From Roseburia sp. 831b (GTDB lineage Bacteria > Bacillota > Clostridia > Lachnospirales > Lachnospiraceae), in the NCBI RefSeq assembly GCF_001940165.2, contig NZ_CP135162.1, positions 1,690,001 through 1,754,000 on the forward strand: a stretch of 64,000 bases of DNA, given 5' to 3'. Below the pieces are notes generated by a model. The model saw nothing but the letters and a program-made list of their open reading frames with translations. It was not told the DNA's origin and made no database searches. Within the stretch, counting starts at the first letter, position 1, and the number at the start of each line of letters is the position of its first letter. The position numbers and the translations under genes were made by a program. Shown piece after piece: positions 1-64,000 of this stretch.

Positions 1-1
1 A

Positions 2-1270
2 ATGCTTAAAGCTTTTCTGATTCAGCGTATATTCTCAATCCCGACTGATATGCTCCTAATCGTTTTCTTGAAATACTCTCAGGAATTACGTGATTTCTGT
101 GGCTTTGATGTTGTTCCTGATGCCTCAAAATTTACCCGTTTTAAACAGGATTTCCTGATGGACTTACAATCTATGTTCGTTCACATGGTTGATATGACCG
201 AACCGATATGCCAAAAACTTGATCCTCATCTGGCGGCTATGACCATCTTCGATACCTCTGGCATTGAAGCCTGGGTGACTGAAAATAATCCAAAATACGC
301 AAACCGTATTATCAAGCAGTTAAAGGCTTTCAAGAAATCCCATAACCTTGATGATTCCTATGATCCTTATAAGGCTGCTTATGGTTCCATGCCTACGCAT
401 GCTGCTTCCAATCAGGCAATCCAGCAGATGTACATTAATGGACATTTCTGTTACGCCTATAAGTTTGGCATTGTAACCAACGGACTTGGTATTGTCCGTG
501 ATATCACTTTCTATAACAAAGAGTTCCTAAAGGCTCATCCGGATATCGTTGTGGAAAAGAAATCTGACTCTCCTGATGAGGATAAATCTCTTGCCGATTC
601 AAAAGCCCTGCTTCCTGTCCTGGTTGATTTCTTTCAGAAGCATCCGCTTATCGCCCCTAAGACTTTTCTTGGTGATGCTGCTTTTGACACGATTGAAATC
701 TACAAATCTCTTTTCGGTGAAATTGGATTTGAAAAAGCATTTATTCCTCTCCGCGTTAAACTTTCTATGGAAGATAACGGTTATACCATCAACGAAAATG
801 GTGTTCCCTGTTGTCCTCATGATCCTTCGCTTCCTATGAAAAGAGAAGGTAGTAAATCACACTTAAAAAGCAAAATTCCCACGATGAAATTTGTCTGCCC
901 GAAAATGAAATGGGAATACAATAAAGCAGATAAAACAAAACGCCGTGTATGCCATTGTGATAATCCCTGCACAACATCTTCCTGTGGAAGAATGATTTAC
1001 GTTTATCCCGAAAAGAATCTTCGTGCCTATCCCGGAGTGGAACGGGGGTCAGACGAATGGGAAGAAACATATAAAATCCGTGTAAACGTTGAAAAATCTA
1101 TTAACCACTTTAAAGACAGCTTTTGCGTAGCTAATCGTAAAACCCAGAACGAAAAAACGCTTCATGCCGATTTACTTTTGGCTGGCATAGCTCAACTTGT
1201 TACAGTAATCGTTGCTGATAAAATTCATCAACATCAATACATCCGAAGTCTTAAGCCTTTGATTGCTTAA
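2..1270 (+). CDS. DDE transposase, IS1182/DUF772-like, 5' end cut by window
   Basis: This is a cut-and-paste transposase of the DDE superfamily. The N-terminal 50 residues resemble the DUF772 region of IS1182/IS5-type transposases. Candidate catalytic acidic residues sit in FDTSGIEAW (about residue 83), GDAAFD (about 222) and NVEKSINHF (about 363). A Cys-rich stretch near residues 310-330 looks zinc-binding. The reading frame is open to the first base of the window, so the true start and the left terminus of the element are probably outside it. A hairpin terminator follows the stop codon. The family assignment is moderate; the transposase call itself is firm. Confidence 0.8.
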   Translation: MLKAFLIQRIFSIPTDMLLIVFLKYSQELRDFCGFDVVPDASKFTRFKQDFLMDLQSMFVHMVDMTEPICQKLDPHLAAMTIFDTSGIEAWVTENNPKYANRIIKQLKAFKKSHNLDDSYDPYKAAYGSMPTHAASNQAIQQMYINGHFCYAYKFGIVTNGLGIVRDITFYNKEFLKAHPDIVVEKKSDSPDEDKSLADSKALLPVLVDFFQKHPLIAPKTFLGDAAFDTIEIYKSLFGEIGFEKAFIPLRVKLSMEDNGYTINENGVPCCPHDPSLPMKREGSKSHLKSKIPTMKFVCPKMKWEYNKADKTKRRVCHCDNPCTTSSCGRMIYVYPEKNLRAYPGVERGSDEWEETYKIRVNVEKSINHFKDSFCVANRKTQNEKTLHADLLLAGIAQLVTVIVADKIHQHQYIRSLKPLIA

Positions 1271-1292
1271 AATTGAGATTTTATAAATTTTT

Positions 1293-1324
1293 CTGCTTCA
1301 TACTAACTATGAAGCCTTTTTGTC
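1293..1324 (+). terminator. Rho-independent terminator of the transposase gene
   Basis: An 8-bp perfect stem (GCTTCATA / TATGAAGC) with a 5-base loop is followed by a CCTTTTT tail, 25 bases after the transposase stop codon. Confidence 0.75.
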
Positions 1325-1358
1325 ATGCCCTAAATGAATGACTGCCACCTTCCATTCC

Positions 1359-1437
1359 AAGAATCCTGCATTGCAGGATTCTATCCTTGTTTTCAATCAA
1401 GATTGCGAACTTGTTTCGCAATTACCTAATAATAGGT
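1359..1437. repeat. Cluster of three short palindromes after the transposase
   Basis: Three consecutive hairpins are visible: AGAATCCTGC/GCAGGATTCT, ATTGCGAA/TTCGCAAT and ACCTA/TAGGT. The first nearly matches the first hairpin of the repeat at 20663-20784. This may be a relative of that dispersed repeat or part of the insertion sequence end; the sequence does not decide. The 1271-1562 gap holds this cluster, the terminator before it, a minus-strand promoter-like site, and a 30-base imperfect tandem duplication at about 1501-1560. Confidence 0.5.
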
Positions 1438-1459
1438 CTGTCCATGAAGCCCTCCACAA

Positions 1460-1488
1460 AGTATAACTTTGATAAAAAGTGCTGTCAA
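1460..1488 (-). promoter_or_regulatory. Candidate sigma-A promoter facing the insertion sequence
   Basis: On the minus strand TTGACA (1488-1483) and TATACT (1465-1460) are separated by exactly 17 bases, close to the vegetative consensus. It reads toward the transposase. A GGAGGG and an ATG (1445-1443) follow closely, but the frame stops after seven codons. This could be the stranded 5' end of a gene interrupted by the insertion. The predicted transcription start falls inside the GGAGGG, which weakens the link to that ATG. Confidence 0.45.
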
Positions 1489-1562
1489 CTCTATTTCTTC
1501 TTATGAAATTGTGGCAGATATTATGCTATCTTTTGAAATTGTGATGGATATGACAGTGTTTG

Positions 1563-3230
1563 TTACATGTGCAGCACGTTTTTGGCAATTCCCATTGTCG
1601 ATTTACGGTGTGACACCAGAAGAATTGTCTTATCCTTTGCTTCTTTTTCCAGGCTTTTTAAAATAATGCCTTCATTCAAACTATCCAGATTACTGGTAGG
1701 CTCGTCTAAGAAAATGACATCTGCCTGGCTTAAAAAAGCTCTCGCAATTCCAATTCTCTGGCGCTCCCCTCCTGATACGGAGTCTCCTAACTCGCTTAAC
1801 TTTGTGTCATAACCATCTGGAAGTGAGCATACAAACTCATGAAGAGACGCTTTTTTTGCTGCTTCTATCACTTCTTCTCTCGTCGCATTTTCCTTTGCAA
1901 CCTTAATATTATTCTCAATCGTATCGGAAAAAAGAACGGTCTCCTGCGTCACGTAGGAAATGTGATTTCTTAATTCCTTTGTCGTAATTTCATTTACATT
2001 TGTAGTTTCATACTGGATGCTGCCACCTGACACTTCATAAAAACGCATCATCAGTTTTAGCAGGGTTGATTTTCCACAACCACTTTTTCCAAGAATTCCA
2101 TGTATCGTATTTTTGGAAAATACATGGCTGAACTCAGAGAGCACCGCAGAATCTGCATCTTCATAAGAAAATGTCACGTCTTTTGCAAGAATATCTCCTT
2201 CTTCAAACGAAGCGCCATCTGTCACATCATAGACAACCGGTTCCTCCTCCAACAGATTTAAGACACGGTTTCCACTTGCAAGCGTCTGATTCAGATTGTT
2301 TGACAGCGCAGATAATGCTGCGGTCGGCCCAAAAGAGGACATCAGGGCAATGGTTACAATCAATACCTCTCCTTTGTCTAACATCCCTTTTTCAAATAGG
2401 AAACTCGATATTCCAAGCATCACAATCCCCGCTAAAAGAATCACACTGTCCGTTGTAATTCTTTGGATTGCCTCTTTTTTCTTTAGCGTACGATTTAATT
2501 CTTCTAACTCTTTGGTGCACGCCTCCATCTTTGCAAGGCGTTTCTTTTGCTGACCATACTGGATAATCTCGTCTAATCCATATAAATTGTCCAGTACAAC
2601 GGTATTTAAATCACCGTATTTTTTCCGGTAGCGTATGCCATACTCCTGCCCTGCTTTTCCATTTAAAACCGGAATCACCACTCCTACCATCATGTAAAAG
2701 ACAGCCGCAAGGATTCCAAGACTCACATGGTAGTGCCCCAGGAAAATACACATAACTACAGATGTAATTGCTGCAATTGCAATCGGTGAAATGGTGTGTG
2801 CATAAAAAACTTCCAATAACTCGATATCACTTGTAAGCACCGAAATCAGATTTCCTTTCTCACTTCCTTCTAATTTTGCCGGAGCTAATTTTCTAAGGGA
2901 AGCAAACACTTTCGAACGGATTCTTGCCAGCAGGCGAAACGCAATATTATGGTTGCTCGCCTGTTCTGCATAACGCAAAATCCCCCTTGACACCGCAAGT
3001 ATGACAATCACCGTAAATAAGAATCGCCAGCTAATGTTTGCATAAAAGCCAAGCACCTTCCCTAGTCCTACTCCGCCAAGCACTGTGATAAAAGTTGCTG
3101 CAAGATTTCCCATGCATCCCATTAAAATTGCTACTGCCATAAGCCCTAGCAATGGTTTTACCATACCAATCAGACCAAGCATTACTCCAAATGCACTTCT
3201 GTTTTTTGTTTTCCTCTGTTCCATGCCCAT
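1563..3230 (-). CDS. CydC-like ABC exporter, fused permease/ATPase
   Basis: This is one half of a heterodimeric type IV ABC exporter. An N-terminal six-helix membrane domain (about residues 15-310) precedes an ATPase domain with Walker A GKSGCGKST (about 380), signature VSGGERQR (about 484), Walker B VIFLDEPTSNLD (about 508) and H-loop LLVSHRKST. The start abuts the stop of the partner gene, so the two are translationally coupled. The ending STMGIAKNVLHM seems about ten residues shorter than relatives, which usually continue past STMGIA into a short beta-rich tail; this end lies next to transposon-associated DNA. CydDC proteins export cysteine or glutathione, but the substrate is not shown here and no cydAB is in the window. 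Confidence 0.8.
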   Translation of the reverse strand: MGMEQRKTKNRSAFGVMLGLIGMVKPLLGLMAVAILMGCMGNLAATFITVLGGVGLGKVLGFYANISWRFLFTVIVILAVSRGILRYAEQASNHNIAFRLLARIRSKVFASLRKLAPAKLEGSEKGNLISVLTSDIELLEVFYAHTISPIAIAAITSVVMCIFLGHYHVSLGILAAVFYMMVGVVIPVLNGKAGQEYGIRYRKKYGDLNTVVLDNLYGLDEIIQYGQQKKRLAKMEACTKELEELNRTLKKKEAIQRITTDSVILLAGIVMLGISSFLFEKGMLDKGEVLIVTIALMSSFGPTAALSALSNNLNQTLASGNRVLNLLEEEPVVYDVTDGASFEEGDILAKDVTFSYEDADSAVLSEFSHVFSKNTIHGILGKSGCGKSTLLKLMMRFYEVSGGSIQYETTNVNEITTKELRNHISYVTQETVLFSDTIENNIKVAKENATREEVIEAAKKASLHEFVCSLPDGYDTKLSELGDSVSGGERQRIGIARAFLSQADVIFLDEPTSNLDSLNEGIILKSLEKEAKDKTILLVSHRKSTMGIAKNVLHM

Positions 3231-4970
3231 CTAACCTACTTTCTTATCCTGATACCGCTCTAACTGTTTCTGCTCTAAGAACAATTTTGCATAATAGCCT
3301 TCCTGCCCCAGCAGTTCGTCGTGCGTACCATGTTCCACAAATGTCCCATTTTTCATCACATAAATCTGATTTGCCTTTGTCACATTCGCAAGCCTATGAG
3401 AAATCAACAGTACCACCTTCTCTTTTGCAAGCTGGCTGATGACCTGCATAATGTCATTTTCACTCTCCACATCAATATTAGAAGTTGCTTCATCAAATAA
3501 ATAGACATCCGTCTGATGTAACAAGGCACGTGCAAGGGCAAGCCTTTGCTTTTGTCCACCGGACAGGTTAGACGCTTTCTCCAACAGCACCATAGAAAGT
3601 CCACCATTTTCCCTGACAAAAGAAAGCAGGTTTACTTTGCGAAGTGCCTCTAACATTTCTTCGTCACTCGCATCCTCTTTTCCCATAAGGAGATTCTCTC
3701 TGACGGTCCCTGCAAAAAGATAGCTGTCATGGCAGACTCTTGTAATCTTTTTATGTGAGAGTTCCGAGGAAACGCCTTCTATTTTTCTTCCATTGATTCG
3801 GATATTTCCCGCCTTTTTTTTCTGTTCTTTCATAAGCAGCGAAACCAGTGTGCTTTTTCCACAGCCAGACTCACCGACAATCGCAGTCAGCCCCTTTTTT
3901 GCCGTCATGGAAATGCCCTTAAGCACCGGCTGATTTTCTTCATAGGAAAATGAAACCTGTTCCAATTTAAGCCCCTGCTCCTTTGTCTCCATTTCTGTTT
4001 CTGTCGCCTCTACTGTCTCCTCTTTCTCATCGAGCAATGCAAAAATTTTATCTGCCGCGGCATTTCCGTTCATTGCAATATGAAAAAAAGACCCCAGCAG
4101 ACGAAGCGGCAGGAAAAATTCGGATGAAATCATCATGATAAAAAAGCACTGTGGCAAATGGATTGCCCCTTTTTGTAATTCCAAAATACTAAGAACAATT
4201 CCGACTGCGGTTCCGCCATAGGCAACTAAATCCATCACACTGATGGAGTTCAACTGCATCACGAGCACACGCATTGTAATTTTACGGAAATTTTCAGACT
4301 CCTCGTCCATCTTTTTTGCATAGCGCTCGTCCGCCTGATAAATTTTTAACGTTGTAAGTCCCTGCAGGCATTCCAGAAATGAATCTCCAAGCTGTGTGTA
4401 AGTTCCCCAATATTTTGCCAGCATCTTTTTTGCAAACTTCTGGACTGCAATAATGGAAATCGGAATTAACGGCACGCAAAGCAGTAACACAAGTGCAACC
4501 TTTAAACTCATTTCTCCTACAATCACAAATAAGGTAAGCGGTGCAATCATACTATAAAAAAACTGCGGTACATATTTTCCAAAATAAATTTCTAACTGTT
4601 CTACACCTTCAGTACTAATCTGGACAATCTCCGCCGTCTTTAAACTATTTTTGTAGTTACTTCCCATCCGCATCAGTTTTTCATATACCAACGCTCTGAG
4701 GCGCTCTTTTAACTGTTTTGAGATGCAAAAAGAAAGCTGTTGATTCCAATAGGAAAGAAATCCTCTCACAATAAGTATCAAAAAAAGCGTTACCACAAGC
4801 TGTATGAAAGTCTGTGGTATACCTTTTTCCTTCACAACCGCCTCCACCATATCCGCAGTTGCAATCATTAGTACAATATTGGCAAAAAGCATGAGCCACT
4901 GCGTCAACACCATGCCAGCTATCATACTTTGATTTTCTTTAAACTCACGCATTAGTCTCTTGTGAAACAT
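3231..4970 (-). CDS. CydD-like ABC exporter, fused permease/ATPase
   Basis: This is the partner half-transporter. About six membrane helices occupy residues 15-300. The ATPase domain has Walker A GESGCGKST (about 367), signature LSGGQKQR (about 467), Walker B VYLFDEATSNID (about 492) and H-loop LLISHRLANV. A GAGGATAT ribosome binding site precedes the ATG. The first gene of the pair overlaps no other gene; the second starts directly after its stop codon, as expected for an obligate heterodimer. The similarity pattern is closest to CydD or other thiol/peptide exporters. The YgbA-like gene directly upstream on the same strand probably shares the transcript. Confidence 0.8.
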   Translation of the reverse strand: MFHKRLMREFKENQSMIAGMVLTQWLMLFANIVLMIATADMVEAVVKEKGIPQTFIQLVVTLFLILIVRGFLSYWNQQLSFCISKQLKERLRALVYEKLMRMGSNYKNSLKTAEIVQISTEGVEQLEIYFGKYVPQFFYSMIAPLTLFVIVGEMSLKVALVLLLCVPLIPISIIAVQKFAKKMLAKYWGTYTQLGDSFLECLQGLTTLKIYQADERYAKKMDEESENFRKITMRVLVMQLNSISVMDLVAYGGTAVGIVLSILELQKGAIHLPQCFFIMMISSEFFLPLRLLGSFFHIAMNGNAAADKIFALLDEKEETVEATETEMETKEQGLKLEQVSFSYEENQPVLKGISMTAKKGLTAIVGESGCGKSTLVSLLMKEQKKKAGNIRINGRKIEGVSSELSHKKITRVCHDSYLFAGTVRENLLMGKEDASDEEMLEALRKVNLLSFVRENGGLSMVLLEKASNLSGGQKQRLALARALLHQTDVYLFDEATSNIDVESENDIMQVISQLAKEKVVLLISHRLANVTKANQIYVMKNGTFVEHGTHDELLGQEGYYAKLFLEQKQLERYQDKKVG

Positions 4971-4985
4971 GTTATATCCTCTTTT

Positions 4986-5363
4986 CTATCTTTCCATCAC
5001 ATTTTTTATCTTTTGTGTATTTTGACTTTCACACTTCTTCTTGCTTCTTACATTCTTTATGGTTACATAAGCATGTTTGATTGCAAGAACCGGGTGATAC
5101 CATAGCATCCGTGGTCCGGAAAAACGCATTACTTCTTTGATTTTTTCCTTTTTCTCCGGTGCGTAGCAGTGTACCTTACATGCACTACAAAAAGTTTTGG
5201 TCTCCATAAACGGACATTTGCTGGTGCGAAGCGCAGCATAATCAGCAAGTTCCTTACATTCCGCGCAAAGTCCCCCCTTTGTTTTATGTTTCTTTTTGCA
5301 ATACACCTCTATCATCAGGCGCACGATGCGCTCCTCTTCTTGTCTTTTCTTATTCACATCCAC
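4986..5363 (-). CDS. YgbA-like nitrous oxide-stimulated promoter family protein
   Basis: A 125-residue Cys-rich protein matching the pattern of the YgbA family: KGGLCAECKELADYA, then SKCPF, FCSACKVHCYAPE and a basic tail with GPRMLWYHPVLAI. Seven or more cysteines in CxxC and CxxxC spacing suggest metal or iron-sulfur binding. In enterobacteria ygbA responds to nitric oxide and is linked to recovery from nitrosative damage; the biochemical activity is not established to my knowledge. The start is GTG with GAGGGG upstream. It lies 15 bases before the CydD-like gene, so a joint role in thiol or nitrosative stress is an inference from context. Confidence 0.8.
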   Translation of the reverse strand: MDVNKKRQEEERIVRLMIEVYCKKKHKTKGGLCAECKELADYAALRTSKCPFMETKTFCSACKVHCYAPEKKEKIKEVMRFSGPRMLWYHPVLAIKHAYVTIKNVRSKKKCESQNTQKIKNVMER

Positions 5364-5440
5364 TGGAATATTCCCCTCTCTTTTGCTAGTTAGTCCATTC
5401 TAACCACAATAGAATAGCGAATTTTTTCTGGTAACGCAAC

Positions 5441-5484
5441 AAAAAAGGCACTACTGATAAAATCTATCAATAGTGCCTTTTTCT
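5441..5484 (-). terminator. Terminator downstream of metY
   Basis: A long stem (AGGCACTA...TAGTGCCT, extended by a GATA/TATC pairing with a mismatch) has T-runs on both strands. It ends the metY transcript on the minus strand. Confidence 0.8.
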
Positions 5485-5517
5485 TGTTTTAAGACTTACA
5501 GATTATGGCAGTTTTCC

Positions 5518-6825
5518 TTACTGGATTGCCTTAAACGCCTCGTCTAAGTCTTCAATAATATCATCAATGTTTTCTGTTCCGATGGAAAGACGGATTGTGT
5601 TTGGTTTGATTCCCTGATCTAACAACTCTGCCTCGTTGCACTCGGAATGTGTGGTAGATGCAGGATGAATTGCAAGAGATTTCACATCTGCAACATTTGC
5701 AAGAAGTGAGAATAACTCTAAGTTATCAATAAATTCCTGTGCTTTTTTTGCATCCCCTTTGATTTCAAAGGTAAAGATAGAGCCACCGCCATTTGGGAAG
5801 TATTTTTTGTAGAGTTTCTGCTGTTCTGGGTCCTCTGAAATAGATGGATGGTTTACTTTCTCTACAAGCGGCTGATCCTTTAAGTACTGAACAACCTTAA
5901 GTGCATTCTCTACATGACGTTCTACACGAAGGGATAATGTCTCAAGTCCCTGTAAGAAAATGAAGGAATGTACCGGTGAAATGGTTGCACCTGTATCTCT
6001 TAAGAGGATTGCTCTAATATAGGTAGCAAATGCTGCCGGAGCGCAGTCTTTCGCAAAGCTGACACCATGGTATGATACATTAGGCTCAACTAACCATGGG
6101 AATTTTCCACTTGCTTCCCAGTCAAAGTTACCGCTGTCGATGATAACACCACCGATTGTAGTACCATGACCACCGATGAATTTGGTTGCGGAATGGATGA
6201 CAACGTCTGCGCCATATTCAATCGGGCGAACCAGATATGGTGTTGCAAATGTATTATCCACCAAAAGTGGGATGTTATGCGCATGTGCAATTTTTGCAAT
6301 TCGCTCGATATCCACAACCTCTGAGTTTGGATTTCCAAGTGTTTCAATCTCGATTGCTTTTGTATTTTCTTTGATGGCAGCTTCGATTCCATCATAGTCG
6401 AATGGGTCTACGAAAGTTGCCTCAATTCCGTAATCTGGAAGTGTGTGTGCCAATAAGTTATATGTTCCACCGTAAATATTTTTTGCTGCTACCACATGGT
6501 CTCCTGCATGAGCCACTGCCTGGAATGCATAAGTCAATGCTGCTGCACCGGAACCAACAGCAAGTGCTGCAACACCACCCTCTAATTTTGCAATTCTTTG
6601 CTCGAATACATCTTCTGTCGGGTTGGTAAGTCTTCCGTAAATATTTCCTGCATCACGAAGGCCGAAACGGTCTGCTGCATGCTGGCTGTTATGGAATACA
6701 TAAGAGGATGTCAGATAGATTGGAACTGCTCTTGCATCGGTAACCGGGTCTGGCTGCTCCTGTCCAACGTGTAACTGTAAAGTTTCAAATTTTAAATTTC
6801 TTTCTGAATATGATTTTTTTGCCAT
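5518..6825 (-). CDS. metY: O-acetylhomoserine sulfhydrylase (PLP-dependent)
   Basis: This cytosolic enzyme makes homocysteine from O-acetylhomoserine and sulfide, with possible O-acetylserine sulfhydrylase side activity. The Cys/Met-metabolism PLP fold is clear: the N-terminal FETLQLHVGQE, the GSGAAAL cofactor loop (about 94), and the PLP-lysine motif SATKFIGGHGT (about 212-222). The 435-residue length is typical of MetY; cystathionine synthases and lyases are usually about 380-400. AAAGGAG precedes the ATG. The gene is monocistronic between two hairpin terminators. Its promoter overlaps a CymR-like sequence, consistent with sulfur control. Confidence 0.93.
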   Translation of the reverse strand: MAKKSYSERNLKFETLQLHVGQEQPDPVTDARAVPIYLTSSYVFHNSQHAADRFGLRDAGNIYGRLTNPTEDVFEQRIAKLEGGVAALAVGSGAAALTYAFQAVAHAGDHVVAAKNIYGGTYNLLAHTLPDYGIEATFVDPFDYDGIEAAIKENTKAIEIETLGNPNSEVVDIERIAKIAHAHNIPLLVDNTFATPYLVRPIEYGADVVIHSATKFIGGHGTTIGGVIIDSGNFDWEASGKFPWLVEPNVSYHGVSFAKDCAPAAFATYIRAILLRDTGATISPVHSFIFLQGLETLSLRVERHVENALKVVQYLKDQPLVEKVNHPSISEDPEQQKLYKKYFPNGGGSIFTFEIKGDAKKAQEFIDNLELFSLLANVADVKSLAIHPASTTHSECNEAELLDQGIKPNTIRLSIGTENIDDIIEDLDEAFKAIQ

Positions 6826-6922
6826 AATAGACTCCTTTCCTGTGAGAAAAATATATCTTTCACATGAAGCATTCTTTTCTTTTTTGTGCTTCTGTTTTTA
6901 TTTCCTACTTGATTACAAGGAC

Positions 6923-6953
6923 ATCTTATCATCTTAATTCCTACCTGTCTAAT
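6923..6953 (-). promoter_or_regulatory. metY promoter with overlapping CymR-like operator
   Basis: On the minus strand TAGACA (6951-6946) and TAAGAT (6928-6923) are 17 bases apart. The sequence ATTAGACAGGTAGGAATTAA covering the -35 and spacer resembles the Bacillus CymR site, an ATTA half and a GGAATTA half about eight bases apart. CymR-type Rrf2 regulators repress sulfur assimilation genes. The promoter is well supported; the operator identity is an inference. Confidence 0.6.
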
Positions 6954-6959
6954 ATGAAA

Positions 6960-7006
6960 AAACATCATCCAGTTATAGGCGTATCCTATATCTGAATGAT
7001 GTCCTT
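6960..7006 (-). terminator. Terminator of the hybrid kinase gene
   Basis: An 18-bp imperfect stem (ACATCATCCAG...CTGAATGATGT with an inner TATAGG/CCTATA) is followed by TTTTTT on the minus strand, directly upstream of the metY promoter. Confidence 0.75.
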
Positions 7007-7023
7007 ATTCCACACAAATCCTG

Positions 7024-9732
7024 TTATACTTGTTCCTCTTTGGTCAGGAATTCTTCCAGGAGTTCGCTGCCCGTCTCATACTCGATCTGTTCCATCGCAT
7101 CGCAAAGCTTTGCAAGCAGACTTACCTTTCTATCCTCTAATACAATTTTCTGCAATTGTGCAATCGCTTTTTCAATTGCATTCAAATCATAATCATCAAA
7201 TCCTTTTTTCACGTCCTCCCAACATCTTCGTTCTTCCTCTGGCGAAACCACTTCTTTTACAGGTGCAGTCTCCTTTTGCGTCATACGCTTTAATTTTTCC
7301 TGAAGTTCTTCGAGTACCTCCCGGTACTCTTCCATAAAGTCTCCCAGGTTCTCCCGCAAAAAGAGTAAATGTCCTGCCTTTGCCGCCATTTCCATAATCT
7401 CCGCAGAACGTGCCATCGAAGGGAATCCCATCTGTCTCATCAACCCTTTCACGCCGTGCACCTTGATACGGAAAAGTTCGACATCTTCCCTTGCATACTG
7501 TTCCAGACTTTTTTCCAGTTCCTCTAATTCCCTTACCACCACACGATACGTCTTTTGTCTGTTCTGTTCCCGCAGACTTGCATCACTTTGATAGTTTTCC
7601 ATGTTTTGCCCAACACAGGAAACTCTGAATGCCTCCGGGAGAAATTGTTCGAATTGTGCATTTAATTCATTTAATTTAATTGGTTTGGTAAGAAAACCTT
7701 CCATTCCGTGTTCTCTTGCCTTTAATCTTGTCTCATTGGATGCATCCGCTGTCAGAAGAATCATCGGCATCTTGTATTCTTTCCGCAGTAATTCCGCCGT
7801 CTCCATCCCACTTAACCCAGGCATCATCTGGTCTAAAATCAAAAGGTCGTAAGGATGCCTTTTTACACGCTCAAGTGCTTCTTCTCCGCTTGAGGCAACC
7901 TCCGGTTTGATGTTCCAGATGGATGCTAATTCCGCAAAAATCTCCTGGTTGACTTTCATATCATCTACAAGAAGTACCCTCGCCTCTGGATAATTCCAGT
8001 TTTTGATAAAAAAGGTCTCCTCTTCCTCTTCGTCAGATACCGGCTCCTTACTCTCCCAGTGAGATGGCTCGATTACACTACTGTTCTCACTTAATTCCTG
8101 CCAAAAAGAAAGTGTAATTGTAGTACCCGTTTTTCCATCACTAAAAGCTTTCACTTCCCCATCCATAAGCCTGGCGAGATTTTTTACAATCGCAAGTCCT
8201 AATCCAATCCCCTCTTCCTTATCTGCCCCTGCGTGGGTCACATATTCTTCAAAAACTTCCTCAATTTCTTCCTCACTCATTCCGCTCCCGGTGTCTTTCA
8301 CCATGCAGGTCATTTTTACTTTATTTACTTTATTTTCTTTCTTTTCCATCTCGGCAAAAATTTCACAGGTAATGCTGCCCTTTTGCGTATACTTCACTGC
8401 ATTATACAAAATATTTTGCAGCATCTCACGGACCCTTAGCGAATCTCCCACCAGTTCTTTTGGACATTCTGTGCGATAGTTCAATGAAAATTGTACCTGT
8501 TTTTGTTTCAGTTGAACCACGGTAAGTTGTGCTAGTTCCTCCATCAGCTCCCGGAACGAATACGCCTCCCGGAGTAAAATAAGCTTTCCTGTCTCAATTC
8601 TAGAATAGAGCAAAATATCATTTACAATCGAAAGCAGTGATGCACCGGCTTTTTTCATCTGTTTTAGGTAATTCCGGTTTCTCTGCGATAAATCCTTTCT
8701 GGCGAGCAAAATATCGTTTAATCCAAGCATCGCGTGGAGCGGGCTTCTTAAATCATGACTCATATTGGCAAGAAATCTGCTCTTAAAGACGGAACGTTTC
8801 TCTGCTTCCTGACGAAGTTCCTCCATCTTTTGCATTTCCTGCTTTTCTTTCGTAATATCGGTAAACGAAACGATATAGCCACATGACCTTCCATGCACCT
8901 TCCTCTTTTCCACATGGCAGCGATAACATCTTTTTCCAATCAAAAATTCTTCATCCACAGCCTGATCCAGATTTTCTTTCTTCTGCTGTTCTATGGGAAC
9001 TTCTTTTTCCTCTTTTTCAAACAGTGTCCTTGCTGCCTGATTTGCCTTTAAAAAATATCCATCTTCATCATATAATACAATTGCGGCATCCGAGGAATCA
9101 AACAGATTTTCCTGCAATAGTACTGACGTATCCTCCAGCTGGTCTGTTTTCATCAAATATAAAGCAATCAGACACGACCCTGCTATGGAAATCGGAACAA
9201 GCACATCCTCCGGCATCTTTGTTAAATTGTGAATCAATAGTGCAATCTCCGGCAACACCAGCGCAAGATATAACATATTTGCCACGTGATGTTCCCTCAT
9301 GTTCAAATAACAGTTCTGATATACATAGGTTGCCAGCACCAATACCAGAATCAGATATAAAAAAATATAAATGGTAAAACAAAGACGGTATAACTCATGA
9401 TTATGATACAAAATCATTGCCATTGCATACATAAATAGCATGCTAAAAATCAACAACGCATCTCCCCATTTTGGCATTTTTAAGTAACTAAATTCCAGAA
9501 TATAATACACCAGAACATAAAGTGCCTGTATCAAAATCACATTTTCCAAGATAACGATGACCTTGCTTAAGTCAATCGCATATTGCAACACCTGCAATAC
9601 ATTGTAGGCACTGATTAGACAAAGTAAAAGGGGCAACAGTCTGTGTGCCTTAGACTGAATGCCCTTTCTTATATAATAGAATATAACAGAAAACGTTATC
9701 AAAAAACAAATACACTGTATTGCAATCATCAT
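7024..9732 (-). CDS. Membrane hybrid histidine kinase (HK-REC-HPt)
   Basis: A 902-residue phosphorelay protein. Residues 1-200 hold six or seven hydrophobic helices, probably a 7TM sensor module. A PAS-like domain follows (about 205-300). The dimerisation/phosphoacceptor helix carries FLANMSHDLRSPLHAML (His about 326). The ATPase domain has NAVKYTQKG (about 445), DTGSGMSEEE and GIGLGLAIV. A receiver domain follows with VDDMK, LILDQMMPG (Asp about 631) and TKPI, and an HPt domain has KVHGVKG (His about 758). The chain therefore carries all four relay modules. The start overlaps the stop of the HD-GYP gene by four bases (ATGA), implying coupled translation and probably a shared pathway. Confidence 0.88.
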   Translation of the reverse strand: MMIAIQCICFLITFSVIFYYIRKGIQSKAHRLLPLLLCLISAYNVLQVLQYAIDLSKVIVILENVILIQALYVLVYYILEFSYLKMPKWGDALLIFSMLFMYAMAMILYHNHELYRLCFTIYIFLYLILVLVLATYVYQNCYLNMREHHVANMLYLALVLPEIALLIHNLTKMPEDVLVPISIAGSCLIALYLMKTDQLEDTSVLLQENLFDSSDAAIVLYDEDGYFLKANQAARTLFEKEEKEVPIEQQKKENLDQAVDEEFLIGKRCYRCHVEKRKVHGRSCGYIVSFTDITKEKQEMQKMEELRQEAEKRSVFKSRFLANMSHDLRSPLHAMLGLNDILLARKDLSQRNRNYLKQMKKAGASLLSIVNDILLYSRIETGKLILLREAYSFRELMEELAQLTVVQLKQKQVQFSLNYRTECPKELVGDSLRVREMLQNILYNAVKYTQKGSITCEIFAEMEKKENKVNKVKMTCMVKDTGSGMSEEEIEEVFEEYVTHAGADKEEGIGLGLAIVKNLARLMDGEVKAFSDGKTGTTITLSFWQELSENSSVIEPSHWESKEPVSDEEEEETFFIKNWNYPEARVLLVDDMKVNQEIFAELASIWNIKPEVASSGEEALERVKRHPYDLLILDQMMPGLSGMETAELLRKEYKMPMILLTADASNETRLKAREHGMEGFLTKPIKLNELNAQFEQFLPEAFRVSCVGQNMENYQSDASLREQNRQKTYRVVVRELEELEKSLEQYAREDVELFRIKVHGVKGLMRQMGFPSMARSAEIMEMAAKAGHLLFLRENLGDFMEEYREVLEELQEKLKRMTQKETAPVKEVVSPEEERRCWEDVKKGFDDYDLNAIEKAIAQLQKIVLEDRKVSLLAKLCDAMEQIEYETGSELLEEFLTKEEQV

Positions 9733-11177
9733 CCGATATCACTACGTCCTTCCAAAATTCTTTTTATTTCTGATCGAACATATACCGGTTTATACGGTCT
9801 TACAATATAGCCGGATACCTTTAACTGTCTACAGCGAAGCACTGTCTCCCTGTCACAAAGCGCTGTCACGAAGATAATCGGAACTTTTCCTTTTGTAAGC
9901 TCTAACATGCGCTCCGCCGTCTCAATGCCATCCATTTCCGGCATATCAATATCAAGAAGAATCAAATCCGGAAATCCCTTTTTTTCGAGATAGGTAAGCG
10001 CCTGACTTCCTGATTTCATCAAGATAACCTCATAACTATATTTTAAGATTTCGTTGAGTACCTGAAGATTGGATTTCATATCATCTACCACCATAACCTT
10101 GGCATGGTAGAAATCTTTTATCATTTCCTTACGCTCTTCCTCATACCCTTCCATCACTTCCTGTTTCTGGTCTGTGATGCACTCTAATCCGATACTCAGA
10201 TATTCTTTTCTGGAAAGATCCAGCAATTCCCCGGAATAGAGTTTTACGACAGGTCTTAGATTGTGAACCTCACTATTGTCAAAAATAATCCCTTTTTGTC
10301 CATTAGATAAGCTCACTTCCGTACCCTTCGGGTAAAGCGGAACATGGCACATTAACATCTCTACTGCTTCTTTATCAAAAAGGAATCCACAGCCTCCCAT
10401 CAGATACTCAATCGCCTCTTTCGGCGAATATGGGTCTTTGTAAGGTCTTTTAGACACCAGTGCGTCGTAAACATCCGCCACATGCAAAATCTTGGTCAAA
10501 AGCGTCTGTTCATCTCCGGTAATTCCATTCGGATATCCGGTTCCGTCCACATTTTCATGATGAAGTAATACTGCATTTTTTACCTGCGCTGACAAATCCC
10601 ATCTCTCACAAATCAATTCATAGGAAAGTCTGGAATGTGTTTTGATAATGGCGTACTCTTCCGGTGTTAAGCGCCCCGGTTTATTTAAAATATCAGGAGA
10701 AATCAGTAACTTTCCAAAATCGTGTAACAACGCAGCTATCACGAGATTGCGAAGATCTTCCTCTGGCAGTTGATAGCCCATTCCTATAATACAGGAAATG
10801 ACAGCCACATTTACAGAATGGGCATAGGTGTAATCATCATAGGTTCGAAGATCCGTAAGATCCAGTGAGATATTTCCCTTATCTAAAATCTCCTCCACAA
10901 TCTTTTTGGCAACATCCATACACATATCGACATCGCGGTTTCTGACGCTCTGCAGCCCCTCTGCGCGAAGCTGTGGGGAAATTGCTGCCTCAATCTCAAT
11001 ATCTTCCGAAAAATCGTCACTAATATAGACCCCGTCAAAACCAAAGTCTAACAAGCGTTCAATATAGTTTTCTGAAAGCGGAGTGTTTGCTCCCACAAGA
11101 ATTCTTCCATATGAATCATATACATCATATGCCAGTCGCATTCCTGTCTTTGCATTCTTTAGTGAAATATATCTCAT
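9729..11177 (-). CDS. HD-GYP phosphodiesterase with C-terminal receiver domain
   Basis: A likely cyclic di-GMP phosphodiesterase of 482 residues. The N-terminal 80 residues resemble the small domain preceding many HD-GYP modules. The catalytic domain has ALLHDFGK (about 152) and the HD-GYP signature HHENVDGTGYPNG (about 205-216). A receiver domain follows at about 362-480 with VDDMK, DIDMPEMDG (phospho-Asp about 407) and VTALCDRE. Most RpfG-type proteins place REC before HD-GYP; here it is C-terminal. It is the first gene of a pair with the hybrid kinase, whose HPt could phosphorylate this receiver. The partner assignment is inferred from the overlap. Confidence 0.87.
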   Translation of the reverse strand: MRYISLKNAKTGMRLAYDVYDSYGRILVGANTPLSENYIERLLDFGFDGVYISDDFSEDIEIEAAISPQLRAEGLQSVRNRDVDMCMDVAKKIVEEILDKGNISLDLTDLRTYDDYTYAHSVNVAVISCIIGMGYQLPEEDLRNLVIAALLHDFGKLLISPDILNKPGRLTPEEYAIIKTHSRLSYELICERWDLSAQVKNAVLLHHENVDGTGYPNGITGDEQTLLTKILHVADVYDALVSKRPYKDPYSPKEAIEYLMGGCGFLFDKEAVEMLMCHVPLYPKGTEVSLSNGQKGIIFDNSEVHNLRPVVKLYSGELLDLSRKEYLSIGLECITDQKQEVMEGYEEERKEMIKDFYHAKVMVVDDMKSNLQVLNEILKYSYEVILMKSGSQALTYLEKKGFPDLILLDIDMPEMDGIETAERMLELTKGKVPIIFVTALCDRETVLRCRQLKVSGYIVRPYKPVYVRSEIKRILEGRSDIG

Positions 11178-11266
11178 AAACTCTACATGTTCCTCCTCGT
11201 GTGTACACCTGATACTACCCTTAAGTATAGCATGTTTTTCCTTTTTCTAAAATCCCTTTTCCTAAG

Positions 11267-11320
11267 AAAATCAGGTCCTTCTTGAAAGAATTTTTCTTAA
11301 AAAGGACCTGATTTTTTATT
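11267..11320 (-). terminator. Terminator after the GH16 gene
   Basis: The stem AATCAGGTCCTT / AAGGACCTGATT has T-rich flanks on both strands. It lies between the GH16 stop and the HD-GYP start and separates the two transcripts. Confidence 0.8.
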
Positions 11321-11364
11321 TTATATTCTTTTATGTAAAAATTATATTTTCACCCACACAATTT

Positions 11365-14300
11365 CTACTCTGCAATCAAGGCTGCAGATACATCCTGCAT
11401 GGTCAGATTATGGTTTCCTAACACAGCACCACTTTCCGGTGTTCCAAGAAGCAACGCAAACTCTCCTGTATTCGTTGTATCCTCTGTCCAGATTGTTTCT
11501 ACTTCATAGTCGAGCTGCTGGCCTGCTGTTACTGTGATGTCGTCATAATAACCTTTATAGCCATTCGCAGGATCACGGAATGCAAGTTTACATGTACGAT
11601 TCACATCTGAGACGACGGAAAACTTAATCCGATACCTTCTGTTCTTTTCCAAAACAAGATTCTGCTGTGCAAGCTGAATATCCCAATTGTTTGTTCCAGA
11701 ATTGTCGATTGCAAGTGTATAAACACCATCTTCCTGCGATGCTGACACATTACATGCAGGGTCCGCATAAGTATAGAGACCATTTAATATATTTTCTCCT
11801 TCTGGCTGCGTCGGCGTAATCACTGGTGCCTCAATCTTCTCTAAGGAAATCTGGTCGAAGCAGACACGATGTTTCTGTGAAATCTGTATGCCATCAACAG
11901 CTCCAAGTGTAAAGGACAAAATCGAATGCAAGTCTGTTGCGCTTGACATCTCAAACTCAAGTCTTATTGTCTGATATTGATTATCCCCCCGCAATTCCAC
12001 AATCTTACTTCCTGTATACGGAATCCAGTTATTATCTGCGGAACCATCTCTTTGAATCGCATACATAATCTTACGGTTTAAGTCGGATTTCACATCAAAC
12101 TGCAAACGATACCATTGACCTTCCTCTAACACAATGTCATTCTGTTTCAACTGGATATACCAGTCTGTATCTCCTGTATTTTCAATTGTGATGTCTGCTG
12201 CATTATTTTCCTTTAAGCTGTCTACCACAACCGTTGCCAATCCATCCGAATATTTGTAGAACTCATAACCGGAAAGACCTGCATTAAAAGAACCGTTTTT
12301 TATCAAAGAATCTTCTACAATCTTGATATTGTCAAGATATACTTCCCCATTTCCGGTCATTTCAAATCGTAAATCTTTGTTTTCATAAACATTGTCTTGA
12401 ATCTTCATGGTATAAGTCTGACTCTGATCCGTTAAGGTATACGACTGCTCCACGCCTGCTGCTTTTACAAGTAAAGCTACATTTCCTCTTGCAACAAAAG
12501 ACAATTCATAATTGACACCATCGTTAAACGCAAGTCCTTTCTGTTCCACCACAAGTGGATTGTCCTGCATATGTGCTACTATTGCATGAAGCTCCCTGAC
12601 ATTATCTTCATTTGTAACAGACACTGCGCCAGCATCAGATGTCTCCCAGTATGCAAATCTTCCCTCGCCTTCCTGGAATTCTCCATTGTATACAAGACTT
12701 CCATTCGCAAGAATTGTTTTTTCTTCCTGTTCATTTGGATCTGCATCGCTTACCATTCGAATCACAACATTTTTTAAATCAATTTCTGCAATAGAACCTG
12801 CATTTCCCATATTAAATTCCAAGCGGCCATTGGCATCACTATCCTCTGTCATCTTGAAGGTATAAGCGAAATGCGTCCAATCTGGCGTTAATACTGTATT
12901 TTCACTCATATACGCCATGTAAGACCGATCTGGTGCTTTCACAGCCGTATTCATAGTCCTTGCTTCCGCTGCTTTGGCATCATAAGACACCTCGTAGGTT
13001 GCCCCCTTCTTAAACGGAACTCCTGCCTGTACAAGCTGAACGCTATAATCTACACTGCCAGCACTCTTTGTCTGGATCTTCATCATATTATCTTCAATCA
13101 CAGCCTGTGCCTCTCCACCATTTGCAGCTAAGAATTTCCAATCCACATCATCTGTTAAACTTTCTTTCGTCTGGAAACTTCCGTTATTAATATAGTTTCC
13201 ATTTTCATCTGGATTACGTAACACAATCTCCTTTTTCGGTTTTGTCACATTCTCATCATAACTGTCTTTCTGATATACTCTCACATAATCAACGACAAGC
13301 TGTGCGCGCTCATCAAATGGTGTTTCTTCATCGATATCACCTACCCAAGAACCACCAACCGCAACATTTAAAATCATATAGAATGGCTGATCAAATGGTG
13401 CCGGATACGCAACCGTTCCCACGTTTTTCTTTGTGGAATACCAGTCCTGTTCCTCATGATATAGAACACCATCTACATACCATTTTATAGAACCTGGCTC
13501 CCATTCACATCCAAACACATGATATTTATTTGCAAAATCTCCACTCCTAAGTATCTTCGTTCCCTGGCTCTGTGCATGTGGTTCTCCATAATGAATGGTT
13601 CCATATAATTTATTTGTCTGCTGTCCCATTACCTCCATGATATCAATTTCACCACATTTTGGCCACTGACCATAAAGGTTTTCATTGGATGGCATCATCC
13701 AGAATGCCGGCAGATAACCAGAACCTTCTGGGACTTTTGCGCGACATTCAAAATAACCATATTTAAAATCATGTTTTCCCTGTGTATTTACTCTTCCAGA
13801 TGTATAGCTGACATTTCCATTCTCATCTACTATTTTCTTAGGCTGGATAACTAAATTACCATCTTTTAAGAAAACATTATCATCACTCTTTACATAGGAT
13901 TGCAATTCTTCATTTACCCATCCTGGCTCATGAATTTCATAGTTCCAATCCGTTTCTGCCAAAGAAGCCTCCTCAAATTCGTCCTCCCACACCATATGAT
14001 ATTTCGACCAGTCTGGTTCCTTTGGTGTATCCGGTTTCTCTGGTGTGTCTGGTTCCTCTGGTGTGTCCGGCTCCTCTGGTGTGCCCGGTTCCTCTGGTGT
14101 GTCCGGCTCCTCTGGTGTGCCCGGTTCCTCTGGTATGTCTGTTTTCTCTGGTTCATCTGGCGTGTCCGATTCAGCTGGTGTATCCGGCTTCTTTGGTGTG
14201 TCCGGTTTCTCTGGTTCGCCTGGTGTGCTCGATGTACCAGATGGTCTAACATTCTGTTCTGGAGTCACATTTATAGCCTCGCTTCCTGACGTATTATTTG

Positions 14301-14940
14301 CTGTAACAACATTCACTTTTTGACTGTTCTTCTTCTCTTTATTGACTGTTCCAAGCATTTCCAATGTATTGTCGTTTGTCACGACAAGCATAACTGAAAG
14401 TTTTTTACTTTCTACCGCCCCTTTAATCGCATCTTTTATCTTTCTGATAACCAGATTCTGAATATCTTCCTGCTCAGACGTAACAGATAGCTGAATCTTT
14501 CCATCTGCTTTTAAAAATCCCATCTCATACGTACAGGATATAATCTCATCCATACATTTTTCTAATGTCAGATTTTTTTTATCTAATGTTTCAATCACCT
14601 GCTTTGCATCGTCATTGACCGCTTCTATTGCAAGTACATTATTTTCCTCATCAAGATAAATACGAAATTCTGGATTAATCTTAATTGTAATTACCGATGC
14701 ATATTCTTCTGGTGGAACAAAATCCGTTTCTGTCTCTGGTTCCATCGTCCGCTCTTCATCCTCCTGTGCTATCTGTTCCTCTTTTTCAGTCTCCTCCTTG
14801 ACCATCACATCTTTTGCTCCTGTCTCTTGTCTTTGCTTCAAAAGTGAAATGCAAAGACAAGTTCCCGCGATAATTACCCCAATTATCACCGCGCCCAAAA
14901 TCATGTAGCGCTTTCTCTCCTTACTCCATTTGCTTAACAT
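11365..14940 (-). CDS. Membrane-anchored GH16 beta-glucanase with RsgI-like domain and CBMs
   Basis: A 1191-residue surface enzyme probably cleaving beta-1,3 or beta-1,3/1,4 glucans. One membrane helix (about 13-34) anchors it with a 12-residue cytosolic tail. Residues 75-190 resemble the extracellular middle domain of RsgI anti-sigma factors (ITIKINPEFRIYLDE, LAIEAVNDDAKQVIE). A Pro-Glu-Thr linker with PDTPEEP-type repeats follows (about 230-312). The GH16 catalytic domain (about 315-570) has the GEIDIMEVMG motif (about 431-438) with both catalytic glutamates. Four CBM4/9-like beta-sandwich domains, several opening with NGSF or NGE-type strands, fill the rest (starting near 580, 748, 882 and 1050). 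AGGGAGG precedes the ATG. No sortase motif is seen. The absence of the RsgI N-terminal sigma-binding domain is notable. Confidence 0.87.
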   Translation of the reverse strand: MLSKWSKERKRYMILGAVIIGVIIAGTCLCISLLKQRQETGAKDVMVKEETEKEEQIAQEDEERTMEPETETDFVPPEEYASVITIKINPEFRIYLDEENNVLAIEAVNDDAKQVIETLDKKNLTLEKCMDEIISCTYEMGFLKADGKIQLSVTSEQEDIQNLVIRKIKDAIKGAVESKKLSVMLVVTNDNTLEMLGTVNKEKKNSQKVNVVTANNTSGSEAINVTPEQNVRPSGTSSTPGEPEKPDTPKKPDTPAESDTPDEPEKTDIPEEPGTPEEPDTPEEPGTPEEPDTPEEPDTPEKPDTPKEPDWSKYHMVWEDEFEEASLAETDWNYEIHEPGWVNEELQSYVKSDDNVFLKDGNLVIQPKKIVDENGNVSYTSGRVNTQGKHDFKYGYFECRAKVPEGSGYLPAFWMMPSNENLYGQWPKCGEIDIMEVMGQQTNKLYGTIHYGEPHAQSQGTKILRSGDFANKYHVFGCEWEPGSIKWYVDGVLYHEEQDWYSTKKNVGTVAYPAPFDQPFYMILNVAVGGSWVGDIDEETPFDERAQLVVDYVRVYQKDSYDENVTKPKKEIVLRNPDENGNYINNGSFQTKESLTDDVDWKFLAANGGEAQAVIEDNMMKIQTKSAGSVDYSVQLVQAGVPFKKGATYEVSYDAKAAEARTMNTAVKAPDRSYMAYMSENTVLTPDWTHFAYTFKMTEDSDANGRLEFNMGNAGSIAEIDLKNVVIRMVSDADPNEQEEKTILANGSLVYNGEFQEGEGRFAYWETSDAGAVSVTNEDNVRELHAIVAHMQDNPLVVEQKGLAFNDGVNYELSFVARGNVALLVKAAGVEQSYTLTDQSQTYTMKIQDNVYENKDLRFEMTGNGEVYLDNIKIVEDSLIKNGSFNAGLSGYEFYKYSDGLATVVVDSLKENNAADITIENTGDTDWYIQLKQNDIVLEEGQWYRLQFDVKSDLNRKIMYAIQRDGSADNNWIPYTGSKIVELRGDNQYQTIRLEFEMSSATDLHSILSFTLGAVDGIQISQKHRVCFDQISLEKIEAPVITPTQPEGENILNGLYTYADPACNVSASQEDGVYTLAIDNSGTNNWDIQLAQQNLVLEKNRRYRIKFSVVSDVNRTCKLAFRDPANGYKGYYDDITVTAGQQLDYEVETIWTEDTTNTGEFALLLGTPESGAVLGNHNLTMQDVSAALIAE
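14024..14221 (-). repeat. Tandem Pro-Glu-Pro linker repeats within the GH16 gene
   Basis: The coding DNA repeats an 18-base unit encoding variants of PDTPEE and PGTPEE about ten times. The purine/pyrimidine-rich repeats create open frames on the other strand that are not genes. Such tracts can change copy number by slippage, which would alter linker length without shifting frame. Confidence 0.85.
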
Positions 14941-15079
14941 AAAAAACCTCCCTTTTCTTTCTGCATCCTTTCGAGTGTCCCACTACTCTGATGCATGTAC
15001 CTTTAAGATACAAAAGAAAAGGGAGTTTAAAAATCATTTTTTTGAACTAAATATCATTTTTTTGTCATCTTTTTCACTC

Positions 15080-16807
15080 TTATTCATCCACACAACAATG
15101 CTTCGTGTGCAATAACTGATGTGAACGTCTAGAAAGTGGTTTCTCCAAATAGTCCTGATATAATTTTATTACATCCGGATTCTCATGTGAAAAACGAATC
15201 GCTGCATGCTCATCTAAAAAATACAGTTTTTCACCACGAACTGCTGCAAGCTCCTCGCCGTCGCAGATAGGTTGTCCACCACCGCCGACACATCCGCCTG
15301 GACAGGCCATCACTTCCACAAAATCATAGTGAACCTCTCCACGTTCTATCGCTTCCATCAGCTTTCTGGTATTGCCTAAACCACATACCACTGCTGCCTG
15401 CACCGTATCGGCTCCTAACGTGATTTGTGCCTCTGTCACACCATTTTCTTTTGAGTTTCTCACATTCAAGAATGCATCCGCAGACGGATTTTTCCCATTT
15501 ACAAGGAAATAAGCGCTTCGAAGTGCTGCCTCCATCACGCCGCCTGTGGTTCCAAAAAGAACGCCTGCTCCGCTTCCTTCTTTCATCAGAGCATCACATT
15601 CTACATCCTCTAAATACTTTGGATCTAAATGCGCAGAGCGAATCATTCTCGTCAATTCCCTTGTCGTTAACACGGCATCCACTTCATGACCTGCATACTC
15701 TCCGTCATAAAAATCCATTTCTGCCTCTGCTTTTTTTGCCACACAAGGCATGATGGAAACCGTGTAAATATTCTCCGGTGCAACATTGATTGCTTTTGCA
15801 AAATAACTTTTCATCACGGCACCAAACATCTGCTGTGGCGATTTTGCCGTGGAAAGCTGTGGCAGGAAATGTGGAAACTGCGTTTTTAAAAAGCGTACCC
15901 ATCCCGGACAACAGGAGGTAAACATTGGGCGGAACTTCGTCTCACCCTTTCCAAAACGCTCCAGGAATTCATTTCCTTCTTCCATGATGGTAAGGTCTGC
16001 GGAAAACGCAGTATCAAACACATAATCAACGCCCATTTTCCGCAGTGCATCCACAATTTTTCCAACGGATGCTTCCTCCCTGGACAAGCCAAGTGCCTCT
16101 CCCCAGGCTGCGCGCACCGCCGGTGCAATCTGCGCAACGACAATCTTTTTCTCATCTGCGATTGCATCCCATACTTTTTCGGTATCATCACGTTCTCTTA
16201 ATGCGCCAACCGGACAGTGCGTCACACATTGTCCGCAAAGTGCGCAGTCTGCCTCTGTAATCTTACGGTTCCCAGACACTCCTACTGTCGTTCTCGAACC
16301 GGTTCCTGCCACATCCCAGACATGCAGTTCCTGTACTTTATCACAAATCTGGATACAGCGCATACATTTTACACATTTGGCACTGTCACGGATGATTGGA
16401 AAATCTTTTTCCCACGGAACCGTTTCCAATCGCTCCCGGTACGGAAGGTCGATGATATTCAAATCATTTGCCACGCCCTGAAGGGTACAGTTTCCACTTC
16501 TGACACAGGTTGCGCACTTACAGTCATGCTGCGACAATAACAGCTGAACGGTTCTTCTCCGATGCGCCCGCACCTTCGGGCTGTTCGTGTGAATGACCAT
16601 TCCCTCTTTTACCACGTTGTTGCAGGAAGTGATTAATTTCTCCATTCCCTCTAACTCTACGACGCAGATTCGACAGGCTGCAATTTCATTGATGTCTTTC
16701 AGATAGCAAAGCTTCGGAATTGAGATATGCTGCTGCCCTGCGGCCTCCATAATGGTCGTGCCTTCCGGTACACTAAATTTCTTTTCATCTATTGTAATCG
16801 TTACCAT
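15080..16807 (-). CDS. hydA: [FeFe] hydrogenase, group A, catalytic subunit
   Basis: This cytosolic enzyme interconverts protons and H2. The N-terminus is a [2Fe-2S] ferredoxin domain (Cys about 34-63), then a His-Cys cluster segment (HDCKCATCVRSGNC) and two [4Fe-4S] motifs (CVKCMRCIQIC, CALCGQCVTHC). The H-cluster motifs are all present: TSCCPGW (about 299), MPCVAKKAE (about 355) and ACPGGCVGGGGQP (about 500). The 575-residue M3-type architecture fits NAD(P)-linked multimeric hydrogenases. An AAGGAGG precedes the ATG, which overlaps the end of the upstream flavoprotein gene by seven bases. The two products are expected to form one complex that disposes of reducing equivalents as hydrogen during fermentation. 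Confidence 0.95.
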   Translation of the reverse strand: MVTITIDEKKFSVPEGTTIMEAAGQQHISIPKLCYLKDINEIAACRICVVELEGMEKLITSCNNVVKEGMVIHTNSPKVRAHRRRTVQLLLSQHDCKCATCVRSGNCTLQGVANDLNIIDLPYRERLETVPWEKDFPIIRDSAKCVKCMRCIQICDKVQELHVWDVAGTGSRTTVGVSGNRKITEADCALCGQCVTHCPVGALRERDDTEKVWDAIADEKKIVVAQIAPAVRAAWGEALGLSREEASVGKIVDALRKMGVDYVFDTAFSADLTIMEEGNEFLERFGKGETKFRPMFTSCCPGWVRFLKTQFPHFLPQLSTAKSPQQMFGAVMKSYFAKAINVAPENIYTVSIMPCVAKKAEAEMDFYDGEYAGHEVDAVLTTRELTRMIRSAHLDPKYLEDVECDALMKEGSGAGVLFGTTGGVMEAALRSAYFLVNGKNPSADAFLNVRNSKENGVTEAQITLGADTVQAAVVCGLGNTRKLMEAIERGEVHYDFVEVMACPGGCVGGGGQPICDGEELAAVRGEKLYFLDEHAAIRFSHENPDVIKLYQDYLEKPLSRRSHQLLHTKHCCVDE

Positions 16808-18633
16808 ATCTTCTCACGACCTCCTTTCAGAATTCCATAGCCAAAATGATCGCAGCGCAAGCATCTGCCTGCCTCCTGTTTTGCCTCCGCTTCTGTCATG
16901 CAGTTTTCTACACCTTCAAAATCACAGACTCTCTCCCCTGCTTCCCGTTCTGTTAAATTGACACGTCCGCAAGGCGGTCTGTCATCCAATCTTGCCGGTG
17001 GGATTTCCACATCACAGGAAATGATATGGCGGTATCCTAAGTATTCATCTATATTTGCTGCCACTACCTTTGCCGCTGCAATCGCCTTGATTACCGATGC
17101 CGGCCCGGATGCACAGTCTCCTCCAGCAAAAACGCCTGGAATATTATCAAATCCACCGTATTTTTCGGTTAAAATTTTACCGCGTCTGACCGGAACACCG
17201 GCTTCCTCAAAATGCTTCGTCTCAATATCCTGTCCGATTGCCACGATAATGGTCTGACAGGGAATTAAGATATCCTCTTCCCCGGTCGGCACCACACTTG
17301 CCCTTCCATCTTTGATTTTGCTAATCATCTGAGGGGTCACATAAAGTCCTGACACCGCACCGTTTTCATCCACTGCAATCTTAGCTGGTGCCATCAGGGT
17401 CTGCACTTCAATCCCTTCTGCAACTGCACCTTCAATTTCCGCCGGCAGTGCTGTCATATCTGCCACTCTTCTGCGGTAAATGATGCTTACCTTTTTGGCA
17501 CCTAAACGTCTTGCGGTTCGCACTGCATCCATGGAAACGTTACCGCCACCGATTACAGCAACTTCCTGTCCGGTCAGATCCGGATTACATTCTTTTCCCA
17601 CATCACGTAAAAACTGTACGGCTGAGAGAACCCCTTTTGCCTGCTCTCCCTCAATGCCAAGCTTTTTGTCGGTGCTTGCCCCAATAGTAATCAGTACTGC
17701 ATCGTACTCTTTTCGAAGAGACTGAATCGTGATATCCTCTCCGATACGAAGTCCATGCTTCACCTCGACTCCGGTCTTTAGAATTGCCCAGATGTCATCC
17801 TCTAAACGTTCCTTTGGAAGTCTGTAATTTGGGATTCCATAACGAAGCATTCCGCCAAGTTTTGGCAACATCTCATACACCGTTACCTGATGTCCCATCA
17901 ACTGTAAGTAATAAGCTGCGGAAAGGCCACCCGGTCCGCCACCAACAATTGCAACTCTCTTTCCGGTGGAAGGCGCGCACTTCGGTGGCTCCACCCTTCT
18001 GGCATAATCCGCTGCAAAACGTTTTAATCCTCTGATGTTAATGGCATCATCCACAAAGTTTCTCCGACATCTTGCCTCGCAAGGATGTTCACAGATAAAT
18101 CCGCATGTAGTTGGAAATGGATTGTCCTTTCGAATCAGGCGAATGGCATCTTCGTATCTTCCTTCCCCAACCAGTGCCACATAACCTGGCACATCTACAT
18201 TTGCCGGACATAACGCCACACATGGAACCGGCTGTTTGGACTGACAGATGCATTTTCCCAGTAAAATATGTTCCTCATAGTCATCCCGACAGCCGATGAT
18301 GCTCTTGTGTACCATCTCTGCCGCCTCGTATCCAATCGCACAATCCGCTGAATCCATAATGGACGTCGCTAATTTTTCCATCTCATCCAAAATACTCATT
18401 TCTGCCTTGCCATTCATAATATCGGTCAGCATATTTTTCAGCTGCCATAGACCAATCCGGCATGGAACACATTTTCCACATGTCTGTGCATGACACAACT
18501 CCAAAAATGCTCTCGTAATGTCCACGGGACATAATCCAGGCGGGCTGGATTCGATTCTTCGCTCAAGATCTTTGTAAAGCCCCTCAATTACAAGCTGTGC
18601 CTGACCTGGATTTGGAATTTCAAGTCTGCTCAT
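16801..18633 (-). CDS. NuoF-tail/GltD-like flavoprotein partnered with hydrogenase
   Basis: A 610-residue redox protein. Residues 1-130 match the C-terminal iron-sulfur part of NuoF-type subunits (CHAQTCGKCVPCRIG, then a fourth Cys near CAIGYEA). The remainder is a glutamate-synthase-small-subunit-like domain with N-terminal cysteines (CICQSK, CPANVDVPGY, CGFICEHPCEARC), an FAD site VAIVGGGPGGLSAAY and an NAD(P) site VAVIGGGNVSMDA. The FMN/NADH-binding half of NuoF is missing. I chose the ATG at 18633 because GAGGAGG lies just upstream; an in-frame ATG at 18723 would add 30 residues overlapping the promoter. Overlap with hydA implies that it supplies NAD(P)H electrons to the hydrogenase. Confidence 0.88.
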   Translation of the reverse strand: MSRLEIPNPGQAQLVIEGLYKDLERRIESSPPGLCPVDITRAFLELCHAQTCGKCVPCRIGLWQLKNMLTDIMNGKAEMSILDEMEKLATSIMDSADCAIGYEAAEMVHKSIIGCRDDYEEHILLGKCICQSKQPVPCVALCPANVDVPGYVALVGEGRYEDAIRLIRKDNPFPTTCGFICEHPCEARCRRNFVDDAINIRGLKRFAADYARRVEPPKCAPSTGKRVAIVGGGPGGLSAAYYLQLMGHQVTVYEMLPKLGGMLRYGIPNYRLPKERLEDDIWAILKTGVEVKHGLRIGEDITIQSLRKEYDAVLITIGASTDKKLGIEGEQAKGVLSAVQFLRDVGKECNPDLTGQEVAVIGGGNVSMDAVRTARRLGAKKVSIIYRRRVADMTALPAEIEGAVAEGIEVQTLMAPAKIAVDENGAVSGLYVTPQMISKIKDGRASVVPTGEEDILIPCQTIIVAIGQDIETKHFEEAGVPVRRGKILTEKYGGFDNIPGVFAGGDCASGPASVIKAIAAAKVVAANIDEYLGYRHIISCDVEIPPARLDDRPPCGRVNLTEREAGERVCDFEGVENCMTEAEAKQEAGRCLRCDHFGYGILKGGREKIW

Positions 18634-18694
18634 GTTTTCTCCTCCTCTTTCCTTAGAATGCGACGAAAAATGACTTCGTCTGCCTGATAATTTC

Positions 18695-18723
18695 ATTATA
18701 AAGGAGCATTTTCGGAATTTCAA
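18695..18723 (-). promoter_or_regulatory. Promoter of the hydrogenase operon
   Basis: On the minus strand TTGAAA (18723-18718) and TATAAT (18700-18695) are 17 bases apart. It lies about 60 bases upstream of the chosen flavoprotein start. The leader holds a small hairpin, GACGAA/TTCGTC, at about 18660-18680. Confidence 0.75.
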
Positions 18724-18768
18724 CGAATGTTAATTTCTTGTCGGGGATGTTAAATTATTATCATTTTT

Positions 18769-20562
18769 TTACAAATCCGGCAGACTGTCTGCCACACAAA
18801 GCGACCCAAATCCAGTCATGGGGTTTGGACTTTGCAGCCCAGGTAACTGCCTTGCTCCGCGCAATAAATAGGCCTTCATTTTCTCTCCATACAGATACGG
18901 ATCATTTCCATTTAAAATCCCCCATTCCATCAAAAGTGCTGCCGCTCCCGTCACGAACGGTGTTGCCATGGACGTTCCGGTCCGCACCGCATATCCTCCA
19001 CCCGGAGCCGTCGATGTAATGTCAACGCCGGGAGCAGCCAAATCCGGTTTCACCTGATTGGTCTCTCTCGTAAATCCTCTCCCGGAAAAGGAAGCATATT
19101 GATTATAGTAAGCATCGTATGCTCCTACCGTAATGGCACGCCCTGCCGTGGATGGAATCGTCAGCGTCGTCTCTGCCGTCGGCCTTAAAAAAAGTGTATC
19201 CTGATTCAAAACACCACCCGAAGGAAACCACATATCATAATTGCCCAGCACAATTTTTTGTGGAATCAGGCGAAGTTCCCAGACGCCAGAATCGACATAC
19301 TCTCTTACCGGAATAAAGTCAAAATAAATTTCCTGGTACGGGCTAAACGGACTTGGCTCCCCATAATACAGTAAAATCTGTGTCCCCTCGATTGTAAAAC
19401 GCTGTGGTCCCTGGATTCTTTGCACGGTTCCCACCACTTTTCCAGACGGATGCACCAGAGAAACTGCCACCTCATCTAAATAGGATTTCCATAGTTGCAG
19501 ATTCAGCCCTGTTTCGTATTCTCCAATTGCAAACTCCACGACCTCCATCTGACTTTGCTTTATGACTCCAGACGTATGACGTCCTGCCGCCCCCTCATTT
19601 CCGCTTCCAATTACAATTGTAGTTTTCCAGCTGTTTGCCATCTCATTTAAGTACGTTTCAATCAAAGACGTACCGGAATGGGAACCATAATTATTTCCAA
19701 AGCTAAGATTCAGGGCAATCGGCATCCCATAGTTTCTTGCCTTTCTGATACAGTAATCGACCGCCTCCATCAGCTGCGTGGTTCTTGGAAACGCATTTCT
19801 TTGCTGCACCCCAAGCTTTACAATAAGAAGTTCGCTCTCAAAAGCAACACCGCGGTATTTTCCGTTAGAAGCCCTCCCGTTTCCTGCTGCAATTCCTGCC
19901 ACATGTGTGCCATGCCCCGATATATCCCTGCTCGGACAGATGGCATAGCGTTCTGCCTCCGTTGGCATACGAAGTGCCTCATTGATTTTCTCCCTGCTAT
20001 ATTCCACCCCCTGCAAAAATCCTTCTGGCGGCCTCTCTGCTCCCCCTTCTTTTGGCACAATCGTCTGATCCCACAAATCAAGAATCCTTGTCGTTCCATC
20101 TGCATTTAAAAAATCTGGGTGCGCGTAATCAATTCCAGAATCAATGCAAGCCACGATGACACCTTTTCCGGTCAAATGATTTGTCCCTGTCTTTTGCACA
20201 TTTCCTGTTACAGCTGTCTGAAGCGGCAGAATACACGACGAACGAATCCCCTGATTTACCGCAAAAAAAAGAAGTTTTGGCTTTTCCATATATTCAATCG
20301 ACGGAAATGCTGCCACGGTCTCCACCAGATTTTGTGGAATTTTTAAAATGGCATATCCATTACTAAGACTCGTAACCGTAATCATGGGAAATGCCTCTAA
20401 TAATGCCTCCCTGGTTCCCCCATATTTCACGACAACCTCCCAGACATTGTCTGTTTCATCAAAGCCGATATGAAGTTCAATCGATTTTTCACGTTCTCTC
20501 TCGGTTGCATCCAGGGCAAGATTTAAAAGATTTTCTATTTTTTCATTATTTTCCGATGCCAC
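18769..20562 (-). CDS. Subtilisin-like serine protease, CspB-like
   Basis: A 597-residue S8 peptidase with an intact triad: Asp in ACIDSGIDYAHPDF (about 138), His in GHGTHVAGIAAG (about 220) and Ser in GTSMATPFVTG (about 533). The first 100 residues look like a CspB-type prodomain (IELHIGFDE, ending in SIEYMEKPK). The catalytic domain carries a jellyroll-like insertion between His and Ser. No signal peptide is visible, as in Csp proteases of clostridial spores, which activate the cortex hydrolase SleC during germination. The start is GTG with AGGAG seven bases upstream. The nearby spoIIP and gpr genes fit a spore role, but other cytosolic or exported S8 functions remain possible. Confidence 0.85.
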   Translation of the reverse strand: MASENNEKIENLLNLALDATEREREKSIELHIGFDETDNVWEVVVKYGGTREALLEAFPMITVTSLSNGYAILKIPQNLVETVAAFPSIEYMEKPKLLFFAVNQGIRSSCILPLQTAVTGNVQKTGTNHLTGKGVIVACIDSGIDYAHPDFLNADGTTRILDLWDQTIVPKEGGAERPPEGFLQGVEYSREKINEALRMPTEAERYAICPSRDISGHGTHVAGIAAGNGRASNGKYRGVAFESELLIVKLGVQQRNAFPRTTQLMEAVDYCIRKARNYGMPIALNLSFGNNYGSHSGTSLIETYLNEMANSWKTTIVIGSGNEGAAGRHTSGVIKQSQMEVVEFAIGEYETGLNLQLWKSYLDEVAVSLVHPSGKVVGTVQRIQGPQRFTIEGTQILLYYGEPSPFSPYQEIYFDFIPVREYVDSGVWELRLIPQKIVLGNYDMWFPSGGVLNQDTLFLRPTAETTLTIPSTAGRAITVGAYDAYYNQYASFSGRGFTRETNQVKPDLAAPGVDITSTAPGGGYAVRTGTSMATPFVTGAAALLMEWGILNGNDPYLYGEKMKAYLLRGARQLPGLQSPNPMTGFGSLCVADSLPDL

Positions 20563-20662
20563 AACGTGCTCCTGTTAAACATTCTTTCTAAAATATACGC
20601 GTCATGTTTTCTCATCGGAACAAAATTGACTTGTCATTGTGCAATTTGCCAGGGAGAAAATA

Positions 20663-20784
20663 AGAATCCTGCTTGCAGGATTCTCCGCCTGCGGCGGGTC
20701 GCATTTGCGACATTATTCAACTCCGCCGCAGTGCGATCCTCGCGGAGCATTTTTTTGTAATAGGAAATTTCCTATTACAAAAAA
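20663..20784. repeat. Multi-hairpin intergenic repeat, copy A
   Basis: This stretch is a chain of palindromes: AGAATCCTGC/GCAGGATTCT, CCGCC/GGCGG, GTCGCA/TGCGAC, and GTAATAGGAAA/TTTCCTATTAC. Read on the minus strand, its last 80 bases closely match 44003-44074 on the plus strand, including GTAATAGGAAATTTC, AAAAATGCTC, CGAGGAT and GGCGGA. It lies between two genes and has no coding potential. It is likely a small dispersed repeat of the MITE or REP type. Confidence 0.7.
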
Positions 20785-20816
20785 AGAACCATGAAACACT
20801 TCATGGTCCTAAAAAT
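20785..20816 (-). terminator. Terminator of the PAP2 phosphatase gene
   Basis: The stem GGACCATGAAG / TTCATGGTTC is followed by TTTTTTT on the minus strand, just after the PAP2 stop codon. Confidence 0.8.
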
Positions 20817-20821
20817 TATTT

Positions 20822-21364
20822 TTATTCTTTTGTCTGAAATTTCTTTTTGTATACGGTACACACTGTAATTGCAACCAACGTTCCAATGATTCCTCCGCAA
20901 AGGACATCCGTCGGATAATGGATTCCGATATAAAGTCTGGAAAATCCCATTAGAAATGCATAGATAAGTGCCGGCACACCGTATTTTTTCGGCAACATGA
21001 TAAACATGACCACCGCAGTTGCAAACGAACTTCCGGTATGTCCGGACGGGAACGATAAATCAACCGCCTTCGGCACCATAAGGTGTAAACCATCAATCAC
21101 TTCGTAAGGTCTTGTCCGCGCCACTAAATTTTTCAAAATCAGATTGTTAATCACAAACGCCCCACCCAGGGAACATGCCATCAAAGTTCCTGTCTTTCTG
21201 GTCTTTTGAAAACATAGAAATGCGACAGTAAGGAAAATCCAAATAAATCCAATATTTCCTGTTTTGGTAATAAATTTCATAATCGGTGTCAGGAAATCAT
21301 TTCGGACATTATCCTGAATCCAAAGCAATATTCCTGCATCTATCTGCCATAATGTATGTAACAT
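20822..21364 (-). CDS. PAP2-superfamily membrane phosphatase
   Basis: A 180-residue membrane phosphatase with about five helices. The three PAP2 motifs are present: KNLVARTRPY, PSGHTGSSFA and SRLYIGIHYPTDVL, the last with the catalytic His and Asp. Such enzymes act on undecaprenyl pyrophosphate or other lipid phosphates at the outer membrane face. I chose the ATG at 21364, preceded by CAGGAGC; an in-frame ATG at 21427 would add a hydrophilic 21-residue stretch without a clear site. It stands alone between a terminator and the amidase gene. Substrate cannot be told from sequence. Confidence 0.87.
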   Translation of the reverse strand: MLHTLWQIDAGILLWIQDNVRNDFLTPIMKFITKTGNIGFIWIFLTVAFLCFQKTRKTGTLMACSLGGAFVINNLILKNLVARTRPYEVIDGLHLMVPKAVDLSFPSGHTGSSFATAVVMFIMLPKKYGVPALIYAFLMGFSRLYIGIHYPTDVLCGGIIGTLVAITVCTVYKKKFQTKE

Positions 21365-21462
21365 ATTTCTGATACGCTCCTGTTTTTCTTTTGTCTCCCC
21401 ATATTCTAGATTGTGTATTATACACAAACTTTTTCAGATTCGCAACTGTTTTTTCACCTAGA

Positions 21463-22392
21463 TTATCTGCTAAAATAAGCATCAATTCCATTTGCAATTC
21501 CATTTGCAAGCTGATTCTGATACTCGTCCGTTGCCATCAACTGATCCTCATTCGGATTTGTCATATAACCCATCTCAACGATTGTCACCGGAACACTGCA
21601 CCAGTTGATTCCACTCATGGTATCTGTTTCCCAGACATATTCTTTTTTACAGCCACACGCAGAAACCAGACCGTCTAACACATCATCCGACAACGCCCTG
21701 CTTTGACTGTAATAGGCACTGTTATAAGGATTGGACGCTGTCTGACAGATGGTCATTGCACCGTTTGCACTCGAACTTTCCGATCCGTTTGCATGAATTC
21801 GGATAAACGCATCCGCACCGGCATTGTTCGCCACCGCAGCACGTTCACTGTTGCTGATATTCACATCGTTGGTGGTACGCACCATAATAACCTGATATCC
21901 TCTGTTCGTAAGCTCCGTCTGAAGCTTTAATGCAACCTGTAATGTCAGTTCATACTCTGGCAAACCGGTTACAACACCGCTCGTTCCGCCTGCTACCTTT
22001 GCTTTCATCTCGGAAGAACCTGGTCCTATCGGTTCCTTTTCGCTGTTTCCTCTGCTCTGATGTCCTGCATCGATGCAGACGACATACGAACCACGGTCAG
22101 CCGGCGCATTTTCCTGAACCGCCTCCTGACTACTGGTATCTGAAACCGCTTCCTGCGTCTTACTTTCCTCCGTCTTTGTTTCTGTCACATTACTCTCCTC
22201 TGTTGCTTCTTCTGTTGCTTCTTCTGTGACTTCTTCCGTCACTTCCTCTGTCTCCACCGGATTTGATGTTTCCTGCTCTGATGTTTCTTGTTGTAACACT
22301 TCTTTTTGTGGTACGTCTTTTTTCCCACATGCCGCTATCAGGCAGACGATAAGAAGAAATGCGATACATCCTATTTTTTTATAACTCTTCAT
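21463..22392 (-). CDS. N-acetylmuramoyl-L-alanine amidase lipoprotein
   Basis: A 309-residue lipoprotein that cleaves the amide between muramic acid and the stem peptide. The signal peptide ends in the lipobox LIAAC. A low-complexity Glu/Thr-rich linker with EEVTEE-type repeats (about 30-90) spans to the Amidase_3 domain. Zinc-ligand and catalytic residues are seen in [18 protein letters not shown] and [13 protein letters not shown] chose the ATG at 22392, which has GGGAGG upstream; a longer start at 22455 would bury the signal peptide. It follows spoIIP on the same strand, and amidases and SpoIIP both act on peptidoglycan, so a role in engulfment or cortex turnover is possible. Confidence 0.9.
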
Positions 22393-22456
22393 GATTCCTC
22401 CCAAATTAACACAATTTTTCAATTGTATTATAGCATAACAAAAATACCCATGCATC

Positions 22457-23716
22457 TTAATTTTTCGGATGAATCACCTTATCCATGATGTCCGCAAGCG
22501 GAACCATCGCGTTCTTCGCTTCCTCGTAAGTGTTATTCTGATCCCCAACCTCAATCAGGGTGCTTTTCGGCAGAAAATGCATGTTATACCGATAACCCTT
22601 CAGATAAATCTTTCTGGAATAATCGGGATAATACTGCGCTGCCGTAAGCTGCATCTGAAAGGAAAATGCCAGGTTGGCATCTAAGTTTGGATTGGCAAGA
22701 TACGCAATATCCCCATGCGCTGTCGTATGGCTTAGCCCATTGAAAAACATGATTTTTGCCATCTCTGTTCCATCTACATTTGTAGTTGTTTTTGTGTCAC
22801 CTAAAATTCCATTCCTATGTAAGTCAATCACAACCTCTACACCTGGATTTTCTGCTAAAATCTGTTGGATATGCGGTGCTGCCACACTGTATGCCTTGTC
22901 GTGTTCCGGTATATCATAAATTCCGGTATCATGAATGACCTGATATCCATATTGTTCCCGCAAAATCTGTGCCAGATATTCACCCACGCCTACAATTGTA
23001 GTTGAAGTGTCCTCATAATTCGTATCCACAAACCCTTCCTGCGAATGGGTATGATAAATCAAGATTTGTGGCGTCGTGGCATCATGGGAAAGGGACATGT
23101 CCATTCCCAACATATTTTCTGCATTTAGCTGCCTTCCGTCTGTCGTTGTCGTACTGTCCACCGAATAAAAATTTTGAATCAGATAGTCAAAATCATTCAG
23201 TTTTTCAATCGGATAATCCACTAATTTTTCTGTTCTTTTCGCAACGGACATGGTCGTTTCCGCTGCCTCTATTTCTTCCGTGACCGGCGGTTCTTCCCTT
23301 ACGGCAGCTTCCGTTTCTGGCTGTGGCTGCTGTTCTTGCCCATTTGCAGCGGAATCTTCCCCCAGAAAAAGTTCATCCGAACCCTCCCTTTCTAACACAA
23401 CCTCATAGGATAGCTCGCTCTCCACCAAAGTCTCATATTCGACCTCCTTTTTTACATATTCATTCAACGGAAAAAAGGAATCCATCACACACTCTGCCAT
23501 TGTTTTGGTATCGTTCGTCCCTGTTCCATGATACAGGTTTGGTGCATATAGTTTTAATATTTTTTCATAACAAAAGGACTCTGCCTCTTTTTTCAAATGT
23601 AAGGCATCTGATTTTACCTCCATTTTTCCTAAGAAAAGAGATAGCGCACAGATTCCGATGAAAAAAAGGCAGATAAGCATTGCATATTTTCTTCGTTTTC
23701 TTTTTTTGAAATACAT
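22457..23716 (-). CDS. spoIIP: Stage II sporulation protein P
   Basis: A 419-residue membrane-anchored peptidoglycan amidase/endopeptidase, part of the DMP machine that thins septal wall during engulfment. One helix near residues 13-32 anchors it. The family motifs [12 protein letters not shown] (about 223), VVIDLHRNG (about 300) and [15 protein letters not shown] (about 390) are present, giving the His and Glu metal ligands. A Gln/Glu-rich linker lies at about 125-150. It lies downstream of gpr on the same strand, a gene order common in Bacillus and Clostridia. Confidence 0.95.
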
Positions 23717-23758
23717 ATTACACTATATGCATGTCCCTTTCTTTTTATGTCACGGTTT

Positions 23759-24715
23759 TTATGCAAAAACAGCCTCCGAAAACGCAAGGTTAATTCCTTC
23801 TGAAATGGTAAAACTAAGTCGTTTGATGGACTCGTCAATGTCCTTTGGCGTCACAAACATAGTATTTAAGTTCGGAGAAAGCAGTTCCCGAATCAGTTCA
23901 TATTTTTCCGCATCGCTAAATTCCTCTAAGGAATTTCCAATCGTCTTAAGCAGCTTGCTCTGGCTCATCGCTGCAATTAAATTATGCATCGTATCATTTA
24001 CAATGGTGGCTGCATCCACAACGGTCGGCACCCCAATGGAAATCACCGGAACTCCTAAACTTTTCTGATTTAACCCGTGTCTGTGGTTTCCGACTCCGCT
24101 TCCCGGATTTATCCCCGTGTCGGTAACCTGTATTGTCCGTTTGAGCCTTCTGGTGCTTCTCGCTGCTAACGCATCAATCACAAGCACAAAATCCGGTTTT
24201 GTCTCCTTCATAATTCCGTGTACAATCTCCACGCTCTCCATCCCGGTCTGTGCCATGACACCTGGTACGATACTGCTGACCCTTGGAACGGTCTTTTCCC
24301 CAAATGCATACTTTCCGTATTCTTTTAAAATATGTCTGGTGATAAACAAGTTATCGACGACCCCGGGTCCTAGCGCATCCGGTGTCACTTCCCGGTTTCC
24401 AAGCCCTACCACCAAGACCGAGTAATCTTCTTTCTTATCCGGAATCAGCTTCTTTATCACATTTGCTAATTCCTCGGACACCTCCCTGTGATATCCCTCG
24501 TCTTCCTCCTCTAAGCTTCCCGCCTCGATTGTAATGTACGTTCCCTTTGGTTTTTCCATCGTTTTTGCACCGTTTTCTGTTTCAATTACAACTGTACTTA
24601 CGACCAAATCCGTTCCCTTTTTTTCCTCTAGGAAACGCACTCCCTTTAGGTCTGCATGTTCCTCCTGCTTTTGTTCCTGTGTTTCTAATGCTAAGTCTGT
24701 TCGAATCTGATACAT
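23759..24715 (-). CDS. gpr: GPR endopeptidase, spore germination protease
   Basis: An aspartic protease that degrades small acid-soluble DNA-binding proteins when spores germinate. It is made as a zymogen in the forespore; the N-terminal YQIRTDLALE is the conserved sequence of that region. The core has VGLGNREVTPDALGP, SIVPGVMAQTGMES, LVIDALAARS and the NPGSGVGNHR segment. The 318-residue form from the ATG at 24715 is preferred over a start at 24754 because the family begins at YxxRTDLA. Divergent from rpsT and upstream of spoIIP, the usual arrangement. Confidence 0.95.
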   Translation of the reverse strand: MYQIRTDLALETQEQKQEEHADLKGVRFLEEKKGTDLVVSTVVIETENGAKTMEKPKGTYITIEAGSLEEEDEGYHREVSEELANVIKKLIPDKKEDYSVLVVGLGNREVTPDALGPGVVDNLFITRHILKEYGKYAFGEKTVPRVSSIVPGVMAQTGMESVEIVHGIMKETKPDFVLVIDALAARSTRRLKRTIQVTDTGINPGSGVGNHRHGLNQKSLGVPVISIGVPTVVDAATIVNDTMHNLIAAMSQSKLLKTIGNSLEEFSDAEKYELIRELLSPNLNTMFVTPKDIDESIKRLSFTISEGINLAFSEAVFA

Positions 24716-24809
24716 AAGAATTCCCACACCTTTCCTGGACGTGTCCTGGCACACTCTCCATTTTTTTCTCTTTCCTAGGTATTTTTTACATCTTTTTTCA
24801 AATTATGTA

Positions 24810-24838
24810 TTGACAAAATGTGATTCTTATCCTAAGAT
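24810..24838 (+). promoter_or_regulatory. rpsT promoter
   Basis: TTGACA (24810-24815) and TAAGAT (24833-24838) are separated by exactly 17 bases, about 95 bases upstream of the S20 start codon. Confidence 0.85.
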
Positions 24839-24931
24839 ATTCTAGTATGTTTACATTGAACTGTCCGTGTCCGGCTTTAATGTAACAATCATGAACAATA
24901 ACAATATTGATTATAGTTGGAGGTGTACAGA

Positions 24932-25195
24932 TTGGCTAACATTAAATCTGCAAAAAAAAGAATTTTAGTAACAGAAACTAAAGCTGCAAGAAACAAATCT
25001 ATCAGATCAGAAGTTAAGACAGCTACAAAGAAAGTAGAAGCTGCAGTTGCTGCTAACGATAAAGAAGCTGCAAAAGCTGCTTTAACAACAGCAATTTCTA
25101 CAATCGAAAGCGCTTGTTCTAAAGGTGTTTACCACAAGAACAATGCTGGTAGAAAAGTTTCCCGTTTAACAAAACTTGTTAACACATTAGCTTAA
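24932..25195 (+). CDS. rpsT: 30S ribosomal protein S20
   Basis: An 87-residue small-subunit protein, highly basic and helical, that binds 16S rRNA. ANIKSAKKRILVTE at the N-terminus and the KGVYHKNNAGRKVSRL motif near the end identify it. The start is the TTG at 24932: GGAGGTG lies seven bases upstream and homologues begin at this ANIKSAKKR. A TTG at 24917 in frame would overlap the ribosome binding site. UUG initiation is common for S20 and has been linked to autoregulation in E. coli. It is followed by a strong terminator. Confidence 0.97.
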   Translation: MANIKSAKKRILVTETKAARNKSIRSEVKTATKKVEAAVAANDKEAAKAALTTAISTIESACSKGVYHKNNAGRKVSRLTKLVNTLA

Positions 25196-25207
25196 TAACA
25201 GTAATAG

Positions 25208-25243
25208 ATAAAACACCAGTACCGTCATACTGGTGTTTTTTTG
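25208..25243 (+). terminator. rpsT terminator
   Basis: Stem AACACCAGTA / TACTGGTGTT followed by seven T residues, 15 bases after the S20 stop. Confidence 0.9.
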
Positions 25244-25248
25244 TGTGC

Positions 25249-25284
25249 AAAAAAAGAAGCGGAAAACCTCCGCTTCTTTTTCGT
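25249..25284 (-). terminator. Terminator of the DUF4190-like gene
   Basis: A perfect 9-bp stem AGAAGCGGA / TCCGCTTCT with a run of T on the minus strand. It lies back to back with the rpsT terminator between convergent genes. Confidence 0.85.
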
Positions 25285-25321
25285 TCCTATCTAAATTGGT
25301 TACATCCCAAAAATGCCGAAA

Positions 25322-25603
25322 CTACATTAAATTAGATACTGCAAGTGCTGCTCCTGCAATTGCATTGATTACTGCAAGGATGATGGTAATAACGGACATG
25401 ATAATACCTGCGATTGCCATACCCTTTCCACCTTTTTTCATTCCCACAATACCAAGGATTAAACCTACGATACCAACAGGTCCACCAATGATTGGAATAC
25501 ACCATGCAATCAAACCTACGATACCTAATACCATAGATGCGATGGACATGCCCTTCTTCTCTTCCTGTGGTGGCTGCTGATCATACATGTAATTGTCACT
25601 CAT
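25322..25603 (-). CDS. Small DUF4190-like membrane protein
   Basis: A 93-residue protein. A polar N-terminus (MSDNYMYDQQPPQEEKKG) precedes two hydrophobic Gly/Ile-rich segments of the SIASMVLGIVGL and GIVGMKKGGKGMAIAGI kind typical of DUF4190, a family that often accompanies other membrane domains. Function unknown. The ATG at 25603 has AGGAGAG upstream; the longer frame to 25708 begins with Cys-rich sequence lacking a ribosome site and is rejected. Confidence 0.8.
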   Translation of the reverse strand: MSDNYMYDQQPPQEEKKGMSIASMVLGIVGLIAWCIPIIGGPVGIVGLILGIVGMKKGGKGMAIAGIIMSVITIILAVINAIAGAALAVSNLM

Positions 25604-25763
25604 AACATTCTCTCCTGTAATTTTATTGAAACTGCCTACTCTCCATGACAAATCTCCATATCCCTTGTCACAGTTCACTCTGCAATCCCTTATACATAAG
25701 CGTAACATACTTTGACTCTCAAAACAACTCCATTTGTTTTAATTTTTCTTTAATTTTGCAAGA

Positions 25764-26744
25764 TTATGATTTGCTGTAAGTCAAAAGAAAAAGCTCGACC
25801 GCCATCTGGTCATTCATGCGTCCTGTCTTTACCGCTTCCTCATAAGATACGCCGTCCTCTAATGCCTGTCTTAACTGCTCTAGTGTAAAATTTCTTGCCT
25901 GAGCCTGATTTCTTCGTACGGCGAACTCCGGGATTCCGGCCTTTTGTGCAATCGTTCTGTTATCCACACGCTTTGCCGTTGCACTCTTGACGTTGAATAA
26001 AATCTGAAACTGCCTGCTGATTAAAAATAAGATTCTCATCGGAGGTTCCTTTAATGCAAGCAAGTCATAGTACAAATCCAGTGCCTTCTTCTGGTTATGT
26101 TCTGCAACTGCATTGACCATATCAAATATCTTATTGCTAATCTGTTCTGTCGTAACGGCCTCCACATCCTCCGCCGTTATCACATCACGCCCCATCGTAT
26201 AGCAAAATAGCTTTTCTAATTCCCTGTCGATATTTCCCATATCCGTCCCTGTTTTGCTCAAAAAAAGCTGCATGACCGAACCGGTAATTTTCTTATCCTC
26301 CCGCTTCAGTCTGCCTAGCACCCATCTGGTGAGGACGTCCTCGTTCTGCTCCGCAAATTCTACAATTTTTCCTGCATTTTTCACAGCCTTGTACATTTTC
26401 GAGCGCTTATCCACTTCTTCTTCCACAAAAAGAAAGTAAGTCGTCGGTGCAACCTGTTTGATATATTCTGCCATCTCATCCGCTGCGTTCTTGAAAAATC
26501 CGCTGTTTTCAATCAAAATCACGCGTCGCTCCGCAAAAAAAGGCAATGTCTCGGCCAAGTCAATGACTTCCTTTACATTAATGTCCTTTCCCTCAAATGC
26601 AGAAAAGTTCATAGTGTCCTCCGCATCTGCCATCGCCTTTTTTAATTTATCCTTATATTGTTTTTTCAAATATGCTTCGTTTCCATATAGCAGATAAATC
26701 TGTTTAAATTGTCCTGTTTTAATATCTTCATCAATTGTTCTCAT
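25764..26744 (-). CDS. holA: DNA polymerase III subunit delta
   Basis: The 326-residue delta subunit of the clamp loader opens the beta clamp. The N-terminus QIYLLYGNEAYLKKQY is the family opener. Segments ERRVILIENSGFF, LEKLFCYTMGRD and the C-terminal collar (MNDQMAVELFLL) match. AAAAGG precedes the ATG. It follows comEC by a few bases; the comEC-holA-rpsT neighbourhood is widely conserved in Firmicutes. Confidence 0.95.
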   Translation of the reverse strand: MRTIDEDIKTGQFKQIYLLYGNEAYLKKQYKDKLKKAMADAEDTMNFSAFEGKDINVKEVIDLAETLPFFAERRVILIENSGFFKNAADEMAEYIKQVAPTTYFLFVEEEVDKRSKMYKAVKNAGKIVEFAEQNEDVLTRWVLGRLKREDKKITGSVMQLFLSKTGTDMGNIDRELEKLFCYTMGRDVITAEDVEAVTTEQISNKIFDMVNAVAEHNQKKALDLYYDLLALKEPPMRILFLISRQFQILFNVKSATAKRVDNRTIAQKAGIPEFAVRRNQAQARNFTLEQLRQALEDGVSYEEAVKTGRMNDQMAVELFLLTYSKS

Positions 26745-26749
26745 GCCTT

Positions 26750-29086
26750 TTATTGTACCACAGGATAGGCTGTAACTTCAAGTTTGTCTAAATACTTTTG
26801 AATCAGAAGCACTTCCTTTTTTCTTGTAATCTGAATCTGTCCACACTTTCTTGTGTCAAAAATATCACAGCCCACGTCTTCAATATGCGCAACCGCTTCT
26901 TTTCCCGGATGACCGTAACGATTTCCTTCTCCACAGGAAATCAGAGCAATCCTAGGATGTAATTCTTCTAGAAGCTCTTTGGAATTCGAATAGTTCGACC
27001 CGTGGTGCGCAGCCTTATAAATTTCAAGTGACGCTCCTGATTTTACTTTTTCAATTAACACTTCTTCTTCCACGCTAGAAATATCCCCCGTCAAAAGAGC
27101 GGACAGCCCATTCTCTTCATACCACAATACCAGTGAAGCTGCATTGCGGTCTTGCGTATCCTGATTTTCCCCAGGAAAAAGGCACCGGAATTCTGCACTT
27201 TTGGTATGAAGTACATCCCCCTCCTCCAGAAAAAGTAACTGCGTGTCACATTCTTTTGCCAGCGATGTCAGTTTCTGATATGCCTCATCTTTTATCACCC
27301 ACTTCGAAAACACCAGACACTTTACCGGATAACCGGATTCTAACACCTCCGTCAGTCCCGAAATGTGATCGGCGTCAAGGTGGGAGACAAACCAATAGTC
27401 TACCCCCTTCACACCTTTTGCCTTTAAAAATGGAAGAATCCGGTACGTTCCAACCTTTGACACATCGGTACTTCCTCCATCGACAAAACAGACCACATCA
27501 TCCTTGGTGCGAAGAAAAATGCCATCCCCCTGTCCGACGTCTAACATGCTAAGCTCGAATCCCCTTCCGCCATTTCCTGCCAGTAAAAATACCAGTGCCA
27601 CGATTGGAAACACCATGAACCAGGATTTTTTCCAGGTTTTTATGAGAAATACAACTACAAAAAGTAATAGATAGTAACCTATCATCTTCGGAAAAGACGG
27701 TTTTCCAGAAATCCAGACCGCGTTTGGAACAGAAAGAATTCCCTCACATACCTTCTCATAGGCCCATAGAATAATCTCACACGGAAGAAGCAGCAGTTTT
27801 GCAAAAGAAAGGTTCACAAATCCAACCACTCCTCCTAATATTCCAAACATCAGCACGCCGCCCAGAAACGGTAATAACAGGGCATTTATCAAAACGCAAT
27901 AGACCGGTATTTCATAATAATAAAACGCCGCAAGCGGTAGCGTCATAAGCTGAATCGAAAGACTCGCCCTAAGTGTCTGTTTTTTCTGCATCTGTATGCC
28001 GTCCTCTTTTGATTTCTCCCATATTTTCCCAACTCCAATGACGCCTAACACCGCTGCGTAGGAAAACAAAAATCCGGCATACCAAAGCAAAAACGGATTC
28101 TCCCAGAGCAGTACAATCGCTGCAAGGGAGAGCGCACTTGCGGAATCATAACTCCTTCCAATCGAGGAAGCGGCAACAGAAAGCAAAAACATAAACACTG
28201 CACGCTTTGTCGAGGTCCCCATGCCAGTCATCATGCCATAACTGATTAAAAGTATGGAGGATACGAAAGCTGCCATTGCCAATGACATTTTCCGCTTTCG
28301 AAGGAAACGATAACAGGTTATTCCAATAAACGAAACGTGGAGCCCTGAGATTGCTAATATGTGAGAAATTCCCGCTTTTTGATAAAGCTCCTTTGTCTTT
28401 GCATCCAAAAGTGATTTATCCCCTAACAGCATGGTAAGAAGAATTCCAGCCGTATCCTCCTTCATACACTGCTGGTAAACCGTGCAGAATTTTTGCTGCA
28501 ATTGAAATAATTTTTCCTTATATGTATTTTCTTTTCCATAAGCATCTGTTATGGTTGCATTTTGGAGCGAACACGCAATTTTTCTGCTGAAATAAAAGCC
28601 CTTTTCATCAAAATTCCCTTCGTTTACTGCGGTTCTTCCTAATACTGCTTTTCCGGTTACTAAAATGGTTTTTCCGATGGGATATCCATCCTGATTCTGA
28701 TAAACTAAGATTTGATGACAGGGAATCATCCCCGTCTTATGATTTAGATAACATTGATCTAACGTATAGACAATCTGATTTGATTTGTTCTCTTTTTTGC
28801 TGATTCTGCCCTGTACCTGTATTTGCATTTCATTTTCTAAGACAGCCTCATATCGATTTGCAAACTCCCGTTCATTGCTGTAACGCGTTGCGCCTGCCAC
28901 AATACCTGCCACAAAGAAAAAGAGGTACCAAACGAAATAATTCCATTTCTTTTGTTTTCCAAAACTGGCAGCAATTTTGCATATCATCAAAATCGCTGCC
29001 AGCAAAAGATACCATTTCTGAAATGCCACAAGAAGGATTCCAAGAATCATGCCACACGCCATAAGACAACATGGCCTTTTCGTCAT
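26750..29086 (-). CDS. comEC: ComEC/Rec2 DNA uptake channel
   Basis: A 778-residue polytopic membrane protein that carries single-stranded DNA into the cytoplasm during transformation. N-terminal helices and an OB-like domain (about 85-180) are followed by the Competence membrane domain with ISHILAISGLHVSFIG (about 240). The C-terminal metallo-beta-lactamase domain has LDVGQGDGIFLR (about 515), SHLDADHISGL (about 568) and AAHHGSNYSN. The nuclease-type metal ligands appear intact. Full length. With comEA nearby it suggests a natural uptake system, although no comG/pilus genes are in the window. Confidence 0.95.
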   Translation of the reverse strand: MTKRPCCLMACGMILGILLVAFQKWYLLLAAILMICKIAASFGKQKKWNYFVWYLFFFVAGIVAGATRYSNEREFANRYEAVLENEMQIQVQGRISKKENKSNQIVYTLDQCYLNHKTGMIPCHQILVYQNQDGYPIGKTILVTGKAVLGRTAVNEGNFDEKGFYFSRKIACSLQNATITDAYGKENTYKEKLFQLQQKFCTVYQQCMKEDTAGILLTMLLGDKSLLDAKTKELYQKAGISHILAISGLHVSFIGITCYRFLRKRKMSLAMAAFVSSILLISYGMMTGMGTSTKRAVFMFLLSVAASSIGRSYDSASALSLAAIVLLWENPFLLWYAGFLFSYAAVLGVIGVGKIWEKSKEDGIQMQKKQTLRASLSIQLMTLPLAAFYYYEIPVYCVLINALLLPFLGGVLMFGILGGVVGFVNLSFAKLLLLPCEIILWAYEKVCEGILSVPNAVWISGKPSFPKMIGYYLLLFVVVFLIKTWKKSWFMVFPIVALVFLLAGNGGRGFELSMLDVGQGDGIFLRTKDDVVCFVDGGSTDVSKVGTYRILPFLKAKGVKGVDYWFVSHLDADHISGLTEVLESGYPVKCLVFSKWVIKDEAYQKLTSLAKECDTQLLFLEEGDVLHTKSAEFRCLFPGENQDTQDRNAASLVLWYEENGLSALLTGDISSVEEEVLIEKVKSGASLEIYKAAHHGSNYSNSKELLEELHPRIALISCGEGNRYGHPGKEAVAHIEDVGCDIFDTRKCGQIQITRKKEVLLIQKYLDKLEVTAYPVVQ

Positions 29087-29113
29087 ATTTTTTTCTCCAT
29101 TCCTGCGTTACTG

Positions 29114-30067
29114 CTACTGCGCTTCCGTATCAGACAACTCCTCATCACTTTCCTTTGATACAACGTAGTCTAGATTTCTGTCATACAATTTATCTAACTC
29201 GAAACTGTCGCGATACGTTCCTTTGGTATCACCGTTCACCGAAATCTGTACTTTGCTGATTGTTGGAAGCTCCGACAGAGAATCCACAATGGAATAGATA
29301 ACAATCGGTTCACTAATCTCATAATTTTGATTTCGGAATGTCTCGTCTAAACTGACATAGCAGACGCCATCTACCACCGATACATTGACCAGCTTCGTTC
29401 CCTCTGGAATCGCGGACTTCGCATCAGCACCTTTCGGTCCCTCTAAAAGCTGCTCTAAAATCAGCTTCTCCAAAGAAATATTACTGCTATAATAAACATT
29501 TCTGGTTTCCTTGATAAGTCCGTCTCCGGAATTATTGGAAAAGTAAAGCGTCAGTGTCGCATTCTGAATCGAGTTAATCTGCTCGCCCGGATTCTCAATA
29601 AAGCTGTCCTGTGTCATTGCACCAATCAAATTTCCGTTTCCATCTGATAGTGGCGTGTCACCCACATAAAATGTAACACAGTCAATTCCGTCAATCTGCG
29701 TTAATGTCCGAACAATCGCAGCTCTTCGAAGCACTTCCTCCGACGGCTCCATCGAACTATATTGGTCTGAAAAGTGCAAGGTCAAAAGCGCACCGTCCAC
29801 ATCATAGCTTGTAATCTGAACATCGTTTGGAATCGTCTTCCGGTACTCCACACTTCCGGGATCTGTCTCTAGCTGTTCTATCAGCTCGTCAATCAATCCC
29901 CTTGTGTCGGTTGCCGTGGGTTCATAATCTACCCGGACAATCTTGGTCTTCTCTTTATTCAGATATTCAATCTGATACGCATTCGCATCGTGTTTCTCCT
30001 GCTTTGTGCATCCTGTCAAAAGAAGAAGGAACACAAAAAGCACCACCAGGCTTACTTTTTTCTTCAT
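29114..30067 (-). CDS. GerMN-domain lipoprotein
   Basis: A 317-residue lipoprotein with signal MKKKVSLVVLFVFLLLLTGC and lipobox LLTGC. Two GerMN domains follow: one about residues 60-155 (VQITSYDVDGALLTLHFSD) and one about 185-285 (VNVSVVDGVCYVSLDETF). GerMN domains occur in GerM of Bacillus, needed for sporulation and germination, and in LpqB of actinobacteria, which interacts with the kinase MtrB. Here the gene directly follows a kinase gene by 10 bases, so it is more likely a regulator or sensor partner of that kinase. AGGAGGA precedes the ATG. Confidence 0.88.
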   Translation of the reverse strand: MKKKVSLVVLFVFLLLLTGCTKQEKHDANAYQIEYLNKEKTKIVRVDYEPTATDTRGLIDELIEQLETDPGSVEYRKTIPNDVQITSYDVDGALLTLHFSDQYSSMEPSEEVLRRAAIVRTLTQIDGIDCVTFYVGDTPLSDGNGNLIGAMTQDSFIENPGEQINSIQNATLTLYFSNNSGDGLIKETRNVYYSSNISLEKLILEQLLEGPKGADAKSAIPEGTKLVNVSVVDGVCYVSLDETFRNQNYEISEPIVIYSIVDSLSELPTISKVQISVNGDTKGTYRDSFELDKLYDRNLDYVVSKESDEELSDTEAQ

Positions 30068-30077
30068 GCTCTTCCTC

Positions 30078-31517
30078 CTATGAAATATAATTTAACGGGA
30101 TTCGTACATTAAAAATCGTACCCTCTCCCTCTGTACTAAACACCTTGATTGCACCGCGGTGCATCAAAATAGCATTTCTCGTAATCGCAAGTCCAAGTCC
30201 TGTTCCACCAATTTCTCTCGAATGGGACTTGTCTACGCGATAAAAACGCTCATAAATATGCTCTAAGGATTCTTCTGGAATTCCCATACCCGAATCCTCC
30301 ACCTTTAAGTATAAGTACTGATGATCTGCATTTAGTGAAACATGCACCCATCCACCCTCATGATTGTATTTGATTGCATTCTCAATCAGATTCGTAAAGG
30401 CGAGCGTGATTTTCACCTCATCCACATCGGCAGTAACCGGTCTGAAGCTTTCTAACACAAGCTCCACCTTCTGCTTGTCTGCAATCGGACGAAGACGTTT
30501 CATAATCTGCTCTAACAGTTCATTCACATTCACATTTGTGACATTCAAATCTGCAGCCGACTTATCCATTTTTACAAGCGACAGCAAATCGTTGATAATC
30601 TTTGTCTCACGCTCAATTTCATTTCCGATATCTTCCATGAATTCCTTATAAAGTTCATTTGGAACATCTTCCATGCTGTTTAAGGAATCCGCTAACACCT
30701 TCATGGATGTAAGCGGTGTTTTTAACTCGTGAGACACATTGGAAACAAACTCCTGTCTGGAATCGTCCAGAACTTTCATTCTTCCAAGCATTTCGTTAAA
30801 TTTTTCACAGATTTGGATTGTCTCCGTATAATCATTGATTGCCAGACTATCATCGCCGTATCCGGTCTGAATCTCCTCAATAGATTTTGACATATGATGG
30901 AGAGGCTTCACCAGTCTTGTTGCAACAATGACACTGAAAAAGATGATAATAAATCCGCAAATCATCTCAATGACAAACGCATTGTTCCGCAAATATCCAA
31001 GATTTAGTTCTACATTATCCGTAGAGACACTCATCAGCATAACACCAACAACGGTCTTATCCGTATCATTGACATCTGTTAACGGAATGGTCATCTCAAT
31101 GTAACGGTTCTGCGAGTCATATTTGGAAATCTCCTGTCCGTGATAGCTCTCAATCACTTCCTGTGAAATAATCGTCTTTTGTTCGTCCAGATTATAGGTG
31201 TCCTTTACAATATGAAACGAGTTATCAATAATCATCACTCTTCCATCATAAACATTCGATAACTGTTCTAATTCTGCATTGATAATATCCGATGTGTCTA
31301 CATTGGAAAGATAATCGCTCGCCACAATCTGGTTCGCAAGAATTTTTGCCTGGCTTAAAATCTCGCTGCTCTTAATCGAAACCGCACGATCCTCGTAAGA
31401 TTTTAAAATTCCGATTCTAAGAATGACCGCCGGAATAAATCCAAGCAAAATAAAAAGTAAGATTAGCCTGAATTTCAGGCTATGGAAAAAATTAGAAAAC
31501 TTCTTTAATCTTGTCAT
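30078..31517 (-). CDS. HAMP-type sensor histidine kinase
   Basis: A 479-residue membrane kinase. Two helices (about 17-37 and 178-200) bracket an extracellular sensor of about 140 residues. HAMP (about 200-255) leads to the phosphoacceptor FVSNVSHELKTPLTSM (His about 266). The ATPase part has NLIENAIKYNHEGG, VEDSGMGIPEE, FYRVDKSHSREIGGTGLGL. No PAS domain lies between HAMP and the phosphoacceptor, unlike WalK. It starts 12 bases after the response regulator and is followed by the GerMN lipoprotein, suggesting one signalling operon. Confidence 0.92.
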   Translation of the reverse strand: MTRLKKFSNFFHSLKFRLILLFILLGFIPAVILRIGILKSYEDRAVSIKSSEILSQAKILANQIVASDYLSNVDTSDIINAELEQLSNVYDGRVMIIDNSFHIVKDTYNLDEQKTIISQEVIESYHGQEISKYDSQNRYIEMTIPLTDVNDTDKTVVGVMLMSVSTDNVELNLGYLRNNAFVIEMICGFIIIFFSVIVATRLVKPLHHMSKSIEEIQTGYGDDSLAINDYTETIQICEKFNEMLGRMKVLDDSRQEFVSNVSHELKTPLTSMKVLADSLNSMEDVPNELYKEFMEDIGNEIERETKIINDLLSLVKMDKSAADLNVTNVNVNELLEQIMKRLRPIADKQKVELVLESFRPVTADVDEVKITLAFTNLIENAIKYNHEGGWVHVSLNADHQYLYLKVEDSGMGIPEESLEHIYERFYRVDKSHSREIGGTGLGLAITRNAILMHRGAIKVFSTEGEGTIFNVRIPLNYIS

Positions 31518-31529
31518 ACCAATCCTCTG

Positions 31530-32222
31530 TTAATTCTGATAGTAGTAGTAACCAACGCCCCACTTGGTATGGACATACTTTGGCTCACTTGGATTACTCT
31601 CAATCTTTTCTCTTAAACGACGAACATGTACATCCACCGTTCTCACATCGCCCGGATATTCATATCCCCAGACAAGATTCAGTAAATCTTCTCTGCTGTA
31701 TACCTTGTTTGAGTGGTTCACCAAAAGCTCTAACAAGTCAAATTCCTTCGCGGTTAAATTGACCTCTCTTCCAAGAATATAAAGTCTTCTGCTCTCACAG
31801 TCTAACTTTAAGTCACCATCTTCTTTGATTTTCGGATTCTCCTGTTTTGGCGCACTTACTGCTGTACGTCTCATAATCGCCTTGATTCTTGCCTTGACTT
31901 CCAGAATATTAAACGGTTTGGTAATATAATCGTCTGCACCATATTCAAGGCCTAAAATCTTATCCATATCATCGCCTTTCGCGGTTAACATCACGATTGG
32001 CACATTCGAAAAGTCGCGAATATGCTGACACACCTCAAACCCATCCATCTTTGGAAGCATAATGTCTAACAGAATCATGTCGTATGGGTTTTCTTTTGCC
32101 ATCTTAAGCGCCTCTTCCCCATCATACGCACAATCCACTTCCATTCCATCCTGCTCCAAACTAAAACGGATTCCCTTTACGATTAATTTCTCATCATCTA
32201 CTACAAGAACCTTTTTTGCCAT
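31530..32222 (-). CDS. OmpR/PhoB-type response regulator
   Basis: A 230-residue transcription factor. The receiver has VVDDEK, ILLDIMLPKMDG (phospho-Asp about 53), TAKGDD and TKPF. The winged-helix output domain (about 130-228) has NLTAKEFDLLELLVNHSNKV and DVHVRRLREKIE, typical of OmpR/PhoB. It is partnered with the kinase directly downstream. The sequence is WalR-like, but the usual walK-yycH-yycI neighbours are absent. Targets cannot be deduced. Confidence 0.94.
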   Translation of the reverse strand: MAKKVLVVDDEKLIVKGIRFSLEQDGMEVDCAYDGEEALKMAKENPYDMILLDIMLPKMDGFEVCQHIRDFSNVPIVMLTAKGDDMDKILGLEYGADDYITKPFNILEVKARIKAIMRRTAVSAPKQENPKIKEDGDLKLDCESRRLYILGREVNLTAKEFDLLELLVNHSNKVYSREDLLNLVWGYEYPGDVRTVDVHVRRLREKIESNPSEPKYVHTKWGVGYYYYQN

Positions 32223-32231
32223 TCCTACACC

Positions 32232-32828
32232 TCAATCAACTGTTATCTTATCTTTAATCTGGTTGTAGACACCGTCTTTTATCCCAGACACCTTTTTTAT
32301 TGCATCCACAGAGGAAAATGCTCCATTCTCCTCCCGATAGGAAACAATGCTCTCGGCTTTCTGCTGTCCAACACCCGGAAGTGTCATTAAAATCTCTGCC
32401 GTCGCCGTATTGATGTTTACCCTGCCATCCTGCTGCACGGACTGCTCCTTTAAAGCATCCGCAGCCGCTTCCTCACCGGCTTTCTCTTCCATCTCATCCG
32501 GCGTATAGATTTTAATCATCTGCCCGTCTGCGATCAGCTCTGCCTGATTCACGGCTTCCGCCGCTGCATCCTCTGTCATTCCACCCGCCATCTCTACTGC
32601 TTCAAAAATATGGCTTCCGGCAGGCAGCGAATAGACTCCCGGCTCTTTTACTGCTCCGCAGACATACACGTAACAGAGACCAACATCTTCACGCATGTCA
32701 GTCTCTGTTACCTTCTCTTCCGTTCCTTCCTGTTGCACCGCCTCAAGATACGTCGTCTCTTGCCTTCCGCACCCAGCTAAAAGCACTGCCACAGCACCGA
32801 ATACATATATTTTCTTTTTCAAATTCAT
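32232..32828 (-). CDS. comEA: ComEA-like DNA-binding lipoprotein
   Basis: A 198-residue protein with an SLBB-like domain (about 45-105; VYVCGAVKEPGVYSLPAG) and a C-terminal double helix-hairpin-helix (about 135-195; VNINTATAEILMTLPGVGQQKAESIVSYRE), the DNA-binding module of ComEA. The N-terminus ends in the lipobox LLAGC, so it is lipid-anchored, whereas Bacillus ComEA has a membrane helix. I prefer the ATG at 32828, ten bases after AAGGAG, over the one at 32837, which sits directly on it. It is the first gene ahead of the response regulator. Confidence 0.9.
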   Translation of the reverse strand: MNLKKKIYVFGAVAVLLAGCGRQETTYLEAVQQEGTEEKVTETDMREDVGLCYVYVCGAVKEPGVYSLPAGSHIFEAVEMAGGMTEDAAAEAVNQAELIADGQMIKIYTPDEMEEKAGEEAAADALKEQSVQQDGRVNINTATAEILMTLPGVGQQKAESIVSYREENGAFSSVDAIKKVSGIKDGVYNQIKDKITVD

Positions 32829-32934
32829 GTTGTGCATTCTCCTTCATCTGCTATGAAAGAGTTCCTCAATGCCGTTACATCCATTTTAACGAAATTTTAC
32901 AACAATGACAAGTCTATTTCAAAAATATTTCAGT

Positions 32935-34134
32935 TTAAAAATGATTTTCGTCCAATACTTTTTCTAATTTTGCAATCATCTCATCTACATGTTTCTTCTC
33001 GATGATAAGCGGTGGCACTAAACGAATCACGTCCGTTCCTGCCGTAATAATAATCAATCCCTCTTCTAACGCTTTTGCTGCAATCTTTCCAACCGGTTTT
33101 TCGCAGACAATTCCCTGCATCAGTCCCATTCCACGGTGTGCCGTAAGGAAATCATATTTTGTAACAATTTCGTCTAATTTTTCTTCCAGATAAGCACTCA
33201 CTTCTTTGACATGGTCCGTGATGTGATCCCGTTCCATCATCTCAAGCACTTTATTGACTGCTGCGCCGATAAACGGATTTCCTCCGTATGTTGTTCCATG
33301 GTCTCCCGGTGCAAGCGACATATCTGCCACCCTTTGTGTCATCAAAAAGGCACCAACCGGCACGCCACAGCCTAACGCTTTTGCGCTTGTCATAATATCT
33401 GGCTTCACACCATAGTGCTGCCATGCAAACATCTCTCCGGTACGCCCCATTCCACACTGAATCTCATCTAAAATAAGTAAGATATCGTGTTCATCGCAAA
33501 GCGCTCTGACACCTTCTAAGAATTCCTGGGTTGCCGGGTAAATGCCGCCCTCTCCCTGTACGGTCTCCATGATAATGGCACATGTTTTTTCATTGATGAG
33601 TTTCGCTACGCTGTCTAAGTTATTGAACTCGGCAAAATGTATTCCTGGAAGTAATGGTTCAAACGGCTCCTGATAGTGTGCATTTCCGGTTACAGACAAC
33701 GCCCCAAGGCTTCTTCCATGAAAAGAATGCTGCATTGCAATCACTTCATGTCCTGCATGTCCGTCTCTTGTGTAGGCATACTTCTTGGCTGCCTTAAGCG
33801 CTCCTTCAATTGCCTCTGTTCCACTGTTGGTAAAAAACACGCGGTCCATGCCACTTACCTTTAACACGCGCTTCGCTGCTTCCATCACCGGCACGTTATA
33901 GTAAAGGTTAGAGGTATGCATCACCTTATCAATCTGTGCTTTTATTGCATCGTTATATTCTTTGTTGTTATACCCAAATGCCTGTACGGCGATTCCGGCT
34001 GCAAAATCTAAATATTCTTTTCCATCCGTATCATAAAGGTAAACGCCTTCTCCATGGTCTAACACCAATGGGAAACGGTTATAGGTATGTAATAAAACCT
34101 TCTCTTCTTCCTCGATATATTCCTGCTTATTCAT
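32935..34134 (-). CDS. argD: Acetylornithine aminotransferase
   Basis: A 399-residue class III PLP aminotransferase that converts N-acetylglutamate semialdehyde to N-acetylornithine. [16 protein letters not shown], the [16 protein letters not shown] cofactor loop, [15 protein letters not shown] and the PLP-lysine segment [16 protein letters not shown] are visible. The start overlaps the argB end by eight bases. Last gene of the argC-GNAT-argJ-argB-argD operon. Confidence 0.95.
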
Positions 34135-35026
34135 GATAAAATTTCGACTCCTTATCCCCTAAAATAGCGGTTCCAATTCCGCGGTTTGTAAAGATTTCAA
34201 GCAACAGACAATGTGCAATTCTTCCATCTAAGATATGAACTCTTGATACACCATTCTCAATCGCATCGATACAGTTATTGAGTTTCGGAAGCATTCCTCC
34301 GCCGATATAGCCATCGGAAATTAATTTCTTTGCATCCGAAATCGGTAATTCGGAAATTAACGTAGACTTATCCGCTGGGTCTTTGTATACACCCTCGATA
34401 TCGGTTAAGAATGCCAATTTTTCTGCATTGACTGCCCTTGCAATCGCGCAGGCTGCATCATCCGCATTGATGTTGTAACTGTTATACTCGTCATCCATTC
34501 CGATTGGGCAAATGATTGGAAGAAAATCTTTTTCTAACAAATCATACAAAATTTTTGGATTGACCTCCTTGACATCCCCGACAAATCCGATGTCCTGTCC
34601 GTTGGAATATTTCCGCTCTACTTTTAAAAGTCCGCCATCTTTTCCACTGATTCCGACCGCGTTCACGCCAAGTTCTTCCACCATCTGAACCAAAGATTTG
34701 TTGACTTTATTTAACACCATCTCCGCAATTTCCATCGTCGCCGCATCTGTCTTGCGAAGTCCATTGACAAATTCCGGTTCCATTCCGACTTTTTCAACCC
34801 ACTTGCTGATTTCTTTTCCACCGCCATGCACAATAATCGGCTTAAACCCAACCAGTTTTAACAGTGTCACGTCCTGAATAACATGCTTTTTCAATTCCTC
34901 GTCAACCATTGCGCTTCCGCCGTATTTCACAACAATGATTTTCCGGTTAAATCTTTGAATATAAGGAAGTGCCTCAATCAGCACATTTGCTTTTTCCAAC
35001 AACTCTTTCATATATTTCTCATCCAT
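34127..35026 (-). CDS. argB: Acetylglutamate kinase
   Basis: A 299-residue amino-acid kinase that phosphorylates N-acetylglutamate, the second arginine step. Motifs include [40 protein letters not shown] and [15 protein letters not shown]. The N-terminal helix ([14 protein letters not shown]) is the type found in hexameric, arginine-inhibited kinases, so feedback control is likely. AAAGGTG precedes the ATG. Confidence 0.96.
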
Positions 35027-35059
35027 GTTCGTCTATACACCTTTCTTTTTTTTGCTTTC

Positions 35060-36283
35060 TTAGGAACGATAGTCTGCGTTGATTTTGACATAATCATACG
35101 TCAGGTCACAGCCCCATGCCGTTGCACTCGCATCCCCCATTTTGACGTCCGCAATTGCGGTTACTTCTGGTTCTGACAAAATCTTTGTCGCCTCTTTTTC
35201 ATCATAGTCAAGTGCAACACCGTCTTTAATAATCTGCATTTTTCCTGCTGCACTCTCAAAGTAAAGATCTACTTTTTCCGGGTCAAACCGGACACCGGAA
35301 TAACCCATTGCACAAAGAATTCTTCCCCAGTTTGCATCATGTCCAAAAATTGCAGCCTTGGTAAGACTGGATGTGATAACGGATTTGCTTAAAATCTTTG
35401 CCTCTTCCTTATTCTTTGCTCCGATTACTTTTACTTCAAACAATGCTGTTGCACCCTCTCCATCTCCAGCCATCTGTTTTGCCAGGTATTCATTGACTGT
35501 ATAAAGTGCTTCTTTGAAGGTGTCATAATCTTTGTTTTTTTCTGTAATCACGTCATTTCCGGCAAGCCCGTTCGCCAGAACCACACAGGTATCATTGGTG
35601 GAAGTATCGCCATCCACGGACACCATATTAAATGTATCCGGCACAACCTCACTCAGTGCCTCTTTTAACAGTTCCTGTGAAATAGCTACATCCGTAGTTA
35701 AAAAACAAAGCATGGTGCACATATTGGGATGAATCATGCCGGAACCCTTACACATTCCACCAAGAACTGCCTTCTTTCCACCGACTTCAAATTCCACTGC
35801 AATCTCTTTTTCATGTGTATCCGTTGTCATAATTGCCTTTGCCGCCTGATTTCCTGCCTCTATGGTATCCTTTAATTCTGGAACCATCGCTTCAACTCCG
35901 GCGCAGATACGCTCGATTGGAAGCTGCATTCCAATGACTCCTGTTGATGCAACCAAGACATCCTGTTCCTCAATATGAAAAAGTTCTGCCGCCTTTTCCG
36001 CTGTTGCCTTACAATAAGAATAACCTTCCTCTCCGGTACACGCATTCGCGATTCCCGCATTGACGACCACTGCCTGTGCCTTCTTGTGTTCTTTTACAAT
36101 TTTCTGATCCCACAAAACAGGTGCTGCCTTTACCACATTTGTGGTAAACGTTCCTGCCACGGTACATGGATTCTTGCTATATATCATTGCCATGTCGGTA
36201 CGATTCTGATATTTGATTCCAGCTGCTGTTGTCGCTGCCAGAAAACCATTTGCTGCTGTCACGCCACCTTGTATCTGTTTCAT
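35060..36283 (-). CDS. argJ: Glutamate N-acetyltransferase / amino-acid acetyltransferase
   Basis: A 407-residue ArgJ. It recycles the acetyl group from N-acetylornithine to glutamate and, in bifunctional forms, also uses acetyl-CoA. GDGEGATALFEVKV holds the autoproteolytic site before the nucleophilic Thr (about 278) that splits the chain into alpha and beta. VNAGIANACTG, SVDGDTSTNDTC and ANWGRILCAMGYSG also match. Whether it is mono- or bifunctional cannot be read from sequence, and the GNAT gene next to it leaves room for a separate first step. Confidence 0.95.
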   Translation of the reverse strand: MKQIQGGVTAANGFLAATTAAGIKYQNRTDMAMIYSKNPCTVAGTFTTNVVKAAPVLWDQKIVKEHKKAQAVVVNAGIANACTGEEGYSYCKATAEKAAELFHIEEQDVLVASTGVIGMQLPIERICAGVEAMVPELKDTIEAGNQAAKAIMTTDTHEKEIAVEFEVGGKKAVLGGMCKGSGMIHPNMCTMLCFLTTDVAISQELLKEALSEVVPDTFNMVSVDGDTSTNDTCVVLANGLAGNDVITEKNKDYDTFKEALYTVNEYLAKQMAGDGEGATALFEVKVIGAKNKEEAKILSKSVITSSLTKAAIFGHDANWGRILCAMGYSGVRFDPEKVDLYFESAAGKMQIIKDGVALDYDEKEATKILSEPEVTAIADVKMGDASATAWGCDLTYDYVKINADYRS

Positions 36284-36343
36284 ATAAGCCTCCGTTCCTA
36301 TGTGAAAAATTTCACATTCATAACTTTTTCTAAACTCTCTTTT

Positions 36344-36805
36344 TTAAGGATTTACCGTGCTGATATTATTCTGGTTTAAAACTGCCTCATAATAGTTGAT
36401 ATCATCCCGGATTTTCCAGTCTAATCCCTGCCAGAACTCGTTTCCAAGCTCGTTATTCTTAAATGCCATCAAATTTACTTTATTGATTTTTTCTTCTTTT
36501 AATGCCACAAGACAATGTCTGACCATCGCTTCCCCGATACCTCTTTTCCGGTATGCCTCGTCCACGCAGACATGGTAAAAGCATGCGCTTCTGCCATCAT
36601 GTCCGCAAAGGATTGCACCAACAACATGCCCCTCTTCCACAGCAACTACGCTTGTCGTTGGATTTCTTTTTAAGAAGCGCTCAATTCCTTCTCTTGAATC
36701 GTCGATGCTGCGGATGGCGAAACCATGAATTTTTCCCCACAGTGCATACACCTCATCGTAATCGTCCATCTCCATTTTTCTGATCTGATATTGTTCCTGT
36801 TTCAT
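36344..36805 (-). CDS. GNAT-family N-acetyltransferase in the arg operon
   Basis: A 153-residue single-domain acetyltransferase. The acetyl-CoA loop is HVCVDEAYRKRGIGEAMVRH (about 82-101); MKQEQYQIRKMEMDDYDEVY opens it. Placed between argC and argJ on the same strand with short gaps, it is probably cotranscribed. It might be a short N-acetylglutamate synthase or act on something unrelated; substrate residues cannot be judged by eye. The ATG at 36805 with GGAG upstream is preferred; the longer frame from 36859 overlaps the argC end region and lacks family sequence. Confidence 0.82.
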   Translation of the reverse strand: MKQEQYQIRKMEMDDYDEVYALWGKIHGFAIRSIDDSREGIERFLKRNPTTSVVAVEEGHVVGAILCGHDGRSACFYHVCVDEAYRKRGIGEAMVRHCLVALKEEKINKVNLMAFKNNELGNEFWQGLDWKIRDDINYYEAVLNQNNISTVNP

Positions 36806-36865
36806 CTTAATCTCCATTCTTGCACGGCTTTTTTGTATCAGGTTTGTACAAAAACACAACCTTTC

Positions 36866-37921
36866 TTACGGGAACATCGGAACAAGGCAAAGTCCCTCGT
36901 CTTCCGGTAAGCCAAATAATAAGTTCATATTCTGTACCGCCTGGCCAGCCGCACCTTTTACCAAGTTGTCAAGTGCACCCATCAAAATAACTCTTCCGGT
37001 ACGCTCGTCAATCTTAAAGTTGACATCAACATAATTGCTTCCCTCTACCCATTTTGTCTCCGGGCAGACATCTTTTTCCAGTACACGGACAAATTTTTCT
37101 TTTCCATAGTACTTATCATAAACTGCCTTGATTTCTTCATAGGTTGGAAGTGAGCCATCCGGCTTTTTCACAAGGCTTGCATACTCCGTTGCCAGGATTC
37201 CACGGTTCATTGGAACCAGATGTGGTGTAAAGTTCACCATGATTTCTTTTCCTGCCGCGTATCCTAACTGTTCTTCAATCTCCGGTGTATGGCGGTGCGT
37301 TGCGACACCGTAGGCTTTCATATTCTCATTTACTTCACAAAACAGGTTTGGAACCTTTGCTCCTCTTCCTGCACCGGAAGTTCCTGATTTTGCATCGATA
37401 ATCAAAGTGGTCGGGTCAATCAGGCCTTCCTTTACCAATGGATATGCGGTCAGAATCGAACAGGTTGTGTAACATCCAGGGTTTGCAATCAGTCTTGCAT
37501 TTTTTATCTGTTCCCGGTTTACCTCACAGAGTCCATACACTGCCTCCTTGATAAACTGTGGACTCTTATGCTCGATTTTGTACCATTTTTCGTAAACGGA
37601 CACGTCCTTTAGACGGTAATCCGCACTCAAATCCACAATCTTGGTCTGACTTAAAATTTCTTCTGTCAAAACACCTGCCAGATATCCCTGTGGTGTTGCC
37701 GTAAAAATCACATCCACTTTTTTTGCAAGTTCCTCTATCTGATCGTCCATGCAATCCGCATCCACCAGTTCAAACATGTTCTGATAAATCGATGCGTACT
37801 TCTGATCCACATAGCTTCTTGAACCAAACCATACAATCTCTACATCCTTATGTCCTAATAAAATTCGAACCAGTTCATTTCCCGCATAACCGGTTGCGCC
37901 AATGATTCCTGCCTTTATCAT
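36866..37921 (-). CDS. argC: N-acetyl-gamma-glutamyl-phosphate reductase
   Basis: A 351-residue NADPH-dependent reductase forming N-acetylglutamate semialdehyde. The Rossmann start is IIGATGYAGNELVRILLGH; the catalytic Cys is in ANPGCYTTCS (about 149); TSGAGRGAKV and ATHRHTPEIEEQ are conserved. It is the first gene of the arginine operon. AGAGGTAG precedes the ATG. The promoter some 140 bases upstream overlaps an ARG box. Confidence 0.95.
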   Translation of the reverse strand: MIKAGIIGATGYAGNELVRILLGHKDVEIVWFGSRSYVDQKYASIYQNMFELVDADCMDDQIEELAKKVDVIFTATPQGYLAGVLTEEILSQTKIVDLSADYRLKDVSVYEKWYKIEHKSPQFIKEAVYGLCEVNREQIKNARLIANPGCYTTCSILTAYPLVKEGLIDPTTLIIDAKSGTSGAGRGAKVPNLFCEVNENMKAYGVATHRHTPEIEEQLGYAAGKEIMVNFTPHLVPMNRGILATEYASLVKKPDGSLPTYEEIKAVYDKYYGKEKFVRVLEKDVCPETKWVEGSNYVDVNFKIDERTGRVILMGALDNLVKGAAGQAVQNMNLLFGLPEDEGLCLVPMFP

Positions 37922-38055
37922 TTTTCTACCTCTCAGTGCTTCTTATTTTATAATCTCACAAACCAGATTCCTGACTCTCTTTCTTGCTACTTCCTATCTT
38001 AGTCCTTCTGTTTGCCTTAGTAAAGTGTTAAATTGTATATTTCGCTTTGCTGTAT

Positions 38056-38090
38056 TGCATAATTATACATCCATGTTTTATATTATGCAA
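38056..38090 (-). promoter_or_regulatory. argC promoter with overlapping ARG box
   Basis: On the minus strand TTGCAT (38090-38085) and TATAAT (38067-38062) are 17 bases apart. TGCATAATTATACA (38056-38069) fits the ArgR consensus TGNATWWWWATNCA at every position and covers the -10. Binding of arginine-loaded ArgR/AhrC there would block the operon. The 37922-38363 gap between divergent argC and argG holds this, the argG promoter and several imperfect ARG-like boxes (for example about 38162-38175 and 38203-38216). Confidence 0.75.
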
Positions 38091-38223
38091 TACCTGTTTT
38101 TATTTTTTCAAATTTGCATCATGTTAGTATGAATATATTTTCTACGTTATTATATATATCATGCATTTTCATTCTGTTTTATGTATTTTATACAGAAATT
38201 AATGTATATTTATCACGCAATTA

Positions 38224-38267
38224 TGTATAAATTTACGGTTGCTGTTTTTGTGTTTTTGTTGTATATT
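38224..38267 (+). promoter_or_regulatory. argG promoter with ARG-like half-boxes
   Basis: TTGCTG (38239-38244) and TATATT (38262-38267) are 17 bases apart on the plus strand. TGTATAAATTTACG just upstream (38224-38237) is an imperfect ARG box. The promoter lies about 95 bases before the argG ATG. Confidence 0.55.
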
Positions 38268-38363
38268 AATTCTTGTCAACAAAATTTGATTTTAAAAAAG
38301 TTGCAGAGAACATTTGCGAAATCTGTGACAGCGATAAGAATAGAAGAAGGAAGGTACATTATT

Positions 38364-39587
38364 ATGAAAGAAAAAGTTGTATTAGCTTACTCTGGTGGTC
38401 TTGATACTACCGCTATTATCCCTTGGTTAAAAGAAACCTACGATTATGATGTTATTTGCTGCTGCGTTGACTGCGGACAGGAAGAAGAATTGGACGGTTT
38501 ACAGGAACGTGCTAAGTTATCCGGCGCTTCTAAATTATATATTGAAGATATCGTCGATGAATTCTGTGATGATTATATCGTTCCTTGTGTGATGGCAAAC
38601 GCTACCTACGAGAACAAATACTTGCTCGGAACTTCCATGGCTCGTCCTGGTATTGCCAAAAAATTAGTTGAAATCGCAAGAAAAGAAAACGCCGTTGCGA
38701 TCTGCCACGGTGCTACCGGAAAAGGAAATGACCAGATTCGTTTCGAGCTTGGAATCAAGGCGTTAGCTCCTGACATCAAAGTAATTGCTCCATGGCGTAA
38801 CGATAAATGGAACATGGATTCCCGTCAGGCAGAAATCGATTACTGTAAATCCCACGGCATCGACCTTCCATTTTCTACGGACTCCAGTTACAGCCGTGAC
38901 CGTAACTTATGGCACATCAGCCACGAAGGTCTGGAATTAGAGGATCCTTCCCAGGAGCCAAACTACGATCACTTATTAGTGCTTGGTGTCTCTCCTGAAA
39001 AAGCTCCAGACGAGGGCGAATATGTGACCATGACATTCGAAGCCGGTGTTCCAAAGTCTGTCAATGGAAAAGAAATGAAAGTTTCCGACATTATCCGTGA
39101 ATTAAACAAACTCGGCGGAAAGCACGGTATCGGTATCATCGATATCGTAGAGAACCGTGTAGTCGGCATGAAATCCCGTGGTGTCTATGAGACTCCTGGC
39201 GGAACTATCTTAATAGAAGCACACAAACAGTTAGAGGAATTAGTACTCGACCGTGCAACCATGGAAGTAAAAGAAGAAATGGGCAACAAATTAGCACAGG
39301 TTGTTTACGAAGGAAAATGGTTCACACCACTGCGTGAAGCAATCCAGGCATTTGTAGAGTCTACCCAGCAGTATGTAACCGGTGAAGTGAAATTCAAACT
39401 TTACAAAGGTAACATCATCAAAGCCGGAACAACTTCTCCATATTCTCTTTACAGCGAATCTTTAGCAAGCTTTACAACCGGCGATTTATACGACCATCAC
39501 GATGCAGAAGGATTTATCACTTTATTTGGACTTCCATTAAAAGTTCGTGCCATGAAGATGCAAGAAGTAGCCAAACAGCAAAAATAA
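38364..39587 (+). CDS. argG: Argininosuccinate synthase
   Basis: A 407-residue ATP-dependent synthase joining citrulline and aspartate. The PP-loop AYSGGLDTTAIIPW lies at residues 7-20; CHGATGKGNDQIRFE and TDSSYSRDRNLWHISHEG are conserved. The ATG at 38364 is preceded by GAAGGAAGG; a frame extension to 38181 would pass through the promoter and is rejected. Divergent from argC, likely under the same ArgR control. argF and argH are not in the window. Confidence 0.96.
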   Translation: MKEKVVLAYSGGLDTTAIIPWLKETYDYDVICCCVDCGQEEELDGLQERAKLSGASKLYIEDIVDEFCDDYIVPCVMANATYENKYLLGTSMARPGIAKKLVEIARKENAVAICHGATGKGNDQIRFELGIKALAPDIKVIAPWRNDKWNMDSRQAEIDYCKSHGIDLPFSTDSSYSRDRNLWHISHEGLELEDPSQEPNYDHLLVLGVSPEKAPDEGEYVTMTFEAGVPKSVNGKEMKVSDIIRELNKLGGKHGIGIIDIVENRVVGMKSRGVYETPGGTILIEAHKQLEELVLDRATMEVKEEMGNKLAQVVYEGKWFTPLREAIQAFVESTQQYVTGEVKFKLYKGNIIKAGTTSPYSLYSESLASFTTGDLYDHHDAEGFITLFGLPLKVRAMKMQEVAKQQK

Positions 39588-39643
39588 TTCGAATAAATTT
39601 TTCCTCTGTGTAGAAAAATGCCATGCACTCTTTCTGCACACAC

Positions 39644-39676
39644 AAAAAAGGAACCGGTTGACCGGTTCCTTTTTTC
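39644..39676. terminator. Bidirectional terminator between argG and the MocR-type gene
   Basis: A perfect stem AAAAAAGGAACCGGT / ACCGGTTCCTTTTTT gives T-tails in both directions between convergent genes. Confidence 0.92.
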
Positions 39677-39678
39677 TT

Positions 39679-41103
39679 TTATTTTTGCGCCGTCAGAATC
39701 TGATTTAAAAGCTCCATTCCCTGCTCAATCTCTTCTTCCGACGGATTCCCGTATCCTAAGAGAATGGTTGGAAAGCATTCACCTTTTTGCTCCATTACCT
39801 CATAGGCACTTAGGCCCTCTAGCTTCATGCCACATTCCCTTGCTTTTTCTACAATCTCATTCTCCTCCATTGTCGTCTCAATCTCCACAAGCAGATGAAG
39901 TCCGGCATTATCCCCATGAATTTTCTTTACCCACGGATATTTTTTTAGGACACTCACTAACTTATCGTGCTTGTTTCGATAGATTCCACGCATTTTATTT
40001 AAGTGTCTGCCAAAATGGCCTTCCTCTAAGAAAACACGAAGCACATCCTGTGACAATCTAGAAACCGTTGTAGAATAAAAAGCGCATCGTTCCTCATACA
40101 CTTTTTTTAGATCCTTTGGCAGCACCATGTAACTGACACGAAGGGACGGTGCGATGCTTTTAGAAAAAGTTCCAAGATAAATGACTTTGCCATGCGAATC
40201 GATACCCTGTAACGACGGAATCGGCTTTCCCTTATAACGGTATTCACTATCATGGTCATCTTCAATCAAAAAACGTCCCTCATCCTCCGTCGCCCATTTT
40301 AAAAGCTCTAGGCGCCTTTTTAACGGCATCACGCCACCGAGTGGGAATTGATGGGATGGCATTAGATATAAAAGATTCGGTGCCACCTGGCGGATTTTCT
40401 CCAATGGAATTCCCCCCTCTTCTTCCACCGACACACAGCTTACCTGATAGCCGATGTTTTCAAATGTACGATACGCCTGCAGATAGGTCGGATTTTCCAT
40501 TAAAACATGCTTCTTTTCCCCAAGAAGCTGTGAAAGCAGAATCAACAGATATTCATTTCCTGCGCCGATCACAATATCATCCGGCTCACATTTTACCCCT
40601 CTCGCCTGGTAAAGATATTTTGCAATTGCATTCCGAAGTCCATACTCGCCCTGTCCATCCCCGGACAGTAAGATTTCATCCCTGTCATCCAACAGCAGAT
40701 TTTTATGTATTTTTCTCCAGATATTAAATGGAAAATGTTTGTAGTCAATTCCATCTGCCGTGAAATCCAGGTATTTTGTTTCCTTGGAATCAATCTCCTC
40801 TTGTTCCAGATTCTCTTTGGGATAAAGGCTCTTTTCCTGAAGTTCATACAAATCCGCAATGTCACAGACATAGTAACCGCGGCAGGGCTGCGATTCAATA
40901 TACCCTTCCGACAAAAGCTGTTCATAGGCAAGTTCCACGGTGCTGCGGCTCACCTGAAGATATTTTGCCATAAAACGAGTAGACGGTAATTTTTCTCCCT
41001 GAGAAACCTTACCGTCTGAAATATTTTTCCTTATCGATTCGTATATCTGTTCATACAAAGGGATGTTGCCATCCCCTTGTAAATGAATCATAAACTCGAT
41101 CAT
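39679..41103 (-). CDS. MocR/PdxR-type GntR regulator with aminotransferase domain
   Basis: A 474-residue transcription factor. The N-terminal winged helix (about 10-75) has LYEQIYESIRKNISDG and TRFMAKYLQVSRSTVELAYEQLLSEGY. A class I aminotransferase-like domain follows, with the PLP-lysine in YLGTFSKSIAPSLRVSYM (about 314) and IEDDHDSEYRYKG. Such proteins sense PLP or amino compounds; well-known ones regulate vitamin B6 or GABA genes. No pdxST or gab genes are in the window, so its target is unknown. The gene starts two bases after the DUF2225 gene ends. Confidence 0.9.
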   Translation of the reverse strand: MIEFMIHLQGDGNIPLYEQIYESIRKNISDGKVSQGEKLPSTRFMAKYLQVSRSTVELAYEQLLSEGYIESQPCRGYYVCDIADLYELQEKSLYPKENLEQEEIDSKETKYLDFTADGIDYKHFPFNIWRKIHKNLLLDDRDEILLSGDGQGEYGLRNAIAKYLYQARGVKCEPDDIVIGAGNEYLLILLSQLLGEKKHVLMENPTYLQAYRTFENIGYQVSCVSVEEEGGIPLEKIRQVAPNLLYLMPSHQFPLGGVMPLKRRLELLKWATEDEGRFLIEDDHDSEYRYKGKPIPSLQGIDSHGKVIYLGTFSKSIAPSLRVSYMVLPKDLKKVYEERCAFYSTTVSRLSQDVLRVFLEEGHFGRHLNKMRGIYRNKHDKLVSVLKKYPWVKKIHGDNAGLHLLVEIETTMEENEIVEKARECGMKLEGLSAYEVMEQKGECFPTILLGYGNPSEEEIEQGMELLNQILTAQK

Positions 41104-41104
41104 T

Positions 41105-41962
41105 TTATTTACCTTTTCTGATTTCTGCGATGATTTTTTCTTTCATATCATACGCACGGTCCTTCATCTTCTGACCAGCTGACTGTGATGTTAAAATACC
41201 ACCGACCAGTTTGGAGGACACGTCAAATTTTCTAAAGTGGAATGCCATTGCTGCAAGCAGGTAATCAATGGTAGTCTGATCCATTCCACAGATTGGGAAC
41301 ATTTCAGTAGACACTGCTTTTGTCAGACCATCGTATGCCTGCTGATAAAAAGCTTCCTCTTCCTCTTTGCACGCTGCTTTTAATTTCACAGTCTCTTCGT
41401 CTGTTCCGGTTAAAGTCTCTGCTTTTCCACGTAACAGCCATGAAATCTTAAGGCAGGTGTATGCCTTCTCACTTGTTTTTCCTTTCTTGACAAGTGTATT
41501 ATATAAAGCTAACTTATAGCGCTCGATTGCGGTATCATAATCATACTCTTCCGGAAGCTCTGGTTTTACTTCTGGCTTGAAGTTTGCACAAACCTGCTCT
41601 TTTACCAGTTTTATCTGAGCGGATGTAAGATGCTCAAAATAACGGTTCATTGCGGTATAACCGCAAAACGGACAGGATGAAACATCATATTTTAAAGTAT
41701 CGATATACTGAAAACGTGGTCTTAAGTCAAAATCAGGCTCTAAACGCTTGATACGGCCATTTTTAATCATCTTTGTCTTAAATACTTTGTCACACACGGT
41801 ACAACGAATTGCCTTTTCCAATAAGAAAGAGGACTCTGCCGGAACTTCTTCGCCTGTGCTGGTCTTTACCACTGGTCCTTTGTCTTTCTTATCCTCTTCA
41901 AACAAATCTGTTTTCTCGTCCGCCTTAATTCCAAATTTTTCCAATCCTGCAAATAAATTCAT
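41105..41962 (-). CDS. DUF2225 protein
   Basis: A 285-residue cytosolic protein with CTVCDKVFKTKMIKNGRIKRL, a DLRPRFQYIDTLKYDVSSCPFCGY segment and helical C-terminal repeats resembling TPRs. The two CxxC pairs probably bind zinc. DUF2225 proteins are common in Clostridia but have no assigned function. GAGGTAAAAT precedes the ATG. It is directly followed by the MocR-type regulator, so the two are likely cotranscribed. Confidence 0.85.
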   Translation of the reverse strand: MNLFAGLEKFGIKADEKTDLFEEDKKDKGPVVKTSTGEEVPAESSFLLEKAIRCTVCDKVFKTKMIKNGRIKRLEPDFDLRPRFQYIDTLKYDVSSCPFCGYTAMNRYFEHLTSAQIKLVKEQVCANFKPEVKPELPEEYDYDTAIERYKLALYNTLVKKGKTSEKAYTCLKISWLLRGKAETLTGTDEETVKLKAACKEEEEAFYQQAYDGLTKAVSTEMFPICGMDQTTIDYLLAAMAFHFRKFDVSSKLVGGILTSQSAGQKMKDRAYDMKEKIIAEIRKGK

Positions 41963-41984
41963 ATTTTACCTCACTATTTCTATC

Positions 41985-43667
41985 CTAATTATTCGTTGGC
42001 AATTTGTAGGAACTCTTTAGTGATACGATTCGGTTAAATACCGGATGTTCTTTGGTGGAATCCTTCGCATCCACACAGAAAAATCCCTGTCTGACAAACT
42101 GGAAGCTGTCATATGCCTTTGCATCGGCAAGGTCTGGCTCAACATAGCAGTCTGTCAAAACTGTTAACGAATTTGGATTTAAATTTAAACTACCGTCTTC
42201 ATTATAAACCCCAAGCTCTTCATCTACAATATTCTCATATAGACGAACTTCTGCTTTTTTCGCATACTTTGCGGAAACCCAATGGATAGTTCCCTTTACT
42301 TTACGTCCATCCGGGCTGTTTCCACCCTTGGATGCAGGGTCATACGTACAGTGAATTTCTGTCACTTTTCCATTTTCATCTTTGACAAAACTTTCACATT
42401 TTACAAAATATGCATTCATCAGACGAACCTCGTTGCCTGGGAACATACGGAAATACTTCTTTGGAGGTTCTTCCATAAAGTCTTCTCTCTCAATAAAGAT
42501 TTCTTTGGTAAATGGAACCTTACGGCTTCCAAGTGCCTCATTTTCCAGGTTGTTTACAACTTCAAGATATTCCACCTGATCTTCTGGATAATTGTCAATT
42601 ACCACTTTAACCGGGTCTAAGACTGCCATGGTTCTAGGTCTTTTCATCTTTAAATCTTCACGGATACAGTACTCTAACATTGCGTAATCGACAGAACTGT
42701 TTGCTTTGGAAATACCGCAAAGCTCTACAAACTTCTTGATAGATTCCGGTGTAAATCCTCTTCTTCGAAGTGCTGCGATAGAAACAAGACGTGGGTCATC
42801 CCATCCATCTACGATTCCATCCTCGACAAGACGTTTGATGTAACGTTTTCCGGTTACAACGTTTGTCAGGTATAATTTTGCAAACTCAATCTGTTTTGGT
42901 GTTCCGTCCGGTGTGTCTTTGTAACCAAGCTCCATCAATACCCAGTCATAAAGTGGTCTGTGGTCTTCGAACTCCAAAGTACAGATGGAATGTGTGATTC
43001 CTTCGATTGCATCCTCAATTGGATGTGCGAAATCGTACATTGGGTAAATGCACCATTTATCCCCTGTTCTATGGTGTGTCATATGTGCCACACGATAGAT
43101 AACCGGGTCTCTCAAATTAATATTAGAAGAAGACATATCGATTCTTGCACGAAGCACTTTAGAACCATCCTCAAATTTACCTGCCTTCATATCTTCAAAA
43201 AGGCTTAAGTTTTCTTCCACGCTTCTGCCTGCACTTGGGTCTTCCTTACCTGGCTCTGTCAGTGTACCACGGTATTCACGAATCTCTTCTGCGGAAAGGT
43301 CTGAAACATAAGCTTTTCCTTTTTTGATTAATTTTACAGCTGCCTCATACATCTGGTCAAAATAATCCGATGCAAAAAACAGTCTGTCCTCCCAATCTGC
43401 GCCAAGCCATTTGATATCTGCCTTGATAGACTCTACGAACTCAGAACGTTCCTTGGTCGGGTTCGTATCATCAAAACGCATGTTGAATTTTCCATTATAT
43501 TTCTGTGCCAGACCATAATTTAACAAAATAGATTTGGCATGTCCGATGTGTAAATATCCATTTGGTTCCGGTGGAAAGCGGGTGCGAATGGTTTCGCAAT
43601 GACCTTCCTCTATATCTTTTTCAATAATCTGCTCTATAAAATTCTTGGAGACAATTTCGTTTTCCAT
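41985..43667 (-). CDS. glnS: Glutaminyl-tRNA synthetase
   Basis: A 560-residue class I aminoacyl-tRNA synthetase. [20 protein letters not shown] holds the HIGH motif; the catalytic core and beta-barrel anticodon domains follow. The KMSKS-equivalent region reads [15 protein letters not shown], which departs from the canonical MSKR but matches, as I recall, other clostridial GlnRS. I chose the ATG at 43667 with AGGAGGAG upstream rather than 43697. No T-box features (no TGGNACC element) lie upstream. Confidence 0.94.
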
Positions 43668-43865
43668 TTGCCTACTCCTCCTAATCATACAATTCATGTT
43701 TTATCATACCCCATACACCACTGTTTTCGCAAGTAGAAGTTCCTATGAAATGCAATTTTCTTAATTCTCCAGATTTTAAATCCATATTATCAGACATGTC
43801 GAATTTGGCAGCAAATCGGCGAATTCTGCACTTTCATCTTTTCGATTCAATGCTATAATATTTAT

Positions 43866-43998
43866 AGACGGCGAAACAAACACTTATTTTACTGTTTTCC
43901 ATTAACGAATAAGATTTAAGCCGTTTTCAGGTAAAACCCCTTTCTTTTATAACCCCTCTTAAAAGGAGCTGTTGCAAGGCAACAGCTCCTTTTATTTT
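43866..43998 (+). ncRNA. Candidate structured small RNA with own promoter and terminator
   Basis: An extended -10 TGCTATAAT (43851-43859) predicts a start near 43866. The RNA would fold with an outer helix GACGGC (43867-43872) with GCCGTT (43920-43925) and an inner helix CTTATT (43883-43888) with AATAAG (43908-43913). Two unpaired C-rich stretches follow (AAACCCCTTTC and AACCCCTCTT), complementary to Shine-Dalgarno sequences. It ends in a strong terminator, AAAAGGAGCTGTTGC / GCAACAGCTCCTTTT. No gene on this strand follows, so it is not a leader. It occupies part of the otherwise gene-free 43668-44165 gap. No family is recognised. Confidence 0.5.
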
Positions 43999-44002
43999 TT
44001 AT

Positions 44003-44074
44003 GTAATAGGAAATTTCGTTCCTATTACATAAAAATGCTCTACGAGGATTGCACTGTGGCGGAATTGAATAAAA
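44003..44074 (+). repeat. Multi-hairpin intergenic repeat, copy B
   Basis: GTAATAGGAAATTTC pairs with TCCTATTAC to make a long hairpin, followed by AAAAATGCTC, CGAGGATTGCACTG and GGCGGAATTGAATAA. This matches the minus strand of 20663-20784 with a handful of substitutions. It sits directly after the small-RNA terminator. Confidence 0.7.
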
Positions 44075-44121
44075 CCGGGTCTATTTTCTCCTTATGGAAA
44101 GAAACATTAGATCCGGCTTTT
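44071..44121 (-). terminator. Terminator of the rhomboid-like gene
   Basis: Nine pairs, CCGGGTCTA (44075-44083) with TAGATCCGG (44108-44116) including one G-T pair, with T-runs on both sides, downstream of the rhomboid-like gene. Confidence 0.6.
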
Positions 44122-44165
44122 TATCATTTTTCAATCATGAGATGATGATTCACCTGTTTTTTCAT

Positions 44166-45011
44166 CTATTGTCTTTTGATATGCTGGTGGGTAAATAAGT
44201 GATCCTGGCAATATTCATAGTTGCCTTCACATTTTGAACAGAAACGGAACTCTAGCGTAGGATCGTCTAGCTCTGTTCTTCCGCAGACCGCACATTTGTG
44301 TTTTGTGATACCGGAACCCGGTCTTGGTTCTCTCATCTGTGCTTTAAACTGCTGCTTTCTGTGAATCTCATGTGGTGCATATCTCTTGTAATTTCTTGTT
44401 GATAAGAAGAAAATCAGGAAGTTTAATAACGACATTACAATCGCAATCTTTCCTGCCCAGCCTGTTCCAAAGAAGTCGAACAGAATAATCACGGCATAGA
44501 CAATTGCCAGCCATTTCATCTTAATCGGAATAATAAAATAAAGCATTACCTGCATGTCCGGGTACATTAATGCAAATGCAAGGAAGATGGACATGTTAAT
44601 ATAATAAGTAGAGAACGCTCCACCCATCGGAGTTGGAATACCGGTTACCAGGTAAATCAGGCCGTATAATAAAAATGCTCCAAGAAGCGTGAATAACATT
44701 CCGCTGAAAATATATACATTATAACGGAACGTTCCCCAGGTATGTTCCAGCGCCTGTCCAAGCTGATAATAAAACAGCATCATAATAATTGCAAAAATCA
44801 GATTGGTTGTCTCCGGTATTAAAATCCAGGTCACAAGGCGCCAAATCTGTCCATGTAAAATATAATATGGCTCCAACGTCAATAATTGCAAGAAATTCGG
44901 ATTAACAAAATACAACACACATCCAACTGCATACCCCATCACCAGCCAAAGACTTAAGTTTGGAATGGCATACTTTCCAAGTTTTCGTTCTAATTTATTC
45001 AACCAGTTCAT
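44166..45011 (-). CDS. Rhomboid-like membrane protein with C-terminal zinc finger
   Basis: A 281-residue protein. Six hydrophobic helices (about 20-205) have rhomboid-like layout: WRLVTWILIPE in the first loop and LGQALEHTWGTFRYN. The usual GxSG serine motif is not evident (GGAFSTYYINM occupies the place) and no helix-6 His is obvious, so it may be a non-proteolytic relative, as iRhoms and derlins are. A basic linker leads to a C-terminal zinc-finger-like segment (CAVCGRTELDD, FCSKCEGNYEYCQDH) with seven Cys/His ligands. GGAGC precedes the ATG. Function unknown. Confidence 0.75.
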   Translation of the reverse strand: MNWLNKLERKLGKYAIPNLSLWLVMGYAVGCVLYFVNPNFLQLLTLEPYYILHGQIWRLVTWILIPETTNLIFAIIMMLFYYQLGQALEHTWGTFRYNVYIFSGMLFTLLGAFLLYGLIYLVTGIPTPMGGAFSTYYINMSIFLAFALMYPDMQVMLYFIIPIKMKWLAIVYAVIILFDFFGTGWAGKIAIVMSLLNFLIFFLSTRNYKRYAPHEIHRKQQFKAQMREPRPGSGITKHKCAVCGRTELDDPTLEFRFCSKCEGNYEYCQDHLFTHQHIKRQ

Positions 45012-45153
45012 ATACTGCTCCTATCTCTTTTCAAACTACATTTGTAATTTAAATCGTTTTTTTCTTTTTTTCAAGTATATATTTTGCCCCTGGCTTTGTC
45101 AACGAATCACTTGTTTCTTCATAAAAACTTTAGACTTTTTGGAAATTTATAAG

Positions 45154-45182
45154 TTGTCATTTAGCATATCCTGTCGTATAAT
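45154..45182 (+). promoter_or_regulatory. Strong promoter facing the IS110 element
   Basis: TTGTCA (45154-45159) and TATAAT (45177-45182) are exactly 17 bases apart. A GGAGG at about 45275 precedes a GTG at 45286 that runs only eight codons. The promoter points toward the activase gene at 46952 but is separated from it by the opposed IS110 element. The 45012-45381 gap holds only this and the IS left flank. Confidence 0.7.
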
Positions 45183-45381
45183 GTACATTGCTTGGCGTCT
45201 GCCAAACCCCTATTTTAATAAGAAGTAATCATTGCGATGAAATCGTTACAGTATGTATCTCATACCGTTTAATTGGAGGAATAGTGTGAAAGAAAGTAGA
45301 GGACAGCCATAAATGGGCGCACTTTACTAAGCTGTCTAAATCAGGCAACTTTTTAGAGTGTTATAGATATAGTGAATTAGA

Positions 45382-46656
45382 TTAAGAAGCTAATGGTTCA
45401 TCAGGAGGAAGTATTCCCTCCCGTTGCAATAGTTTCTTGGCTTGCTTGATAGCTTTTGCCTTTTGTTTTTCAACAAGAGCTACAGGCATATCGATTTTGT
45501 AAAGATCGCTCGGATTCCACTGCTCACCAGTAGACAGCATCTGGTAGATGGCAGTAAGAATCATACGGGCAATAGCGATAATGGCTCTTTTCTTGCCACG
45601 ACGTTTAACAAGTGATTCATATTTCTTTTTGTAGTAAGGAGATTTGTCAGATTTTACGGCTGCATGAGCACACTGTACTAATGCAGGTTTGAGGTAGACA
45701 CCGGCACGTGTAATCCGAACAGATTTCTTCTTACCAGCAGATTCATTGCTGCCTGGTGTAAGACCAGCCCAGCAACATAAACGTTTGGAACTTGAGAACT
45801 GAGACATATCAGTACCGATTTCGGAGATGATAGTGATTGCACTATCACGTTTGACACCCGGAATGGTACAGAGGAACTGGACAGCATTTTCAAAATCAGG
45901 ATTAGAAGAAATCATATTTTCTATCATTTTATCAACATCGTTGATTTCTGCTGTGATATAATCCATATGTGTGCGGACGAGGCGCACACGGTATTTTTGG
46001 GCATCAGTCATCTGATATCCTTCGACGGATTCTATAACAGCATCTTCTTTGGATTTGAGGCTCCGAAGAAGCTTAGATGCGATTTCTTCGTGGTTAATGG
46101 ATGTACCCGATTGTTCAAGCAGATAGTCGATAATGGACATGGATGACTTCCCAAAGATATCGGAAACAACAGAATCTAATGCAACATTACAGACAGTAAG
46201 AGCATTCTGATATCGATTCTTTTCACTTGAACGGCAGGAAACAAGCTTGTAACGATAGCGAGTGTATTCCCTGAGAATACGGACTATCTTACAAGGGATA
46301 TAGCTGCCTTTGACAAGTCCGAGACGGAATAAATCCCCAATCCATTTAGAATCTTTGGTATCATCTTTGTTGCCTTTCACAGCCTTTACCCACTTGGGAT
46401 TGGCAATGACAACATTGATCTCATCTTCCAGAAGATTAAAGACAGGAACCCAGTATTTACCTGTGGATTCCATACAGACATCATGGCAATCATTGTCGAG
46501 AAGCCATTGCTTGAATTCAAGAATTGAATTGTTAAAGGTGGAAAAGCGCTTCTTTTGGTAAGAAGGCTCAATGCCACCAGTGGTTTTTACAATTGTGGCA
46601 ACGAGAAAAGATTTGTGAACATCGATACCACAACAGGTTTGATAAGTAACTTTCAT
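45382..46656 (-). CDS. IS110-family DEDD transposase/recombinase
   Basis: A 424-residue recombinase. The N-terminal RuvC-like DEDD domain begins CCGIDVHKSFLVAT and has CMESTGKYWVPVFN and ANPKWVKAVKGNKDDTKDS. The C-terminal Transposase_20 domain (about 275-360) has FLCTIPGVKRDSAITIISEIG and CCWAGLTPGSNESAGKKK with the catalytic serine region. The start is the ATG at 46656; the frame extension to 46731 lies in the element's non-coding end. Full length, so the element may be active. IS110 recombinases are guided by a bridge RNA encoded in a non-coding end. Confidence 0.95.
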   Translation of the reverse strand: MKVTYQTCCGIDVHKSFLVATIVKTTGGIEPSYQKKRFSTFNNSILEFKQWLLDNDCHDVCMESTGKYWVPVFNLLEDEINVVIANPKWVKAVKGNKDDTKDSKWIGDLFRLGLVKGSYIPCKIVRILREYTRYRYKLVSCRSSEKNRYQNALTVCNVALDSVVSDIFGKSSMSIIDYLLEQSGTSINHEEIASKLLRSLKSKEDAVIESVEGYQMTDAQKYRVRLVRTHMDYITAEINDVDKMIENMISSNPDFENAVQFLCTIPGVKRDSAITIISEIGTDMSQFSSSKRLCCWAGLTPGSNESAGKKKSVRITRAGVYLKPALVQCAHAAVKSDKSPYYKKKYESLVKRRGKKRAIIAIARMILTAIYQMLSTGEQWNPSDLYKIDMPVALVEKQKAKAIKQAKKLLQREGILPPDEPLAS

Positions 46657-46810
46657 AGTCAGACTCCTTTCGTGAATGATAAGAAGCCATTGACTGAACT
46701 GCCACACAATTAAACTAAGGTGCTTAAACAATTCTTAGTGTACGGATTCATGATGCCACTTATTTGTGCTTGAAAAGGCAGAACTTACACTGATTATTAT
46801 GCTGTCTAAA
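46657..46810 (-). ncRNA. Possible bridge RNA region of the IS110 element
   Basis: In the IS110 group (for example IS621) a structured bridge RNA is transcribed from the non-coding end upstream of the recombinase gene. This about 154-base stretch is in that position and has the right length. I did not recognise its loops; the call rests on position and family knowledge. Confidence 0.3.
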
Positions 46811-46951
46811 ACGAAGAAAGTTATTACAACTCCTCCTCCCGTGCTTTGTAGTGTAGCTTCTTGCAAACTATTTTACAGCACAGTGTAGAGAGTTGGAACA
46901 CTTTCATTACTATTTGTGCCGCCAGCCGAAGGCGGCGGAATGGAGATTATT

Positions 46952-49900
46952 ATGGAAAACCATGCACTTTGCAAACTGGGAATTGATATCGGTTCCACAA
47001 CCGTTAAAGTTGCGGTTCTTGATGAAAACGACCAGCTTTTATTTTCGGATTATGAAAGGCATTTTGCCAATATCCGTGAAACATTAGCAGACCTGGTTCA
47101 AAAAGCTTATGATAAACTTGGCGAACTTTCGGTTGCACCTATGATTACCGGTTCCGGCGGTCTTACACTTGCCAAACACCTTGATGTACCATTTGTGCAG
47201 GAGGTTATCTCCGTTTCTACTGCATTGCAGCATTACGCACCTCAGACCGATGTTGCCATCGAGCTTGGCGGTGAGGATGCAAAAATCATCTACTTTGAGG
47301 GTGGAAACGTCGAACAGCGTATGAACGGTATCTGTGCCGGCGGTACAGGTTCTTTTATTGACCAGATGGCATCCTTAATTCAGACGGATGCTACTGGCTT
47401 AAATGAATATGCCAAAAATTACAAAGCAATCTATCCAATCGCTGCGCGTTGTGGTGTTTTTGCCAAAACAGATATCCAGCCATTAATCAATGAGGGAGCA
47501 ACAAGGGAAGACTTGTCTGCATCTATTTTCCAGGCTGTAGTAAACCAGACCATCAGCGGTCTTGCCTGTGGTAAACCAATCCGTGGACATGTCGCTTTCT
47601 TAGGTGGACCACTTCACTTTTTATCTGAACTTAAAGCTGCTTTTATCCGCACCTTAAATCTGGATGACAAACATGCCATCACACCGGATAATTCCCACCT
47701 TTTTGCAGCAATTGGTTCTGCTTTAAATTATAAAGAAGATCACACGACAACCTTAGAGACCCTGCTTTCCAAATTATCACAGGATATCCACATGGAATTT
47801 GAGGTAGCACGTCTTGATCCACTTTTTGAAAATGAAAAAGACTATGCTGAATTTACAAATCGTCATGCGGGTCATAATGTTGCAACCGGCGATTTATCTA
47901 CATATGAAGGAAACTGTTATCTTGGTATTGATGCCGGTTCTACTACAACCAAGATTGCATTAGTCGGAGAAGATGGTTCTTTGCTTTATTCCTTCTACAG
48001 CAACAACAATGGAAGCCCGCTTGCAACTGCAATCCGTTCCATTCAGGAAATCTATGCAAAACTGCCGGAAAAGGCTCACATTGTTCACTCCTGCTCAACC
48101 GGTTACGGAGAGGCACTGTTAAAAGCTGCACTTCAGCTTGATGACGGCGAAGTAGAGACAGTTGCACATTTTTACGCTGCAGCTTTCTTTGATCCTGATG
48201 TTGACTGTATCCTTGATATCGGTGGACAGGATATGAAATGTATCAAGATTAAAAACCAGACCGTAGACAGCGTTCAGTTAAATGAAGCCTGCTCTTCTGG
48301 TTGTGGTTCCTTTATCGAAACTTTTGCAAAATCCTTAAATTATTCCGTACAGGACTTCGCAAAAGAAGCTTTGTTTGCCAAACACCCGATTGACCTTGGA
48401 ACACGTTGTACCGTATTTATGAACTCCAAAGTAAAACAGGCGCAAAAAGAAGGTGCTTCCGTTGCCGATATTTCAGCCGGACTTGCCTACTCTGTTATCA
48501 AGAACGCTTTGTTTAAGGTTATCAAGCTTTCCGATCCAAGCGAACTTGGTAAAAACATTGTCGTTCAGGGTGGTACATTCTACAACGATGCAGTTCTTCG
48601 AAGCTTTGAAAAAATCTCCGGATGTGAATGTGTACGCCCGGATATTGCCGGTATCATGGGTGCTTTCGGTGCCGCTTTGATTGCAAGAGAACGCCACGAA
48701 GCCGGATATCAGACTTCCATGCTTAGCATCGACGAAATCAATGCCCTTACCTTTGACACCAAACTTACCAGATGTCAGGGATGTACCAACCACTGTCTGT
48801 TGACCATCAACCGTTTCTCCGGAAACCGTCAGTATATTACCGGAAACCGTTGTGAGCGAGGCATTGGAAAAGAAAAGAATAAAGACAATATTCCAAACCT
48901 TTTTGAATACAAAAACAAACGTTTATTTGACTACAAACCACTGACTGCTGAGGAAGCTACCCGTGGAACCGTCGGAATCCCAAGAGTTTTAAATATGTAT
49001 GAGAACTACCCATTCTGGGCAACTTTCTTTAAAAAGCTTGGTTTCCAGGTTGTGCTCTCTCCACAGTCCACCCGTAAGATTTACGAGCTCGGTATCGATT
49101 CCATTCCAAGTGAATCCGAATGTTACCCGGCAAAATTAGCACACGGACATGTTTCCTGGCTGATTCACCAGAATGTGGACTTCATTTTCTATCCATGTGT
49201 TCCATATGAGAGAAATGAATTCCCGGATTCAAACAACCACTACAACTGCCCAATCGTTACCTCTTACGCAGAGAACATCAAAAATAACGTGGATGAAATC
49301 ACTTCCGGACAGATGCGTTTTCTAAACCCATTCATGTCCTTTGCAAGTGAAGAAACACTTTCTTCCCAGCTTGTTAAAACTTTCACAAAAGAGTTTGCCA
49401 TCCCAGAATCTGAGATTCGTGATGCCGTATCGGAAGCATGGAAAGAACTTGCTGTTGTCCGCATGGAGATGAGACAAAAAGGAGAAGAGGTTTTAGCTTA
49501 CTTAGAGAAAACCGGAAAAAGAGGAATTGTCCTCGCCGGACGTCCTTACCACGTTGACCCGGAAATCAACCATGGTATTCCAGAACTGATTAATTCTTAC
49601 GGTCTCGCTGTTTTAACGGAGGATTCCGTCTCTCACCTTCACCAGGTAGAGCGTCCTCTTATCGTCATGGATCAGTGGATGTACCACTCCAGACTTTACG
49701 CTGCAGCAAACTTTGTAAAGACCAGAGACGACTTAGACCTGATTCAGCTGAACTCCTTTGGATGTGGTCTTGACGCTGTTACAACTGACTGTGTAAATGA
49801 TATTCTGTCAAAATCAGGAAAGATTTATACCTGCTTAAAGATTGATGAGGTAAACAACCTTGGTGCAGCCAGAATCCGTGTTCGTTCCCTTCTCGCTGCC

Positions 49901-51202
49901 ATTCGCGTCAGAGAAAAGAAACAGACCAAGCGCACCATTGTACCTGCAAATTACAACCGTGTTGTCTTTACTGAGGAAATGCGTAAAAACTACACCATCC
50001 TATGTCCACAGATGTCCCCAATTCATTTTGAATTGTTAGAGCCTGCTTTCCAGGCTGCCGGCTACAATCTGGTTGTACCAGACGTACCGGCCCGTACCTG
50101 TGTTGATGTCGGATTGAAATATGTAAACAACGACGCCTGCTACCCTTCCTTAATTGTAGTTGGTCAGTTGATGAGTGCTGTCATGTCTGGAAAATATGAC
50201 ATGAGCAAAACCGCCATCTTAATTTCACAGACTGGTGGTGGATGTCGTGCAAGTAACTACATCGGTTTTATCCGCCGTGCCTTAGAAAAAGCCGGCCACC
50301 CGGATGTTCCGGTTATCTCCATCAACTTAAGCGGTCTGGAGAAAAACCCAGGATTTAAGCTGACACCTGCTTTGATTCAGCATGGTCTTTACGCCTTAGA
50401 GTTCGGCGATATTTTCATGCGCTGTCTCTACCGTGTACGTCCTTATGAAGCAACGCCAGGTTCTGCAAATGCCCTGCATGAGAAATGGAAAAAAGAAGTC
50501 ATCGCTTTTGTGACACAGGATAAGATTCTTTCCCATAAGAAATTCAAAAAAATGTGCCGTGAAATCATTGAGGACTTTGACAATCTTCCAATGCTGGATG
50601 TGAAGAAACCTCGTGTCGGCGTCGTCGGAGAAATTTTAGTAAAATTCCTCCCTGCTGCAAACAACTACTTAGTAGACTTATTAGAGTCCGAGGGAGCAGA
50701 GGCTGTCGTACCGGATTTAACAGACTTCTTACTCTACTGCTTCTATAACACCGGATTTAAAGCCGACAACCTTGGTATGAGCAAAAAATCTAAATTTGTT
50801 GGTCAGATGGGTATCAATTTCTTTGAATGGCTCCGAAAACCTGCAAGAAAAGCATTTGAAAAGAGTAAACATTTCGATGCACCTGCCCATATTGAAAATC
50901 TGGCCACTTATGCAAAAGACATTGTATCCATCGGAAACCAGACCGGTGAAGGCTGGTTCTTAACCGGAGAAATGTTAGAGCTTATTCATACCGGAACAAG
51001 CAACATCATTTGTACACAGCCATTTGGCTGTCTTCCAAACCATGTCGTAGGAAAAGGTGTCATCAAAGAACTTCGCCACCGTTACCCGCTTTCAAACATC
51101 GTAGCCATCGACTATGATCCGGGTGCAAGTGAAGTAAACCAGTTGAACCGTATTAAATTAATGCTTTCCACTGCAAATAAAAATCTTGCAAAAGAGAACT
51201 AA
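46952..51202 (+). CDS. Giant 2-hydroxyacyl-CoA dehydratase activase-like protein
   Basis: A 1416-residue cytosolic protein. Two BadF/BadG/BcrA-type ATPase domains open with [15 protein letters not shown] (about 8) and [15 protein letters not shown] (about 327). The first has the [14 protein letters not shown] loop, the second [15 protein letters not shown] Cys cluster [10 protein letters not shown] (about 610) precedes a DUF2229 region (about 670-900), and the C-terminal half resembles dehydratase/HgdB-like alpha domains ([16 protein letters not shown]). Smaller homologues use ATP to inject an electron into 2-hydroxyacyl-CoA dehydratases through an iron-sulfur cluster. Proteins of about 1,400 residues with this layout are common in Clostridia, but no dehydratase is in the window. 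Start chosen at 46952 with GGAG upstream. The IS110 lies directly upstream. Confidence 0.88.
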
Positions 51203-51250
51203 TTCTTTAACGAATTCGTTATCCAACCTGGAATTTTTCCAGTTAACTGC

Positions 51251-51297
51251 AAAATGCCAGAACCAACATATTAGTTGTCGGTTCTGGCATTTTTGCT
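51251..51297. terminator. Bidirectional terminator between activase and cohesin genes
   Basis: Stem AAAATGCCAGAACC / GGTTCTGGCATTTT with T-tails on both strands between two convergent genes. Confidence 0.88.
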
Positions 51298-51328
51298 TTA
51301 TCATCGTATGTTCTTTTGTTATAACATC

Positions 51329-52540
51329 TTAGCGTGCTTTTCTTGTTCTTCTTACTGCTACCGCAAGAATTACTGCTGCCCCGCAAAGAAGTAAGAGATA
51401 TCCTGCAACAGGAGTGTTATCCCCTGTATCTACGGTCTTTACCTGTGCACCGTTTGTCTTGCTGACTGCAACCACATAATCAGATGCATGTGTAAAGGAA
51501 TAGGTTACCATACCATTCTCATCTACGGTATCCGTCTGCATATACTCTAAGGCTCCTTTGGTTGGATTGTAGTAATATAAGTTACCATACAAGCCTGCAC
51601 CTTTCACACCGACAGGAATGGACAACTCAAATGTACCGCCAAGTTCTCCTTCATAATCTAATGAGAACTGCATCTCGTATGAAATTCCGTCATCTTTTAT
51701 TGTTTTTAATACACTGTCTGGAATCTTTGTTGTATTCAACGTAACGCCAAGGTCAATTTCCTTTGCATCCGTAATTTTTGTACCGTTTACTTTCCATACA
51801 GCACCATTTTCAAGACGAAACTCTACGGTAACGTTCTTGCCTTTCAATGCTTCAAAGACACGTGCCGGAATCACTTCCTCGGATGCACTGACATTTGCAG
51901 ATATGGCTGCCCCATCTGCGGCACCGGAAATCTGACCGATTAAAACATCTGACAAACCTGCTGCCTGGACATTACCGTCTGTTGCAGGCGTATTTTTATT
52001 GTCATCCGTGTTCTTATCATCATCTTTTTTTGCATCGTCATCTTTTTTCGCATCATCGTCTTTCTTTGTATCTGTCCAGCTTGGTGTGACAGATACTTCT
52101 TCCGACTTTCCGCTTTGCTCTAACGCAGCATCCGCATTGTAAAGTTCCTTTACCTCTGTTCGGATGGCAGCCTCCTTACCATTTGCAGCATCTGTTGCAA
52201 GAAACGTAAGTGTCATGACATCTCCACCCTTCTTGCTTCCATTTACATTTGCAAATGCATAGGAAACGCCTTCCTCATAATCCGTATTTACGTCCTCTGC
52301 TTCCCATGTATCCGCTGTTTCTACTGTCTTTAATGTCAACAAATCCTTGTCATAAGAAACAACAACACGTCCACTTGTAATCTCTGTTCCGGCTTCTGCT
52401 GCCACCTCAACGGTAACAATCTTTCCATCTGCATCTGCCTTTGTCGAAATTACAGCTTCATCCGCCATGGCCGGCACTGTGCCAGCCAATAGCGTAAAAG
52501 AAAACAGAAGTCCACATAAAATTTTATTCAAATGTTTCAT
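51329..52540 (-). CDS. Wall-anchored cohesin-domain surface protein
   Basis: A 403-residue secreted protein. The signal peptide ends about VPAMADEA. Residues 28-150 have the look of a cohesin: paired strands with GRVVVSYDKDLLTLKTVET, a VSYAFANVN strand, then GGDVMTLTFLATDAA. A Lys-Asp-rich linker with KKDDDA repeats lies at about 158-182. A second beta-rich domain (about 195-355) follows. The C-terminus has VDTGD (about 370), a hydrophobic segment (about 379-396) and RRTRKAR, an LPXTG-like sorting signal of the xTGD type. GAAAGGAAAA precedes the ATG. It follows the dockerin-bearing subtilase by 17 bases and probably docks it to the wall. The cohesin call is a fold judgement by eye. Confidence 0.75.
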   Translation of the reverse strand: MKHLNKILCGLLFSFTLLAGTVPAMADEAVISTKADADGKIVTVEVAAEAGTEITSGRVVVSYDKDLLTLKTVETADTWEAEDVNTDYEEGVSYAFANVNGSKKGGDVMTLTFLATDAANGKEAAIRTEVKELYNADAALEQSGKSEEVSVTPSWTDTKKDDDAKKDDDAKKDDDKNTDDNKNTPATDGNVQAAGLSDVLIGQISGAADGAAISANVSASEEVIPARVFEALKGKNVTVEFRLENGAVWKVNGTKITDAKEIDLGVTLNTTKIPDSVLKTIKDDGISYEMQFSLDYEGELGGTFELSIPVGVKGAGLYGNLYYYNPTKGALEYMQTDTVDENGMVTYSFTHASDYVVAVSKTNGAQVKTVDTGDNTPVAGYLLLLCGAAVILAVAVRRTRKAR

Positions 52541-52557
52541 TTATCTGATTTTCCTTT

Positions 52558-55500
52558 CTATTTTCCCTGAACCGGACGATCCAATGCCGGTACACTGTCT
52601 ACGAGAGTTCCCTGTTCCAGACTTGTATTTGTCATTTTTCCAAGAACACTCTCTGTCACGGAAGTCTGGCTCGTCTGATTCCACTGATACAATCCGGCAA
52701 CCGGCCATACACCATCCGGGAATTTTCCTAACTCGTAGGTGAGAACGGTATCATCCTGATCGTCTCCATTAGAAATATCCTTAATTGCATACAAGGTTGT
52801 TTTTTTACTTCCATCATACATTGCCCAGAACAGATAATCTGCCTCTGAATCATAGTAAAGGGAATTGTAATACCAATTGCCATTGGTGCTGACACCGGTA
52901 TTTCCTACTTTTACAAAAATGGGTTCTAAACCAACTACATATGCAAACTGGTATAAATTACCCGCATCCGATACTGCATAAAAGATATCCATCAGATGTG
53001 TCTCATCATACTGTGTTGTACCTGCATACGCAACGCCGACAAGATATTCCTCGCCAAGTTTGGAAGCAAAGTTCAAATTGCCAAGGCTTTCACCTGATGC
53101 TGCGTCAATCACCTGAACATATGGTCCATAGGTCGCATAAAGAAGACCTGTGGATGAACTGTATGCCATGTCGGTACACCACTGTGTATTATTCAACTTT
53201 GTTGCACTGTATCCATTTGCAGGATCAATCATATAAATGTCAGACTTCTGTGAAGTATCATACGTTGCTGCAAATAACTTATCGCCAACCTGTGCAGCTG
53301 ACATATATTTGTAGCTCTGCTCTTCTGAAATCTTGTTGTAAGATGAAGTATCAGAACTGTTGAAAGAAGACCAGTATACAGCGCCCTCTTCATCCCAGAC
53401 AATACCGTTTAACCCAACGGATAACGTTTCTACCGTCACATTACACTCTGCCTTCAATGGTGTTCCATCTGCACCGTTTGCCACTGTTGTTGCTGTAATC
53501 ACTGCTGTTCCATCACCGTTTGCTGTCACAACACCATTTGCATCTACCGTTGCAACTGCTTCGTTCGAAGAACTCCAGGTTACAGAATCATCTAAAACGT
53601 ATTCTGGTCCAACGGTTGCTGTCAGCTGCGCTGTGCCACCTTTTAGCATACTAAGTGTGGTCTGATCTAAGGTAATACTATCTGCCTGATTCGTATCTTC
53701 ATTTCCACTGTTGTTGATACGATAGGTTGTGTAGTTTCCTGCATAATCATATACTTTTGCATAGAATACACCGCTTGGAACATCGATGGACACAGTTGTC
53801 TTTGCACCGATTTTTTCCTGGTTCATATCGTAAGAGCCACATACTGTCTTTTTATCACTCTTATAAAGTTTTACCGTTGCTACATAGCGGTTATCGGAAA
53901 CGGTAAATGCCATCTTTCCATCATCGCTATTCTCCACCTTTTCAACCTTAGGTGCTGTGTTATCAATTGTCATCGGAACGGTATAACTTAATCCTTTTCC
54001 GGTTAAATCCTCTAATGCAACACCGTCGTAATAAGATGGAACTGCGGTTACCGTAATATTTACTTTTGTTCCTTCCGCAAGTGGTTTTCCAGCTGCGTCT
54101 GTTCCCTTCCAGTCAAGAGCTGTGCTTGCAAGCGTATTTTGCCAGCTCGACTCATTTGCATAGTAGAATGCTGCTGTACCTTCACCACTCTCTTTGGTCA
54201 GATATACTTCCCCTGTCTCTGCATTTGAAACAGTTGCAACCACACGTGCTGCATTACGGATTAACGTATAGTAAGCACTTGCAATGCTGTCTCCTGATTC
54301 AGAAGAGAATGCATTGCGGTCTGCGATATATGCCGCATCTCCTGTTGTTGAGAACATATTTGAGGTATAGTAATACTTTTTATTGCTTCCTGCATAGGTG
54401 TAAGTCAGATAATTTGTCTTTTCCACCTGTGTATAAGTTGCTTCTGTCTCTCCATTATTTGCTGCCTCTAGGAAATCGTATGGCTCATACATGGAAGAGT
54501 CACCCCAGTTTCCATAGAATGCAAGCATTGGAACAGAAAGGTCTACCTTGCCTTTCATATAGATAAATCCATCAACATACATACCATTTTCAAAGCTGTT
54601 TTCCAAGTATGCCTTATCTTCTGCTGATAATGTAACTTTTACTGTTACATCCGTGCGGTCTTTTACCGCAATTACTTTCTGGCTAAAATCTACAGATGGC
54701 TTATCTGCTTTTACTTCTTTTAAGAAATGGTAAACATCCGCTGTATTGACTGTACCATCTCCATTGAAGTCAAATGCATCCTGATAAAAAGATACCACGG
54801 AAAGTGTCTTTCCGTTGACGTGTGCTAACAGTGCTTTCGCATCTTTTTCATCCACTTTTCCATCTTTGTTTAAATCATATAAATAGTTCTGTTCTTTGGA
54901 ACTGATTGTTACAGTCGGATTCAGTTTATGGGAAGTTCCTCCAATAAATGCATCCTCTAAAAGTTCTTCCGTCATAATAGAACTATCCGCTGTGTAGTAC
55001 TGTGTCTCGTCGGATAAGTTATACATACTGAACGAGAAATTGTAAACACCAGTTCTATCCGGGTCATCCCCTAATTCAGCTTTTACTTTTCCGTCATTTC
55101 CTTCTTTGTCTCCTACCAGAATGTAAACTGGAGATGTCGTAGCCTTTTCTACATTTGCAAGTCCTGCACCCTGACTTCTTGGGGAATATTCTTCTCCATC
55201 GGATTCCGTCAGAGGAATTGCGGTACTCATCAACAGAGACTGTGATAAGGTACGCACACTAAGACCTGTTTTTGTGGCAAGATTGTTCTCCTTGATGTAC
55301 TGTGCCATCAATGCACTCATACCGGCTACACTTGGTGCTGCCATGGAAGTACCACTCATCAATCCATACTGTCCATCATCTAAAGTAGAGTAAATATTTC
55401 CACCCGGTGCCGTAATTTCCGGTTTTAATGCAAGGCTGTCCGGAACTCCGACGGATGAGAAATCACTCATCAAATATCCATCTGCTGCATTATAGTTTGT

Positions 55501-57276
55501 CGTTACTTTTGCTGATACTAAAACTTTTCCGGTGTATGCCTTTGTGCTCTCATCGTAAGATGCACCTTTCGCAATTGTCTGTGCATCTGCCTGTGTAATG
55601 GATGCGCAAGGAATTGTCGCCGTAGAGCCGGAAAGGCTCATGCCGATGGTGCCTGATGTATTATTATAGATAAGTACGCCGATTGCACCTGCTTTCTCTG
55701 CATTCATATGTTTATCCGAAAAACTGATGGTACCTCGGCTGACAAGCACAATTTTTCCTTTTACATCAACGTTTGCATAGTCTGATTCCTCACCATAACC
55801 TGTGAGCAGCACATAATCATACTCTGTTCCACTCGCATCCGACGAAGTATCCAATGTTGTAAATGCTTTGTTTGATGCGCTAGAGCCATCATCATAATAA
55901 GAATCATATGCACCGTCAAATTTTGCACTGTGTCCGGTATAACCTGAGTTTACAGCACTTGCAACGGTAAATGCATTGGTATAGGAACCAGGGGAACCTA
56001 CGGTGTCAAGATTGACATCACTTGCTAAGTTACCGCCATAATAGCTGTCGTCTGACCATCTTCCGGAGTTACCGGCAGAAATGCTTACTACGGTATCAGA
56101 CCCCTGCAATTTATCAAAAATCTCATTGACATAGGCTTCACTGTCTGTGGAGTTACCGGCGCTCGAAGAACCGAGACTTAAGTTGATGGCATCTGCTTTT
56201 AAAAGAATGGCATCCTCAATGGCAGCCATATAATCATCGGTATAAGCGCCACCTTTTGTACCAAATACTTTCATGGTAATCAACTGTGCTTCCGGTGCAA
56301 CACCGACAACACCTGATTCCTGTGCGGCATATCCGTCTGCTGTTGGAACATAACGGTTTGCGCAGGCAATACCGGATACATGTGTACCATGATCCCCCTG
56401 TGTATCATTGTCGTGTGTAACATCGAGATTCTCATCTACATAGTTAAATGCATATGCAATCTTATCACTCAAAAAAAGATCATCCGCTGTTAAGCCGCTA
56501 TACATAGACGTGGCATTTAACTTTGGAAGAACCTGTGCGATCTCATCTTTATTTAACAACTGATATGCGTCGACGGTTGTTCCCTCTTCTTTTGCTGTCT
56601 CTGCTAACGCATAATCGAATGCAGCGCCGTCGAACGATGGATGATCAGCATCGATACCGGTATCGATAACTGCGATTCTCTGACCTGCTCCTGTATATCC
56701 AGCTTCCCATGTATGGTAGCTTCCAATCATGGTGCCTGCTGTAATGGTATTTGGATTTGCAGTCTCCATCACATCATATTTTGGTGTAATGTAAACATTC
56801 GAAACCCCTTCTACCTCCTTGATGCTCTCAATATCACCATATTTTACGGTTGCAGCAACCGCATTGGTCAAAATGGTAAAATTGTAACGAACATCTAATT
56901 CTTCACCATCTAAGGCTTCTTCTGAAATCTGGTCTACTACCTGATTCTGTTCTTTTTCCACTTTGTCAGAATATGCCATTGCCTTGGAATTGTCTGCAAG
57001 ATCTGATGTAGAATAACCCTTATCTACCACTGCATCCTCATCCATGACAATCATAACTCTGACTTCATCTTCATCCTCATATTCGGTCTCCGGCTCTGTT
57101 GCTTCTTCCGCCGAAACCGCTGTGTCTGACATATCGTCATCCACTTTTTCCAAGACAGGTTCCTCTGTATCTGTCTGACCTGTGGTGCTGGCAAATGCTG
57201 TACTTGTCATTTGCACCGTCATACACAGAATCAGAAACAGAGATGCCAATCCCTTTTTCCAGTTATGATTTTTCAT
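52558..57276 (-). CDS. Secreted subtilisin-like protease with internal dockerin and Big2 domain
   Basis: A 1572-residue secreted S8 protease. The signal peptide covers residues 1-30; a propeptide follows to about 175. The triad is Asp in IAVIDTGIDADHPSF (about 205), His in GDHGTHVSGIACA (about 296) and Ser in GTSMAAPSVAGM (about 642), with a protease-associated insert (about 470-590). A Fn3-like region leads to two dockerin repeats at about 793-852: DLNKDGKVDEKDAKALLAHV and DFNGDGTVNTADVYHFLKEV. Ig-like and Big2 domains (LTATVGPE, VTWSSSNEAVATVDANGVV) and a beta-rich C-terminus follow. GAGGAGGA precedes the ATG. The cohesin gene is next in the operon. The dockerin lies in the middle of the chain, which is unusual. 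Confidence 0.88.
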   Translation of the reverse strand: MKNHNWKKGLASLFLILCMTVQMTSTAFASTTGQTDTEEPVLEKVDDDMSDTAVSAEEATEPETEYEDEDEVRVMIVMDEDAVVDKGYSTSDLADNSKAMAYSDKVEKEQNQVVDQISEEALDGEELDVRYNFTILTNAVAATVKYGDIESIKEVEGVSNVYITPKYDVMETANPNTITAGTMIGSYHTWEAGYTGAGQRIAVIDTGIDADHPSFDGAAFDYALAETAKEEGTTVDAYQLLNKDEIAQVLPKLNATSMYSGLTADDLFLSDKIAYAFNYVDENLDVTHDNDTQGDHGTHVSGIACANRYVPTADGYAAQESGVVGVAPEAQLITMKVFGTKGGAYTDDYMAAIEDAILLKADAINLSLGSSSAGNSTDSEAYVNEIFDKLQGSDTVVSISAGNSGRWSDDSYYGGNLASDVNLDTVGSPGSYTNAFTVASAVNSGYTGHSAKFDGAYDSYYDDGSSASNKAFTTLDTSSDASGTEYDYVLLTGYGEESDYANVDVKGKIVLVSRGTISFSDKHMNAEKAGAIGVLIYNNTSGTIGMSLSGSTATIPCASITQADAQTIAKGASYDESTKAYTGKVLVSAKVTTNYNAADGYLMSDFSSVGVPDSLALKPEITAPGGNIYSTLDDGQYGLMSGTSMAAPSVAGMSALMAQYIKENNLATKTGLSVRTLSQSLLMSTAIPLTESDGEEYSPRSQGAGLANVEKATTSPVYILVGDKEGNDGKVKAELGDDPDRTGVYNFSFSMYNLSDETQYYTADSSIMTEELLEDAFIGGTSHKLNPTVTISSKEQNYLYDLNKDGKVDEKDAKALLAHVNGKTLSVVSFYQDAFDFNGDGTVNTADVYHFLKEVKADKPSVDFSQKVIAVKDRTDVTVKVTLSAEDKAYLENSFENGMYVDGFIYMKGKVDLSVPMLAFYGNWGDSSMYEPYDFLEAANNGETEATYTQVEKTNYLTYTYAGSNKKYYYTSNMFSTTGDAAYIADRNAFSSESGDSIASAYYTLIRNAARVVATVSNAETGEVYLTKESGEGTAAFYYANESSWQNTLASTALDWKGTDAAGKPLAEGTKVNITVTAVPSYYDGVALEDLTGKGLSYTVPMTIDNTAPKVEKVENSDDGKMAFTVSDNRYVATVKLYKSDKKTVCGSYDMNQEKIGAKTTVSIDVPSGVFYAKVYDYAGNYTTYRINNSGNEDTNQADSITLDQTTLSMLKGGTAQLTATVGPEYVLDDSVTWSSSNEAVATVDANGVVTANGDGTAVITATTVANGADGTPLKAECNVTVETLSVGLNGIVWDEEGAVYWSSFNSSDTSSYNKISEEQSYKYMSAAQVGDKLFAATYDTSQKSDIYMIDPANGYSATKLNNTQWCTDMAYSSSTGLLYATYGPYVQVIDAASGESLGNLNFASKLGEEYLVGVAYAGTTQYDETHLMDIFYAVSDAGNLYQFAYVVGLEPIFVKVGNTGVSTNGNWYYNSLYYDSEADYLFWAMYDGSKKTTLYAIKDISNGDDQDDTVLTYELGKFPDGVWPVAGLYQWNQTSQTSVTESVLGKMTNTSLEQGTLVDSVPALDRPVQGK

Positions 57277-57317
57277 ACCTTCAAGTTTTCCTCCTCTTTT
57301 CTTTTATCTATAAAAAA

Positions 57318-58660
57318 GTGTCTTCGACACTCTCAACTCCCCTAGCCCCTCATTCATGAGGGGTAGGGGTTTTCTTATCTCCTTCTTTATTGTAAAATTC
57401 TATTATGAATATATTACAATCCATCTTTACCGATTATTATGAACACATCATTTACCAACTCCATCCTCGTCCTGCTGTCATTGAAAATGTCAACAAGATG
57501 ATTCATTGTGGTGACTCTTCTCACGGTGGTGCCATGTATGGCTGTCCTCACTGCGGAAATCTTAAATTTGTTCCCTTTCGCTGTAAAAGCCGTTTTTGCC
57601 CTTCCTGTGGAAACAAATACAACCAGCTTCGTTCTTTTCAGATGTCCTGCAAGCTCGTTTCCTGTGTTCACCGCCATTGTGTTTTCACCATCCCAGAGGA
57701 ACTCCGCATTTATTTTCTCAAAGACAGGTCTCTCTTAAATTGCTTATTTCATTCTGTCCGTGACGTTGTCCTTCGTATGTTTTCCAAAATGAATAAAACT
57801 GAAAACTTTACTCCCGGATTTATCTGTGTTCTTCACACCTTTGGGCGTGACTTAAAATGGAATCCCCATATCCATGCCCTCATCTCTGAAGGCGGTGCTG
57901 GCAACATCACTCCCTGGCGTCCTGTCAAACACTTTGATTACAACTTTCTTCGTAATGCCTTCCGCAAAGTGCTGCTTGAACAGCTCTCCTTCCGTATTGG
58001 TCCCACCTTTCGTAAAGTTAAAAATGAAATGTACACAAAACACTCCAATGGTTTTTATGTTCGTGCAAAGCCAAATCTCTGCACTCCTGATATTACCATT
58101 AAATACATCAGCCGATACCTCGGCAGGCCTGTTATCGCCACATCACGTATTGATTATTATGACGGCGAAAATGTAACCTTTCATTACACCAGACACGAAG
58201 ACAACAAAACAGTTACTGAAACCATCCCTGCTTTGAACTTCATCCAAAAACTAATTGTACACATCCCCGAAAAACATTTCAAAATGCTTCGCTACTATGG
58301 GATATATGCCAAACATCATAAACAGGAAAAGAATCTCCGTAAATGTATTTCTGCTGAAAAACAACATTTCCTGCGTTCTATCCAGGACTGGCGGCACTCC
58401 ATTCTTCTCTCTTTCGGATACGACCCTCTCTGCTGTTCCGAATGTGGCACTTCTATGTTGGTTTTAGAAGTTTACCACAAAAAAACTGCACTATTTGAAC
58501 AATATCGAAAGGTTATGGGATATGGATAACTCCATGCTCATAGTAATTCTTTCTCCATAGTCAGATAGTGCAGCTGTCCTAAACCAAAACAAAAAACTTC
58601 ATAAACAACGTCATGGCGAATCCACCATTCGCTCTTTTGTCATGTCATTTTTTATTTCAA
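57318..58660 (+). mobile_element. IS91-like rolling-circle element (ends approximate)
   Basis: The element holds one HUH-type transposase gene. The upstream side has hairpin GTGTC/GACAC (57318-57330) and a longer one CCCCTAGCCCCTCAT / ATGAGGGGTAGGGG (57339-57369) with one bulged G; the downstream side has GCGAAT/ATTCGC (58616-58632). IS91 elements lack long terminal inverted repeats and have hairpins near the terIS and oriIS ends, so these are candidates. The element separates the dockerin subtilase from the gene at 58755. Exact boundaries cannot be set. Confidence 0.5.
57405..58529 (+). CDS. IS91-family HUH transposase
   Basis: A 374-residue rolling-circle transposase. The N-terminal zinc-binding domain has YGCPHCGNLKFVPFRCKSRFCPSCGNKY. 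The HUH motif is NPHIHALIS (about 156); the catalytic Tyr is likely in KYISRYLGRP (about 225-235). A C-terminal region with CCSECGTSMLVLEVYH ends it. Full length, with no frameshift seen. It is convergent with the gene at 58755 and divergent from the subtilase. Confidence 0.92.
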   Translation: MNILQSIFTDYYEHIIYQLHPRPAVIENVNKMIHCGDSSHGGAMYGCPHCGNLKFVPFRCKSRFCPSCGNKYNQLRSFQMSCKLVSCVHRHCVFTIPEELRIYFLKDRSLLNCLFHSVRDVVLRMFSKMNKTENFTPGFICVLHTFGRDLKWNPHIHALISEGGAGNITPWRPVKHFDYNFLRNAFRKVLLEQLSFRIGPTFRKVKNEMYTKHSNGFYVRAKPNLCTPDITIKYISRYLGRPVIATSRIDYYDGENVTFHYTRHEDNKTVTETIPALNFIQKLIVHIPEKHFKMLRYYGIYAKHHKQEKNLRKCISAEKQHFLRSIQDWRHSILLSFGYDPLCCSECGTSMLVLEVYHKKTALFEQYRKVMGYG

Positions 58661-58710
58661 GTTCATTATACACTATTTCTGACTGTTTGAGAAATTTCCT
58701 ATAAAGTAAT

Positions 58711-58749
58711 AAAAGACGAAGAAGCCTGCTCCACTCAGACCACTTCGTC
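58711..58749 (-). terminator. Terminator of the 216-residue gene
   Basis: GACGAAG (58715-58721) pairs with CTTCGTC (58743-58749), followed by TTTTA on the minus strand, just after the stop codon at 58755. Confidence 0.65.
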
Positions 58750-58754
58750 CCTTA

Positions 58755-59405
58755 CTACCATCTTTTTTTCTGTTGCATATATACAATCAGTACGATAACA
58801 CATATCACTACAATTGTTATTGCCAGGATTGTCATTCTATTACTTCCAGTGAAATTTTTTTGTACATCCAGAGTACTTTCTGTACTGCTCTCTGTTGTCA
58901 TCTCGTACTCTGTCACTGTCTCTTCCGTCATGACTGTCCCGGACTCACTGTTTCCTACTTCTATGCTTTCACTTTCTTCTGGTGTATCTTTGGGCAAAGC
59001 GTCTGTTGTCAGTTCTGCTTCTTCCATCGCTGTAATTGATTTTACTTCCGGCAGCTTTGCCGCCTGGTCGTACTGCTCCTTTTTCAGGATTACAACAACC
59101 GCATTCCCTCCGGTATCTTCCCGCTCGATTTTTAGATCGTCACCATCCGATACTTCCTGTCGAATCAGCTTTATCCCATCTTCTATGGAAATGGAATCCG
59201 AAAAAACCAAATAACTATGTATCTCACTTTTCTGTTCGGAAATCTTCTCTGTTGTCTCGATTACTTCATTGCGTGATTCTGCGGCACTGCTGTTTCCGCT
59301 CTCCACCTCTTCAAATCGAATCTGATTTGCCATTCCGTCAGCCCCTAACCTATTCAATGCGTATACCGGTATACATTTATTACCAGATGCAACATATTCT
59401 AGCAC
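58755..59405 (-). CDS. Membrane-anchored protein with propeptide-like domain
   Basis: A 216-residue protein of unknown function. Residues about 65-128 (HSYLVFSDS, then DGIKLIRQEVSDG, ending LPEVKSI) resemble the inhibitor-I9 / subtilisin-propeptide fold, which ends in a similar L-x-x-P-x-V-x-S-I strand. A Glu/Thr-rich spacer follows, then one membrane helix (about 190-210) and MQQKKRW at the C-terminus. No signal peptide is evident: the first 25 residues are not hydrophobic, and a GTG start is unsupported. An internal ATG at 59330 is an alternative. Either the true N-terminus has been lost or the gene is degraded. Confidence 0.55.
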   Translation of the reverse strand: MLEYVASGNKCIPVYALNRLGADGMANQIRFEEVESGNSSAAESRNEVIETTEKISEQKSEIHSYLVFSDSISIEDGIKLIRQEVSDGDDLKIEREDTGGNAVVVILKKEQYDQAAKLPEVKSITAMEEAELTTDALPKDTPEESESIEVGNSESGTVMTEETVTEYEMTTESSTESTLDVQKNFTGSNRMTILAITIVVICVIVLIVYMQQKKRW

Positions 59406-59485
59406 ACCTGTTTTAAAGTTTCAATACTTTACTTCTTTAAATTGAATATTCGTTTAAAGTGTTATTGGAATAGCACGGTAACTTT

Positions 59486-62206
59486 TTACCGATTCATCTT
59501 ATAACCACACTTTGGGCACACATTTCCTCCTTTATAGGTATATCCGCAGCGGAAACAGCAGATGGTCTCATGCTTTTCTTTTGCAAGATAGGTAACATTT
59601 CTAGATTCCGGTTTTTCCTGCAAATACGCGATAAAATCCGAAAGAATCTTTGCCCACTTTGTCATCTCAGAAGTCTCTACCGCATATGGAATCTTTGTCT
59701 TGGTTCCATCGTGCTGTTCTACCGTAATTCCTCTTCCAAGCAGACCTGTATTTGCTTTTACACTGCGGATGGTCTGAATCGGAATTCCATACGCATTCAA
59801 AATGGTACTGTAAAACAGATGCTCCGGGGTTAAAATGATTCCCTCTTTTCCGCTCTCATTCCTTGACGTATCTACCACTAAAATCGGGTATTCGAATGGT
59901 TTCCTTTTCGTTGCATAAGTTCCAAGTGCATAATCAATGACCTGCATTTCCTCCTCGGTCGCCTCTTTTAAGAGGACTTTTCTTGCCGGATAAAAATGAT
60001 GTCTTGGATTTTCCTTAATTTTCCCATCCATGGCGTCTTTTAACTTAGAAACTAAAAGCTCACATTCATCTGCCTTAATCTTTGTTAAACGTTTCACAAG
60101 CATTTCGAGTGCATCCACCTTTAATTCTGGCAGATATGCCCCCTGTGAAATCTTTTCATACGCTTTTGCTGCCGCATCAAAATCCATATGAGAAATATCC
60201 TTGCAAATCCCGGCAATCTCATCGGCATCCTTTTCCTTGATGCGCTCCCTGATTTTCTCGATGAAAGGCGCTGCATTTTCCGGTAAAAAGTCTCCCTCCT
60301 GAATTTTCTTTAGCAAATCAACATAATCTTCCCTGGAGATTTTTCTGGCACGCTTTACAAGATTTCCAAGCTCCTGTGTCTCAATTCCTTCTCTCCTTTG
60401 CTGAAGCTCCTTTTGATACGGTGTCATATCGACATCCTCATATTCCTTTAGCTTATCCACATATCTTTGATAACCTTTTCGGTCAAGATTTTGTGGCATC
60501 TGCTCCATTAGCTGCCTTACTTCTTTTTCACCTTTTTCGCGTAAAAGAAGCTTAATTCTATCTAGTAAAGATTCCTTGAACTCCTTTGGAACTTCTGCTC
60601 CTTTTATCTCATCAGCCACCCGTTTTAACTGTACATATCCATAGTTTTCCGCCGCATCCGCTCTTTTTTCCAATTCCTGCATGCGCCCCTGCTGCTCTTT
60701 TTCCTGTACTTTGGTAAGCATGGTTTTCTTTTGTACATCATCAAACAACGGCTCATTTTTTATCTGAAGTATCAGTTCCTGGCGCTGGCGTGGCGATAAA
60801 CGCTCCCAGAGATTCATCCTGGTCTCATAATTTTCCTTTTTCTCTTTGGCTGCCTTTTTTCTGCGCTCTAATATCCGAACATCCTCTGGCACCGCCTGTG
60901 TGCTGCCAGACAGGTGTTCCTTCTGATATGCTATCTTTTCTTCGCCTTCATAATCAGGCGTCCTCTGCGAAGTTACAACACTTCCTGCACCCCGGCGCTG
61001 TGCCATCCTGCCTGTTTCACGCTGCTTTGGACCCAGCTGCCCGGATTGTTTTTCTCCTGGCATCTGTTCTTTTGTATCATATTTGTTCTTTTTCTGACGT
61101 TTCTTCGTCTGCTCCTTAATCTTTTCTTCCTGTTTTTGAATCAGCTCATGTGGGAAAAATCCTTCCTCAATCCGCGCCTTTAATCTGGAGAATTCCAAAT
61201 CCGGTAACTTCTCCAACCGCTCACAAAGATCCGCTAGTTCCTCTTTGGCAGACTCACTTCCCTGCTCTTTTGTACTCTGTACCGGCTTTGCATTGCGGTC
61301 TTTTACGAACTCATTAAAGTGATAGTTAGACGTATTTTCCCCTCTTTCCCCAAGCAGTTCCAGATAATCCTCGTAAGCTTTTCGGTCAGACAAAAACGGC
61401 ATTTCGTAGCATGCGCCCTCCGCTAAAAGTTTCTTTGGCCGCGGGGTGTAAAAACAATTGCAATGGTCACATGCATAGGCTCTTGCTAAATAGACTTTTC
61501 CCTCTTCGGTATCCACAAGAAGCTCCTTGCCCTCCGGGAACACGACCATATGCATTTTTTGTTTGCACTTTGGACAAAGATAGCCAACCAGGTAAAAATT
61601 ATGTCCAAGACGCTCCTTCCGTCGTTCCGCAAGGGTTGTCTCCACCTTTTGAAAAGAAGTATCTAACTTTTTCCAAATCAGCTTGTGCCAAAGTCCTTGC
61701 TTTTCTTCCTCTGCAAGTTCCGGCTCCTGTGCCGGTTTTTGCTGTACCTCAAGCATTGCCTGTACAACATCCTCAAAAGTCAGGCGGATTCCTTCCTTGT
61801 AGAAGCGGAATTTTTCTCTGGAAAACGCCGGCTCTACATAGATTTCCTCTAATATTTTGGCAAACAACTGGTCTAATTTTGCATAATCCTGATCCACGCG
61901 GAGTCCTTTTATCATGCCCCATTTTCCAAATGCATAAAGCGTCATATTAAGCACATTTTGCACCTTCGGATATAAAACCAGCTCAATGACTTCTTCCTGA
62001 TTGACGGGAATGTCTATGATATTTGTCGCGACCTTTTTATTTTCGAAATGAAAAAAGAGAGAACGCACTTCTCCCTGTAAAATCAGGTAATCCTCTAAGA
62101 CTGCAATCAGTCCCGTCCACTTCACGTTCTCTCCCATTGTTTCAATTACTTTTTCAAATGTCTGTTTTGTTTCTGTGTTTGCATTCAGTAAAATCAAAAG
62201 AAACAC
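59486..62206 (-). CDS. Large zinc-ribbon protein of unknown function
   Basis: A 906-residue hydrophilic protein I do not recognise. The N-terminal 150 residues look globular. A zinc-ribbon-like segment follows (LCPKCKQKMHMVV, CDHCNCFYTPR; about 212-260). Residues 330-760 are very rich in Lys and Glu and mostly helical, with repeating units of the DYVDLLKKIQEGDFLPENAAPF and AAKAYEKISQGAYLPELK kind. The C-terminus has a PH-like segment (ILTPEHLFYSTI, IQTIRSVKA) and a final ribbon CCFRCGYTYKGGNVCPKCGY. The GTG start at 62206 lies almost on GAGGTG; a TTG at 62197 has better spacing. It follows an O-antigen-ligase-like gene by 16 bases. Confidence 0.75.
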   Translation of the reverse strand: MFLLILLNANTETKQTFEKVIETMGENVKWTGLIAVLEDYLILQGEVRSLFFHFENKKVATNIIDIPVNQEEVIELVLYPKVQNVLNMTLYAFGKWGMIKGLRVDQDYAKLDQLFAKILEEIYVEPAFSREKFRFYKEGIRLTFEDVVQAMLEVQQKPAQEPELAEEEKQGLWHKLIWKKLDTSFQKVETTLAERRKERLGHNFYLVGYLCPKCKQKMHMVVFPEGKELLVDTEEGKVYLARAYACDHCNCFYTPRPKKLLAEGACYEMPFLSDRKAYEDYLELLGERGENTSNYHFNEFVKDRNAKPVQSTKEQGSESAKEELADLCERLEKLPDLEFSRLKARIEEGFFPHELIQKQEEKIKEQTKKRQKKNKYDTKEQMPGEKQSGQLGPKQRETGRMAQRRGAGSVVTSQRTPDYEGEEKIAYQKEHLSGSTQAVPEDVRILERRKKAAKEKKENYETRMNLWERLSPRQRQELILQIKNEPLFDDVQKKTMLTKVQEKEQQGRMQELEKRADAAENYGYVQLKRVADEIKGAEVPKEFKESLLDRIKLLLREKGEKEVRQLMEQMPQNLDRKGYQRYVDKLKEYEDVDMTPYQKELQQRREGIETQELGNLVKRARKISREDYVDLLKKIQEGDFLPENAAPFIEKIRERIKEKDADEIAGICKDISHMDFDAAAKAYEKISQGAYLPELKVDALEMLVKRLTKIKADECELLVSKLKDAMDGKIKENPRHHFYPARKVLLKEATEEEMQVIDYALGTYATKRKPFEYPILVVDTSRNESGKEGIILTPEHLFYSTILNAYGIPIQTIRSVKANTGLLGRGITVEQHDGTKTKIPYAVETSEMTKWAKILSDFIAYLQEKPESRNVTYLAKEKHETICCFRCGYTYKGGNVCPKCGYKMNR

Positions 62207-62222
62207 CTCATCTTTCCTGTGT

Positions 62223-63773
62223 TTATGATACTTTCTTTTCCTCCTTGCATCCTGCTAAAATTGCAAGATAGAGGAAAAAGAGTGGCAATGTAATCGGTTG
62301 TAAAATACTGAAAATATCCTGTATAGCATATGCGACAACCGGTATCAACAATGCCTTTTTTGCATCTGACATCTCGCGCTTTATTCCCTTTGCTACGGCA
62401 GAAATCAAAACACCAAGGTAGGAAACACAGCCAAAAATTCCGATTGTCGTCAGATAGTGAAGGTACACATTGTGTGCATTGTCAAAATAGTATTCCAAAT
62501 CATATATCATTTCTTTTGCATGATAGGTAAACAGTTCCAGGACCACACTTCCCTGTCCGGCACCGAATAACTTCTGAAAAAGCGGGGCATCCAGAAAAAT
62601 CTGGAAAAGCCAGGTCCATACATATCCTCTTTGCGTTCCCCACTCCTTACTGAAACGGAAATATCCGTCCAATCTACCTATATTTGTAGTTCTGTCAATC
62701 GCAGAAAAATAAACAAATGCACCAAGAATTGTAACGACCACAACAACTGTCACAACAGCTGCAAACACATGTAGTACCCGGTAACATTTTTCCGATTGTA
62801 AAAGGAAACGGCATATCAGCCACAGGCATACAATCACTCCTATGAAAAAGAGACATAATTTTACATTCATTGCATATCTTCCCATACTTGAAACCGGTCT
62901 TGCGCTATGACACGCAGCATAAATTCTGCCAAAAAGAAGTGCTGTGACGCCTTCCACTGCTAAGCTCTCTAAGAACCTAAGACACGACGCCTTTTCTTTT
63001 ATCATCAAAAGCAAAAGAAGGCCTGCTGCCACAGCAAATCCCAAATAGGTTGCATCCGTATTTGAGATTAAAACACCAATCGTTCCAATTCCACAGCTGA
63101 TACCGTAAAATACTTTTTCCAGGAAGCCAGGCAGTTTTTCGTTCTGTTTTCCTTGCATTGGTCTGCAATAATTGTAAATTGCAACCGGAACCACCAGCGT
63201 TAAATATTGTCCATATACCCCCGTGTTGCCAAACGTCGAGAGGTAATTGTTAATTTTATCCGTCTTTAAATTTGTCAGTATTCCAAACGAATCTGCGCCC
63301 AAAAACTGTATCATTGCAAAAAGAATTACAACATCTGCCGCAAGCGTCATCCAAAAGAACAGTTTTTTGGACAGTACAATCTCTTTTTTTGCTACCACAT
63401 AAAGTAAGAGCAAAAGGAACATAAAATAAAGACCAATATGCCCGTCTGTACTGCCGGTAAATGCCACGTTTTTCTTTTTTGCAAATAAAAATGATACAAC
63501 TACGGATGTAAGGAAAACAATCATCCATTTATCTGTCGCACTAAAACTTTTCCAGATTTCGTTTGCTTTTCTTGGATGAAAGCCCTTTTCTTGCACTACA
63601 CGCCCGGAATAGCCGCTTAATATGACATAAAACGAAATACAGATTGTAGTAACCGCAAACAAACAATATTTTGTCGCCGTCACATTATAATATCCGTTTG
63701 TCATCACGAAGGGATAAATCCCCATTAATATCAAAAATAAAATCGTACCAGCCCGTTTTCTTTTGTCACTCAT
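62223..63773 (-). CDS. O-antigen ligase / polymerase-like membrane protein
   Basis: A 516-residue protein with about 11-12 membrane helices. The Wzy_C-type hallmark is the large extracytoplasmic loop with a FGAGQGSVVLELF segment and YYFDNAHNVYLHYLTTIGIFG, typical of O-antigen ligases and polysaccharide polymerases. In Gram-positives such proteins polymerise or attach cell-wall glycans. No glycosyltransferase or transporter is adjacent, so the substrate is unknown. AGAGGG precedes the ATG. Confidence 0.85.
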   Translation of the reverse strand: MSDKRKRAGTILFLILMGIYPFVMTNGYYNVTATKYCLFAVTTICISFYVILSGYSGRVVQEKGFHPRKANEIWKSFSATDKWMIVFLTSVVVSFLFAKKKNVAFTGSTDGHIGLYFMFLLLLLYVVAKKEIVLSKKLFFWMTLAADVVILFAMIQFLGADSFGILTNLKTDKINNYLSTFGNTGVYGQYLTLVVPVAIYNYCRPMQGKQNEKLPGFLEKVFYGISCGIGTIGVLISNTDATYLGFAVAAGLLLLLMIKEKASCLRFLESLAVEGVTALLFGRIYAACHSARPVSSMGRYAMNVKLCLFFIGVIVCLWLICRFLLQSEKCYRVLHVFAAVVTVVVVVTILGAFVYFSAIDRTTNIGRLDGYFRFSKEWGTQRGYVWTWLFQIFLDAPLFQKLFGAGQGSVVLELFTYHAKEMIYDLEYYFDNAHNVYLHYLTTIGIFGCVSYLGVLISAVAKGIKREMSDAKKALLIPVVAYAIQDIFSILQPITLPLFFLYLAILAGCKEEKKVS

Positions 63774-63787
63774 CTTATGCCCTCTTT

Positions 63788-63961
63788 CTACATCTGATTC
63801 ACGATGTTTTGTACCTCTTGTGTGCCGTTTGTTCCAATCACATAAATAAGAAGAACCAGCAGCAGAAATCCTATCGCAATCCCAATCCCAATTCCTATCA
63901 CCTGTGCCGTTATGATGTTATCCTGCTCTTTTTTCTTTTTTTTGCTAATCTTATTTGCCAT
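63788..63961 (-). CDS. 57-residue single-helix membrane protein
   Basis: A short frame with a very good ribosome site (AGGAGG, nine bases before the ATG). The N-terminus MANKISKKKKKEQDN is basic, followed by a Gly/Ile/Leu-rich helix (about 20-43) and a polar tail. It lies 14 bases upstream of the O-antigen-ligase-like gene on the same strand. The basic start and the good site argue for a real gene. Function unknown; it could help membrane insertion or complex formation. Confidence 0.7.
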   Translation of the reverse strand: MANKISKKKKKEQDNIITAQVIGIGIGIAIGFLLLVLLIYVIGTNGTQEVQNIVNQM

Positions 63962-64000
63962 GAGTTACTGCCTCCTGTCTCCAACGTACTTTCACATCGT

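Follow-up and report, generated by a model that had tools for sequence, protein, structure and literature searches.

A secreted subtilase and the cohesin-bearing protein encoded directly behind it probably form a private, one-to-one cohesin–dockerin pair outside any cellulosome, which would hold a protease of the lactocepin/C5a-peptidase type; that the two modules bind is what we infer. Both genes lie on the reverse strand of the window, by which is meant the whole 64,000-nucleotide stretch of Roseburia sp. 831b DNA that was analysed. In the proposed arrangement, a secreted cell-envelope-type subtilase bears a dockerin with two calcium loops within an Fn3-like domain, and the next gene provides a single matching cohesin of predicted fold. 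After secretion, the dockerin would bind its partner cohesin in a calcium-dependent, 1:1 manner and, in the window's clade, sortase would probably fix the cohesin protein to the cell wall. The protease would then be held on the surface non-covalently via an adaptor, whereas its streptococcal relatives rely on an LPXTG tail of their own.

The subtilase and its internal dockerin

The subtilase gene (52558..57276, (−)) encodes a secreted S8 protease of 1572 residues and of cell-envelope-proteinase type, in which the catalytic triad D205/H296/S644, together with N403, can be read from the sequence. A prodomain-like region at residues 78–162 (56791..57045, (−)) matches Inhibitor_I9 below the cut-off (E 0.055) and is followed by the Peptidase_S8 catalytic domain at residues 196–705 (55162..56691, (−); Pfam E 1.9e-45), within which lies a PA domain at residues 496–568 (55573..55791, (−); Pfam E 1.8e-18). 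Towards the C terminus, residues 1199–1271 form a Big_2 Ig-like domain (53464..53682, (−); Pfam E 2.8e-15). The protein has the layout of lactocepin and C5a peptidase—S8 with a PA insert, then Fn3-like domains—with S8 and PA assigned by Pfam and the Fn3-like region by fold comparison only; the fn3_5 model found no match in the window subtilase in the Pfam scan. Streptococcal cell-envelope proteinases (C5a peptidase, SpyCEP, and the SGO_0316 family) and lactocepin possess their own C-terminal LPXTG anchor, which for the SGO_0316 family is stated in the NCBIfam name. The window subtilase, unlike these, ends in ...VPALDRPVQGK with no C-terminal wall anchor found in the Pfam scan, and carries an inserted dockerin.

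This type I dockerin occupies residues 797–858 (54703..54888, (−)) within the Fn3-like (A) domain, an insertion deduced by comparing relatives and also seen in the predicted model. Dockerin_1 (PF00404) scores 29.6 bits against a Pfam cut-off of 22.9 (E 8e-7), placing the segment in the family, and two 12-residue calcium loops, at residues 801 and 836, are each followed by a helix (810–820 and 845–856, corresponding to residues 107–117 and 142–153 of the predicted model), the block having a pLDDT of 90–95. The two-loop dockerin that the sequence-only reading had placed in this 1572-residue protein is thereby borne out. A fold search with the model of the dockerin region gave no dockerin among the matches listed, because the larger Fn3-like domains fill them. 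By sequence, the nearest solved relative is Doc0917 of the Clostridium acetobutylicum CohA2–Doc0917 complex (PDB 6kgc–6kgf); PDB chain 8x39, named 'Serine protease', is a weak sequence-search match (E 0.017) and is, at a guess, presumably the C. thermocellum dDoc_0689 protease. Position 10 of loop 2 (T845 in the window subtilase) is threonine in 36 of 36 aligned dockerins, whereas loop 1 is variable there, which suggests, from the alignment, that the dockerin may have one preferred binding face. Conservation of the calcium positions in this alignment was not counted, because those positions were part of the selection.

The cohesin protein and its attachment

A 17-nt gap with a ribosome-binding-like AGGAAA (52541..52557, (−); by eye) separates the subtilase gene from that of the 403-residue surface protein (51329..52540, (−)), whose N-terminal signal peptide was likewise recognised by eye. 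The cohesin domain spans residues 27–156 (52073..52462, (−)), and a C-terminal module at residues about 198–365 (51446..51949, (−)) recurs in further large surface proteins of Lachnospiraceae, of which this genome encodes five. The cohesin-like domain suspected from the sequence is a cohesin by profile and predicted fold: PF00963 scores 26.1 bits against a Pfam cut-off of 24.1, and the predicted structure adopts the cohesin beta-sandwich in a fold search. It was this search that settled its identity, after weak sequence evidence; the single protein sequence found no cohesin in the PDB and the family profile found weak cohesin matches only (best E 0.011). NCBIfam gave no name for the protein, and several partner proteins in relatives score under the Pfam cohesin cut-off or threshold.

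The closest solved fold is that of C. acetobutylicum CohA2 (6kgc–6kgf; 18% identity), and the top matches include cohesins from Archaeoglobus fulgidus (2xdh) and Clostridium perfringens (2vo8 and 2jh2), which, like the window cohesin, stand outside cellulosomes. Those of A. fulgidus and C. perfringens have other cargo and another gene layout, and are not known to involve a protease. Because the nearest solved dockerin sequence and the nearest solved cohesin fold (6kgc and its kin) are partners of each other, binding between dockerin and cohesin is supported, albeit not proven; in CohA2–Doc0917, however, the dockerin belongs to a cellulose-binding endoglucanase, whereas in the window it belongs to a protease.

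The tail of the cohesin protein is a probable sortase signal, consisting of TVDTGD, a hydrophobic helix (residues 378–402 in the predicted model), and a basic tail (51332..51436, (−); by eye). The Pfam LPXTG model does not match this tail; the genome encodes three sortases. Given the signal, wall tethering, as proposed earlier, is likely in the window's clade, but it does not generalise. Among the 43 partner proteins with a readable C terminus (the 45 relatives with an adjacent cohesin described below, minus L088 and L103, whose partners end with the contig), a recognisable anchor was seen by eye in 11, namely a TGD tail in ten and choline-binding-type repeats in one (L107), and 32 have none. 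Docking thus appears to be more general than anchoring, and, since the pairing stays conserved there, an unanchored cohesin protein may be a subunit, or may be attached by other means.

These unanchored proteins bear on a less likely alternative: the cohesin may serve the protease mainly as a subunit, structural or regulatory, that clamps the dockerin and so stabilises, positions, or switches the enzyme, with anchoring secondary in some clades. It draws on most Butyrivibrio/Pseudobutyrivibrio loci of the scan, in which the cohesin protein, read by eye, lacks a recognisable anchor but has another small module; in L096, the only such protein scanned with Pfam besides L091 and L107, just Cohesin exceeds the cut-off. 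It draws further on L186, in which dockerin and cohesin share one chain with an anchor-like tail, so that tethering would need no docking. Against the subunit, the TGD sorting-like tail of the window and of the ten relatives, as well as the repeats of L107, are what anchors would lead one to expect.

L186 is a single chain of 1979 residues that combines S8, dockerin (Pfam), cohesin, and a TGD tail, its cohesin being found by our own models (E 1.4e-7 and 1.6e-10) and having no Pfam match at E ≤ 0.1. In the L130 chain, Pfam finds S8, a dockerin, and three SLH repeats, to which our general model alone adds a weak match to cohesin; L187 and L188 are further fused forms with weaker matches. Four loci (L192, L196, L199, and L200) have a gene with a weak cohesin match immediately upstream, none of them recognised by Pfam as cohesin.

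Conservation and exclusiveness of the pair

To collect relatives, named genomes were scanned with the part of the protease that follows the catalytic domain (alignment A1, whose search words are located past the dockerin); of 382 stretches that were confirmed, the best 80 were used. The pair is indeed conserved among them: in 45 of the 48 closest loci (L082–L129), a cohesin protein is encoded directly downstream on the same strand, at gaps of −125 to +18 nt counted from the first possible start. L127 is without a cohesin protein, and in L118 and L128 the sequence stops too soon to judge, giving an adjacent cohesin in 45 of 46 assessable loci. These gut and rumen relatives belong, by record title, to Roseburia, Butyrivibrio, and Pseudobutyrivibrio, among other Lachnospiraceae, and one is a Traorella MAG (L123). 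Two of the outcomes named beforehand as refuting the proposal, a missing cohesin fold and an unconserved pair, did not occur; with the fold predicted and the pair so conserved, the docking idea is well supported.

Further out, in the 32 more distant loci (L130–L161, with no assignable ORF in L131, L138, and L155), our own model finds a dockerin in four (L130 and L132–L134); the sole above-threshold cohesin is the weak, fused one of L130, with sub-threshold matches in L132 and near L135. Over all loci scored—the named loci, the fetched stretches, and the window, with truncated loci kept apart and L190 repeating L098—dockerin and cohesin occur together in 51, dockerin alone in five, cohesin without dockerin in five, and neither in 23. 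The complete loci with a dockerin and no detected cohesin are L127, L132, L134, L194, and L195, and a cohesin near or in a subtilase with no detected dockerin was seen for the second L188 protein, L192, L193, L199, and L200. The association is partly one of kinship, because the dockerin-free loci are also more distant relatives. Within the window's genus, 7 of 62 genomes (the window's included) match the subtilase at E ≤ 1e-30 and only G351 is close to it (62%); the gene pair is thus patchy there. Distances between dockerins covary with those between cohesins (r 0.87; 36 aligned dockerins, 27 past filters, and 25 non-redundant compared), but this is only suggestive and could reflect co-inheritance, since the adjoining protease region correlates as strongly with the cohesin (r 0.90).

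The window genome holds a single Dockerin_1 match, in this subtilase, and one clear cohesin, plus one borderline cohesin protein that is below the cut-off when scanned as a protein. Whole genomes were examined for 25 of the 45 loci. A dockerin match (E ≤ 1e-4) was found in 21 of these, exactly one in 18, two each in G459 and G476, and three in G480; a cohesin match (E ≤ 1e-3) was found in 17, exactly one in 16 and two in G480. Sixteen of the 18 cohesin matches adjoin a dockerin match on the same contig, that of G458 adjoins a subtilase whose dockerin Pfam misses, and G480:C13 is located elsewhere, by another subtilase. The Pfam module counts are lower bounds, because Pfam-negative genomes hold the pair by more specific models, and a diverged second dockerin or cohesin elsewhere in a genome could escape them. 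As most of the genomes examined have a single match to each module, the cohesin protein would be a single-cargo tether or subunit; the 'minimal surface proteolysome' once proposed would survive as a docked protease and is given up in its multi-enzyme sense.

These counts also weigh on the less favoured explanations. Calcium loops are common protein stabilisers, the dockerin is internal, and five loci have one with no detected cohesin, all of which would suit a calcium-stabilised insert beside a cohesin that binds something else or another dockerin. This is nonetheless improbable, given that the neighbouring cohesin is so consistently kept, that 18 of the 21 Dockerin_1-positive genomes contain no second match that the cohesin could bind, and that the fused forms join the same modules. 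Membership of a cellulosome or amylosome, docking several enzymes on one scaffold, was rejected as very improbable: the module families are the same and dockerin proteases do occur in cellulosome makers (according to the available extract of PMC12484212), but the window genome, with its single dockerin match and one clear cohesin, shows neither a scaffoldin with several cohesins nor several dockerin enzymes, and most relatives checked likewise have one dockerin match. Chance adjacency or an annotation artefact is refuted for practical purposes, for although both modules are widespread in the family (of 299 genomes, 114 have cohesin matches and 111 dockerin matches), the order and close spacing of the pair are kept at 36–56% identity of the protease region.

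Known systems and the wider unit

Cohesin-held surface proteases have already been reported in cellulosome makers, and non-cellulosomal cohesins are known as well. According to the extract available of the review PMC12484212, a C. thermocellum S8 protease with the double dockerin dDoc_0689 is bound by the cohesin of ScaD, a scaffoldin attached to the cell (Chen et al. 2024), and in Ruminococcus flavefaciens an X-dockerin holds a cysteine peptidase on ScaE (Levy-Assaraf et al. 2013). The window pair resembles the former in that a dockerin-bearing S8 protease is proposed to be held on the surface by a cohesin, and the latter in that a protease docks on a surface-anchoring cohesin. It differs from both, however: in that extract, the C. 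thermocellum protease belongs to a full cellulosome, has a double dockerin, and is described with no private partner gene, and the R. flavefaciens system comprises a cysteine peptidase, a shared cellulosomal anchor, and an X-dockerin dyad. In Butyrivibrio proteoclasticus, cell-bound protease activity is attributed to the subtilisin Bpr_I2629, in a strain said to be without cohesins (PMC2914790, in extract).

In the literature searched, partly available as extracts, no description was found of a private two-gene protease pair or its spread through the Lachnospiraceae, nor of a cell-envelope proteinase with a dockerin inside it, nor of the prodomain-like neighbour, though the survey of non-cellulosomal cohesins by Peer et al. 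2009 may list some of the modules. The sequence-only reading likewise knew of no system of exactly this two-gene form; surface-held dockerin proteases are on record in cellulosome bacteria in the same PMC12484212 extract.

Upstream of the subtilase, beyond an IS91-family transposase gene (57405..58529, (+); Zn_Tnp_IS91 and Y2_Tnp), lies a gene for a membrane protein of 216 aa as called (58755..59405, (−)) with no Pfam match above the cut-off and a C-terminal transmembrane segment (58832–58776, (−); by eye). Its residues 61–130 (59225–59016, (−)) resemble the subtilase's own prodomain; one profile comparison of this domain with the proteases' prodomains gave a probability of 96 and E 3.7e-9. 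Inhibitor I9 (PF05922) has no match at E ≤ 1 in nine such upstream proteins, and the domain is labelled 'prodomain-like' only, because I9 fails while the profile comparison matches. A model that was started from the window protein and then grown located the gene at this place in 16 relatives and not in the other 29, out of 45 that have 1 kb or more of upstream sequence. Pseudobutyrivibrio xylanivorans DSM 14809 (L096) and Butyrivibrio fibrisolvens 16/4 (L095), two cultured commensals, each have this gene as well as the pair. The simplest guess is that the protein may act as a tethered inhibitor or chaperone of the protease; were it an inhibitor, it would make the unit a surface protease complete with its own control.

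A broader idea, possible though doubtful, is that, in gut and rumen Lachnospiraceae, a calcium-dependent, releasable private cohesin subunit sets the location or activity of the protease, in many cases with the help of a prodomain-like protein that is tethered in the membrane and holds or chaperones the protease there, as a modular unit unrelated to cellulosomes, with cellulosomes being one elaboration of a two-protein device. Most work on cohesin–dockerin pairs concerns many-to-many assemblies of fibre degraders; in these Lachnospiraceae, the pairing is conserved, one-to-one, and has a protease as cargo. Docking on the partner cohesin would explain cell-bound proteolysis by a protease without its own anchor, and the fused, unanchored, and wall-binding variants offer simple natural pairs for asking why a plug and socket is used as opposed to a fused tail.

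Flanks of the subtilase locus

Transposases flank the region on both sides in the window: an IS91-family enzyme (57405-58529), which separates the upstream prodomain-like gene from the subtilase gene, and an IS110-family enzyme (45382-46731) on the other flank. A 906-aa protein encoded at 59486-62206 contains cysteine motifs that by eye are zinc-ribbon-like; a Pfam scan of this protein returned zero matches at E ≤ 0.001.

A second cohesin–dockerin gene pair

Another cohesin–dockerin gene pair, distinct from that of the subtilase, occurs at the loci L073, L074, L075, and L081 and in 22 more genomes. Among the matches listed, and as judged by eye, cohesin and dockerin Pfam matches lie on the same strand and at most 250 bp apart in at least 26 of the 299 Lachnospiraceae genomes searched, a count that records the proximity of two Pfam matches, with domain content verified in L075 and L081 only. 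In these two loci, the first gene encodes a secreted protein with a Cadherin-like domain and a C-terminal dockerin (in L075, additionally SH3_3 and a weak glucosaminidase match), and the gene that follows encodes a cohesin and Cadherin-like protein, in which a long acidic tail and a transmembrane segment are discernible by eye.

The window's own genome (G000) encodes a cohesin and Cadherin-like protein of this second kind at C1:1833765-1835633 (L072, 5766-7634), the cohesin of which scores under the Pfam cut-off. No dockerin partner was found beside the gene, and this cohesin is apparently an orphan.

C-terminal modules of the cohesin proteins

The whole window cohesin protein is matched in 55 of the 299 genomes at E ≤ 0.001, mostly via its C-terminal half. 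Its C-terminal module (51446-51949), for which Pfam holds no named family, recurs in large surface proteins across the Lachnospiraceae. In one Butyrivibrio MAG, the cohesin partner encoded downstream of the subtilase (L107, 11433-12440) carries six choline-binding-type repeats in place of a sorting signal; these repeats would provide an alternative mode of attachment.
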